NCBI GenBank assembly: GCA_947034885.2
Contig: OX344757.2
Span: 5,952,001 to 6,016,000 of the forward strand
Direction of reading: 5' to 3'
DNA from: Thuidium tamariscinum
Taxonomy: Eukaryota; Streptophyta; Bryopsida; Hypnales; Thuidiaceae
Length of the DNA: 64,000 nt
Positions 1 to 64,000 of this stretch are shown here, piece by piece. A program made the translations under genes and the position numbers. Under the pieces are notes generated by a model. The model did no database searches. It was not told the DNA's origin and was given only the letters and a program-made list of their open reading frames with translations. Numbering within the stretch: position 1 is the stretch's first letter; every line of letters starts with the position of its first letter.

Positions 1-602
1 AGAATACTCACACAGCAACGCTCTAGACATCTTTGTCTCACAGAACATAAGCATATATTCTTAACAAAGCTCTCAGTCGCCAGAATCGCAGCCCGGGGGA
101 AAATTCTCTGCAAAAAAACGCGTCCATTCTTGGGTTACGGTCCTTCCAAGAATCTCATACGCAAGGCAGGCGGTGAAGCACACGCCGCTGTTGCAATTCT
201 CGGGCCGAAGTCCACTGCAGTCGCCATGGAGAATTGTGGAAATGGCTGTTTGAGATGCAGCACAGATGAATGTGAAGTGACGGATTAGGAAGCCCCAAAC
301 GGCTTTTCAGGAGTCTCAAATCTAATGCCACTCGATTTCGGTTCCACGACGACTGCCTCCCTGCCTGCCGGGCGGCCTGCCGGGCGGCCTCCCGAGCTTT
401 CGTTCGTGCCATGCTGCAGGCTATGTCCAGACAGAGAGATCTCTCGAAGGATCGCTTAACTCTCGGCACCTGGGTGGAGACCTGTAGTTTGGTTTTGTGC
501 TCTCGGAGAGCTCAAAACGCGGGCGACAGTGGCGTCGTCCGCAGTTCATCACTCTCTTGTCAGATTACAACAACACTAGGTTGCGTATGCAGGGGTTCCC
601 GT
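1..602. other. 3' flank of the MYB gene
   Basis: This region lies downstream of the MYB stop codon on the minus strand and probably includes its 3' UTR. Overlapping short frames exist on both strands but none resembles a known protein. At 363-386 a 12-base GC-rich unit (gcctgccgggcg) occurs twice in tandem. I see no confident poly(A) signal or other gene. Confidence 0.5.
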
Positions 603-1970
603 TCAGATGAGATCCAAGAGCGTCGCCAGTCTTTGCAGCTCCTGCGATTGGTGATGGAGATGAAAGTCCCCGGGGAAAATCCCACCGTGGGGGTTTAGAT
701 TTATGGTGGGAGTTGCAGCAGCAGCGAACATGGACTCAGGCGCCGGTTGTGGGTTAAGTTCTGTGTCCATAGCCCAAGAATCTAGCCCTTGAATCTCCGA
801 CTGGACAAATGCCCCAAACACGTCGTTACTCTCTCCGATGTGCTCATTGTTCGGAGAACTCTGCATGATGTACGAGTCCCATTCGTTCAGAAGCTCACTC
901 GGTGAGCTGCTCGGCTTGATGCATTTCCAAAGCTCGGCTTGGGGGAAGGATGGCGCGGTGGTGAGCTTGCGAACAATCTCGTGCTGGGGTTCGGACGGAC
1001 AATCCTTCTCCGCAGTGACCGTGCTCCCCGAATTCGACTGGTCGGAGATCGTGGACTCGGTGTCGACGTCGGATTTGAGGAGCACCAGCTGTGGACCTTC
1101 CTTGCTCTGGAACATCTTCAGCTGCGGTTTCGGACCCTTGGGCTGACGCACTTTCGGGGCAGGCGCCTCGATTTTCGGACTGGGTTTCTTTTTCGGCACA
1201 GAGGAGTTGGAGACATCGTCGCACGAGTCGCCGTCGTCGTTGTCGTCGCCGTCGTCGACTCCTGTGGGGCTATCTTTCGATTCTAACGGTAAGTGCGTCG
1301 TCGGATCCAGGCCCTGGCTGCGCAGCCGCTTCTTCAGACGCGTGTTCCAGTAGTTCTTGATTTCATTGTCCGTGCGGCCTGGTAGCTGCGCCGCGATTCG
1401 TGACCATCTGAGCCAAACCCAAACCCAAACCCTCAAACAACTTAGAAACACACTTGACGCCCAACTCTTACTAGACACAAGCTCTAGATAGTTACATACC
1501 AAAGACACCACGTATTGCAAAGTCCATGAAAGATGAGAAACTTCGGACGGAGAATGTCAATAATTACGGAAATGGTGACACTCACCGGTTGCCCAGAGTC
1601 GCATGAAGGTCAAGGATGAGATTCTCCTCCGCCTCGGTGAAAATCCCGCGCTTGAGGTCTGGTCGCAAGTAGTTCGTCCATCGGAGACGACAGCTCTTCC
1701 CGCAACGCAACAACCCTAGAGAATCGCATCCCCAAACACCCATTCAGCAACACACAAACGCAAACACAACCATTCCTGCCCTCCTCAAGAAAAAATTCTG
1801 CGAAAGACAACCACGAATTTCCTCCCTGACTACTCACCTGCCAGTTTGGGAATCGCTCTCCAACAGCAGATGCCGTTGGTGGTGATGTACGACACCAGCT
1901 TCCCATCTTCTTCGGCCGTCCATGGCCCTCGCTTGAGTCCCACTTTCTCACAGCATGGTTTCCTCCCCAT
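603..1970 (-). CDS. R2R3-MYB transcription factor, MYB20/43/85-like
   Basis: Nuclear DNA-binding regulator. The exons are 1838-1970 (133 nt), 1586-1715 (130 nt) and 603-1407 (805 nt), joined by GT-AG introns of 122 and 178 bp; the protein is 355 aa. Exon lengths of 133 and 130 nt are the classic R2R3-MYB pattern. The start is the ATG giving MGRKPCC, the usual family N-terminus. An in-frame ATG at 2054 would add 28 residues unlike the family. R2 (about 14-64) carries W17, W37 and W57. R3 (about 67-115) has F70 in place of the first Trp, then W89 and W108. NGICCWR (32-38) and GLDP after R3 resemble the MYB20/42/43/85 group, which in seed plants controls secondary wall and phenylpropanoid genes; that role is only inferred here. 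The bHLH-contact signature [DE]Lx2[RK]x3Lx6Lx3R is not present in R3. The C-terminal half has an Asp-rich run, then a Lys/Pro-rich stretch, and is otherwise low complexity. Confidence 0.93.
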
Positions 1971-3620
1971 GCCGGCCAAGCTTCCAGCGCTTCCACCTAC
2001 GTAACACCAACAGATCCCTCGACCAGCCACAACTTCCGTCGCCCCAAAACACAACCCTCCTTCCTCTCTCTACGCGCACTTCAGAAACCTCCGTCTAGAT
2101 GTTGCGTCCACTTCAGCTCCGTTTCTGCGCGCAAGCACTGTAGTTCCCAGCTTTGTAACCTCGAAGTTGACCATTCCGGGCAATTTACAGAAAGGATATC
2201 CTTGGGAACGGGGGGGATGGTACGGTTGGGGTGTACCCGGGGCCGGGTTTTACTGAAGTACACCACCCACCATTTTCAAACCCGAAAGGACGCTTTGGGG
2301 CGGTTGCTTCCGGGGGAGGCTTCAACCTGCACTGAATGACGAACGAGGAGCAGAATCAGGCGCGGATGCCTTCCATTTACCTCTAAATATAACTTTTAAA
2401 CAATATTCTCCTGGTAGGCTGGGTCCCAGTCCAGTTGGACAAATCGGTGGTGAAAGGATTTAAGAAAGGACAGCAGTATCGTCTTCCTCCTTTGCTTCGG
2501 CCAGGTTTATCTTAACGAAATGCAGACCTGGAGGTGCTTGTAGTAATAAAACATTCGATCGTTGGGGAGTTCGCCAATGTTTATTAGGATTGATTCGCCC
2601 ACCCTCATAGAGACACTTGTGAATGTACTGTAGTTGCGATGACTGCGCACGCTAATCCGTAAGATCGAGTAAGAATTTGACACTTAACACCAAAACTGCC
2701 TGAACTCTGGAAACCACTTTCAGCACCTTTTTTTGAAAGCTTACATTTGTACTGCTCGAAGCCTCTCACCAGAGCATTCACTCGCCTTGGCTAGCTCCAC
2801 GGAAACCGCCAATTTGAAAGTTCGCCCAGTCAAACAAGTGTGAACTGATCGACAGGATGATACAATTGCTTCTATTGAATTTCAAAGTAGCAAACTACTG
2901 AGAGTTGACTCACATCGTTCGGTTACTGTCAGAAATCTTGTGATTACAAACGCCACTTCCGCGAAAGAATATTCTTATTAAGTCAGTGCCAGAATTGTAA
3001 ACAGGCTATGGAAAACAGATAGAATTCGGTGAGTTACGACGAAACTGAGCAGCAATAAACCCAATCTAAGACGGCTCTCACGATCACCCTCCAGATTCGC
3101 AAATGTGGGGGCCATTAAGGAGAATGACGACACACTCGAGGGAGAAAAAAAATCCCTGACGACAACTGACTGAGTGACTGGGACGGAGAGATAATTTCGA
3201 GGTGAAATCATTTTTTTCAAACTGAATGAAGGTCAGGCCGGTACAGTTGGAGATGACGAGGCGCGGCAACCCATGCGACTGATTGACTGCAGCTTCGAGG
3301 AAGCGGGGGACATGCATGCCAGGTACAATGAACCGACGCGTTCCGTACGGGGGTACGGAAAGCGTGGTACGTCCGTGTACCATCGGGGACGGCTGGATTT
3401 TTGGCGCCACGCCCCGGGCTGATAAGGTCGTGGGGTGACCAGCACGACTGCTGCTGCTGTCCGAGGGCATCCGGTAGGCCACATTATGTAGACTTTGGCT
3501 TTGGTCTTCTTACGAAGTGTTATTTTTTCATTGTCCTTGCAGAGGCGAAGGGGGCTAAAGGAGGGAAGAAAATCAATGCCACAAAGAAACCCACTTCACG
3601 TGGGTGGAAAATACCGACAA
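1971..3620. other. 5' flank of the MYB gene
   Basis: This is the upstream (minus-strand promoter) side of the MYB gene and has no recognisable coding sequence. On the minus strand a TATATTTA-like box lies near 2385-2400, a weak TATA candidate. Two GTAC-rich patches (about 2216-2265 and 3330-3400) resemble one another and a third at 14955-15070. Frames on the minus strand at 2978-3484 look like shadows of moderately GC-rich non-coding DNA. Confidence 0.35.
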
Positions 3621-3630
3621 TTGAATGTAA

Positions 3631-3971
3631 GCTACGTGCACCCATAATCGACACTAAAATGCAATTGACTGAACTTATAACTAAAAAACATCACTACAAA
3701 AAAGAGGGGTGTTTTTTAAAAAGTCCTATCCTGCAATCAGTGATCTTTTAGGAGATCTGTAGTAAAATTTTACTAGACATGCATGTATTTTGAGTAATAT
3801 TTTACTAAGATTCTCTTAAAAGATCAATAAATGTATAACTACATAGGAATACATTACAAAGACTATACTTCAAGGACCACTTTCTTTTTGTTGTATATAA
3901 ATTCTTTCTATTAGATCTTGTTGGCAAGAGAATGCGGTTCCCAAAACACTGTAGCATGTAGTATTTGAGCA
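3631..3971 (+). repeat. X repeat, copy 1
   Basis: A segment of about 341 bp starting gctacgtgcaccc that recurs as a close direct copy at 4411-4755. It contains an internal imperfect palindrome around gatcttttaggagatc and aaaagatcaataaat, so it may itself be a small foldback element. No coding potential. Confidence 0.85.
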
Positions 3972-4410
3972 GGGTCATTGCAAGAAACACTTGTACTATT
4001 TTGTGTCACATGTTGCATGCTGGTCAGTTTTTTGGCCATAACTTTTGTATTTTAGCTCCAAATGATTCAAGATTTATAGGGAAGGTACTAATAACTATTA
4101 TAAACCTTCCTTGATTTTTTCATAATTTTTCAAAAATAGTTTACTATCCAAAAATAGACCCCGATTGGATGTCACACTTGGCAGTTTAGGGGTTTTTAGT
4201 ACCTGAGCTATACCTTTTTTTGATGATTTTGAGATGAAATTTGGATGAGATGGTCTTCTAGTAGATTTATAGCTCTCCAGGGAAGGATTTTTAAAAAAAG
4301 TTAATTTTGTGAGGTGTGGAGGTCTACAAAGTGAGCTCCCTTCTGGTTGTATTTTGAAACATATAAAATATTATTTTGGTGGGTTTTTTTGTGAATGACC
4401 ATATCCATAA
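3972..4410 (+). mobile_element. A-family TIR element, left part only
   Basis: Begins GGGTCATTGCAAGAAACACT, the shared A/B/C terminus, and matches the first 435 or so bases of the complete A element at 18106-18840. It breaks off at a point inside that element (after gaatgaccat) and runs straight into X copy 2, so the right end is missing. No coding sequence. Confidence 0.8.
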
Positions 4411-4755
4411 GCTACGTGCACCCATTATCGACACTAAAATGCAATTGACTGAACTTATAACTAAAAAACATCACTACAAAAAAAAGGGTGTTTTTTGAAA
4501 AGTCTTAGTGATGTAGTCCTACAATCAATGATCTTTTAATTAGGAGATCTGTAGTAAAACTTTACTAGACATGCATGTGTTTTTAGTAATATTTTACCAA
4601 AATTTTCCTAAAAGATCATTAAATCTGCAACTACATAGGAATACATTACAAAGACTGTACTTCAAGTACCACTTTTTTTTATATATAAATCGTTTCTATT
4701 AGATCTTGTAAGAGAACGTAGTTCCCAAAACACTGTAGCATGTGGTATTTGAGCA
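4411..4755 (+). repeat. X repeat, copy 2
   Basis: Direct copy of 3631-3971 with scattered substitutions and small indels, for example a short insertion before gatcttttaattagg. The two copies bracket a truncated A-family element, which suggests that a tandem or unequal-exchange event captured the transposon fragment. Confidence 0.85.
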
Positions 4756-5568
4756 CTAAATTAACAAGTTACATAATTTCAAAGTATTATGTGAAGGTGC
4801 ACCAAACATCAACTTTAGGCTTTGTTGAGCTCTCATATTTAGAGTGTATACATCTTGTATACATCAATATCTAAGCTTTAGTTTAGTTTTTTCGTCCAAA
4901 TTTAGGGATTATATTGTAGGCAATGATGATTACAAGTTCAAATACCTTTTTTATTAGAAATTTGTATTCCCACTTAAACTAGGGTAGATATTGGCCTTAG
5001 CATACCTAGATAATATAGCCATTGGAATTAGGGTTTGGGATTTTGACCATGATTTATCATTTGTGGAAGAATGCCATTACATTTCATCATATAATCTTCA
5101 ATCATGATTGGTACTATATAAGGGCAATAAAAAGCAAATACTTTAAAAAGGTAAAAACTTTAATTCCAAAACTCTTCAAATTTATTTCATTTAAACTTTC
5201 ATTACCATTCTCAACTTCATCATGAATGAGTTGAGAAGATCTTTTGTCTTCATATAATGAAAGGCAATGCCCTACTTCAATTCTTGCCAAAGAGACAATA
5301 CTAATTAATAATTTCAATTTGAAACTGATTATGTTTTTCCAATAGAGGATTTTAGCAATTTTGTTGATGTTAATTTGAGTTTGAAGAAAATTAGACTTTG
5401 AAGAAAATTAGACTATGAGAAAATGATCCAATAGATTTTGAAGTTGAGTGGATTGAACCAATCCATTTCTATACAAGGAAAAAATGAATTAAGAGAGCTT
5501 CAAAATTTTCTTACCAAACACTTGGAGAACATTCAAATACAGAAATGGTATTTTGGGGGGGCAAAATA
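4756..5568. other. AT-rich intergenic DNA
   Basis: AT-rich sequence without a recognisable gene or repeat boundary. Short open frames near 5022-5317 on both strands have no family resemblance and look accidental. Confidence 0.4.
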
Positions 5569-5925
5569 GCATAAGAGGATTTTCAGCTATTGTACAAGAC
5601 TGCGAGTTCCCAAACTCTGGGAACACATTGGGAATGCTGGGAACGTGATGCTGATGTGGTCGAGCGACTGCCACGTCAGAAAATAATATTTTTTATTAAT
5701 TGTAATTAAAAATTAAAAATTTTAAAAAAAAAATTTTGAAAAAAAAAAATTTTAATCATTTTATTTCTCTTTAATACATTCTGAAGTTTTTTGAAAAAAG
5801 AATTTTAATTTTTTTTTCTCAAAATTCAAAAATTCAGACCAACAGGGGGCTGGTCTGCAGTGGGAACAATTTCGGGGAACACCCCTGAAACAGTCTCCTG
5901 GGGGCCCAAAAATCCTCTTATGTGC
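5569..5925. mobile_element. G-family foldback element G1
   Basis: Bounded by inverted ends gcataagaggatttt and aaaatcctcttatgtgc. Inside, GC-richer subterminal blocks with repeated gggaaca motifs flank a poly-A/T core. Related copies sit at 11400-11508 (right half), 35759-36056 and 38267-38547. Non-coding, MITE-like. The target duplication is not clear. Confidence 0.7.
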
Positions 5926-6528
5926 CAAATTATACCACAAAAATAATTTAGCAAAAATTAGTGACAAATAATTAAATTTTTTACCAAAAGACTTTAAAAT
6001 AGAAGAGAATCTTGGATGAAATCTCTAAATGGTGGATGAAAGCAAAATTTTAGACATGTGACATGTCCAAATAATACATGTAATATTTTCTATCTAACAT
6101 ATTCATGCATGTCAATTATATTGAAGAAAAAAATATTGGTCATAGCTTGAAGCAAATGGCATTTTGGTTGATAATGAGGATGTTGTGCCTTTAATTCATA
6201 TTTGTCTCAAAAATATGGTTGCCCAATCAACAATGAAGTTTGCAATGTAGTTCATGTAGTGAAATATATTTACAAATGTATTTACAAAGGGTACAATTAC
6301 ACAACTATATGCTTTGGTTGTGAACCTAATGAGGTAGACTAATACTTGTATACTTATTATCTTAGTGACCCTAAACCTAGTTGGCAACTTTTATAATGGA
6401 TGTGCATAAATAATACCCTAATGTGATATGACTTGCTTTACAATTGCCAAAGATGAATAGAATGGTATTCAATCATGAAGGCAATGCTCTAAAAGTTCTT
6501 CAAAGAATAGGGCATAAGACTACTAAAT
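5926..6528. other. AT-rich intergenic DNA
   Basis: No gene, RNA gene or clear repeat boundary seen. Confidence 0.4.
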
Positions 6529-6745
6529 TACTACAAGAAACCCTTGTTTTTAGTAATGGATTTTAGGTGACACTTAATGTAGCAACCTATATTTTTATGT
6601 TAACAATAATGTCCGCCATAGCATAAAGATGTTATGGTGGACATCAAGATATTATGGTAGGCATTATTGTTGATATAAAAACATTGGATGTTATATCAAG
6701 TGTCACCTAAAATCTATTATCTAAAACACATGTTTTGAATTAAGT
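6529..6745. mobile_element. H-family foldback element H1
   Basis: Arms around ggattttaggtgacactt (about 6561-6579) and its complement aagtgtcacctaaaatc (about 6698-6714) surround a core that also pairs (tatggtgg and related). Related to the arms of H2 at 38148-38612. The left edge begins actacaagaaaccc, reminiscent of CACTA ends, but the right edge is too decayed to confirm this. Confidence 0.55.
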
Positions 6746-8049
6746 GTATTAAATCTTTAAATGTATTAACCTATTTTTTTGCAAGATGTGTTAGAGATGC
6801 TAATGCTCAACAATATAAGTATTTGGAGTATTTTCAATGTTATATATAGAAAAAAACTACAAAAGAACGAACTCCTAAGGGTGCACTTATATGACAATTT
6901 GGTAGGCAAACCAAGCACTAAAGTCCAAAATTTGAGTAGAATAATAAGGATGTAAGTGCTTAGCATGCCACCCGAGGGAAGATAATCAATCAATGCATGA
7001 GTAGAATTCAGTGTCACTTAAGAATATTTGATGACTCTATCAATATTCCCATCTTTTGACTTCTAATAAATGTGATTGAAATCATGATGATCTCATGAAC
7101 ATGTACTAAAATCAAGTGCAAAACAACATGTTTATCAAGAAGTCATATCATCAATGATTGAATATAGTAGAAGGACATTTTTTTGATAGACTAATCTTGA
7201 TGAATAAGATAAACGTATTTGTATAATGTGTAATGTAATTTTTAAGAAACTTTAGAACAAAGGAAAAAATAATGATAATTATAGTGTCATTTGATATTGT
7301 CGCAATTTTCATTGATGGCGGACAAACAAACCATTCAACTTCTAAACATCCAATTTAAATCCACAATGAAAAATTCAATATGATAAAATCTTAAATCTTG
7401 CAAATCTTCTACATGAGGCATCATTGATCATTTGAAATGAAGTCTCTAAGCAACACAATCATTGTTTAGAGGCAATCAATTGTACATTGTATAATCTTTG
7501 AAACAATTATAGGATTTTCAAAGGGATGAATTTAGTTTTTGAAGGTGACTTTTGTCAAATTCTATTAGTTATTGTCAAAGGCTCAAGAGTACAAATAGTA
7601 GCTATTTTACTATGAAGATTGATATTGTAGCCATAAATTGGGCATATTAAGGTTACAACATGCATAAAAAATCAAAATTTTGTAAACTATGTCTAAAATA
7701 TGACTCCATAACAATATTTTGATTTTTAAGTTCCAATTCCAAAATTTTGAATTTTATACATGTTTGAGGTTTAAACTCATTGTAACCATTTCTAAGCAAA
7801 GAATAAAAAGATTTTAAAATAATCATTTTTGGACATTTGATCGTAAGATCTTACATTTAAGTAGTATAAAAATGTGTACAATAAATTTTACAAATTTTGA
7901 CTACAAAAATCTCAATATATTTACATTTTGACTTCTTAAATTCTTTGATTATGTTATCTCCAAAAATGGTCAAAAATTGCCATTTCTAGTACCAATACCA
8001 AATTTTTTCTTAAAATCATTTTTTGAGATTTGTAACCCCACCCCCACCC
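6746..8049. other. AT-rich intergenic DNA
   Basis: No recognisable gene. The stretch at 7660-8030 has diffuse similarity to the interior of P-family elements (aaaatggtc, gccatttctagtacc) and may be a very old remnant. Confidence 0.3.
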
Positions 8050-9620
8050 CTGGGGTAACCCCCGAGGAGATTACTCATGATTTTTAGAAAACTATGTAAG
8101 TTCAAAGATAGGGTCCATTCAATTCAAAGGGGATAAATTTTATATAATATGTAGGGCTACTATAGGGTTTTTGAAATTCCACTTATCCTATTATTTATAA
8201 ATTAGACTAAGTAAAAACACCATTTAATAGGAATTTTTATTAATAAATTAGCCCTTACAAATAGGGTCTATACAAATTTTTGTACTATAATGAGTATAAA
8301 TGTTGAATTTTTTTTAAATGAATGATAAAACCTACATAATCTAGTATGTACATACAAATTTTTCCATGAGTATACCAACTATATGACAACATGTAAGAAT
8401 CTACTATTCCAAGACAAAAGAGTTGAGCTATAAATTTATTGTACCATGGGGATTTGTATTCATACAAAGTACCTATTAAGAAATTGTTGTAGAGTTTAGG
8501 TATCGTCACTTCCATGTGGCTAGGATTGCTAACGAATGTTTCACTTGTCGTCTCACACCATTGATGTATTTTTGTGCAAGGTGGTTTGTTGTGATTTTTC
8601 CAACTTTCTTTTGCAGTTTTAGAATTTAAGTTGCAAGGTGATTACTTAGAATTGTTGATCTATAAATTGGAGCCTTGGAAGAGCTATTTTTGATGGAGCT
8701 ACTTATCTACAACAACTGTTGATCTATAGATTCGAACTTTGGAGGTGCTATTTTTGGTGGGCTGCTTATCTACAACGTTTGCTAATCTATGAATTAGAGC
8801 CCTTGGAGGTGCTATTTTTGATAGACCTATTTATCTACAATAACTTTTGATCTACAAAAGTTGTTGATCTACAACAATTGCATAGAATCTTTTCCATATT
8901 TTGACACTATAAACTTTAGATTTGCCTCAACTACTTATACATGTGCTTGTAAATGTTTAGAATCATCTTCTTTTTACTAGTGTTTTAAAAACATTCTTTT
9001 ATTTTTTGATTTTAAACTCAAAACCATTACAAATGCATATTCATAGATAAAAGATGTGGTCTCTATATTATAGTAGAGGTCATATTCTTGTATTAATCTA
9101 AATTACTTTTAGAGTGTCAATTTCTCATGTTCATATTATATTGCTAGTATTGGTGTTTTTCTCAGTTTTAGCATCATAACTATGTTTAATGTTTCATGAT
9201 GTTATTTGTTATTCACCATATCAAGTTGTTTAGAAAACATGGCATTAAAATTTTTGAAATATATGAAACTAATGTTGCATTTCACATTTTGATTTGTCAT
9301 TTGAAATTGTACTACAATACAAGTAGGGCATATATTAAAAAAAAAGTATATATGTAAGACACTAGTTTTATAGTATGTATTGTATATAGGTATGAAAAAA
9401 TTAGAGATGTAAATTTTGTATATAAGATAGCCTAAGTATAGAAACCATATGACTAAATTTATAAATAATCATAAGATATTAAAAATATGCCCTAAGTATC
9501 TTTATATGTAAAAATATGATCATCTAATTACTAAAATGAAGGTAAATAGACCCATGTCAAATACCCTTTGAACTCAAGTGTATACTTAAAATTACAAGGA
9601 ATGATCTGTTTGGTTGTAAC
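8050..9620 (+). mobile_element. R-family element R1 (about 1.57 kb)
   Basis: Left end ggggtaacccccgaggagat and a decayed right end near tgatctgtttggttgtaacc. Interior and both ends match the interrupted copy at 38613-42135, whose right end keeps tgatctccccgaggg, the complement of this copy's left end. A non-coding TIR element is the best reading. It also holds the local tandem repeat at 8651-8880. Confidence 0.6.
8651..8880 (+). repeat. Tandem repeat, about 3 units
   Basis: Three diverged units of roughly 70-75 bp, each with a ttgatctataaatt-like start, a ttggaggtgctatttttg core and a cttatctacaac end. It lies within R1 and is non-coding. Confidence 0.75.
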
Positions 9621-10080
9621 CATAGGATCTTATGGTAAATTGGTTTGAGAACGTGAGAAAAATATTTAAGAATTTCTACCATGTATATTGCAAGATATTA
9701 GTGTTTGAATGCTCAATTTTTTTTAAATTCCTTGTTAAAAACAAGGTAGTTGCTCTTCAATAGGTGAAGAGAACAATTTTATGAAAAACAGTTCAATATA
9801 GTTGTGCCTCTTTGGATTCATTGTTGAGGCCATGTATGGTACTTGCCTACAAGATTTCAAATTGTTCAAAATTGTACAATATGTAGGAAAAAAATTCTAC
9901 ATAACTTATTCACCAAAAATGAATAAAAGATTTCTATGTAGAAAAAATATAATCTATGAAAATTTCAAATTTTATTTTTGGTGCTTGATCTTCCCTATTT
10001 TGAGCTTATGAAGGGCATAACTTTTACTCTTGGGCATCAATTGGGAAAAAATCATTTTCTCACAAAGCTATTTAATTTTT
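9616..10080 (+). mobile_element. Diverged P-family remnant
   Basis: Shares word order with the P2 element at 47304-48247: ggatcttatggtaa, then a mucosa of AT-rich words leading to ccatgtatattgcaagat and attgtacaatatgtagg. Ends are not preserved and divergence is high. Frames at 9802-10346 cross this remnant and are not considered genes. Confidence 0.45.
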
Positions 10081-11399
10081 TCTATCTCCAAAAAACAATT
10101 CAAAAAATCATAACAAAAATTGAACCTATAGGTACCTATTTGTTATCTAATTTGTCCTTTGAACAAACAATGGTCTTTTTAAGGGTCAAAGAACAATCAT
10201 CTTATCAATTGAAAATGAGGCTGTCTACAATATCAACAAAGATGTTCTTCCAAAATATTCTCAAAGGTGTCACCAACATTCTTAAGTGTAGATGTTGCAA
10301 TCCTAATGGAAGTCCATATATCATACAAAATACATCAATTCCTTGAAGTTGTTTGAATTGTCACCATCAAAGTTGCAACTTAACCCTTGATCGCACAAGA
10401 GCTTCAAATCTAGCCTCTCCAATTTGAAAGGTTCTTTTGTATTGACTCTTAAAATCTTTTCAATAGTATAGTCAAATCATTCATCCATTTCTCCATTGCT
10501 CTAAGGTTGTCTTTACTACCTATCAATACAGTTAGTTTTGTCAATGTTGGTTTTAATGATAGTTTGATTGGAATGAGAGTAGTAGGGTTTGGATTTTGGT
10601 AAACATGAGTTGGGCACTCAAGGTTTAAAGGTTGATGGGTGATTACAAGAAACACATGTACATTTCTTGTATTTTTTATTGTCAGCATTTTAGTACTTTT
10701 TGTACTACATGTTGCATTTAGTACTATTTGGGGCATTGTAGAACATGAAATGGCTAGAAGGTCAATTGGATTTCAAATCTATTGTTTTGACAACTTGGAA
10801 TAGTGATCATTACAAGGCTAGGATAGATGGCATAACTTAATTTGAAATAGAAAATAGTTTACATTGATAGATTGGAGGCTCTATAGGCCCACAAGCAATA
10901 GAATCAATTCTTTTTTTGAACCTCAAAATACAATTTTGATCCATAGGCTACAAAATTTGCTAGAAAATGAGACTTCTACAATTTTATATTCAAAAATAAT
11001 AAAATTCATTTGAATATTTAATTTTAAAAGTGGCCATCGCTACCAAGAAAGAGCAAAGAAAGAAGACTAAAGCTTGAACTAAAAAAACAAGTTTAATTCA
11101 ACATAAAGTCTACTTAAAAATAACGCACTTTAGGCCAATGCAAAATACACTTTGAACATGTTTTTGGAAATCTCTCTACTATGAAGGTGCATTTTTATTG
11201 GAAGAGCTAGCAAACCAAATTTGACAATGTAATTCTTCAAAAAAGCTACTTGATTTTTGCACTGTGAAGTCGAATCCTACATATTCTCGACCCTGACACG
11301 TTATTTATTTATTTATTTATTTTTCAAAAAAAGAAGTTTTTTTGAACTTATTTTCATATTTCAGGATCCAATTTTTAAAAAATTTATTGTTATTATTAT
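10081..11399. other. AT-rich intergenic DNA with an A-family end
   Basis: Mostly featureless. At 10637 a GGGTGATTACAAGAAACACA terminus begins, followed by about 100 bp of A-like sequence (ttttagtac, acatgttgcat), so this is a decayed A-family left end. Open frames at 9978-10346 and 10449-10736 match nothing I recognise. Confidence 0.4.
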
Positions 11400-11508
11400 T
11401 ATTATTAATTTTTTTATTAAAGTCGGCCTGATAGTGGCCAGCAGCATTGGGAACCATTTCGGGAACAAACCCAAAACGGCCTTGTAATGCCCTCAAATTT
11501 CTTCTAAT
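11400..11508. mobile_element. G-family element, right half
   Basis: Contains gggaaccatttcgggaacaa and ends ctcaaatttcttctaatg, matching the right half of G1 and G4. The left boundary is obscured by simple repeats (tta)n and (ttat)n at 11302-11405. Confidence 0.5.
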
Positions 11509-12420
11509 GATGAGAAACTACCTTCAAATATTTTTTCAAGGTTCCAGGAAACTCTTTTGGGGCTCTTTTCCAAAACTATTCCTTGTATAATCAACTAGCC
11601 ATTATTGGCTTGATTTTTTTAATTTAAAAAAAACATTGAAAATATAAAAGGAATAAAAAATGAATTAAAAGTTGTTGTTTTTCATAGAAAAATATCTTTA
11701 AAACATTTAATAATTAATTTTTTAAATTATTAATTAATATTATTTGAGGTGGTAGTGTCTCGGATACATCAAATTGTTTATGTAGTAGAGTTTTTTTTCC
11801 TTCTTGATACATTCCTACAATTTGGAAACCTATAGTCTTCTAAAGGCCTTGGAAAACATCCAATGGTTCATTCTAAGACAAGTTTGAAGAATTATACTAC
11901 AACCAACAATAGTAGAAGTACCTTTCAAATTCACTAAACAACAATTTCTTATGAAATTTAATATAATTATGATGATCAACAAATTTCAAATTGAATCTAT
12001 TAAAAATGTAGGTGTAAATTTGTGAATTTGTGAACGTTAGTGTTCTTCCATGGTTGATTGTATGTAGCATTTTCTTGGATAACATCCATTCATTTGCTGA
12101 AAGTTATTTTTCTAAATTTGTAGCTAAAACAATGAATATTGTATATTTTGAAGTTTTAATATAAATTCTAGTAGTGAAAATCATTTTTCAAGGTTCCTTT
12201 GTTCCATAACATTGATCCACCCTTCTACTAATGTTAATTTACCATGACCTCTATTTACTGAACATTTAAGCATGCATCTTCATAGTAATATTTTTTTTAT
12301 TAAACTATTGAAAAATTAATAAAAAAATAAAATGAAAACAAAGTATAACAAAAAGTTATGCCAATGGCATAGGGCTACACAAATCCTTCCTTGGAACTGT
12401 AGGAATAAATATAATATAAA
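11509..12420. other. AT-rich intergenic DNA
   Basis: No gene or clear repeat boundary seen. Confidence 0.4.
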
Positions 12421-13130
12421 CCTTTAGTTCCTTGACTATGTTTTTACCAAAAACACTCTAAAATTGTCATTTCTAGTGTAAGTACCAAATTTTGGAATTT
12501 TTTGGATACAAATGTTATTATAGGATATTGTAATTTGTTTGTTTTAGAAGATATGGAAAAATTTCAAAAATTTCCACTACCTAGATTGCATGATATGATC
12601 TCTTAAGTTTACTAAAAAATAATTGGGCATTGCATAAAATTGGGCAATTGTACTTCACAAGTTCATGTTTGTACAAAAAAATGTCCAAAAGGGTGGTACC
12701 TCTTAGGATCCATTATTTGAGTCAAATTGGCTACATGTAAGAAGAATTTAGATCATTTGGAATTATACAACATGTAACAAAAAATAGTAAGTAGAAAGAA
12801 ATAGATAATGATTCTAAATCTTAGATTGATCAAATTTTATTTATGGAATTGAAAAATGACATTCCCAATGTTTTCAATGTCAATGTTGTAATAAATAATC
12901 TACATCCTGTGATTTTATTATTTTTCAAAAAATATTGAAAATTGAATAAAACAAAGGACTTCAAAGTTTATTTTAGAGAAGGGAATCCATAAGTGCTTGC
13001 AAACAAAAACTCTTCATAACTTTTGACTCATTTGAATGATTAAAAGCTCTTAAAACTTATATATAAATTAAAAAAACAAACTTCAAGTTTTTATTTTTGA
13101 AAAAAGTGATTTTTAAATTTGCCTCATTTA
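12421..13130 (+). mobile_element. Diverged P-family remnant P7
   Basis: Collinear with P2 (47304-48247). It starts with cctttagttccttgactatg, then shares gtcatttctag, tttccactacctagattgca, acttcacaagttcatg, ggaattatacaacatgt and tggaattgaaaa. The left CCCC end is eroded and the right end is missing or unrecognisable. Confidence 0.6.
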
Positions 13131-13492
13131 TGAAAAAAAGGTAACATGTTAGGCTAGAACTTTGATTCATATTTCCAAATGTTGTGAATCTTAGTGTATA
13201 TGAAAGATATTTCATGTATACACTTTTTATTAAAGTTTGGGACCAAAACATGGAAACTACTAGCCACACATACCTACCCAAACTTGTTATATTGCCAATT
13301 TAGTAGGCTAGTCTTTTAGGGATTAATGTAAAGAGAGCCATTGGTTGGCTAAGAAGTTGCAAGGCTACTATGGATGAATGTTGAAATCTATAGCACCACT
13401 ATAACATTTTACATTCCCACTTCGGTCCTTTATATAAAATGAAAGAAACAAAAACAAAACCAATACAATATGATTGGGCACAAAGCCACAAA

Positions 13493-14012
13493 TCCACAGG
13501 ACAAAGGAATTTTTAAGGTCGACACCCAAAAATCACCACTCACCCAAATCCACCATATGGATATCTTCACTCTATATACATCTCCAATATCGATTGTGTA
13601 CCTCCATGAAAAAAACCCATTTTAATTAAAGAACCAAACTTTGTTCCTTTGTAACTTTTGCATTTGGTACCCAAATGTCATGTTCTTTGGTGCGTTGGAA
13701 CCTCCTTTGAAGCAGACATGCAACTTGGACCAGTCTAAACAGGCCTAGAAACTCACAGGATAAAGGAATTATTAAGGTCGACACCCAAAAATCACCACTA
13801 ACCCAAATCCACCATATGATATCTTCACTCTATATACATCTCCAATATCGATTGTGTACCTCCATGAAAAAAAAAACCATTTTAATTAAAGAACCAAACT
13901 TTGTTCCTTCGTAACTTTTGCATTTGGTACCCAAATGTTGTGTTCTTTGGAGCGTTGGAACCTCCTTTGAAGGAGACATGAAAGTTTGACCAGTCTAAAC
14001 AGGCCCAGAAGC
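13493..14012 (+). repeat. Tandem duplication, two ~258-bp units
   Basis: Two nearly identical units in direct tandem (about 13493-13750 and 13751-14012). Each runs from acaggacaaaggaatt or its variant through ggtcgacacccaaaaatcac and ttggtacccaaatg to agtctaaacaggcc. The high identity implies a recent duplication. No coding. Confidence 0.9.
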
Positions 14013-14110
14013 CAAAAGTAGCGGTTTGGGGGTGCCCACCTTTGGTTAGCCCAATGGCAAGGCATTATTTCATCCCTGAATTTCAAAGGCGGGGTCGACC
14101 TGATTATTAA

Positions 14111-14837
14111 CCCTTAAACGCCGGGCCTATAGCCACTGGTTTCAGGACTCACTGTCCGTCACCCAGTTTGTTGCCATTTTCTAACCAGATTTGTATGAAA
14201 TTTTTTATTTTATTTTTCAGAGATGAAAATACATGTCCTATATACTTCACAAAAATTTCAGATTTTTTTGAGGAAAATTGTATTTTCTGTAATTTTTTGA
14301 AGAAAAAATGAAGAAAAAATCATATAAAATAGAAAATAATCTCAAAAAATCTGAAAATTTCACCATGTGTGAAAAATACAGTGGAAATCATCATGGTGTA
14401 AACTAATTTGCCGTGTACATCTATAATTAGAATGCAATGGACATTAAAAATACAGCCAAAGTTCAAACTGCAATAAAATATTCAATTTTACGAATTTTTT
14501 CAAAATTTCAATTGGAAAAGAAACTAGAGTAGAGGACCTCCATTTCATTAGTTGGGCTCAAATTCAAAAAATGTCGTTTTCAAAGAGAAATTTCAGATTT
14601 ACTCTATTTCTCAAAATACACTAAAATGACAAATTTTGCCATCCGTTTTCCTTCATTATTTCTCAATTACATGAAAAAAAACATCAATTACACTAAGAAT
14701 TCACTTAGACACTCTTTGTAACTCAACATGAAAAGTCATTGGAAAAAAAATGGATGAAAAAAGTACTGTTCAGCCCTTCTAGTGGCTTGGAGAAGTCATT
14801 CGTAAGCCACAGAATGGCGCCGCCGGCGCTTAGGGAT
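14111..14837 (+). mobile_element. P-family element P5 (TTAA-flanked)
   Basis: Flanked by TTAA (14107-14110) and TTAA (14838-14841). Ends are CCCTTAAACGCCGG and, inverted, CCGGCGCTTAGGGA. Interior is AT-rich and non-coding, 727 bp. A second, interrupted copy (P6) spans 56048-59880. The TTAA target with CCC-starting ends is the pattern of piggyBac and Sola3 transposons. Confidence 0.75.
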
Positions 14838-14841
14838 TAAC

Positions 14842-16176
14842 TCATAGTTGGTTCACTTGCACATGCTTTTCTGCCATTCAAGTTGACTCCTCCGTGCTGC
14901 CGCTTTTGACAGAAAAGAATCCAATTGGGAGCCACTGATCAGGAACCCTATTGGGTCGAGTACATACCGGGTACTGTACCGCTATAATTACATTGGTACG
15001 ATTCCGGTTGTACGGCTGTACCTAGTCCCTATTTCCACGCAAGGACACATAGGGTACCGGGGGTACACCCCACGGCCCACCCCACCCGTCGGGCCGGGAT
15101 AATGATCAGCTTCAGTTGGGGGAGGCTTCTTCCAGGGAAGGCTTCACCTGGCGCTCCTCCTAGCGGGGAATCGGGAGAATCCGTGTCTTTTCTGCCCAGG
15201 CAACTCTTACCGAGCCATACCGGTAACTTCCTGTGTTTGTTCTGCCTCTAAAAAAATAAGGTAAGAGGTCCTATAATGGACCATCTAAGGGCTGAAACAG
15301 AATTTTAGGGAGGTAAAACTTGTAGAAATATTTTTCAGTATATTTTTCTTGAAAGACAAGTAGAATTGACATGTAACCCAAGTCGTTTCATATTTTTCTG
15401 AGCTTTGTGGAATTAGTTAGCAAATTTTGAAGTTGAAAGGACATAGGGCTGTAAAATGGTGCCCTAGCTAAAATGTACACTGTCCGTACACTGCTGAAGG
15501 CTATGAAAAAGAAACATGTACAAGTACTGTACATTTAAGATAGGGCACCATTTTAGAACCCACTCCATTTAAGAGCCTTCTACCTTAATCTTTGTTTGGG
15601 ACCAAACCTTTTTTTTCCGGCACTATGGGACCACATTGCACTATTTCAAAATAAATGTCTTTTTTTCACCAAGTAAAAGTAATCTTTCTTCAGTAGAAAG
15701 TTTCAAGTTCTCTTCAAAATATGGATGAAGTGGCCAAATCTGGATGAAAAAGTGTATGAATATGATGAAAAATTGTTTTTAAGTCCAAAAGACAAATGAA
15801 TTTAGAAATGCAATGCTTCACCAAATTTGAAGTGATCAGCATCGTGGCACTTCCTCAAAAAGTAAAAAAAGTAAAAAAGGGGCTGGTTGGGACATTCGGT
15901 TGGGTCCCAAACAGCTGATGCATATTGATGCTGGCTGTTGGAAGATAATATTAGCCGACGTGTTCAGTTGGAAGGAGTTGTGAAGGATCAGAATGCCTGA
16001 GGGATCTTCGTCCTAAACTTCGTCGAAGGCTTCATCCACTGAGAGCGGACGGACGGAGTCACGGACGGAGCTCGGATGCCGCTGGAGAGGAGGAACGGAA
16101 CGGAACGGAACGGAACGACAGTGAGCTTCTTCAGGCGACAAGCAGGTCTTTTATTTCGTTGCATTGGAAGAATTCA
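14842..16176. other. GC-richer island without a recognised gene
   Basis: Noticeably GC-richer than its surroundings. It includes a GTAC-rich patch (14955-15070), element T1 (15257-15587), and a (ggaac)n microsatellite near 16092-16117. No open frame is convincing. It could be relics of a gene or promoter, or a captured host fragment. Confidence 0.35.
15257..15587 (+). mobile_element. T-family MITE T1
   Basis: Inverted ends TAAGGTAAGAGGTCCT and AGAGCCTTCTACCTTA. The core contains taaaatgtacactgtc and gtactgtacatttaag, an internal palindrome. 331 bp, non-coding. If the flanking TA is the target, the ends would fit a Tc1/mariner-like MITE, but the duplication is ambiguous. Complete relative at 31886-32216; diverged copies at 16178-16497, 16576-17110 and 47286-48378. 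Confidence 0.8.
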
Positions 16177-16177
16177 A

Positions 16178-16497
16178 AGCAATAAAACGCCTCTCTAAGC
16201 TGAAACTGAATTTTGGGAGGTGAAACTTCTTGAAATATTTTTCAGGAAATTTACCTTCAAAGATAAGAGGAATTGGCATCTAACTCAAGTCGTTTCATAT
16301 TTTTTGGAGCTCTGTGGAATTGATTACGAATTTTTGAAGTAAAAAATGGCATAGGGCTCCAAAACTGTCCACCTTCTCAAATGTACATTGTTTGTACATT
16401 CCTGTAAGATGAAAGAACAACATGTACAAACAATGTACATTTGGGAAGGTTTGCAATTTAAAAAGCTTGAGTGGTTTTTGAGCCTCCTCCCTTACTA
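16178..16497 (+). mobile_element. T-family MITE T3, diverged
   Basis: Collinear with T1 and T2 from gctgaaactgaattttggga to the internal palindrome (aaatgtacattgtttgta, caaacaatgtacatttg). The left terminus is eroded and the right terminus is near ctcctcccttacta. Confidence 0.7.
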
Positions 16498-16575
16498 TTT
16501 TCTGTTTTCAATTGGAATTGTCCATTTGCATAAAATAAAAAATAAAGTGCTAAGAAGGCAGTCACCATTGGAGTC

Positions 16576-17110
16576 ACAAGGTCAAAGGTCCTAAACCACT
16601 CATTTAACCCTATAACGCCAATGAATGACGGAGAATTCTTGTATGCAAGATAGAATTGCAATTGTTTATGTTTGAAATTTTGTGCAAAAACGATGAGGTC
16701 ATGAATAGTAGATTGGTCCAATTGAATCTTTTTAAGTAGATGATTCACATGGTTTCAAAAAGAGTGATTTCCATAGAAACCAACTTATTTCTATAGGGTT
16801 AAAAGCTTAAAATGAAATTGGAGGGGGTGAAAGTTCTTAGCATATTTTTCAATAAATTTTTCTTGAAAGACAATTGGAATAGACATCTAATTCAAGTCTT
16901 TTCATATTTTTTGAAGTTTTGTAAAATTAGGTATGAAACTTTAAAGTTAAAGTAACATTAGGGTTCTAAAATCATCCACCTCCTAAAATGTACATTATTT
17001 TCACATTGTGTTGAAGGCTACATAAAAAGCAACATGTACAAATTGTGCATATTTGAAGAGGTGGGCGATTTTGAGCTTTAGTGCTTTTTGGAACTTCCTG
17101 TTTCTCTAAT
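16576..17110 (+). mobile_element. T-family MITE T4, interrupted
   Basis: Starts at aggtcaaaggtcctaaacca and continues, after a 191-bp inserted element at 16608-16798, with gcttaaaatgaaattggagg through the internal palindrome (aaatgtacattattttca, caaattgtgcatatttg). The right end is decayed. Confidence 0.65.
16608..16798. mobile_element. Small TTAA-flanked MITE
   Basis: Flanked by TTAA at 16604-16607 and 16799-16802, with inverted ends CCCTATAACGCC and, at the right, TTCTATAGGG. 191 bp, non-coding. Removing it with one TTAA restores the T-family sequence, which supports TTAA as a true target duplication. Confidence 0.8.
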
Positions 17111-18101
17111 ATTTAAAGTTCTTTACATGATGCAAGGATATGGATGAAAGACTATCAAATGTGTAGTGGAAGTTCATTTATTCATCCAAATGAGCAAGCA
17201 TCCATCCTACAAAGCAGTGAATGAATATTGTAAGCAATTCAAAGATTTAATCCATCACATTGCATAAAAGACATGTATTACTATATTTTTTTCTGGTATT
17301 GTTTTTTAGCTATGAATCATTCACCAAAACTCCATGTGAGAAAACACTTTAAAAAAATGATTTTTATAATTTAATTAAACATTAACATATGTGTAAATTT
17401 AAAACAACCATTTCCAATTTCACTACAAATTTCAAGTAAAGAAAATCATTGCTCTCAAAGTTATACTTGAAATGTGTGATAACAAATAGTACAAATGGTT
17501 TTGTTGTATTCATCTAACTCCAAATACACTCCAAATTATCTAACCTTGGTCACTAATCAAACGTAAGGTTTATCAACCACTTGTAATCAAAAGGTCTATC
17601 AAGTGTATATTATTTGCTACAACAATTTTGCCATTGCCATTCGCGTGTTTCATTTTCCATTTCTAGACTATTAATAATATAATTTTCTTTTTAGCATTAA
17701 TATTTTTTGTCTTCTATTTTTCAATTTTTTTAAGAATGAAAAGTATGTTAAGAAAAATTAAAATCCTAAACTTTCAACTCAATTTCCCACTATGAAGATT
17801 TCAACCTCAAAACTCTACAAAGCAAAAAATTAAAGATACATGGATTCAAAGTTCAAAAACCTAATGAAGTATAGGTAAAAAAAATCATTTTTAATTTATT
17901 GTAAACACTATTAGCTTCTAAATCCCTAAGGTATGATTTCAAGCCAGTTCAACTTTTACTAGAGACTTTGTGGTAAAATATTTAATTTGACTTATAAGCC
18001 TATAAAAGTGGGCTTTTGAAATTTTGAATGAAGAAAACTTATTTTAAAGCTTCTAAATCAAAATCATACACTTGCATGCCTTTCAATTTTTTGGACTATC
18101 A
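17111..18101. other. AT-rich intergenic DNA
   Basis: No gene or clear repeat boundary seen. Confidence 0.4.
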
Positions 18102-18105
18102 TAAT

Positions 18106-18840
18106 GGGTCATTGCAAGAAACACTTAACTCTTTTTTGTCACATATTGTGTGTTGGTCAATTTTTTGGCCATAACTTTTTCATTTTAGCTCCAAATGACT
18201 CAAAATTTATAGACAAGGTACTTGTGACTATTTTACACACTGTGTATGTTTTGGAATTTTTCAAAAAATGTTTTACTATTTAATATTTATCACCAATATT
18301 ATATTACACTTGTCATTTTTGAAGTTTTTTAAACAAAGTAGTACCCCCAAAACTAATTTGGATCTAAAATTTGGTGGAAATGATCTTTTAGAATTTTTTT
18401 TATCTAATGTTCAAAGTATACTAAAATAAAAATGATTAAATGTCACATAGAAGTCCACAAAGTGAGTCACTTTTTGCTTGCATAAATTTCAAAACATGTA
18501 AAATATTATTTTGGTGGGTCTTTTGGTGAATGACCATCTCTATAAATTTTTTGCAAATGAAATTTATTTATTTTATTTATTTGAGTTTTTTACTATTTTT
18601 AAAAATTAAAACATTGAAGTATTTATTTTCTTGAGATTTGATACTTTTCTAGTTCCCCTACCTAGAGTTTTTTTAACAAATTTTCTTTGATAGTTACCCT
18701 TCACCTTAAAGGTACATAAATTGGCCATATTTTTTTTTAAATTCAAAAATGATTTTTCTAATTTTAAAGTTCTCCAAAAGATTTCATGAGTAGTGTTGCA
18801 AAACGTAACAAATAATACAAGCGTTTCTTGCCGATCACCC
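18106..18840 (+). mobile_element. A-family TIR element, complete
   Basis: 735 bp, bounded by GGGTCATTGCAAGAAACACT and its inverted partner (CGTTTCTTGCCGATCACCC), with a perfect 4-bp target duplication TAAT at 18102-18105 and 18841-18844. AT-rich, no open frame of interest. This is the reference copy for the A family; others are at 3972, 20052 and 57543. Confidence 0.9.
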
Positions 18841-18844
18841 TAAT

Positions 18845-20051
18845 AGACTTGCTGAAAATATGTATACAATATTTTAGACCAATTAGACCAATTTATTATG
18901 GTTGTCTAAATTGCCCCTATTTCAAAAATAATGTCTTATAGAGGCGTATATAACTTTCAAATGACAATTTGGACTATTGTTAAAATTTCTAGGCATCAAA
19001 CTAAATTTTAAGAAATAATAGCTCTAATGAAAAATTTACAAAAATTCAACAAATATTGCACCAAGAAGGTTTAGTCCAAAAATAAAAAATGGCTTGAAAT
19101 CATACCTCAAGGCTTCAAAAATTAATCTACATTGCCAAAGTGTCTAAGAAATTTTTCATACATTCTCATACAAGTCTAATACAAGATTCTATATTTGAGT
19201 ATGCAAAAATAGTTTGTTTTCATTGTATAAATTCCAATGATGCTTGTATGTGAGTGTAGAAGTGTGAGCCTATGAGCCTTGAGTCTAAATAGAAGTAAGT
19301 GTTCTATACTCATTGAAGGTGTTTATAACATAAAGACCTATAATATAGGTGTTTAGAATATAGATACACTATAACCATTGAGATGTGTATAATATAGACA
19401 CCTATACTATGCTATAGGTGTATGGAGTTCTATGCTCATAGGCTCACACTTTCTATGCTCACATACTAGCAACTATGGTATTAGTTCTTTGTGTGTAGAA
19501 ATTTTTTCAATTTTGAAGAGTTTTTTTGGTGAAATCTATAAGAATTAAGTCATTACTAATAAGTCCGATGATTATTCTTTACACTTAAGGCAAATTTCTA
19601 TGCAAGGGAAATTGAAAAATATGCTCAAACAAGATAAAAGGGATTCTAATTTTTTGTATAGAAGTATACAACAATTGTTCACAAAATTAGAATTGTTGAT
19701 TGGCATTGATTTGGATGAGGCTAATGAATAGTAGAGGATCAACCATTTTATTCTTGGAAAACCAAGAATAAAACAGTATGTAACATTATAGTAACATCAA
19801 GTATGTGCAATGAGGAACTATGAGCTATAGTTTGAAGAAAACATATGATAAAATTCCTTGATGCATCCAAATTTGGTCAATTGTAGTTTGGATTCTCATT
19901 TTTTTTGTCTTCTTTGTTAAAATCCTTCTTCTAATAATCCTTCTACAAATTGGGATTCACTTTATAATAACCTCTATAATACGTTTTGATTTCTCTAAGA
20001 TTGAAAATAGGACAAAGCTCTTCCTAATATGCATTTTTTGGATTCAATGAT
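18845..20051. other. AT-rich DNA with a foldback
   Basis: Contains an inverted repeat with arms 19236-19282 and about 19420-19475 (gtgtgagcctatgagcc and its complement) around a core that also pairs (acctataatataggtg, acacctatactatgctatag). It is probably a decayed foldback MITE. The rest is featureless. Confidence 0.6.
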
Positions 20052-20937
20052 GGGTGATTGCAAGAAACACCTATACTATTTCATCATTTTCATATCGTAG
20101 GTTATAGGTTGACCCTACTTTTAGGCCATGACTTTTGCATTCTTGCTCCAAATAATGCAAAATTTATAGACAAGGTAATCATGACTATCGTACAGTTTGT
20201 CTTATTTATTGGAATTTCAAAAAAATATTTTACCATCCAAAAATAGACCCCAATTATATATCACAATATTCAATTTTGGAGTTTTGTGAGCAAAATAGTA
20301 CTCAATCAAATAAATTTTGAGTTGAAATTTGGAGGAGATGGTCTTCTTATAGAATTGTTACTATTGTCTAAAATACTTCTAAAAATAATTAATTTTATAT
20401 AGTATAGAAGTTTACAAAATGAGCTTCACTCAATTGGCATTTCAATACATTAAAAATATTATTTTGGTGATTCTCTTAGTAAATGACCATCTCCACAAAG
20501 TTGTTACAAATAGAAAATTTCATTTTGTTTATTGATTTTGTTTATTTTTTATTAATTAAAACATCAAAATATTTATTTTTTTGAGATTTGACACTTTCTT
20601 AGTTCTCCTAGTTAGAAAATTTTCCTATGCTTTTCTTTTAGTGCTTACCTTTATCTTAAAGGTGTATACATTATCTATATTTTCAATTTTTTTTATTAAT
20701 TAAAACATCAAAGTGTCTATTTTCTTGAGATTTGACACTTTTCTGGTTTTCCTAGTTAGAGAATTTTCCTATGCTTTTCCTTTGGTGGTTACCTTTATCT
20801 TAAAGGTGTGTACATTATTTCTCTCTCTCTCTCTATATTTTAAAATCTAAGATTATTTTTAAAATTTAAAGTACTCCACAAAAAATCATGAGTATTGTTA
20901 AAAAAAGTGCAATAAATAGTGCAAGTGTTTCTTGCAA

Positions 20938-22429
20938 GGGTGATTGCAAGAAACACTTCACATTTTTGTCTCAAAAATGCAATTTTTGGCCACAAGTCTA
21001 GTAGTACTACTCGATACTACTAGTGTTAGCATAGTATAGGTAAATCTAAACCGTCAATTTAGGGTGCTTGGGTCGTTGCAAGAAACACTTACCGGTTTTG
21101 TCTCAAAATGGCTCAAAATTAATGAGTCATGTGAGTCCTGTGACTTTTGGAATAAAATTTTTTTTAATTGAAAAAAATATAGATAATTTGAAGAGAAATG
21201 AGAATATTATGTCTCTTGAAATTCAGACCTAAGAAACTTTTTCTCTAAATGTTATAGACAATAGAAAATACAATGAAAAGAGATCTTTTTTCACTAATTT
21301 GGTAAAAATAGTAAAAAAAATTAAAAATTAAAATTAAAAATTCATTTTTTCTCCAAGTAAAGGTCTTTCTTTTCCAACAAATTTCATCTTTGGAAAAAAT
21401 AAATTCTATTCTCTACACTTGCGCAAAGTCAGCCACTTTGACAACATGTGGAGGTTGGACAATATAGTATTTTCAAAAAATCTCTTTGAGGTCTTGTGTA
21501 ACTTTAAGTGAGGTCCTTGCATGCCAATTTTCAGCTCAAAATTTTCTTTTTTGGGTCAAAAATAGGACTTAAACCCCCCAAAATGGCCAAAGTAGATACC
21601 CAATTGGGGGCAGTTTAAAAATAGTAAAATAATTTTGAAAAAATTGAAAAAATTACACAAAATGTAAAACTTTTGTAGGCACCTTCGTTTCAAGTTTCAA
21701 GTCAAATTAACAAAAGATGAAAAAGTTATGAGCAAAAAACTACCTACTAAAGGTCAAGGGGACAAAATAAAGGACAAGTGTTTCTTGCAATCACCTGCTT
21801 GCAAATCTCAACCATCAATTTAGTACTCTATAATACTATGCAATACTATAGACTGCTACAAAGTACTATACAAAGGCCACTAGTAACAAAAAATAGTAGA
21901 AAAAGGGTTTGTGGACCTTTTGTTTTTAGGAATTCAAAAGAAATTCAAAACATTATTTTTAAGAAATCCATTTTTTTATACAAGATTGTGCTCTTATTGC
22001 CGCAATAAAGAATTCTTCTAAGAAACATTTTCCCTCTCCGTAGCCTTTGCACAAAGGAAGGTCACTTTGACCCCATGTGTACAAAAGACATATTGCTATT
22101 TTCATAAAAATTCATCATCGGTCTTTGTAATGTTAGAAGACCTCTAATTTGTCCAATTTGTGACTTCAAATTTGGATTTTGGGTCAAAAATAGGAATGAA
22201 ACTTCCATTGAAATGGCTAAGGAAGACACCCAATTGGAGGCATGTTAAAAATAGTAAACTAATTTTAAATTTTAAAAAAAATTACTCAACATCTAATACT
22301 TTTGCCTGTACCTTCAATTCAAATTTCAAGCCAAAAGAACAAAAGATGCAAAAGTTGTGAGCAAAAAACTACCTATTGGAGGTCAAAGGGACAACTGAAA
22401 AATATGATGAGTGTTTCTTGCAATCACCC
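20938..22429 (+). mobile_element. B-family element, inserted in the A element's own TIR
   Basis: Ends GGGTGATTGCAAGAAACACT and GTGTTTCTTGCAATCACCC, with a perfect GCAA duplication at 20934-20937 and 22430-22433. Net length after removing the nested C element is about 761 bp, the same as the 756-bp B copy at 43878-44633. It contains tagtagtactactc-type short palindromes near the left end. Non-coding. Confidence 0.9.
21070..21796 (+). mobile_element. C-family element, innermost of three
   Basis: 727 bp, starting GGGTCGTTGCAAGAAACACT and ending AAGTGTTTCTTGCAATCACC plus one mutated base. Perfect 4-bp duplication GCTT at 21066-21069 and 21797-21800. The other B copy (43878-44633) has the uninterrupted sequence at this point (gtgcttacaaatct), which confirms the empty site. 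Non-coding. Confidence 0.92.
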
Positions 22430-22438
22430 GCAATCACC

Positions 22439-23032
22439 TTTACATAAGGTAGACCAACCTATTACCACATTGATTTGCAATTTGACTATCTTGGAGCCAA
22501 TTCCAAGAGGGGCAAATTTTTTTTAGAGGTGTGTGCAAGTGGAATTATAATTTTTTGACCAAAATTGTAATTTTTGTAAATTTTTGAAGTGAACAACCCT
22601 AAATTATAAAAGTGCCCAAGACTAGGGTCATGAACACCCTAATGACAACCCTTGTTATGTCCCTATAAGCATCTAGGTATTGCCATGTTATCCTAGTTAT
22701 TCTAGCTACTGCTATGTTAAATGACATAAATCCACTGATTTTGTCAAATTTCTAGACAGAATTGGCTCATTTTTGGACAGATTTGGATGGTGGCATGAGT
22801 GGAATGGGGCGAAATATAGGGTGATGGAATTGGGATGCAGTCGGAATTAGGCTGGTCTACCTTAGATATGAAAGCATTACCAAATTCAGAAAAAAAAATT
22901 CGAACTCTACCTGGAAAACATGAAAGTTCATTTCGGATTCCGATTATGGAAGGAAGATCATCCTTATTGCTGTCTTCTGGCTCTCCGTCCGTCTGCCTTG
23001 CCACAGCATTGTCCTCTGCATTGGAACTCTAG
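22439..23032. other. Intergenic DNA, rising GC
   Basis: No recognised gene. Short frames at 22744-23032 on both strands have no family resemblance. Confidence 0.35.
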
Positions 23033-23212
23033 TTTCACTTGTGTCCAAAAAAGAAGAGAGGAGTTGTCTTTTATGTTTTGAAACTCTTTCAGTTGAGTCC
23101 AAAAAAGTAGAGAGGATTTGTCTTTTATGTTTTGAAACTCTTTCAGTTGAGTCCAAAAAAGAAGAAGAGAGGAGTTGTCTTTATTGAGTTGAAACTCTTT
23201 CAGTTGAGTCAA
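23033..23212 (+). repeat. 54-bp tandem repeat, about 3.3 copies
   Basis: Units of about 54-57 bp of the form gagtccaaaaaagaagagag, then gagttgtcttttatg, then tgaaactctttcagtt. Unit identity is high. The apparent repetitive peptides on the minus strand (TQLKEFQ...) are produced by the repeat and are not taken as a gene. Confidence 0.9.
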
Positions 23213-24960
23213 AAAAATAAGACTTTAGGCTGAATTGACACCTGACAATCTCCACTGATTTCCCAGTTTGAAGCTTCGAATCATGCAAAATTATCCATCA
23301 GCCCCCAAATGAAGCTTCTGACCAAGCTTCATCGTTGCATCGAGGAACAGACGCAACAATTTCATCGATCATGCAGTGCGGCGGAAAAGACGACGTACTC
23401 AGTGACTTGGAAACGGAGGACGCGGCACTCGGTGAGCGCGCCATGTGCTACCTTAGCTTTTCCGTCGTGACAGGGAACTGAATTACTGCAGTCTCGAAAG
23501 CCCTCACTTCGACCTCCTCACTTTTCCAGAATGCAGACGGCGGGATCGGAGCGCCGGCCGGCCGGCCTGCCAGGGTTCCGTTTCATTGCATTTTGGGGGC
23601 TAGTGCGGAAATCTAATCCTCAGTTCGATCTTCACTCATAGAAGCACTTTGCATGAAGCTTTTGTAGCACTTTTCATGAAGCTTTTGTACGTCGTGCACA
23701 TGCGCCTTCAAATGCGTTCACCCAAATAGGAATCAAGTCAATCGACTAATTCTGCAAAGAGAGCAATTCAGTTTGCAACAATTTTGTGATTTCATCTATT
23801 GCTGAAGGACGGAGACTATGATTCAGCCAGACTGATATTTCCGCAGAACAAATTTGTAACGCTCAGTAGAATCCCTGCTGCTTGGCTGTTACGTACCTGT
23901 ACACCGCCGAATTCGCTCACCCACAACGTAGATCATCGATCGACACCTGGAGGGTCGACGATGCTGCGATCGATTACCAAAAGCGTGGACTATTTAGAAC
24001 CCGTAATCATCTCTTTGCTTTTGAATTTGCTTTCTACATTGACATACATTTTGTGTGCAAGGAAGCCATTCATGACAGGCATTGAAGAAGAGCTTGCGTC
24101 ATGGAAACTAAATTTGGAGGTTCTTCCAGAGCCCAGACAGGATGAGAATCTCCGATCCTTGACGTCATTTGCTTTTTGTGAATCTGCGAGTTGCTGAGAA
24201 TTTTCTCGTCAGGAGTTGACTTTGCTCACTTTCTAAAATTCACGCTAATTCATGTGATTCATCGGCATCGGCGTGATTCTTATTAGCTTATTAGCGCCAA
24301 CATTGAGAGAGCCGCTCTGGTTTCTGGAATTTCTAGGATTTGTAGATTTATGTTTCCAGGAACCCGCCTCAAGAAATTGTCAGTTTGTGTAAATATCTCC
24401 CTTGAAACTCAATGAGAAAGTACTGACAGTCATCATATGCCTGACGTGTTCAAAATGCACACAATAATATGGAGTTTGGTACCGTTGGACATCATAATGT
24501 TATATGGAAAGCTTCAAAAAAGAAGTACTTCAGAATCGCCAAAGTCGATCAAGAAGGCGCTTTAAAAGTTCAAACCCTTCTCCCGTTTTCAAACATTGTC
24601 GCGGTCTTGAAACTCCTCATTACCGGCATTTTTTAATGCAAATTTCTTGTAAAACAACAGTGTGATCTCATGAGAGCACACAATAAATGTGACGAAATCC
24701 CATTGCATTAATTTTCCGTCTCTGGATTATAAAAAACTTGGAACAAGAGTGACGAAAGCTCATTGCAGTACTACGTTTCAAATTTTCGTTGGATTGGTTG
24801 CGATCGTGACGGTGCTTTTGCATCCATGAATGTGGCAGTAGGAATGCATTTCTAGAGTTTTCGCAGGACTGAGGTCTGGCAACCACCTCAAGCCGGAGAT
24901 CGAGAACAGCTTCCTGGGAAGACAACAAAGTTGTAAACTGGAAAACTTGGGAGCTCAGAA
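23213..24960. other. GC-richer island, possible unrecognised gene
   Basis: GC content is clearly above the surrounding DNA. An exon-like start at 23373 (ATG; peptide MQCGGKDDVLSDLETEDAAL) ends at a good donor (gtgagc, about 23434). An acceptor (ttttccag) near 23529 could continue the frame for about 25 codons, giving only a very short protein. A separate 132-codon frame at 23799-24197 (plus) holds a hydrophobic stretch but matches nothing I know. It may be a decayed or lineage-specific gene; no function is proposed. Confidence 0.3.
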
Positions 24961-26154
24961 CCGGAAGTTGGAAAAGAGTGTCAATTTGACTTGAATCAGT
25001 AAGGCATGGTTACAAATTTGACCATGCATGTATTATATTGATTTCATAAGGAAATTTCTCCAATAAAATTAACCTTCGAGGTTGAGGTACATCACCACCA
25101 TAGGCATGCAAAAGAAAATGGTCAAAATTTATCTTGCATTGCCATATAATTACAAGAATTACTAGTGTTTGTGTCAATTTTGAAGGCATACTAAAGAATT
25201 AGTGACAAATTTCCCAAAGTCAGTATTGGTTGATACATACAGAGAAAAGATTCCCATTGAATCAAATCATTGCTCAATATAAACTTAAATTGAATTTTTT
25301 CTTATCATTAATTGTCTCTTATCAAATTGCCACCTCAACAACATTGTAAATGAACCCATTAATTCTCCAAAATTGTTTCTAAAACCACCTTATTATTTTA
25401 TTTTAGTCTTCATCATTTCAAGCATTTTGCTTATTCATTTTTCATCCCAAAATAGAAGTCAACATTCTATGGGGTCAATTCGAAGTGTATTATGATTTAT
25501 CCTATTGGTGAATTGATATGAATTTTTCAAACCTTCACTATAATTTTGAATTAGTGTAATTATAACTAGTATTATGATGTACTAATTTTCACAATAATAA
25601 TTTTGTGGAACAGTATTTTTGCATCTTTAGTAGGAATACAAACCAATTTGGTTTCCTTGGTATAAATTTCTTGCTTTAAATATATAAGACTTTGCCAAAG
25701 CAAACAATTTATCTACTAATGTAATAAAATCCTTCTTTAAAAACTCTTCTTGTTGCGGAAAAGTTAACCCTTAAAAAAACATCAGATTCTTCAAAGCTCA
25801 CTCAATAATCAAATCATGACAAAGTCTTTTCTCAGACCGGCAACACTCAACTCAAGTTTAAAAAGGTTCTTTGAAGCATCCAATGAGAGTTGAACAATGT
25901 TGTATTTCAAGGATGTTAATTTAAGATTATTGTAGTTTAATTTCAATAATAGGTGACCCTATGACCTCAACTCTTAAAATCTATTGTTTATTCATATGAT
26001 TTAGGAAAATTTTCAAACCAATTGCATTATTTCACTTCTGTTTTCAATCACTGAAACCTTGATGGGATTTATTTGCCCCAAATTAAGTTCGCAAGCAAGA
26101 GTCTGTTTTAAGTGAGAGTATACCTTAGTAACATAGAACAATGGTACGTATCAA
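24961..26154. other. AT-rich DNA downstream of the IDH gene
   Basis: Likely includes the IDH 3' UTR. An AATAAAT word on the minus strand near 26066-26072 lies 85-90 bases past the stop and is a plausible poly(A) signal. Otherwise nothing recognised. Confidence 0.4.
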
Positions 26155-31130
<4,976 letters not shown>

Positions 31131-31885
31131 GGTTGCAGTGCAGTAGGGGTGCCAAACCTCACACTTCGCAACCAAATGCTCAAATTATGTCACTTTCACT
31201 TTCCTATGGTGGTGGGGATCTTGAACAAACAAACACTCAACGTATGTTAGTTCCACCAAAGGATTGGAGTTATTGTTTCCCTCTATCCAAATTGGGCACA
31301 ACACAATGCTACTTTCTTCAAAAGAAGTAGATCTCATAGAATTTTCAAGTCTTGTTTGAGCACTGCCTCGACTTATTGGAATACACACAAGTCTCACATC
31401 GTAACACCCCTTCACTTTCAAAAACACCAAATTTTCACAAGTCATTCCACCCCCGGTTGATCGTTCTATCAGAAGACAGCTTGCAGCCTAAAGCTCAAGC
31501 AAGAAAATAGGGTTGCAACCCCGAGCTTGGAACTGAAATCCTTGTAGGACTGAATGGAGGCTGTGGTTTGCTAATTTCTGCTTCTTTTGTTGTACTCCGT
31601 AGTTTTTTGCTGTTGTTTGATTCGTCTGCGACCTGCTAACCAACTCACCAAGCGACTGCTTGAAACCCAGAGTCCGGACATGACCTTTTTGAACGGAATT
31701 TGATGTTTCGTTGGCTGGGACACTGGGACGTCAGGCAGAACAGTGTCTGCATTTCTGCTGTAATGCTCATTCACGTTTCATTAAGGTTTAGGGTTTGTGA
31801 ACCGTAAACCCTAATTGCAATCTGTTTGTGTTTAATGTGCAGTAAGGGGAGGCAATCCATTTGTGACCACTTAAGCAATTGAGTA
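31131..31885. promoter_or_regulatory. 5' flank of the IDH gene with paired telo-boxes
   Basis: At 31787-31796 TTTAGGGTTT and at 31806-31814 AAACCCTAA form an inverted pair of telo-box motifs, 657-684 bp upstream of the IDH start codon. In plants such motifs occur in promoters of growth and housekeeping genes; a role here is only an inference. A 67-codon minus-strand frame at 31571-31774 is not recognised. Confidence 0.35.
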
Positions 31886-32216
31886 GAAGGTAGAAGGTCC
31901 TATAATGGACCATCTAAGGGCTGATACTGAATTTTGGGGAGGTGAAACATCTTGAAATAATTTTCAGTATATTTTCCTAGAAAGACAAGTGGAATTGACA
32001 TCTAACCCAAGTTGTTTCATATATTTTGGAGCTTTTTTGAATTAGTTATCAAATTTTGAAGTTGAAAGGGCATAGGGCTCTAAAATGGTGCCCTAGCTAA
32101 AATGTACACTGTCAGTACCCTGCTGAAGGCTATGAAAAAGCAGCATGTACAAACGTTGTACATTTAAGATAGAGCACCATTTTAATGTCCACTCCATTTT
32201 AGGACCTCTTACCTTA
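31886..32216 (+). mobile_element. T-family MITE T2
   Basis: About 331 bp, the same length as T1 and strongly similar along its length. Left end AAGGTAGAAGGTCCTATAAT, right end AGGACCTCTTACCTTA. Internal palindrome aaaatgtacactgtc ... acgttgtacatttaag. Non-coding. Confidence 0.85.
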
Positions 32217-32439
32217 CTTGGAGTGCAGATATGTTGAGGGAAATTTTTCCCATGAAATGGAAAAAGATTTGAAAAGGATTCCATATTTTATTAGAATTTC
32301 ACTCCCCCCCCAAATTACAATGAATTTTATAATTCAAGATTTTGTTTGTCCCACATTGGTCATATAGGTCATCCTAATTCCAACTCAAGGTTGGTTGCAA
32401 AATTGTCCAAGGATTGGTTGCAATATTGAGAAATTTGTA

Positions 32440-32657
32440 CACTAGAAGAAAAACACTAAAATCCCTGTTAATTTCAACGCAGTACGTCAGGTAGATTGTA
32501 TTGAAACTGCGTTGCTGAAAACGCAAAAAAAACGTAGAAAAACACAGAAAACGCTTTTTTTGTGTTTTTTTGTGTTTTTTCCGCATTTTCAGCAATGCGG
32601 CCTCAACACAATCTACCTGACGTGTTGTGCTGAAATTAACAAGGATTTCTTCTAGTG
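32440..32657. mobile_element. CACTA-type foldback MITE
   Basis: 218 bp from CACTAGAAGAAAAACACTAA to the inverted GGATTTCTTCTAGTG, with a perfect 3-bp duplication GTA at 32437-32439 and 32658-32660. The arms pair over about 90 bp (ctgttaatttcaacgcag; gtgctgaaattaacaagg) with a loop rich in A/T and gcgttttt. The CACTA start and 3-bp duplication are the hallmarks of the CACTA (En/Spm) superfamily. It could fold into a single stable hairpin. Confidence 0.88.
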
Positions 32658-32660
32658 GTA

Positions 32661-35600
32661 GCTAATTAAATGTGCCGCAATGAGGTCTAGAACTGTGCCG
32701 TAATTAATCACTACTCAATACTACTCTTTGGAAAGAGGGCACCCTCCCCTACCAAAATAGTGAGGGTGATGAAGAATGAGTTGTCTCCAATGCAATGTCT
32801 ATGAATGAAAAGTTAGGATCAGTATTAGATACATTTATTTACAATACTTTGAAGATTGTTGATAGGTTTTTTTCATTCAATGTATACAAGATGCATTTTA
32901 AGAGATTATAAAATCATCTCTTACTATTAAGAAGATCCAATAAAAAAATTAGCAATAACAAGAATTATATACATTTCTTTTAGTTGGATAACTTTATAAT
33001 TATTGATCTCTCCTAACTAATTTGTATTCCTTGGTTCCTAATATGAATTCCTATCTTCCAAATTCGTCATATTTTGTGGTAAAAAAATAAGTTTTGTATT
33101 TTTACTAGGAAGACATTTTAGAGTTGGGTCTACAAAACCAAATGAATTAGATCTAAAGTAACTCAACCCATTCCTATCACTAATTGGACTAATAAGCCCA
33201 TTGTACGCAAGTCTCACCTACAAGTCTACTATTTGCAAGTGCCCTTAGAATCATGTCTCCTAGGCAATCAATATAGAAGAGGCTCACATAGAGACTATAA
33301 AAGTGGCATGAATTAATAATTAAAAACATAGACAGAGACATTATGAATCCACTGTATCTATGCAATTATTGTGTCACTCTCTATAGGCTAAAATGTTGAA
33401 CAAATGTAAAAAAGGATGCAATTGGAAAGAGTGTACATTTGAATATGACTGATGTACTATACATTCTAATCCATTTAACCTTGGATGCTTGGGAGACACT
33501 TATATTTAAGGTTAAATAGTTTGAATGTGAGACCACTATCTTGGAGTCAATGATAATGTGATAAATGTACAAAATATTTTAGAATGTCATTGAAGATAGG
33601 GTCAAATTAATGAAATCTAAGTGCACATGGAAGTCGCAAGGCAATTATGAGACTTTATAGCTTACTAAATATCATTATTTTAGGCCCTATTCATTTCTAT
33701 CGAATTGTAAATTTTCTTAGTTGTACTATGGAGCTAGGTCTATGAACTTTTGGATTCTTCTAGAGTTGATCAAGTTTTTGGCATGACTGTCTTGCAAAGG
33801 TAGCTTTTCCTGAACAATGTGCACTTGGCTTACACTTTGTTTTTTAATGAAAGTTGTTGTTTTGTAAAGATATAACCTAAGTACAAGGGATTCAATGTGT
33901 GAACCCTATGGAGGTTTTGGATATTGCTACACTAATCTATGAAAGGAATCTTGAGAAGGAATCAACTATAGGATTTGATGAAAATTAAAAAGATTCCTCA
34001 AAATTTTCATCAACTTTAGGGATTTTAGAATACCTAAACTTAGCAAACAACAAAATTAGGTAAACTTTAGCTAAATAACAATTTTAAAAAGATTGCTAGC
34101 ATTGACTTTTTTTTATAGACAAGTTATATTCTTCTAAATTTTTGTTGTCTTTCCAACCTTTTTAAATCTGTGGGTCTATATAACAAGCTTCTTGTCCCCT
34201 AGGCACAAAATAAAGTTTTAGTAAATGAGTTGTTAAATTTTTATAATCTATTGAGAATTTTGTTAGACTATTAATGTCTCATCATGAATAAATACTCCTT
34301 TACTTATCAATGTGTCAAATTGACTTTCAAGTGCACTTGAAGTTTATTTGCTCAGTGCAAGAAGAGGTATCTAAATATGCAAATTGTCCAAATCAAAATC
34401 CAAAAAATTAAATTTTAACTTAGTCATTGAACAAATTGCTAGTAGAAATTTTGATTTCATCAAAAATCATATTAACTATTATTTAGCCTATGTTTCAAAA
34501 GTCTACAAAGCCAACACAAATGCCTTGACTATATAAACCAAAATTAAATCCACTACAAATAAGTTGTATTAGCAGCTTTTATCAACATTTCTTCACTAAG
34601 TCCAATTTCACACAATTCCCCATCACACATGAAACAACAATTAATTGAGTCATTGCATCCAACAACAACCATGACTTCTTAGGTGTCCATCATATAGGGA
34701 TATTTGGAGAATTTCCACAAATTAACTAGCTTCAATTAATACAACCTTCTACTCCAATACAATCTCCCAAATGGTCAACGCCACCATCTAAGTGGATATT
34801 CATTACAATGACAAATTTCATATTGTCATTTTCAAATCTAATGATAATGAGTTTAACAATCCTAAAAGATTTGTAAAACTAAATATAGACAATACATTCA
34901 ACCATGCTACAAATTTTTATTTATTCATCCTTTGTTTGATGAATGTGGAAAAAATGAATGAAGAAAGCATCTTGTATGAAAAACATGTATTGAATCATCA
35001 AAATCTATATAATGAATTCATATCTACTTACCTATTTTCACCATGGTCTTACAAATCTAATGTACTCTACCATGAACAATCAATTCAAGCTCTTCACCAA
35101 GATTACTTTTGTTTTGTTGGTAAGACAATAGTAGTAACTCCATATCAACTTTGCTCTAGATGTTAGTAGTTACATCACATGAATATAAAGTTGGCCACAA
35201 AGATTCCAGTCAGTCAGTCATAAATGACCATTTTGACAAGCAAATTGTATAAAATGCCATTCTTAAAGACACTGGACAAAATACAATATCCACCTAAAAT
35301 AGATTCTTCCTTGAGATTTGTCTATTTTGAAGTTACGGATTTGAATACAAAGACTTGCGGTTCTTGTAGTTTGAAACTTGGCTTCACAATGGTGATAACT
35401 TAGTAAGTTTTCTTTACCTTGTCTATTAACATGGCTACAATTATGCGAGCAAATGAAGAAAAAATTTCAAGGAATTTCATGGAAACTCATCTCAATAAGG
35501 TTGCAAACAACATGCAATTGAGGTGACAATCTTCAAAAATTCAATGAGTGAATAGAATTGATGGATCCCTTTTCTATTATCAATGTGTATTTGCACCATT

Positions 35601-35758
35601 TTAGATGCTAAAAGAAGCTAACAAGGGTTGTAATAAAGAAATTGGAGAATATGTAGGACCGTTTCTCTTTTGCATCTAATATAGTTGAGGTTTTGTCCAA
35701 TGCTATAAAATTACTCACCAATCTTAGCAAAACAAAGATGGTGGATGGCGTGCAAGAC
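32661..35758. other. AT-rich intergenic DNA
   Basis: About 3 kb with no recognised gene. The longest frame (34792-35166, 124 codons, plus) has strongly AT-driven composition (many N, F, Y, I) and no family resemblance; its status is unclear. Confidence 0.35.
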
Positions 35759-36056
35759 CATTAGATGAGATTTTAGAGAATAGAAGGCCTGTTCCAATTC
35801 CCTATAGTGTTGTTCCCATAGCAATGAACGAAGGTTGATTGCTATCAACCTTCATGAATACAAAATTTAAAATTTAAGAAAAAATTAGTCTTGAAATTGA
35901 AAAAAAAATTCAAAATATCAAAATATGCAAAAAATAAAAATAAAAATCTGACATAGTTGTCTTCCAACCACATCAAATGCAATAGTAGTGCAATTCCCAC
36001 CATTCTTCATTGTGCAGGAACTAATGGGCTTCTATGGAGCCAAATCTCCTCTTACG
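35759..36056. mobile_element. G-family foldback element G3
   Basis: Inverted ends cattagatgagattttaga and ccaaatctcctcttacg, with internal tgttcccatagcaatgaacg and an A-rich core. Matches G4 at 38267-38547 in layout. Confidence 0.65.
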
Positions 36057-38147
36057 CATATAAATGCAAAGAAAAGCAAATCTTAGTTGGGAGATGACAT
36101 GGTTCCAAGCTTTGCAAACTAGGTAGAAGTAGCAAAGGACATATTAATAGTGGAAGGCATGCCAACACATTCTCTAGCACTTCCTAAGGCAAGTTCCTCC
36201 GCAAAACTCTCATATACATTGAACTCCTATGAACTTGAATTCTTCAAATTTGCTTACAATGGGACGAAGACATTGCAACAAGTGTAGGGAATGTTAAATT
36301 ATATGACTAAGCCCACAAAGCATAATTGTAACCCTAGTTACTCTAGTACATGCTCAATACTTTTGGTGCCACTTCATTGTTGATATTTGGTCAATGGATC
36401 AAAAGGTTGAACCAAATTTATAACAAGAAATTCAAGAGTTTTTTAGTAATCTCAATCATTAATAATTTAGCTTAGCATTTCATAAATTTCAACATTCAAT
36501 TGAAATTTCAAACTAAAGCCACACTAAACATTGAGTGTACATTATTCATGCCAAATTGCAACAAATGAAGCATTTCCTTGTTGAAATGAACACAATTTGC
36601 ATAGATATGTACCTTGGGATTGCTCAAGGCAAATATATTGATTAAAAGTCACACAAGACTCTTAGCATTGATTTTTAGTGCCACAAGAATCCAAGTTGTT
36701 GAAATAAAATATTTACCCCAAATTAAACATGAAATGACATCTAAATCATACATTATTTAGCTTTGAAACTATCATAGCAAGAAAAAAAAATGCATGCCCC
36801 CTATCTACCATACATTGAGTATATTGCATAAGTTTTCAAAACACCTCTAATCTTTTTTTCTTCTTGATAAAATGTTATTTAATAATCAAAATAAAATACT
36901 TCAATACCTCTAAATGAATATACGTGCTTGCATTGGCAAAGATAGACAAAACAAGAAGTCATTATTAACATTTGTAGTCAAACTTTACTCTCTAACTATC
37001 CCAAATTGTTAATCTTATAGAGCCTAAACTAAAAACAACTAAATCAACACTTGAGGTGTACAATGACCCTATTTTGATAGATTGACATGATATAAAACTC
37101 TAAGAAATAAGTCTAAAAAATAATAAGTGTAACTATCTCTTAAGACATCAACTAACTCAAATCTATTTTTACTTCATGTCTTTCTATACATGAAGTAGGT
37201 CTTTTGAATTAGTTCTCCTTGCATTTTTATCTGCATAATAACTGCAAATTATGTCAATCATTATGTTTCTACAACAATTGATGTCGAAATTCAATCTTTT
37301 CTTTTCTTTCTTTTAGTGTACGTTCTGTGTATTGGAATCATATGTTGTTGATCAATTTGATGAAGATGAAATTTTGGGCTCAGACGTTAAGTTAGCTTGT
37401 TCTAGTTGCATTATTTTATACAAAAATTATGATTGTTCAGATAATGTCATGTTTTTTGTATTTTGTTCTCCGACTTGCTGTTGGATACTGGGGAAAAAAA
37501 AAATTGATTGCATTCTGTGATATTGCAGCAAAATGTGATAAGTACCACCAAAGTATATTTGATGTAGATTGTACACTGAACAGGCGTATTACAGGGACCA
37601 AAAAAATAAATGGACTTATTTTGGAAAATTGCATGTAGATGTTTAATACATGATGTAAATCTTTAGACAAGAATTATTGATGTATAACAAAGGTAGATAT
37701 TTATATGGTGTGAATTGTTGATTAATCAATATGGGTTCCCTTAATACCCCTATTCAATGTAGGTATGAGGAAGAATATTGTAGGTTTTATTAAAATCTTT
37801 GCACTATAGCAAACCATGTCATTTTTCACACCAGAGATCGACACTTGTGTTGCTTCTCACTCATTAAAGGCTCAAAATGACCTAATCTAAGGTTAGTAGC
37901 CAAGTCAACCCACATTTTGTTGTTTGTGACTTTATTCACTTATACCACATTTTCTTATTATTCCAAGGAATGAAAAGCAATGGGATTCATAGTAATATTG
38001 TTTGTGTTGCAAATAAGTTCAAGGTACAATATTTTAGCAAATCTCTTCGTCCAAAGTACCTACCAATTTAGTTGAAGTCATGTCTTAGTAGTAGTGCAAA
38101 AGGTTGGTATTGCAATAGTTTTTGAAGTTAGTATTATAAAAAACTTG
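36057..38147. other. AT-rich DNA with a U repeat
   Basis: Mostly featureless. 37590-37725 (gggaccaaaaaaataaatgg through gtagatatttatatgg) recurs in inverted orientation at 49765-49900, defining a small dispersed repeat. Just upstream (37316-37425) an acceptor-like ctttcttttag is followed by a 62-codon frame of unknown nature. Confidence 0.4.
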
Positions 38148-38612
38148 CACTTTAAGTGATGAACCTAAATTTTTACAAATAGATTTTAGTAGACATTCAA
38201 TGTAACAACTTGTGTTTTTATATCAACAAAAATGTTCAACATAACATCAATGTTGATATAAAAACACATTAGATGAGATTTAGAGCCTCCGGAAGATTGT
38301 GGGAACAATGAAACTACCGCGTGAACGCGTTTTACTGTTCTGGGAACATGGAAACTATGTAGTCCAATGTGGTTGAGACTGTGCCACATCACCGATTTTT
38401 TTTTGAATTTTTTTTGGACTTTTTTTCACATCTTAGGATTCCAATTTTTTCTTTTTTTTCTATTTTTTTAGGAACTGTTAGCTGTTGTTTTGGGAACTGA
38501 CCTTAAACGGCCCTCCCAAGTCCCAAGGCTTCAAATCTCATCTAATGCGGGTTGTTACATAGATGTCTTCTAAAATCCATTTGTAAAAATTTGGGCTCAT
38601 CACCTAAAACTT
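38148..38612. mobile_element. H-family foldback element H2 with a G element inside
   Basis: Arms at about 38155-38215 and 38547-38612 (gatgaacctaaatttttaca and its complement) are a foldback related to H1. Its loop is occupied by G4 at 38267-38547. No coding. Confidence 0.7.
38267..38547. mobile_element. G-family foldback element G4
   Basis: Inverted ends cattagatgagatttagag and tcaaatctcatctaatg; internal gggaaca-type motifs. Nested within H2. Confidence 0.75.
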
Positions 38613-38917
38613 GGATTTCTTCTCAAGGAGAGCACTCTTGTTTTTTTTTAGAAAACTACATGAGTTAAAAAATAGGGTCCATTTAATTCAAAGAGTATAA
38701 AATTTATATAATATGTAAGACTACTATAGGGTCTATGAAATGCTATGCACTCTATTGTATATAAATTAAGTTATGAAAAAACATCATGTAGTAGGAATTC
38801 TTATTAATAAGTTAGCCTTAACAAATAAAAGTTGGACAAATTTTTCATTGTACAATGAGTATAGATGTAGATAGATAATTTCACGTAAATGACAAAAGTG
38901 AACACAATCAAGCTTAA

Positions 38918-39655
38918 CCCCTAAAGCCCTAAGGTGCATTTTTTGGCATTATAAAAATTTTGGGCAGCTCACTACAAATGGAGTTTTTATTATTTTTCGC
39001 TGAAATTCTTACACAAGATGTGCCCAAGGAGTAGCTTTAAGGCCCAACAATTTTCATAACTTTTGACTTTGTGGTTAAAAAGTTATGGCATGATATGTCA
39101 TTCTCTTTACTCGGAGGGCAACCCAAGCATCTAAAAAAACTTCTTTAAATTTTTTTTTTTTTGAAAAGTGGGATTTCAAATTGATTCTTTAGGTTTTTAC
39201 AGACATGGGAAACTTTTTTTTTATCCCATTTGGATTAAGGAGTCAAAAATTATGAGCAATTTTAGTTTGCGGGTAGGTATGGTTTTCAAAAATTCCATAC
39301 CTACTCACAAACTAGAATTGCTCATAACTTTTGACTCCTTAATCCAAATGGGATGAAACAAAGCTTCCCATGTCTATAAAAACCTAAAGAATCAATTTGA
39401 AATCCCACTTTTTAGAAAAAAAATTTAAAAAAGTTTTTTCAGCTGCCCGGGCTGCCCTCCGAGTAAAGAGAACAACATATCATGCCATAACTTTTTAACC
39501 ACAAAGTTAAAAGTTACAAAAATTGTTGGGCCTTAAAGCTACTCCTTGGGCACATCTTGTGTAAGAATTTCAGCAAAAAATAATAAAAACTCCATTCGTA
39601 GTGAGTTGCCCAAAAAATTTATAATGCCAAAAAACGCACCTCAGGGCTTTAGGGG
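38918..39655. mobile_element. P-family long palindrome P1 (TTAA-flanked)
   Basis: 738 bp between TTAA sites at 38914-38917 and 39656-39659; ends CCCCTAAAGCCCT and AGGGCTTTAGGGG. The two halves are near-perfect reverse complements for about 360 bp each, centred near 39286 (gtaggtatgg ... ccatacctac). Each arm matches the distal half of the P2 and P3 elements, so P1 looks like two identical element ends joined head to head. Non-coding. Confidence 0.92.
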
Positions 39656-40043
39656 TTAAAGAATCCTCAATGAAGGGTATTTCACTAAAATTTTGCCATA
39701 GTATTAATAGTGTACATAATTGAAAATTAGGTATAAGTGTAAGATATTGACCATAAATAGTAGAAATTGCTCCATTTAGCATGAAAAGGGAGTTTACCTT
39801 AGTGAATTCAACAAACTAAAAATTGTACAATATGAAGACAAAATTTATTATTGATTTAACTTCAATCTTTGAAGCCATATATGTTATATACAATCATATT
39901 GAACAGAATGTTTACGGAATAGGTTCAATAGAGATTTTGGAAGTATTTAGTGCTAAACTTTTTTCTTAGTCTCTTATGTATAGTGGGTGTTTGGGAAGAA
40001 GAAAAGTCCAAATAGCCAATTTTAGATGCATTATCCAATTTAA

Positions 40044-40960
40044 CCCCTAAAGTCCCAAAGTCCCCTCGGGGGACACTTGGGATTTCGGGCAGGCTGGTGT
40101 GACCTGAAATTTTGACCTGATTTTTTGAAACTTTTTTTGAAGATAGGGAATCACATCAGCTTTCTAAAAATATAATTTTTTTTTCAATCAGTACCTAGGA
40201 GCAGAAGTTTTACCATCTGAAGTCAAAAAACAGTTCGGCGGGCAAAAAAAAAAAACCACAAAAAAATGAAAAAAAAATTTCAATTTTTTTTCTGAAAGAT
40301 TATGTTTTTGTCTACATTTGAAGCTTTGATTCATCCTATTTGGACTAATAATGAAAAAGTTATGGACAATCTTGTTTTTCGGGCAATCTAAGCATCTTCT
40401 TCAAAAAACAACTTGTAGAATTCATTTTTGAATGCAATTTTCAATTTGTTTCAATTTGTTTTTTGACAAGGTTAAGTTTGTTTTCAAGAAAAATCCCACC
40501 ATTGGGATTATGATTTTTTAATTCCATCTAAGGGCTATCAACAATTTAGTATTTTGTTCAACTTTGGACCTACTTCTACTTAACAATTTTTTTATATGTG
40601 AAAATCAAGTTTTGACATTCTGAAATTTTTTCCCCAACTCTCAACTCAAAATGTTCAAGATAAAAAAATTTAAATTTATGGTGTGTAGTGCAAAAAAAAT
40701 CCACAAATGGCCGTCAAAGTCACCTGAAATTGCAGGCCGCAGTTGAAAAAAACTTTTTTTTTCAACTTCAAATGCTAATATCTTCCAATCCGTAAAGTCA
40801 AACTTCATGAAATTCTTACCACATGATTTGAGACAAGTGATGTACAAGATCCTACGGTTAGATTCTAAGAAAAAAGTTTTTTTAGGTTTCTTGAGTGATT
40901 GCAGCAGAAATGGCAGTTTTCAGTGGTTTCAGAGCCAGAAAATGCCTTCATAATTTAGGG
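40044..40960 (-). mobile_element. P-family element P4
   Basis: Preceded by TTAA (40040-40043) and starting CCCCTAAAGTCCC. The right end is decayed (atttagggattataa). The right half follows P3 (gatcctacggttag, aaatggcagttttcag). About 0.92 kb, non-coding, lying inside R2. A diverged relative is at 45490-46250. Confidence 0.75.
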
Positions 40961-42135
40961 ATTATAAAAAGTTCCAATCATACTACAAATTTATTGAATA
41001 AGTGAGGCAATATCTAGAAAAACATTCAGCATATTTGACCTTGTGGATTAAAAGATTACAATGTTTGAGGTGAGATGTTTTTTCATTCCTACAAAACAAA
41101 GGCAATGAGATTCAAGATTTTTAGAGTAAAATTTGTGACCATTCAGAAGTAGATGATGTTAGGTTTATTCATGAAAAAATTCAAAAGTAAATATGGAATT
41201 TGGTATATTTTAAACCTACCTACGATGAAAGAAGGTTAAATGCATTGGCAATAAACTAGTCCTTTTTTTAATGTTTTCTTGTACTATAAAGACATTTTTC
41301 ATTGGAAATTAAAATTTAATAAAATTAGAAAAAACATTTGGAATATGTGGGAAAAATTTCAAGAACTTTGACTTCATAGGTTGTAAAATAATAGAACTTG
41401 AAGTTAGAGGGAAATGTTTTTTTTGAGGTGGCCCCAATATAGCTAATGAAGTTTAATGTCTCTTAGAATATGAATTGAGAACTAAAAAATTTTAGGACAC
41501 TTGAATGCCACATTTTATTAGTAGCATGTAAGACAAATTTCAAAAGTTAGTGAGTATTTTTGCAAAAGATGTGCCAAAGATGCCTAAATTGCCCAACGTA
41601 TTAAGAAAATTTACTTGGATAACTTTGATTTGGATCCCTAGTTGGGAAAATTCATATTTTCACTTAAAGACATGCATGTTCACATCTTATGTCAAAATTT
41701 TATGAACATCCAATCGAAATTCACTTCATAGGAATCTATCTAGATTTTCAATTGTCTATTCAATGAACAATTGGCCTTTAGAAGTTAAAATCTACCACTT
41801 CATCAATGGCACTTGAATTGAATTGATTGTTGTTAGTTTCATGGTAAATATCTTATACATATATGTAGTAGAAGAAAAGAAAATTTTGTAAAGAAAGGTA
41901 GAGGTAGGACAAAATTAGACACTTAAATTTTAAATGTAAGATAGCCCTACTTTAAAACCCACAAAAATGAATTTACAAAAACTATAGGGTATTGAAAATA
42001 TGCCTTTTGTAGCTTTTTATGTAAAAATATAGTCATCTTAAATACAAGAATTAAGGTAAATATCCCCACATCAAATACCCTCTTAACTCACTTGTGTACC
42101 TTAAATTAGGAGTGATCTCCCCGAGGGTTTCTTAT

Positions 42136-43873
42136 AGTATAGTATTATTGCAATTATTACTTAGAGTGATTCTTACAAATCTATTAAAAAAAATTTGTAA
42201 TGGTTTTGTATAACACTATACAATGTGTTTGCAACTACTTAAGATTGCAATATTCTTGGCAATAATTTAGGCATAAGTTAGATATGCATTGGTTTTGTGC
42301 TCATGACTTATGTAAGAAGTTTGTAGTATTTTGCAATGTTTTCAACAGACCATAAGCTTTGAACAAAGTGCTTAATCCTTATCAAACCATTGCAAAACAA
42401 TTGATGATGTATTGCAATTGCTATTGACTATTGTAGAAAGTATGTCGATTGTTTATTTATCATTAAGGCTTCTATGTCTTGTGAATTTAACATCCTTTAG
42501 CTAATAATTAAATTCTTTTTTTCTAAACCATCATTTTATTTTGTTTTTACAAGATGCATCTATCAATTTAAGCCTTAGATTTTTGAATTACAATTTGAAC
42601 TTGTAGTTTTTTGCATTGGAGAGTTTGATAACTTTTTTGAATAGGGACTTTGAGGTTGTCCATGACCTTGAGGATGGGAGAAGATCATCATTGATTGGTC
42701 AATTAAACAAGATACATGACATCCCATTTTAAAAAAATTGAAATCCAAATTTAGGCAGCCCTTCTAAGATCTCAAATGTCTTTTTTAAGAATTAATTTTG
42801 TTCATTATTTGGTTGTAGATGATACAAACTTGTTCACAACTTCATAGCATGTATGAAAAGAAATGTTTTAATTTTAAAAAAATTTATAATTTCTTGGAGG
42901 AATCTTAAAAGAAATCTAGAATTTAGAATGAAAGTAGAAGTAAAGACTAAAAAACAAAGTGATTCAAAGATAAAGAAATTAGTAAGTAAATTTTGATGAA
43001 TGAGTCAATAATCAAAATTTACTTATAAGTAGTTTTTATCAAGAAGGTAAAAAATTAAAAAAATTTACTTTTATAGAAGTGAAAGTATACCAAAGTAATT
43101 GTAGATCAAAAGATAAAAGAATTTGATGGGCAAATTTCAATGAACTAGTTAATAGTCAAAATTTACCTATAAAAATCACATTTATTAAGAAGTTTTGAAG
43201 TCTAAATTATTTTAACTTTTAAATAAGGATAAAATCAGACCCTTTAAAAGATAAAATTAATTTACTTTTAAAAGAAAAGTAATCCAAATTTCCAAAAGTA
43301 ATAGCTATAAGTAGGAATTTATTGTTTAGGGAAAACGATAATCAAAGGACAAGTTAGGATCCAAAATAGTTAGAGTATTTTATAAGGTTTCCAAAACCAT
43401 TATACACTTAATAATTAGAGCTATAATGGAGAAGTAAAGTTCAAATGAAGTTTGGAATGAAATCAACAGGTTTTGGGATGAAAGTCAACAAGTTCCTCCA
43501 AAGCCAAAACTTGAGTGCAATAATGAAAAAACTCAAAATTATACAACAAACCAAATCAAATTTTGATAGTTAGAATATTAGAAAACAACGGATGAAGTTT
43601 TAAAGGATAGATTTAGAATTAAACTTCATCCGCCAAATCTTTTAGGAATCAAGGTCAATTTTTGTGTTCTTTGTCTTTTTGGAAGGGTGTAAAAATCCCT
43701 ACAACTTCCTACTTCTAATTTTTTAGTCTCTCCAATTTTAATTGGACTTGAGTAGAACCATAACAGGAACAAATCATTTCTTACCAATTTATTCTAATAA
43801 AAAAATTGAAAGAAAGGTACTTAGATAAAAACATCATCATTACAAGACCCATTTCTTTGGAAAGCTAAATTGA
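42136..43873. other. AT-rich intergenic DNA
   Basis: No gene, RNA gene or clear repeat boundary seen. Around 42950-43290 short words (caaaatttac, agaagtaaa) recur irregularly. Confidence 0.4.
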
Positions 43874-43877
43874 ATTT

Positions 43878-44332
43878 GAGTGATTGCAAGAAACACTTGC
43901 CCTATGTTTTGTCCCCTTGACCTCCAACAAGTAGTCTTTTGCGCATAACTTTTGCATATTTTTCATTTTTGGCTTGAAACTTGGAATAGAAGTTCACACA
44001 AAAGTTTTAGATGTTGAGTAATTTTTTCAAAATTTTTAAAATTAACTTACTATTTTTAACTTGCCCCCAATTGGATGTCTACATTGGCCATTTTGGATTT
44101 TTTAGCCCTTTTTTGACCCAAAAATCTTAGTTTCAAATCACTAATTGGACAAGTTTGAGGTCTACTACCATTATAAGGATTGAAAATGAGTTTTTATGAA
44201 ATTAGCAACATGTCTATTGCACATTTGCACACATGGGGTCAAAGTGACCTTCCTAGGTACAAAGGCTACAAAGAGGGAAAAAATTTCCTAGACAAATTTT
44301 TTATTGCAATGTGAGTACAATCTTGTCTAGAA

Positions 44333-44373
<41 letters not shown>

Positions 44374-44633
44374 ATTATTAAAGATAAAAAGGTTGACAAA
44401 TCTCTTTTTTGCTATTTTTTGCTACCAATGGCCTTTGTAGTACTTTGTAGTAGTCTACAGTACTACATAGTACTGACAAACGATCTAGATTTGCAGGTAC
44501 CTTGATCTGACGGTTAAGATTTGTAAGCACAATGTTGACGCGCAATATTGGTAATATTGCACAATACAACTAGTCGAATGGCCAAAAACTGTATTTTTGA
44601 GACAAAAATGTGAAATGTTTCTTACAATCACCC
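43878..44633 (-). mobile_element. B-family TIR element, complete
   Basis: 756 bp, ends GAGTGATTGCAAGAAACACT and TGTTTCTTACAATCACCC. The flanking 4-mers ATTT (43874-43877) and ATTC (44634-44637) are a one-mismatch target duplication. Contains an (at)n(ag)n microsatellite at 44332-44372. It is the uninterrupted counterpart of the nested B copy at 20938-22429, in opposite orientation. Confidence 0.85.
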
Positions 44634-44637
44634 ATTC

Positions 44638-45489
44638 ATACTTAGACACTCAAAGGATTTGAATTGAAAATTAAGATGAAGAACTTAATTGTACACACTT
44701 TATTCCAAAGGTGGGAATAAAGTGCCCACAAGAGGATGTCTTTCATGTTTGATAGTTTTGTTTCCCTAGGTGTGGTCACCCATTTTGATTGGAGTACATT
44801 ATTTGCACAAGGTCTATGAGACTAGAATTTGATGTCCTTGCTTTAAATCCTATGTCACTCCTATAGAGTAGCTATAGTAGAGGTTAGGTTATATCCACCT
44901 TTGTTTGTATGTATTCTTTTCTCAATAGATTATATTGTTTTTCATAAAAAAGAAATTGTAATTGTGTAGAGAATAAAATTATAGTGGGTGACTTAAATGT
45001 TTAGTACTATTTGTTGAAGTTTGAAGGTATTTTCCCATTGGATTTGGTATTTGGCAAAGCCAAAAAAAATTGATAGTTATAGATTTAGTGGTCAAAGGTC
45101 CTAATTATTGGATCAAGTATTGTTCAAGTTGTTCAAAGCTCCGATGTTGCAACAGCACTTAGAAGAGGATTGTAAATCAATATGCAAATACTAGAAAATA
45201 GTGGTGTAGCTTCAATACTTCATAAAATACAACTATGGCAGTCAACAATAACTTGAAGTTCAAAAAGGTAGTTTGCAATGTAAGAAAAGAAATTTGTTCA
45301 TATATAGAATTAGTATACATGTATATTATATCAAATGCCAAGAAATAAAACCCTTAAGTCACATTGTAAGTTCCTTCAAAGGACAAAATGGATTATTTTG
45401 GATAAGCTCCCACAATCTCAATATTAATCATGAATTCTTGAAACATTTTGTTAAGATAGAAAAACACATTAGCTTTGTGAAAATATGAT
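44638..45489. other. AT-rich intergenic DNA
   Basis: No gene or clear repeat boundary seen. Confidence 0.4.
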
Positions 45490-46250
45490 ATTTTTTTTAA
45501 TTTGGTGCTCTGAAGCAAATTTGTGGTACAAAAATCCTTTTTACACATGCAATAGGTAGAAATCTTCACACAAACAAAAGAAAATTAAAGTTTTCAAAAT
45601 TTTGTTTTCCATAGATTATAATTTTATCTACATGGAAAGCTTTAATTTATCATATTTGGAACTATAATGTGAAAGTTATAGGCAATCTTATTTTCAAGCA
45701 ATTATAAGAATATGTTCTCAAAAAAATAAATATTGGTATGCATTTCAAAATTCAATTTTCACAATTTAAAAAGAAAAAGAGGGGATTTATAAGGTTAAAA
45801 TTTCTTGCTAGAAGAATCTTGCTATTGCAAATAGAATCTTCCAATTCCATCTTAGAGCTTACTAGTGATTTACATTCTTCTCCTACAATCTTAAGCCTAC
45901 TTCTCTTTAACAATTTTAATGAGTAAATTTTTCTTTTTTTCTTTTTTTCCTATATTTTTTCCTCATTTCCAAGATTGTCAACTCAATGCTTCAACATAAA
46001 ATATTAGAAATTTAATATCAACAATGTTAGAATCATATGTTAAGATGATTCAAAGTCCAAAATTCTATTCGAACAATTTTTTTCCACTTTAAATGCAAAT
46101 ATCTCACAATCTCTGTGGGCAAAGTTTTTGAAATTTCTACCAAACATTAATATACGGCTATAGTGCAAGGTCTTGTAGTGAGATATGGTCCGTAAATGTA
46201 GGGCTCCCAAAGGCCTCACTTCAGTTGTTGTCAACAAGCTCCACATAAAT
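45490..46250 (-). mobile_element. Diverged P-family remnant (P4-like)
   Basis: Collinear with 40300-40860: tctacatggaaagctttaat, aagttataggcaatcttatt, ttccaattccatctta, cctacttctctttaacaatt, aaggtcttgtagtgagat. Termini not preserved. Confidence 0.55.
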
Positions 46251-47285
46251 GGCAGGTGGGTGTGTATTTTACCCTTTGCAGTGAAATTCTGTTTTATTTG
46301 TGCAAAGATTAAATTTTTTTTTTAAATCTTAAAAATCTCAAAATCTTCACATATCAATTTCAAACAATACAGTTATTCTCCTTTGTTGGTCGTAGGAGGT
46401 CATTGCTGTCTTGTTTGCTTGTAAATTAACTCCTTCTGCCAGGCCACCTGTGACTACGGTGGAAGCACCCAGAACTGTCCAAATAAGGAATTCAGCATAG
46501 TTGGAGGCAGTTTTTTTCCTAAAACAATATTTTAGTAGTATCAGCGAGTGAAAATCATGAATATAAAAAATAAATAAAAAATTAGACGTGGTATGTAATT
46601 TTTATGATTTTTCAAAGTGTTGGCTCCATAGACCACTGATAGTGTCATGTAAATGCACCCAGATTTGAACCCTACTCAAATCAACAGTGACCTAATTAGA
46701 TTTTGGTATGTGTCTTTTAAATGCGTCAACAAATCACAATTAAGCATCAGAACATTATTTACCATTGCTAACTTGCTACGGGCTTTCCTTTTGCTCCCCC
46801 CCCCCCTTTTCTCCCCCCCCAAAGTGGAGCCTCCCATCATGGCTAGTGGTTTCTTTTTGCAGGAACAATGCTCATATGCCACAAGTTGTTACAAGAGTAG
46901 CTACAGATTATAAGTTAAGTGGAGTCAAGGTATTAGGAGAGTACGATACCTCCTATCAAAAGGAAGGAGTGAAGCTGGCTAACAATGTTATGATTTGGCA
47001 AACACATTCCCTGAAGTCTACGGATGCAATTGTATGAGTTTAAGGTCCAATGCAAAGGGTAGATGTAGTATTGGGTATATTTCTCTTAGGCCCCTTCTGC
47101 AATGAAATGAAATTTTGTTTCATTACTATATACTATATAGTGAAATCAAGTTGCCTTACCAACAACTAGGTCGCTTTATTTCAAGAAAGTTATTGTAAAA
47201 GACATCAAAGTCAACAAATATTTTTGTAGTTATTTCCAATTGTGTATACAAAGGTTGATGAGTCCCAATTTCAATGTTAAGCACT
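46251..47285. other. Intergenic DNA with an exon-like stretch
   Basis: Contains long C tracts (46795-46822). From an acceptor-like tttttgcag at about 46862 an open stretch runs to a stop at 47035 (NNAHMPQVVTRVATDYKLSG ...), with balanced, protein-like composition; I do not recognise it. The tail at 47097-47140 (ctgcaatgaaatgaaatttt) resembles the 3' end of the retroposon at 58510-58699, so this could be a degraded retroelement or captured exon. Confidence 0.3.
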
Positions 47286-48378
47286 AAGGTAGAAGGTCCT
47301 TAACCCCTAAACCCCTAACAGCGTTTTCACCAAAAAAAACTGCTCCAAAACTGCCATTTCTAATACAAGAGCAATTTTTTTTAAAACACATTTTTGACTC
47401 ATGTAACCGTAGGATCTTGTAGTAAGGTGGTTTGTAAACATGTGGAAAAAATTTCAGAAATTTCCACCATGTAGATTGCAAGATATAAGCATTCAAATTG
47501 ACAAAAACTGTTTTTTTATCCCTGCGAAAATCCGGGCAGCTGCACTTCACAAGGTCACATTTGTGTGAAAAAAAATTCAAAATGGTGGTTACTCTTTGAA
47601 TTCTTACTTCAATGTAAGTTGGCTACATTCTCAAAAAAATTCAAACCATTTGGAATTGTACAACATATAGGAAAAAATAAGTAAGTAGAAAGAAGTAAAA
47701 AATGAGCCAAAATACTAAATTGTGAACATTTTATTCATGGAATTGAAAATTTTCAATCCCAATGGTTAAAATGTTGAAATAAACAATCTACACCTTTTGT
47801 TTTTATTTTTTTTCAAAAATATGAAAAATTGAATTAAATGAAGAATTTCAAACTTTTTTTGTGCTGTGCAGATTCTGTAACTGGCCGCAAACTACCCCAA
47901 ACTTAAAATCTTGATAACTTTTGACTCATTGATCGAAATGGATTGATTCAAAGCTTCACATGTCTGTATAAACCTAAAGAACCGATTTGAAATTCCACTT
48001 TTCAAAAAAATGTTTTTTTGAAAAGTTTTTTCAGCTGCCCGGGCTGCCCGCCGAGCAAACAAAGTAACATATCATGCCATAACTTTTTATCCACAAAGTC
48101 AAAAGTTATGAAAATTGTTGGGCCTTAAAGCTACTCCTCGGACACACATTGTATCAAAATTTCAAAGAAACAAAATAAAAACTCCATCCGTAGTGAGCTG
48201 CCCAAAAAATCTATAATCTCAAAAAACGCTATTTAGGGGTTTAGGGGTTAAATGGAGTAGGTTTAAATGTGTTCTCTATCTAGGAATGAATGACATACTC
48301 CTTGAAATATCTAATACTATCATTGATGAAGTAGGTAGGCTTAAACACTCGATTTAAAGACCTCCTACCATAGAGGTT
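47286..48378 (+). mobile_element. T-family MITE T5, interrupted by P2
   Basis: Starts TAAGGTAGAAGGTCC (47286) and resumes after the P2 insertion as ttaaatggagtagg, ending about aaagacctcctacca. Without P2 the element is only about 145 bp, so it is a short or internally deleted T copy. Confidence 0.75.
47304..48247 (+). mobile_element. P-family element P2 (TTAA-flanked), complete
   Basis: 944 bp between TTAA at 47300-47303 and 48248-48251. Ends CCCCTAAACCCCTAA and TAGGGGTTTAGGGG. Non-coding. It forms an inverted pair with P3 across a 536-bp spacer. Confidence 0.9.
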
Positions 48379-48783
48379 GAGCACCCTAAAAAAAAATACT
48401 TGGATTATATGCCATAGTGTATAATTTTCACTGAGTCATTCCATGTAGGGCCAAGGCACAATATTCAAGTTTGTAATTATGCCTAGCACAATATTCTTCA
48501 TTACTAAATGTAGCGGGAGTTCTCCCACTATACAAAAACTAATTCAAAAGTAGTGCATTCTTATGCAATAATAATTTACATGTATATAGTATCCAATGTC
48601 AAGAAATTAGTGAGGAGCAATCTAATTTCACTATTTTGTATAGTTTCAAAATCAAAACAGAACAACACAATTGTTCATTAGTGTCAAAAAAACAAAAATT
48701 AACCAAAAAAACAATACAATTATTATTATACAACTGTAGAATACAATACTACATAGGGGGGTCAACTACACTAAACAAGGGTT
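48252..48783. other. Spacer between inverted P2 and P3
   Basis: AT-rich, includes the tail of T5 (to 48378). No gene seen. Confidence 0.5.
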
Positions 48784-48787
48784 TTAA

Positions 48788-49729
48788 CCCCTAAAGCCCT
48801 GAACATCATTTCTTGAGATTATAAATTTTTTGGGCAACTGACTATGGATGGAGTTTTTATTTATTTTTAATTGAAATTTTGATACAATGCGTGCCTGAGG
48901 AGTAGCTTTAAGGCCCAACAATTTTCATAACTTTTCACTTCATGGTTAAAAAGTTATGGTAGGATATGTTGTTTTCTTTACTTGGCGGGTATCCCGGGCA
49001 GCTGAAAAAACTTCTTCAAAAATACTTTTTTTAATAAGTGAAATTTCAAATTGGTTCTTTAGGTTTATACAGACATGTGAAGCTTTAAATCAATCCATTT
49101 CGATTAATGAGTCAAAAGTTATCAAGATTTTGAGTTTGGGGAAGTTTGCGGCCAATTACAGAATCTCTACAGTACAAAAAAAGTTTGAAATTCTTCATTT
49201 AATTCAATTTTTCATATTTTTGAAAAAAAATAAAAACAAAAGGTGTAGATTGTTTATTACAACATTTTAACCATTGGGATTGAAAATTTTCAATTCCATG
49301 AATAAAATGTTCACAATTTCATGTTTTGGCTCATTTTTTACTTCTTTTTACTTACTTCTTTTTTCCTATATGTTGTACAATTCCAAATAGTTTGAATTTT
49401 TTTGAGAATGTAGCCAACTTGCACTGAAGTATGAATTCAAAGAGTAACCACCATTTTGAATTTTTTTTCACACAAATGTGACCTTGTGAAGTGCAGCTGC
49501 CCGGATTTTCGCACGGATAAAAAAATAATTTTTGTCAATTCAAATGCTTATATCTTGCAATCTACACGGTGGAAATTTCTGAAATTTTTTCCACATGTTT
49601 ACAAACCACCTTACTACAAGATCCTACGGTTACATGAGTCAAAAATGTGTTTTAAAAAAAATGCCCTTGTATTAGAAATGGCAGTTTTGGAGCATTTTTG
49701 GTGAAAATATAGTCAAAAACCTTTAGGGG
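48788..49729 (-). mobile_element. P-family element P3 (TTAA-flanked), complete
   Basis: 942 bp between TTAA at 48784-48787 and 49730-49733. Ends CCCCTAAAGCCCT and AACCTTTAGGGG. Very similar to P2 along its full length but in opposite orientation. Frames at 48956-49270 and 49456-49704 are shadows of this repeat. Confidence 0.9.
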
Positions 49730-49733
49730 TTAA

Positions 49734-50471
49734 GGGGACCCATACTAACTAACTAACCAACATTTCATACTGTATAAATATCTACCTTAGTTGCACATGA
49801 ATAGTTATTGAAGTGTGCGGTGGTTGCACATCATATTTCAAACATCTATAGTTTTCCAAAATAAGTCCCTTTAATTTTTTGGTCCCTTTAAAATAGCTAC
49901 TCACTTAGAATTTTTAGTATGTTCCTACTTCCTATTGACTTGTCTTAAGATTTGTTGACATTTCTAATCCACATAAATATTTCAAGTTAGACTTCTTTCT
50001 ATAGGACACTAAATCTTCCATTCGAAGTGGACCTAGCAAGGTAATTTTTGGCTTCTCAGAGGTCAAAATTTTAAAAAATGGCTTCTTTAAGGTATGTTCT
50101 AGATCTCTCAAAGTTATTGTGGGGTCTGTGATTGCAAATATGAATTCAGAATCTGCAAAAAAAAATTATGTGAAAAAAATAAAAATTCCTGCATTACCCC
50201 AAAGTAAATCCAACCTGCTAAATTAGGCCTGCTTTGAATGGAGGACTTACTGAGTGTCCTCCCTTCTTGAGTCAGTCTTCTGCAAGTCAAACTTCTTCAA
50301 TCAAACTTCTTTTTCATCTGCTTGGGGGCCTTTGGGAGTTGCTGAAAACATTGCAAACATCATGACTGTGTGGCATGTATGTAAAAACATCTTATGTGTA
50401 CACTTCAAAAGACAAAAAAAATTGGCTGGTTTAGCAAGTTCTTTTGATGTAGCCAACCATTGTTGTCCCAT
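49734..50471. other. AT-rich DNA with U and F repeat pieces
   Basis: 49765-49900 is the inverted U repeat (see 37590-37725). 50120-50215 shares gattgcaaatatgaattcag with the F foldback at 53208-53677. No gene. Confidence 0.45.
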
Positions 50472-50825
50472 TGCAAAAAGCTAAATGCAACACCTTAAGA
50501 GGGACAAACATCGTGATCAAGAAATCTAGTTTATTTGGCATTAAGAAAACAAAATAATTTGATTTTTAACTTTTTGAGAATTGCCTCACACTTCATTTGT
50601 TTCCGAATGATGTGAAGAGTATCTCACATTGCTTCACAAGTAAGATCAAATTGGATTGAATTGCCAATGGAGGAAAAAGATTCCTTATATCTGCATGGAG
50701 TGAAAAGAGATCCTCCATCCTTTATGAATATAGGAAGTTTTGTATTTTCAAGGAAGGAGAGAAGCTCTCTATATCGACATGGGGTGAGAGGAGGTCTTTT
50801 AATCCATATGGAATGAGGGAACATG
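50472..50825 (+). repeat. Direct repeat, left copy (LTR-like?)
   Basis: Starts tgcaaaaagctaaatgcaac and ends near gggaacatgtactaatgg. A direct copy lies at 51996-52350, with 1.17 kb between them. Spacing and TG start would fit a small LTR element, but I see no primer-binding site or polypurine tract. Confidence 0.75.
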
Positions 50826-51995
50826 TACTAATGGATTCATTTTATAAAATTTTGAAGTTTGTAGAAATACAGGACAAATAGACTAATTGAAGTTAAGTAA
50901 AAGATAAAGTATAGTTAAAATTAAGTCAAATAGGCTTACGGTTGTGAAAAGGACTAATGGGTTGCCATTTAGGAAGTTATCAATTAGTTAAACAAATAGA
51001 CTTGTTGTTGGTTAGTGTTGGTAACAACCAAGAAACAAAAGGACTAATCGACCATAGTTTTTTTCTCTCTCTTAGTGTAGTAGTGATTGCTCATCCTTAT
51101 CTCATGTATTTTTGCGCACCTTGATTGAATGCAATTTTTGTCTATTGAACCTGTGTAAGCTCTTGTTGATTTCGTGATGCTAGTGATTGGCTTTGTTTTA
51201 GTTTGTTCATAAAATTAGCCAAGGATTGGCATTGTTCCATTTCTTTCTTTTTGTTTTCTTTTTGGAGTTACGATCTATTAGGTAGTGAGTGTTGGTTTGT
51301 AATTAATGTTTGCTATGGTGCTTATTAAATGGTTGTTGGGACAAATCATCTTTGTAAGAGCTTGGTGCAAGGTCAAGTACACTGTAAGTAGAAATCGTTA
51401 TTAAGCTAGTAATTGGTTGTTTAGTTGTCTGAATCAAATTGCTAGGGACTAGCTTTATCTTCTTGTTTCATTTCTGTCTATTAGCTAGTGAAAGGTTTGT
51501 GGTTCCTTTGCAAATACAAATCAAATCGTTTGAGTACAAAGCTCTTGATGGAGAATCTGTGAGCTGGGTGAAGAGCTTAGGAGTTCGGAAGCAAGCTGTG
51601 GAAATGCAAATCTACAAGCCTATTAGACGGTAAGTTTCAATTACCTAATTATCAATATGTGTTAATTGATTTCTTGAGTTTGATCAATTGAAAAAGTATT
51701 GACAAAGTAGAGAATACTTTGGTTCTTTACAAAATGAACATTACGCATAACTACTAAATTACCAGTGATTGGTATTTAGAGTGAAGTAGTCTGAAGGAAG
51801 AAATTGGTAAGCTAGTAATTGGCAGTTTTCTTTCATTTATATTATTAGTCTATTAGTCAATTGGCCTGAAGCTAATTGATAGAAAATTAAATAACTAAGG
51901 TCAAATAGACAAAGCTGGGATAGCAAGATTAATCTCTTCTCTTATGAATTTATAAACAAAATTTATCTTGTGAAGATGAGTAGACTGCTACATTG
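50826..51995 (+). other. Interval between direct repeats, with an exon-like stretch
   Basis: At about 51473-51631 an open stretch preceded by tttctgtctattag and ended by a perfect donor (ACG|gtaagtt) has protein-like composition, including IQIKSFEYKALDGESVSWVK. I do not recognise it. It may be a captured host exon inside a non-autonomous element. No retroelement domains are visible. Confidence 0.3.
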
Positions 51996-52350
51996 CAAAA
52001 AGCTAAATGCAACACTTCAAGAGGGACAAACATTTTGATCAAGAAATCTAGTATATATGGCTTTAAGAAATAAAAAATAATTTGATTAAAAAAAATTTGA
52101 GAATTGTCTCACACTTCATTTGTTTCCAAATGATATGAAGAAAATTTCACATGATTGCTTTACAAGTAAGGTCAAATTGGATTGAACTGCCAATGGAGGA
52201 AAAAAATTCCCTATATCTACATGGGGTGAAAGGAGATCCTCCAACCTTTGTGAATATAGGGAACTTTGTATTTTCAAGGAAGGAGAGAAGTTCTCTATAT
52301 TGACTTGGGGTGAAAGGAGGTATTCCAATCTATGTGGAATAAGGGAACAT
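51996..52350 (+). repeat. Direct repeat, right copy
   Basis: Direct copy of 50472-50825 with moderate divergence. Immediately downstream (52380-52447) part of the repeat occurs in inverted orientation (catagtttggaagacctcct), so a hairpin could form over 52240-52447. Confidence 0.75.
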
Positions 52351-53207
52351 GAACTACCGTAATGGGTTCATGAACACTTATCCCACATAGTTTGGAAGAC
52401 CTCCTTCCACCCCATGAAGTTGTAAAGAGCTTTTCTCCTTCCTTAGAAACACAATTTAAGGTGAAAGTTCACTTTCATCTTTATCTTTTTGATGAAAGTT
52501 AAGTTTCCTTGACTTATTGTATATGTTATGCTTTTTAGCATTCCATTTGCTTCAAAGAAAAAATGAAAGCCCAAGAATTGAGTTCATTCAAGGCGAATTG
52601 GGGATTGATACCTTGTAATTGGGATAAAAAAGATAGTCAATGTCCATATAGAGCCCTAGCAAGGACACTTCATTTGGCCGTCTCCCCTTTAAATTTGGTA
52701 GTGGCCGGTTAGTTCATTTGCCTTGGCATGCTTGATGTGGGGTATTACCACAATTGTGATATACTAGATCAATGTATATGTGCCTCTTGAAGTAGAGGTG
52801 TAGGAATGCTTTTAGATTTCTTATTTTCACACAAAATCCTAAGTATGAAAATTGGCACTTTTATCATATATAGGAGGATTCACTCTCATCCATCATCCAC
52901 CAAACACTTAGCATCTCTTGCATCCTTGAAGGATTAAAGGTTTGTCAAAGTCCATATATAAGTTATGACAATGTAATTGATTTCTGAAATTCAAATTATA
53001 TGTGAAAGTCTGACAACATGTGCACTATTGATTGGGAAATCAACAAGAAGAATAAGAATAACTATTTCATTTTGTTTCAAAATTGAGCCCTCCGGCACGA
53101 GTTTCCTCCTTGAAGTCCTCAGCTCATCAGTGATTTGTGCCTTTTATTAACAAATTGGCCTGCACATTCACGAGGATCACGTGATTTTTTGTTGACTTCT
53201 CAAAAGT
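52351..53207. other. AT-rich intergenic DNA
   Basis: Apart from the inverted piece at 52380-52447 nothing is recognised. Confidence 0.4.
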
Positions 53208-53677
53208 CCATTGTCCGGGGTGAACTGGCCCCCTTGCTTGGCCATTCGAAGTAATTTCAGGGGTGTAAGTAAAGCAAAAAGCCCTCTAATTTCAGCTTAT
53301 CTAATTTTCCTTGGACACATTTCCTATCTGAATAGGGGCCTCTGATCGCAAATATGAATTCAGAATTTGCAAGAGTTTTTTTTTTCCAAAAAATAAAAAA
53401 TTCCAGCGTTGTCCCAAGTGGCCAAGCGAGGGGATCAGTTCACCCCGGCCCTTGCTTGGCCACTTGGGAAAACGCTGGAATTTTTTTATTTTCTGTAAAT
53501 AAGTTCTTTAAATTTTTTTTAATTTGTCGGTATTTGCAATCAAAGGCCCAAATGAAGTACTGTAGGTGGAGTGTACATGGCAAATCAGTACGAAAGCACA
53601 AAATAGGGGACTTTTTTTGTTTTACTTGCACCCCTGAAATTACTTGGAGTGGCCAGTTCACCTCGACCATTGGATTC
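53208..53677. mobile_element. F-family foldback element
   Basis: Outer arms (ggggtgaactggcccccttg at left; ggccagttcacctcgacc at right) and inner arms pair along nearly the whole 470 bp. The centre is a strong GC-rich hairpin at 53396-53483 (aaattccagcgtt ... aacgctggaattt). Related fragments occur at 50120-50215 and 53905-54150. Frames on both strands here arise from the palindrome. Confidence 0.8.
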
Positions 53678-56047
53678 ACGAGAGCTTTATTCCAAATTTC
53701 CAAGTCCGGTACAGGAGTACCTGCCGAAAAAGCCTTGAAACAAGGATTCTAGAACATCCTCCCTTTTCAAACAGACTGGCACCACGAATAAGGAGAGAGA
53801 ATATTTTTATTCTCTCATTTTTGATATTTTCTTCAACTTTTTCTTCAACTTTTTCTTCATTTGTTCTTCATTTCTGAAAAAGTGTCCAATTGCTTGCAAG
53901 TGGGGGACCCAATACACAGTCCAGTCAAACCTCTATATTTCTTATGCAGCACAGTAAATCCTCCAATTGAAGTCGGCCCAAAACAATGGATTTACCTTGG
54001 GGGAAACACAAGAATTTTATATTTGCCACACATGAAAAAATTTGCAAATTTTGAGTTCATATTTGCAATTACAGACTTCAATTTTGTTGGGTGAGTCTTA
54101 AAACATGCCCTAAACATGGCACAAAATAGGGGACCTTTTTTACTTTTACCTTAGAAAACCCAAAAGCTATCTTATATATTGAGCCCACTTCAAGTAGACA
54201 ATCTAGCATTGTACATTTCTTACAAGTCTAGAGAGCCCAATTGTGGGTGCATTCTACCTTTTAGTGTATAGGGTAGTGGACACTCAAATCGGTAGCTATA
54301 ATGGAAATTGCAAAGGACTAGTATTGTGAGGAAACTTGGCAAGAAGAATCATGGTGTGCTCAATTTGATAACAAGCTTGCAAATCATTTAGTATGGTTTA
54401 GTACTTTGGAGATAGCTAAAAGAATTTCATTACTCCATGTGATTTGGTGAACAAAGAAAATGTCAAACTTCTTATTCCTTGCAAGTGTACATGGCCCAAT
54501 TGTGGTCACAATGGTGGGTTATTATTGTACGTTTATTTGACATTAAATGTGGATGTATTGATGTCCGCAATAGTGTACACAAATGTTCATGCTAGAATGG
54601 ATTGGATCTAATGACATATGGCATTTTCATTTCAAATTATATTTGTACCTCCTACATGTCTAAGAAGCTTTAGTATGGTCATGTATTCTACTTTATTTGT
54701 CATATTTGAGTTTGATATAGTTCAAAGAATAACCTTGTAAAGATGACTTGGTATTTGTGGAAATAATTCTTTTTGATACAATGTGAATCATGTACTTCAA
54801 AAACAAAAATAAAAAATAATTTGTGGATATCAAACTATTGTACAAGACCTCCCTTTTTTGTACAAAATTCTAAAGATGAATATATGCACTTTTGTCTTAC
54901 ATAGAAGGATTCTCTATCATCTATTGAACCTTTCTGGTCTGAAGTACCTAAATAGAATTAAAATGTCATATACAAATTTATAAATTGTTGATAGGCTAGT
55001 ACTTTTAGAAAAACTAGAAGATTGGTATTTAAAGCCATATTTGTGAAAATGAGACAATTGGCAATCTCATATTATCCTTGATTCTATATTTAGATGATAA
55101 TAAGTATTTGATATTGAGAATATTTGGTATATTGAGAGATTATTATATATTAGAACATTTATAAACCTTTGATTTTTTAAATGTAGATTTGTTCATAAAT
55201 CTTTAATTGGTTAGAATGGAGGTCTCCATTAATAATACTAAAGTCTCAAAATGTGCATTTTGTCTCAATTTAATAAATATGGACATTTTGGCCAATTTTT
55301 AACAAACAAGCAAATTGTGAAGGATCTAGTACTATAATGAACCCAAAAGAATCATGTTGAATGTTCCCAATTTCATAACAAACTTGCAAATCACCTACGG
55401 TTTAGTACTTTGAGAAAAACTATAAAAATTAGAATCTTCTGTAAAAGTCTCTTCAATTTGCAACAAGGGTGTCATAGGAAGGCATTATTAAGAATAGTTA
55501 AATGCACACATACACACTTATACCAAACTCCATCACATCCTATTTTTCTTACTTCACAAATTTTTGCCCTATGTTATTTTTCAGATACGCAACTTATGTA
55601 TTAAATGTAGAGATCATTGGCACTAAATTGGCTTAGCAAACAACTTCTATTAAAATTATATCAAATTAGAAGGACCAAAAAGTTAGATGGAGACCAAATT
55701 AAAGAAAATTAAATGTAGAATATTCTAAATTGCATACACTTCCAAAAGAACTTGCAATATATATAAAGAACTGAAACACCTATGCATAGTTTTCAAAAAT
55801 TCATACAAAAAGTTCCCTCCAATTCAAATCAAATTTTTATTGAAAAATCTCCAAAGTTGAGTAGTTTGTCCCATAATATATGAAAAAAAATCTACATAAT
55901 TAAGTTTTTAATGCTATTTTTGTCCTCAAAGAGTATTCATTTGATGTATACAATTACATTTTTGGATTCCTTGTTGAAACATCTACAAGAATTTCCTACC
56001 GACTAAAGCAAATTATATTCCTTGAGATTGGACTAAAATGTATAAAT
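53678..56047. other. AT-rich intergenic DNA
   Basis: Contains a short F-related piece (53905-54150, with a tttgcaattacagacttc word and acaaaataggggacc). No recognised gene in 2.4 kb. Confidence 0.4.
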
Positions 56048-56867
56048 TTTTAAAGGATGGACCTATAACCAGTGGCTTTAGGCTTCATTGCCCATCACTA
56101 AGTTTCTTGTGATTTTGGAACTAGATATATATTAAACAAGATTTAATTTCAGAGATAGAATTACATGTCTTCTCTCCCTCACAGAAAATTTAGATTTTTT
56201 AGAAGAAAATTGATTTTTCTGAGAGTTTTTGAAGGAAAAATGAAGTAAAAATCTCATCAAATAGAAAATTATTCCCAAAAACCTGAAATATTTACCATGT
56301 GTGTACATTATAGTCATAGTGACAAACATTATGGTACAAACTCAATTTCCGTGTCCTTCTGTAATTAGAATAAAATGGACATTGAAAATACATCCAAAGT
56401 TCAAATTGCTATAAAATATTCAATATTATGAATTTTTCAAAAATTCTACTTGGATTAAAAATTATAGTACATGGCCTCCATTTTATTAGTTGAGTTCAAA
56501 TTGAGAAAATGTCATTTTCAAGGAGGAATTTCTGATTTAGAGCAAAAAGCAAAATACATTGAAATAGAAAATTTTGCCATCTGTTTTTCTTAAACTTACT
56601 TCTTATTCATATCAAGACAAATACTAGCAAGAGTACAAACTTAATTAGGTACTCTTCATAACCGTTTATGAAAGGTCAACAAGGAAAAAATGGATGAAAA
56701 AACACTTTCCATCTTAGATTGTTGCAAGAAACACTTATCATTTTTGGCTCAAAAATGGCCTAATTTGATGAGTCTTGTGACTTTTGGAAGAATTTTTTTT
56801 TAAATAAAATAAAATATGGATAATTTGAAAAGCAATGAGAATATTGTGTCTCTTATTTGGCCACATG

Positions 56868-57425
56868 TAAAATTTGGCAACATAGTGATTTTGGATAGGT
56901 ATGTGTGAGTGGATATTTTCATATTTTGGACCCAAATTTTAATAGAAGGTGGGGATGAGGAATACCTTTGACGTGTACAAAAAAATAAAGACATTTGAAA
57001 ATATGAGTCAAAAGTTATGGCCTAATATGCTACTTTTTTCTACTTCTTATTTTTTTCCTATATGTTGTACAATCCTAAACAATTTGAAATTTTTAAGGGA
57101 AGTATCCGACTTGGCCTCAAGAATGAATTTAAAGAGGCACAAATGTTTTGGACCATTTTCATATGATTTTTGCCTTCTGAAGTACAATTGCCCTATTTTC
57201 CACAAGGTGAAATTTGTTTTTGAGCATTCAAATGCAAATATCTTGCTATCTTCAGTTCTTCACGATGAAAAATTCTGAAATTTTTTGCACATGTTTTCAA
57301 ACTAATTTACTAGAAAATCTTATGGTTACAAATCTCAAAAAAAAATTTCAAGAAAAAATTGATATTGGTACTAAAAATGGCAATTTTTGACTAGTTTTGG
57401 TGAAGACATTGTCAAGGAACCTAAG
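56868..57425 (-). mobile_element. P-family remnant P8 inside the C element
   Basis: Shares with P3 ctatatgttgtacaat, cttctgaagtacaattgccc, atcttatggttaca and a right end gtcaaggaacctaagg, the decayed CCCC-type terminus. It occupies a gap relative to the intact C copy, so it was inserted after C. TTAA sites are no longer recognisable. Confidence 0.6.
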
Positions 57426-57542
57426 GAGTCAAAAGTAAGACCTAAGAAAGTTTAAGTCTAAAAGTTATGCACAAAAAAAGTACAATGGAAAATACAATGA
57501 AAATAGACACTTTGATGTTGGATTTTTTTTAATAGTAAAAAA

Positions 57543-59314
57543 GGGTGAATGCAAGAAACACCATCCATTTTCCTTAGCATTTTGGAAATGGACGTTTTTT
57601 TTTTGGGAGTACTATTTAATTAGAAAATCAATTTTAAAAAAATACAAAAAATATGTACAATGTATACACCTTAAAGAAAAAGGTACCCTATGAAGGAAAA
57701 ACTTAGAAAAGTTCTCCAAGTAGGAGAACTAGAAAAGTGAAAAATCTCATGAAAATGGGCGTATTTACATTTTAATTTGTAAAAAATAGGAAATTTTTTT
57801 TTTCTTAAATTTAAGAATTGGAAATTTGGAAAGAGTTGATGGTGATGAAATTTCACCAAAAAAATAATCTCAACTCCATTATCAATGGTCAAAAATTGTG
57901 TGCAATTGGAGTGTTGTTTGTATACATGTGGAGGACATAAAATAATGTATCTTTAGAATTCCTTTAGTAGGAATATGCTTTTCTACCATAAAAATGCAAC
58001 ATGAAAATTTCAGCTTTAGATCATTAAATTTGGGGACTCCTAATGTAGTAAAATCCCTAAACCTCAGTTTGTGACAAATTAACAAAAATGAATTTTAAAT
58101 ATGAAATGATTTTTTTTTAATTTCTAAAAAATAAGGGATGTGAAAATCATCAAGTTAGAGAGTTCCAATAATTATTTCATGTTTTCAAATCTCTTAATTC
58201 AAAAGTTATAGAAGAAAAGAAAAATGTCACTTCAATTGTGACAGGAAATAGTCTGACCAGTGTTTCTTGCAATCACCCTTGTGTTATTTGTTGCGTTTTT
58301 GTTTTTTGCTGATTTAGTACTATGAGTACTACAAATATTGTGAGTATTATATGGGGTTCAGAAGAAGAAATGTGGACCGTCTATTGAAATTCATATCTCT
58401 GGTTATGAAGAGACAGGGATCAAAGGTTAAGGATCATAAAGTTGCCTTAAAAACAATCTATAGTTGTAGATCATAGAAAGGAAGTCTACATTGTACAAAA
58501 TGTGGGCCCACCCTATTGGCCGCGAGAAGCCTCGCGGCCTCTCTCCGTGCTACGTTCGTGGGTGGTTGCCCGTATTGGGATCTCTTCTCATTGTGTGTGT
58601 GCGTTCGTTTTTGTTGTGTCTGTCCCCCCTAGCCACTTCTGGCGGGGTGGTTTGTATTTTTCTTTTGCAATGAAATCTTGTTTCATTTGTATCCAAAAAA
58701 AAATGTTGGCCCCCACTAGGACTATATAGTCCTATTGTGTATCTTGGAGTCCTACTTGAAGATAGGAGCTCATATTTATGCTAGAAATTCATAGTTTTAC
58801 ATTTCTATTTTTAGAAATGATTTAGATCATTCAAAAAATTAATATTAAAAATGGCCATTCTTCCTACCTTGGATCCCTTATCAAATATTGAAACAAAAAG
58901 CAAAATTCTATCTTTTATTATTAAAAGATTCATTGTAAATATTGCTCATTTTAGGCCCCCATAGAAATTTATCGCAGTAGGCAATCAAAAATCCTTCTCC
59001 TAAAAAGTTGTATTTTTATAATAGGAAACACTCTGCAAAATTTCATAATGTAACTTTTCAAAAAAGGTACTCTATAATACTAAAAACTTCTGAATTGTCA
59101 TTTGTGACATTCAATTACTACTTCACTAGTACTATTTTAACATTATACTATTTTTGAAAATTATGAAAAAATTAGGGAAGGTTTATGATAGTCATGAGTA
59201 CCTTTTCTAGAAACCTTAAGTCATTTGGAGCTTAAACACAAAATTTATGGCCAAAAAACATATCAACACTTAAATTGTGATGCAAAATAGTACAAGTGTT
59301 TCTTGCAATCACCC
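57543..59314 (-). mobile_element. A-family element(s), TSD AAAA
   Basis: The outer boundaries (GGGTGAATGCAAGAAACACC at 57543; AAGTGTTTCTTGCAATCACCC at 59314) have AAAA on each side and the same orientation of interior as a reversed A copy. Inside, a second A-type end closes at 58278, so 57543-58278 (736 bp) is bounded by both TIRs. What follows (ttgtgttatttgttgcg) is the subterminal part of the outer element with its own TIR missing. It looks like one A element that landed in, and replaced, the terminus of another. No coding. Confidence 0.75.
58510..58699 (+). mobile_element. 5'-truncated retroposon (LINE-like tail)
   Basis: A GC-rich block of about 190 bp ending in tttgcaatgaaatcttgttt ... 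and a poly(A) tract, flanked by aaaatgtgggccc (58497-58509) and aaaatgttggccc (58700-58712), a 13-bp target duplication with one mismatch. Variable-length duplication plus A-tail is the signature of target-primed reverse transcription; the tail resembles plant LINE 3' ends. No tRNA-like promoter boxes seen, so a SINE is less likely. Confidence 0.8.
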
Positions 59315-60085
59315 AAAAATTCCAGAAAAATTAATAGTAATCCATTTTTCCTAACCTCAAGATGCTTCCCTTCAACCATCTTCATCTTTGAGAAAAATAA
59401 ATTGTGTTTTGTACATGTGTTCAAAGGTAGTCCACTTTGAGCACATATAGAAGTTAGTCAATTGACTATTTTTAGAAAATTTCTTTGTGGTCTTGTGTAA
59501 CTTTAGAAAAACTGAAAAAGTCCTTGTATGCCAATTTTCAGCTTAAAATCTGCATTTTTGGATCAAAAATAGGACAAAACCCCCCTAAAATGACCAAGGT
59601 AGACATCCAACCGGGGGCTATTTAAAAATAGTATAATAATTTCAAGACAATTTTAAAAATCAAATTGTGTTTAGAACTTTTATATGTACCTTCGTTTCAA
59701 GTTTTGTGTAAAATAGACAAATGACGCAAAAGCTATAAGTTAAAAACCACTTATTCAAGACGAAGAGCTAAAAAATAGGAAAAGTGTTTCTTGCAATCAC
59801 CTTCTTTTATTCTTTATCTAGAGACTCTTCTGATATTCCAAAATGCCACAGATAGGCACCGGTGGCCTTTATGGAACCTCAGGTGAGATTATTAATAGGG
59901 CCATGTCAGACTGGGAGTTGGGAGTTGCGTACACGAGTGTCTTTCTAGAGCTTTGGCTTCAATTCACACACGTAGTCGCGTACTCGCGTACTCGCCTTTT
60001 ACTCATCACATTACCATTCAGTGTCCAGCTATCCACTTGGCTACTGCTGACTACTGTTAAATGTAGAATACTCCACACCATCGAC

Positions 60086-60091
60086 TATAAG
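60086..60091 (+). promoter_or_regulatory. Possible TATA box of the P450 gene
   Basis: TATAAG lies 126 bp upstream of the start codon. The placement is plausible but the flanks are not distinctive. Confidence 0.25.
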
Positions 60092-60211
60092 ATCAGGGCA
60101 CATGATGCTGCATGCATGCTACAGAACGAGTTGGTCCGTCATTTCACCCACACTGTTACGATCAACTCCACTGTCAATTCCGAAACGAAAAGAGCAGAAG
60201 CACTGATCGAA

Positions 60212-63200
60212 ATGGCACCCAACACCTCCCAAGCTTCTCCTGCATGGAAAACCATTCTGCCCCGGCCTTCGGCTTTCACAAGTCTGGAGCTTGCAACACT
60301 CGCCTTGGTGCTCCTCGCTTCCTCGGCGCTGCTGTATGTCGTGGCGCAAGCCCAGGAGCGAAAACGCCGACGTCTTCCGCCGGGACCTCGGCCATGGCCG
60401 ATCATAGGGAACCTCCTCGAAGTGGCAACCAGTGTGCCTCATCGAGCTCTGAAGAAGCTTTCGAAGCAGTACGGAGGCGTCATGTACCTTCGCTTAGGTG
60501 TGTTCAATGAACTTTCTGTGATTGATTACACTGTGTTGAGTTGGTAGGAACACGCACACTGGGCGAGTGGGCGCCCTTCTGGACATTAATTGTTTAACCT
60601 TGTTGAAGTATATATAAGAGTGTGAGTACTCACACGTAACCACAAATTAATGTAGTCTGGGAACTCTGTTTGTTTCTTTTGAATAGCAACCCAGTGCGAT
60701 TCTGACATGCACCGAGTCTCAAAACTGTCCATAATATTTCCCATTTAACAGTTTCTGTGATTTCTGTAAGTTGCGAACTATGCCGCTGTGGAATTTGGAA
60801 ATGAGGTCCACATGCAGAATTGCGCCCTTGTGTCATCGGAGTGAAAGAGTGTACGTGAAATCTCTCGGGTATTGTCGAATTCAGTCATGGAACTCTCATT
60901 GGTTCGTTTATAGTTTCAACCCTGAGCGATTTTGAATCTTGTGTAGAGTAAGAGAACTGCCGTACTGTTTTCAACTCGATCACGTTGCGTAAATGATTCA
61001 CTGGGTCTCGTGCATGGGCTCTCTTAGTAGGGGAAAACACGCCCAAATCTCGAAGAGTCTCAGATCACGATTAAGCTCAATATTCTCCATAATCACTTAC
61101 GTTATGGCAAGGCGCGTTTAATGTTGGAAAAGGAAAGATCCCCATGTGTCACGTTGTGAGGGAATTGTGAGACTAGATCATAGGGAACCGCACAGGGAAA
61201 CCTATACGAGGGACTGTTTTTGAATTGCTTCCACGTCTTGTTCTAAAATATCACAACTTGGAATTGCTCAAAATGTTTGGTTTTGGGTTCTGGGCTCAGC
61301 AATTGGATTTGCAGTACCGCAGAGCTGAGAGTCGATCATGTCGTTTGTGTTCCCCTCTGAATGCCAGGATCCAGTCCCTGCGTGGTGCTTTCAAGCGTGG
61401 CAGCAGCCAAGGAATTGACCCGGCCTTCCACTGACGCCAGCTTCGCCAATCGCCCCAAAGCCATGTTGCTCTCTCTCATTTCCGACAACTACCAAACGCT
61501 CACTCAAGCCCCGCATGGCCCCTACTGGCGGCAGCTGCGCAAGTTCAGCAGCAGCCAGCTGTTTTCGCCCCAGCGTCACGCCTCCTACCAAGATGTTCGC
61601 GAACAGGAACTTCGCAACATGATGGCGCTGCTGGAGCAAAACGCGGACAAGGGAGAAGCTGTCAATTTGAAATCCTGGCTTTTTGAACTCAGCGCCAACG
61701 TCATGACTCGGATGCTAATTGGCAAAAGGTACATTCGTAGACTCTGACCTCTGACTCTTATCTAACTTGTTCATCGGAACAGTACATACCACCACTGTCA
61801 TGTCATTTGCTGCTTTCAGGCTGAAAGATCAGATAAATTTGCAAATTCAGAATGCCTAAGGATCCAATTATGCCCGACTGAAGGTCGAATTAGAATATTG
61901 CATTCATGCAAGATCTTGGAGTAGTAGATTTCGAACTCAGCCCCGACATCATGACCCGGATGCTGATCAAGAAAAGGATCGCAAATTCTGGCCTTCCCCA
62001 ACTTGCTTGTTCATGAATCACTGACATACCAGCAGTATCATTAAATAGCTTTTCAGAATGGTTGTGTAATGGTTCCGCTTAACTTTCCACTGCAAACCAA
62101 AAATGCTGCAAACTTATTTCAAAAGCATTCTTGGGCACAGATTCATTGCATATCTTCAATATTGAACTGTTGCAATAACTATTGCGACATCACCCCTCCG
62201 AACCGGTGACTGGAGGTGAGGTTTAGAAAGAGGAATACCATTACGTTCTAAAAGTTCGAAATCATCAGGTAAGTGGGACATTTCCGACACTATTATGAAG
62301 CTGAGAAGAAGTAACACACAAGGACATATATAATCAGGTTCAATTCTGTCATGCTTGGTATAACGAATTTGTGGTGAGTTTAATAATTTGAAAGTTCTCA
62401 ACGAAAGTGCGCTACGGAGTGGATGCTGCAGATACTTCGGAAGTGGAGGTGCGTCGGAGGAGGAACGGGATGAGTTGATGCAGATGAATATGGTGGTTAT
62501 GAAGGGTACCATGTCCCCCGTTATCGGTGAATTCATTCCCAGCTTGAGCTTCATGACGAAACTGCTGGGCACAGACAAGCTGCTCGAAAGTTTTCGAGAC
62601 GACCTTTTGAGAATTGCTGGCAAGATGATGGAGTTGGACAATCACCGAGAACGAGCCAAGGAGAGGTTGGGCGACGATGACAGCTACGTGCCTGACTTCG
62701 TGGACGTGATCTCCACGACCCCTCTGGCCGATGGAACTCAGCCGTTGCCTGACCGAGTTCTGACCTTGTTCATTTCCGTAAGACCCCAAGCCACGTTTCA
62801 ACGCAATTTGCAGGTTTCCAAGTTTCCAAGCAGGTTTTCGTGAGATATGCAGGACAGGGATAGTTTAAATTAATTGGATTGTACTAAACTTTCTTATTTG
62901 CACCGAAACTTTCCAATATAATGGAAATTCCCTCACATGTATGTGATTTTCTTATATCAACAGAAAGTCACGGCGAATTTCGTTAAAACGGTGGTATTCC
63001 ATTAGTTTGATGGTATCTCGGAAAGGTATAGATTTTAGACATCTACACCTCATATAGATTTCAAAATCTATGATAGTTTTGCATTTCAGACTGCACACTT
63101 TGAAATCTAAATCTCCCATAATTTTCTTAAAACCTACATGGGTCCTAGATTAGATACGGAAAATCTATGCCTGTCCTAGATGTTAGTTTCAATTCAGACT

Positions 63201-64000
63201 GCACGGTCTTAAAAATGGCATTTGGAATTCCACCATTTTAACGAAGTTCACCATTAAGTTCATTTTTCCACTCCGAGATTCGTTCTAGGTCACCGCTAGA
63301 TAGCTGAATTTGGTCATTTCAGTTGCAAATTTAATCTCATATTCACTGAACTCACAAAATAATTTGACGAGGCATCCAAAAGGTAAGTCAGGGTACCTGT
63401 ATGTGGCACATGCTGAAATGGCACTTTTGTAGTCTTTAGAGTGGCGAAACTGTGATCTTGTTCACACCACTACAGAGTGTAGATTTAAAGTTTTGACAGG
63501 TCAATGTGAGATTTCGGTTGGGGAACTGCGTGCTCCAGTTTTCGCGCCCAAACCTCTAAACTCTACCACACGTAACTATGATCGAGATTTAAAGGTTTTG
63601 ACGGGTCAATTTGAGAATTTGCTGCATGCAAATTAAAACTCCACAGTCGCGCAGTTCCTTACTTTTCGCCACTGCGAGACTTGCAGGAATTGCTCGGCGC
63701 GGGAACAGAGTCATCCTCCACAACAGTCGAGTGGGCGATGGCGGAGCTGGTTGCAAATCCCGACTTGATGAAGCAGGCGCAGCAGGAGCTCGACGCCGTG
63801 GTGGGACGCAACGGCCAGGGCCGCCTCGTGCAAGAATCCGATGTGCCCAACCTTCCTTTTCTTGGCGCCATCGTGAAGGAGACTTTTCGGTTGCACCCTC
63901 CGACTCCTCTTTCGGCTCCGAGGGCATGCACGCAGGCTGTGGAAGCTTGGGGCTACCAAATTCCCGCTAATTCCTGGCTCCTACTGAACGTGCACGCCAT
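60212..64000 (+). CDS. Cytochrome P450, A-type (CYP71-clan-like), 3' end beyond window
   Basis: ER-anchored heme-thiolate monooxygenase; plant A-type P450s mostly act in specialised metabolism, and the substrate cannot be told. Exons: 60212-60497, 61368-61728, 62432-62777, 63687 to the edge; introns of 870, 703 and 909 bp, all GT-AG and in frame. 435 residues are visible of an expected 500 or so. The ATG at 60212 gives a normal A-type N-terminus: a membrane helix at about 24-45, basic ERKRRR, and the hinge PPGPRPWP (56-63). The frame stays open upstream to 59843, but that extension has no P450 character. C-helix WRQLR (149-153), I-helix AGTESS (336-341) and K-helix ETFR (396-399, the ExxR motif) are intact; the PERF and heme Cys regions lie outside. 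Intron 2 holds a decayed copy of the end of exon 2 and intron 3 a 281-bp MITE. The promoter abuts a nest of transposons ending near 59880. Confidence 0.95.
61926..62057 (+). pseudogene. Relic of P450 exon 2 within intron 2
   Basis: Resembles 61680-61822 (the end of exon 2 plus the start of intron 2). It still reads DFELSPDIMTRMLIKKR, the P450 pattern, but the splice donor is lost (aaaaggat instead of aaaaggt) and only the last 50 or so bases of exon are present. Downstream intron words (acttgttcat, acataccagcagt) also match. It is a non-functional partial duplication. Confidence 0.75.
62972..63252. mobile_element. MITE in P450 intron 3 (N family)
   Basis: 281 bp with inverted ends GGCGAATTTCGTTAAAACGG and, at the right, ATTTTAACGAAGTTCACC, pairing over about 29 bp. 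The core repeats atctatg/tagatttt words in both orientations. No target duplication can be assigned. Non-coding. Confidence 0.75.

Follow-up and report, generated by a model that had tools for sequence, protein, structure and literature searches.

Nested copies of a probable non-autonomous transposon family with 4-bp target-site duplications in the moss Thuidium tamariscinum

To our knowledge, none of the five superfamilies of plant MITEs makes a 4-bp target-site duplication. Plant MITEs were sorted primarily into five superfamilies in a 2025 survey of 207 genomes (PMC12550479). Sola2-type elements of social amoebae are described as making AT-rich 4-bp duplications and as having terminal repeats that are either 12-13 bp long or 21 bp long and imperfect (PMC3627910). 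A review table gives Sola1 for the moss Physcomitrella (PMC9033089). Ginger1 and most Ginger2 elements also make 4-bp duplications; they are described with ends of the form TGTNR, terminal repeats of 40-270 bp and the targets CCGG/CCGT or RTATAY (PMC2836005). The family that we describe here resembles the plant MITEs (Stowaway, Tourist, and the Mutator-, hAT- and CACTA-type elements) in being short, non-autonomous and high in copy number with terminal repeats, and differs from them in its 4-bp duplication; its members are about 730 bp long.

We analysed a stretch of 64,000 nucleotides of the Thuidium tamariscinum assembly GCA_947034885.2 (contig OX344757.2, positions 5,952,001 to 6,016,000 of the forward strand), referred to below as the window. 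It carries genes of plant type: of seven reading frames compared with Pfam, one each of three matched MYB, isocitrate/isopropylmalate dehydrogenase and cytochrome P450. An initial reading made from the letters alone (the sequence-only reading) had proposed a three-level nest of transposons with exact 4-bp duplications. When checked base by base, element C (21070-21796, + strand, 727 bp) is nested in element B (20938-22429, + strand, 761 bp without C), and B is nested in the right terminal repeat of element A (20052-22438, + strand, 891 bp without B). C is flanked by the target duplication GCTT (21066-21069 and 21797-21800) and B by GCAA (20934-20937 and 22430-22433). Rejoining the flanks of A across B restores a terminal repeat in which only one of the 20 bases is mismatched, and it is this repeat that shows the empty site of B. 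The nest and its two inner duplications stand as proposed, so that two of the three levels have exact duplications; the duplication of A itself is not recoverable, with TGAT before 20052 and TTTA after 22438. The interior of A also carries a 130-bp duplication (20545-20674 and 20689-20818, 90% identical).

The copy at 43878-44633 (- strand, 756 bp; flanks ATTT and ATTC, one mismatch) had been taken for the empty site of B, which was a misassignment. It is an intact relative of B that lacks C (74.2% identity to B minus C over 779 aligned columns) and therefore supports the empty site of C in B. The same is supported by an intact 757-bp relative elsewhere in the genome, at locus L054, which is flanked by ATTC on both sides.

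Further members of the family are present in the window. A relative of A at 18106-18840 (+ strand, 735 bp) has the duplication TAAT on both sides and one extra base in its right repeat; it was read from the sequence, as the automatic pairing of ends missed its last base. A second nest has element D as its outer member (56716-59802, + strand; duplication TCTT, four mismatches in the left repeat) and contains unit E (57543-59314, + strand; duplication AAAA), within which there is a further right end at 58278. The left part of unit E, 57543-58278 (+ strand), is a whole 736-bp element with flanks, AAAA and TTGT, that do not match. To the right of 58278 the sequence resembles the left end of another element, in its inner edge and body, and it extends as far as the right end at 59314. 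Most simply, one element would have inserted at the left repeat of another, and the outermost ends would then have moved both together. Deletion after nesting is a possible alternative to joint movement, and in AT-rich DNA a duplication that reads AAAA carries little weight. By eye, unit E also includes a GC-rich stretch (58520-58700) with a run of A at its end, which may be a transcript that was captured or the tail of a retroelement.

Two partial members complete this set. At 3972-4410 (+ strand) there is the left part of a related element that has lost its right end and is 70% identical to 18106-18840 over 448 columns. Similar stretches flank this truncated element (3700-3971 and 4480-4757), and by eye the second of them resembles its empty site (GTATTTGAGCACTAAAT). 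A single left end at 10637-10656 (+ strand, two mismatches) is followed by sequence unlike that of the sampled elements.

The terminal repeats of the family are about 20 bp long (GGGTGATTGCAAGAAACACT) and start with GGGTG; its termini are GGGTGATTGC ends. The exact 20-base end occurs 3256 times in the genome (1596 + 1660 on the two counts; 363-Mb assembly, 19 contigs), against 0 + 0 for a control in which the end was read backwards. In the window, 14 matches with up to three mismatches were found where 0.00 were expected from 100 shuffles. When 114 ends were examined, the first 700 bp behind 97 of them matched sampled elements along 80% or more of their length, a count in which self-matches are included; the other 17 ends gave no such match. 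One rare end type has only two copies. An exact scan of a prokaryote collection for the end returned no match, and three pieces of the end sequence were absent from the paper texts searched.

We assembled 44 distinct two-ended elements of 690-780 bp (mostly about 715-760 bp) from the window and loci L001-L054, a sample with a bias, as L001-L050 all lie within the first 11.7 Mb of a single contig and were selected for having one end perfect. The two copies of the duplication agree exactly in 31 of the 44, differ by one base in seven, by two in three, by three in two and by four in one, leaving 13 elements without an exact duplication. The shared end, the nesting and the 4-bp duplication, first noticed in the window, thus hold in a sample from the genome. 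Tabulated across 59 candidate pairs that were chosen less strictly, some of them paired by chance, the duplication is likewise 4 bp long: 30 pairs are exact at 4 bp (2.2% for shuffled partners) and none match at 3 or at 5-10 bp. Twelve pairs match at 2 bp, and seven of these match at 4 bp too (ATAT or TATA). The 30 exact duplications are AT-rich and have no fixed motif, with ATAT occurring four times, TATA three times and each of the others once or twice. Two marks of a terminal-repeat transposon, inverted repeats on many copies and a target duplication of constant length, are both present in this family.

The same end had been described as bounding different interiors. A common end is indeed borne by several interior types, and the interiors are only partly different. 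In local alignments, B and C have about 380 bp in common at 74.6% identity, A is 71-73% identical to the element at 18106-18840, and the interior types are linked at 66-70% by some 230 bp of end region. Given these shared stretches, the interiors appear to be mosaics drawn from one old stock. The identity percentages of one earlier comparison, in which the reverse-complement control scored 79%, were discarded, and local alignments were used instead. Every one of the 44 elements has a match of 500 bp or more in some other element of the sample, with a median best identity of 90.7% (range 69.7-95.6), while most of the duplications remain exact. Within the elements of this window, stop-to-stop frames do not exceed 110 aa. 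Among the sampled loci there is also a 1080-bp foldback member (L015:441-1520) with long inverted arms, the family ends and the duplication ATCT.

A coding relative was sought from a list of 100 of the 3256 exact ends, all on contig C1; 30 of these ends were taken as 3-kb loci and 20 were read in stretches of about 10 kb (three of the 20 are also among the 30). No coding relative with the same ends was seen in these loci and stretches. Ten long frames from them were compared with Pfam and matched a kinase, a retroelement integrase, WRKY, Dof, Sina and a gag/pol piece, with four falling in no family. Ten further frames, of L042 and L033, gave weak alcohol-dehydrogenase matches below the cut-offs, read as a host gene, and one match at chance level.

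Genes of known or suspected transposable elements were counted in the whole genome. Transposase_21 (PF02992) had 627 candidates and DUF7869 (PF25273) had 855; 150 of each were scored, and all 150 were above the cut-off in both cases. MULE genes gave 33 matches. The DUF7869 frames reach 1076 aa and form two score groups, the domain was found in 0 of 14 control genomes, and the literature searched makes no mention of it; it looks like a transposable-element gene. We then compared gene positions with a list of exact ends that is complete for the first 11.7 Mb of C1 and beyond that consists of subsets of 448 and 416 of the 3256 genome-wide. On C1, the distance from gene to listed end was 8 kb or less in 1 of 34 cases for the CACTA type, 2 of 12 for DUF7869 and 0 of 5 for MULE, and against this incomplete list none of the three kinds of gene was convincingly linked to the ends.

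The window also holds two mutually inverted copies of another repeat of about 950 bp (47299-48251 and 48781-49734), with ends like TTAACCCCTAAA and with relatives in several loci. A segment downstream of a DUF7869 frame (L055:647-934) matches 49450-49734 at 81%, so DUF7869 may belong to this repeat family, or a copy of the repeat may have inserted there.

We conclude, with a probability of about 0.88, that the nest belongs to a large MITE-like family of cut-and-paste DNA transposons that are non-autonomous and make AT-rich 4-bp duplications. A single transposase, or several closely related ones, encoded at another place in the genome would bind the ends, excise the element and join it to the target across a 4-bp stagger, and repair of the stagger would leave the duplication. 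Elements with mosaic interiors would move alike because only the ends would matter, and two neighbouring members may travel together by their outermost ends, as 57543-59314 suggests. A trans-acting transposase with a recognition site of about 20 bp and a 4-bp stagger would explain why the duplication is constant, why mosaic interiors have their ends in common, why long frames are lacking and why nests arise. We infer movement in trans rather than observe it, since a transposase with these ends was not found. The proposal that one transposase serves all of the elements is plausible, on indirect grounds: the occurrence of one end on several interior types and the probable two-element unit with a duplication of its own speak for it, yet no transposase with the ends was found. 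We regard the elements as a new family of non-autonomous terminal-repeat transposons with 4-bp duplications, for which anatomy can only suggest a superfamily.

As to which transposase this might be, the length of the duplication and of the ends would make the Sola superfamily (Sola1 or Sola2) our best guess, with a Sola transposase elsewhere in the genome moving the elements; we offer it tentatively, as less likely than not. The listing of Sola1 for a moss, Physcomitrella, also speaks for it. A 4-bp duplication is a criterion of Sola and is what this family makes. Its repeats of about 20 bp and its AT-rich duplications resemble the amoebal Sola2 elements, whose repeats are short and imperfect (12-21 bp; PMC3627910). 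However, no Sola transposase is linked to the family ends, and the likeness is one of described anatomy.

Other superfamilies fit less well. CACTA elements duplicate 3 bp and have ends that start with CACT. The inner part of the end studied here (GCAAGAAAC) resembles the plant CACTA end, CACTA-type transposase genes are abundant in this genome (the 627 Transposase_21 candidates), and the one C1 match near a listed end lies 7 kb from it, with the end facing the gene. Nevertheless, the family has GGGT rather than CACT at its ends and a duplication of 4 bp, with 0 of the 59 pairs matching at 3 bp, and in the fully listed part of C1 none of the seven matches is within 14 kb of an exact end; we regard an aberrant CACTA-type (CMC) group as unlikely. 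Slightly less likely still is a group akin to PIF/Harbinger whose duplications would be of unusual length. A GG start is frequent among Harbinger ends, and the GGGTG ends have it, but the Harbinger duplication is the 3-bp TWA; here the 59 pairs include 30 matches at 4 bp and no match at 3 bp, and the duplications lack the TWA form. We give marginally less weight again to DUF7869 as the gene family encoding the transposase of these elements. It is plainly multiplied in this genome and absent from the controls, and two of its 12 C1 matches are close to a listed end; however, one of those ends is part of an intact 757-bp element that is distinct from the gene, and the other points away from it. 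The 3' sides of two DUF7869 copies are also without such an end: the best candidate in L053, about 0.7 kb beyond the stop, has eight mismatches, and that in L055, about 1.2 kb beyond it, has seven. The least probable source is a transposon of the MULE, hAT or Ginger kind, which we consider very improbable. MULE genes are present, but MULE and hAT duplications are 8-9 bp (8 for hAT), whereas none of the 59 pairs matches at 5-10 bp, and none of the five MULE matches on C1 was near a listed end. With a measured 4 bp set against these duplication lengths, the family does not appear to fit any of the common plant superfamilies, as the sequence-only reading had claimed. Ginger shares the 4-bp duplication but differs in its TGTNR ends, its longer repeats and its specific targets, and is excluded by ends and targets (PMC2836005), since the family has GGGTG ends and mixed AT-rich targets.

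Repeat-like sequence was present at the insertion site in 4 of 41 insertion rows, compared with 35 of 5000 random positions in the window. Three insertions at the family's own repeats are convincing, namely B, L050:2747-3503 (also given as 2747-3524) and L050:201-923, the last at the repeat core only. L006 was dropped as weak, and the row 19606-22429 is a false pairing. Because B was the initial finding and the other two share one locus, a preference for own terminal repeats is a lead only. A bolder reading is that the transposase lies outside the described superfamilies, cuts with a 4-bp stagger, accepts mosaic interiors and element pairs, and is drawn to its own repeats so that nests would build themselves. 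We consider this reading doubtful, if a little less so than a CACTA-type origin.

The reading that we prefer, a MITE-like family moved by its ends, bears on genome annotation, as an annotation built on five superfamilies could misfile such a family. If the preference for own repeats is upheld, it would provide a countable test of self-targeting in the formation of nests. Thousands of ends with a firm 4-bp signature suggest that a further engine, perhaps Sola-like, has taken part in shaping this plant genome.
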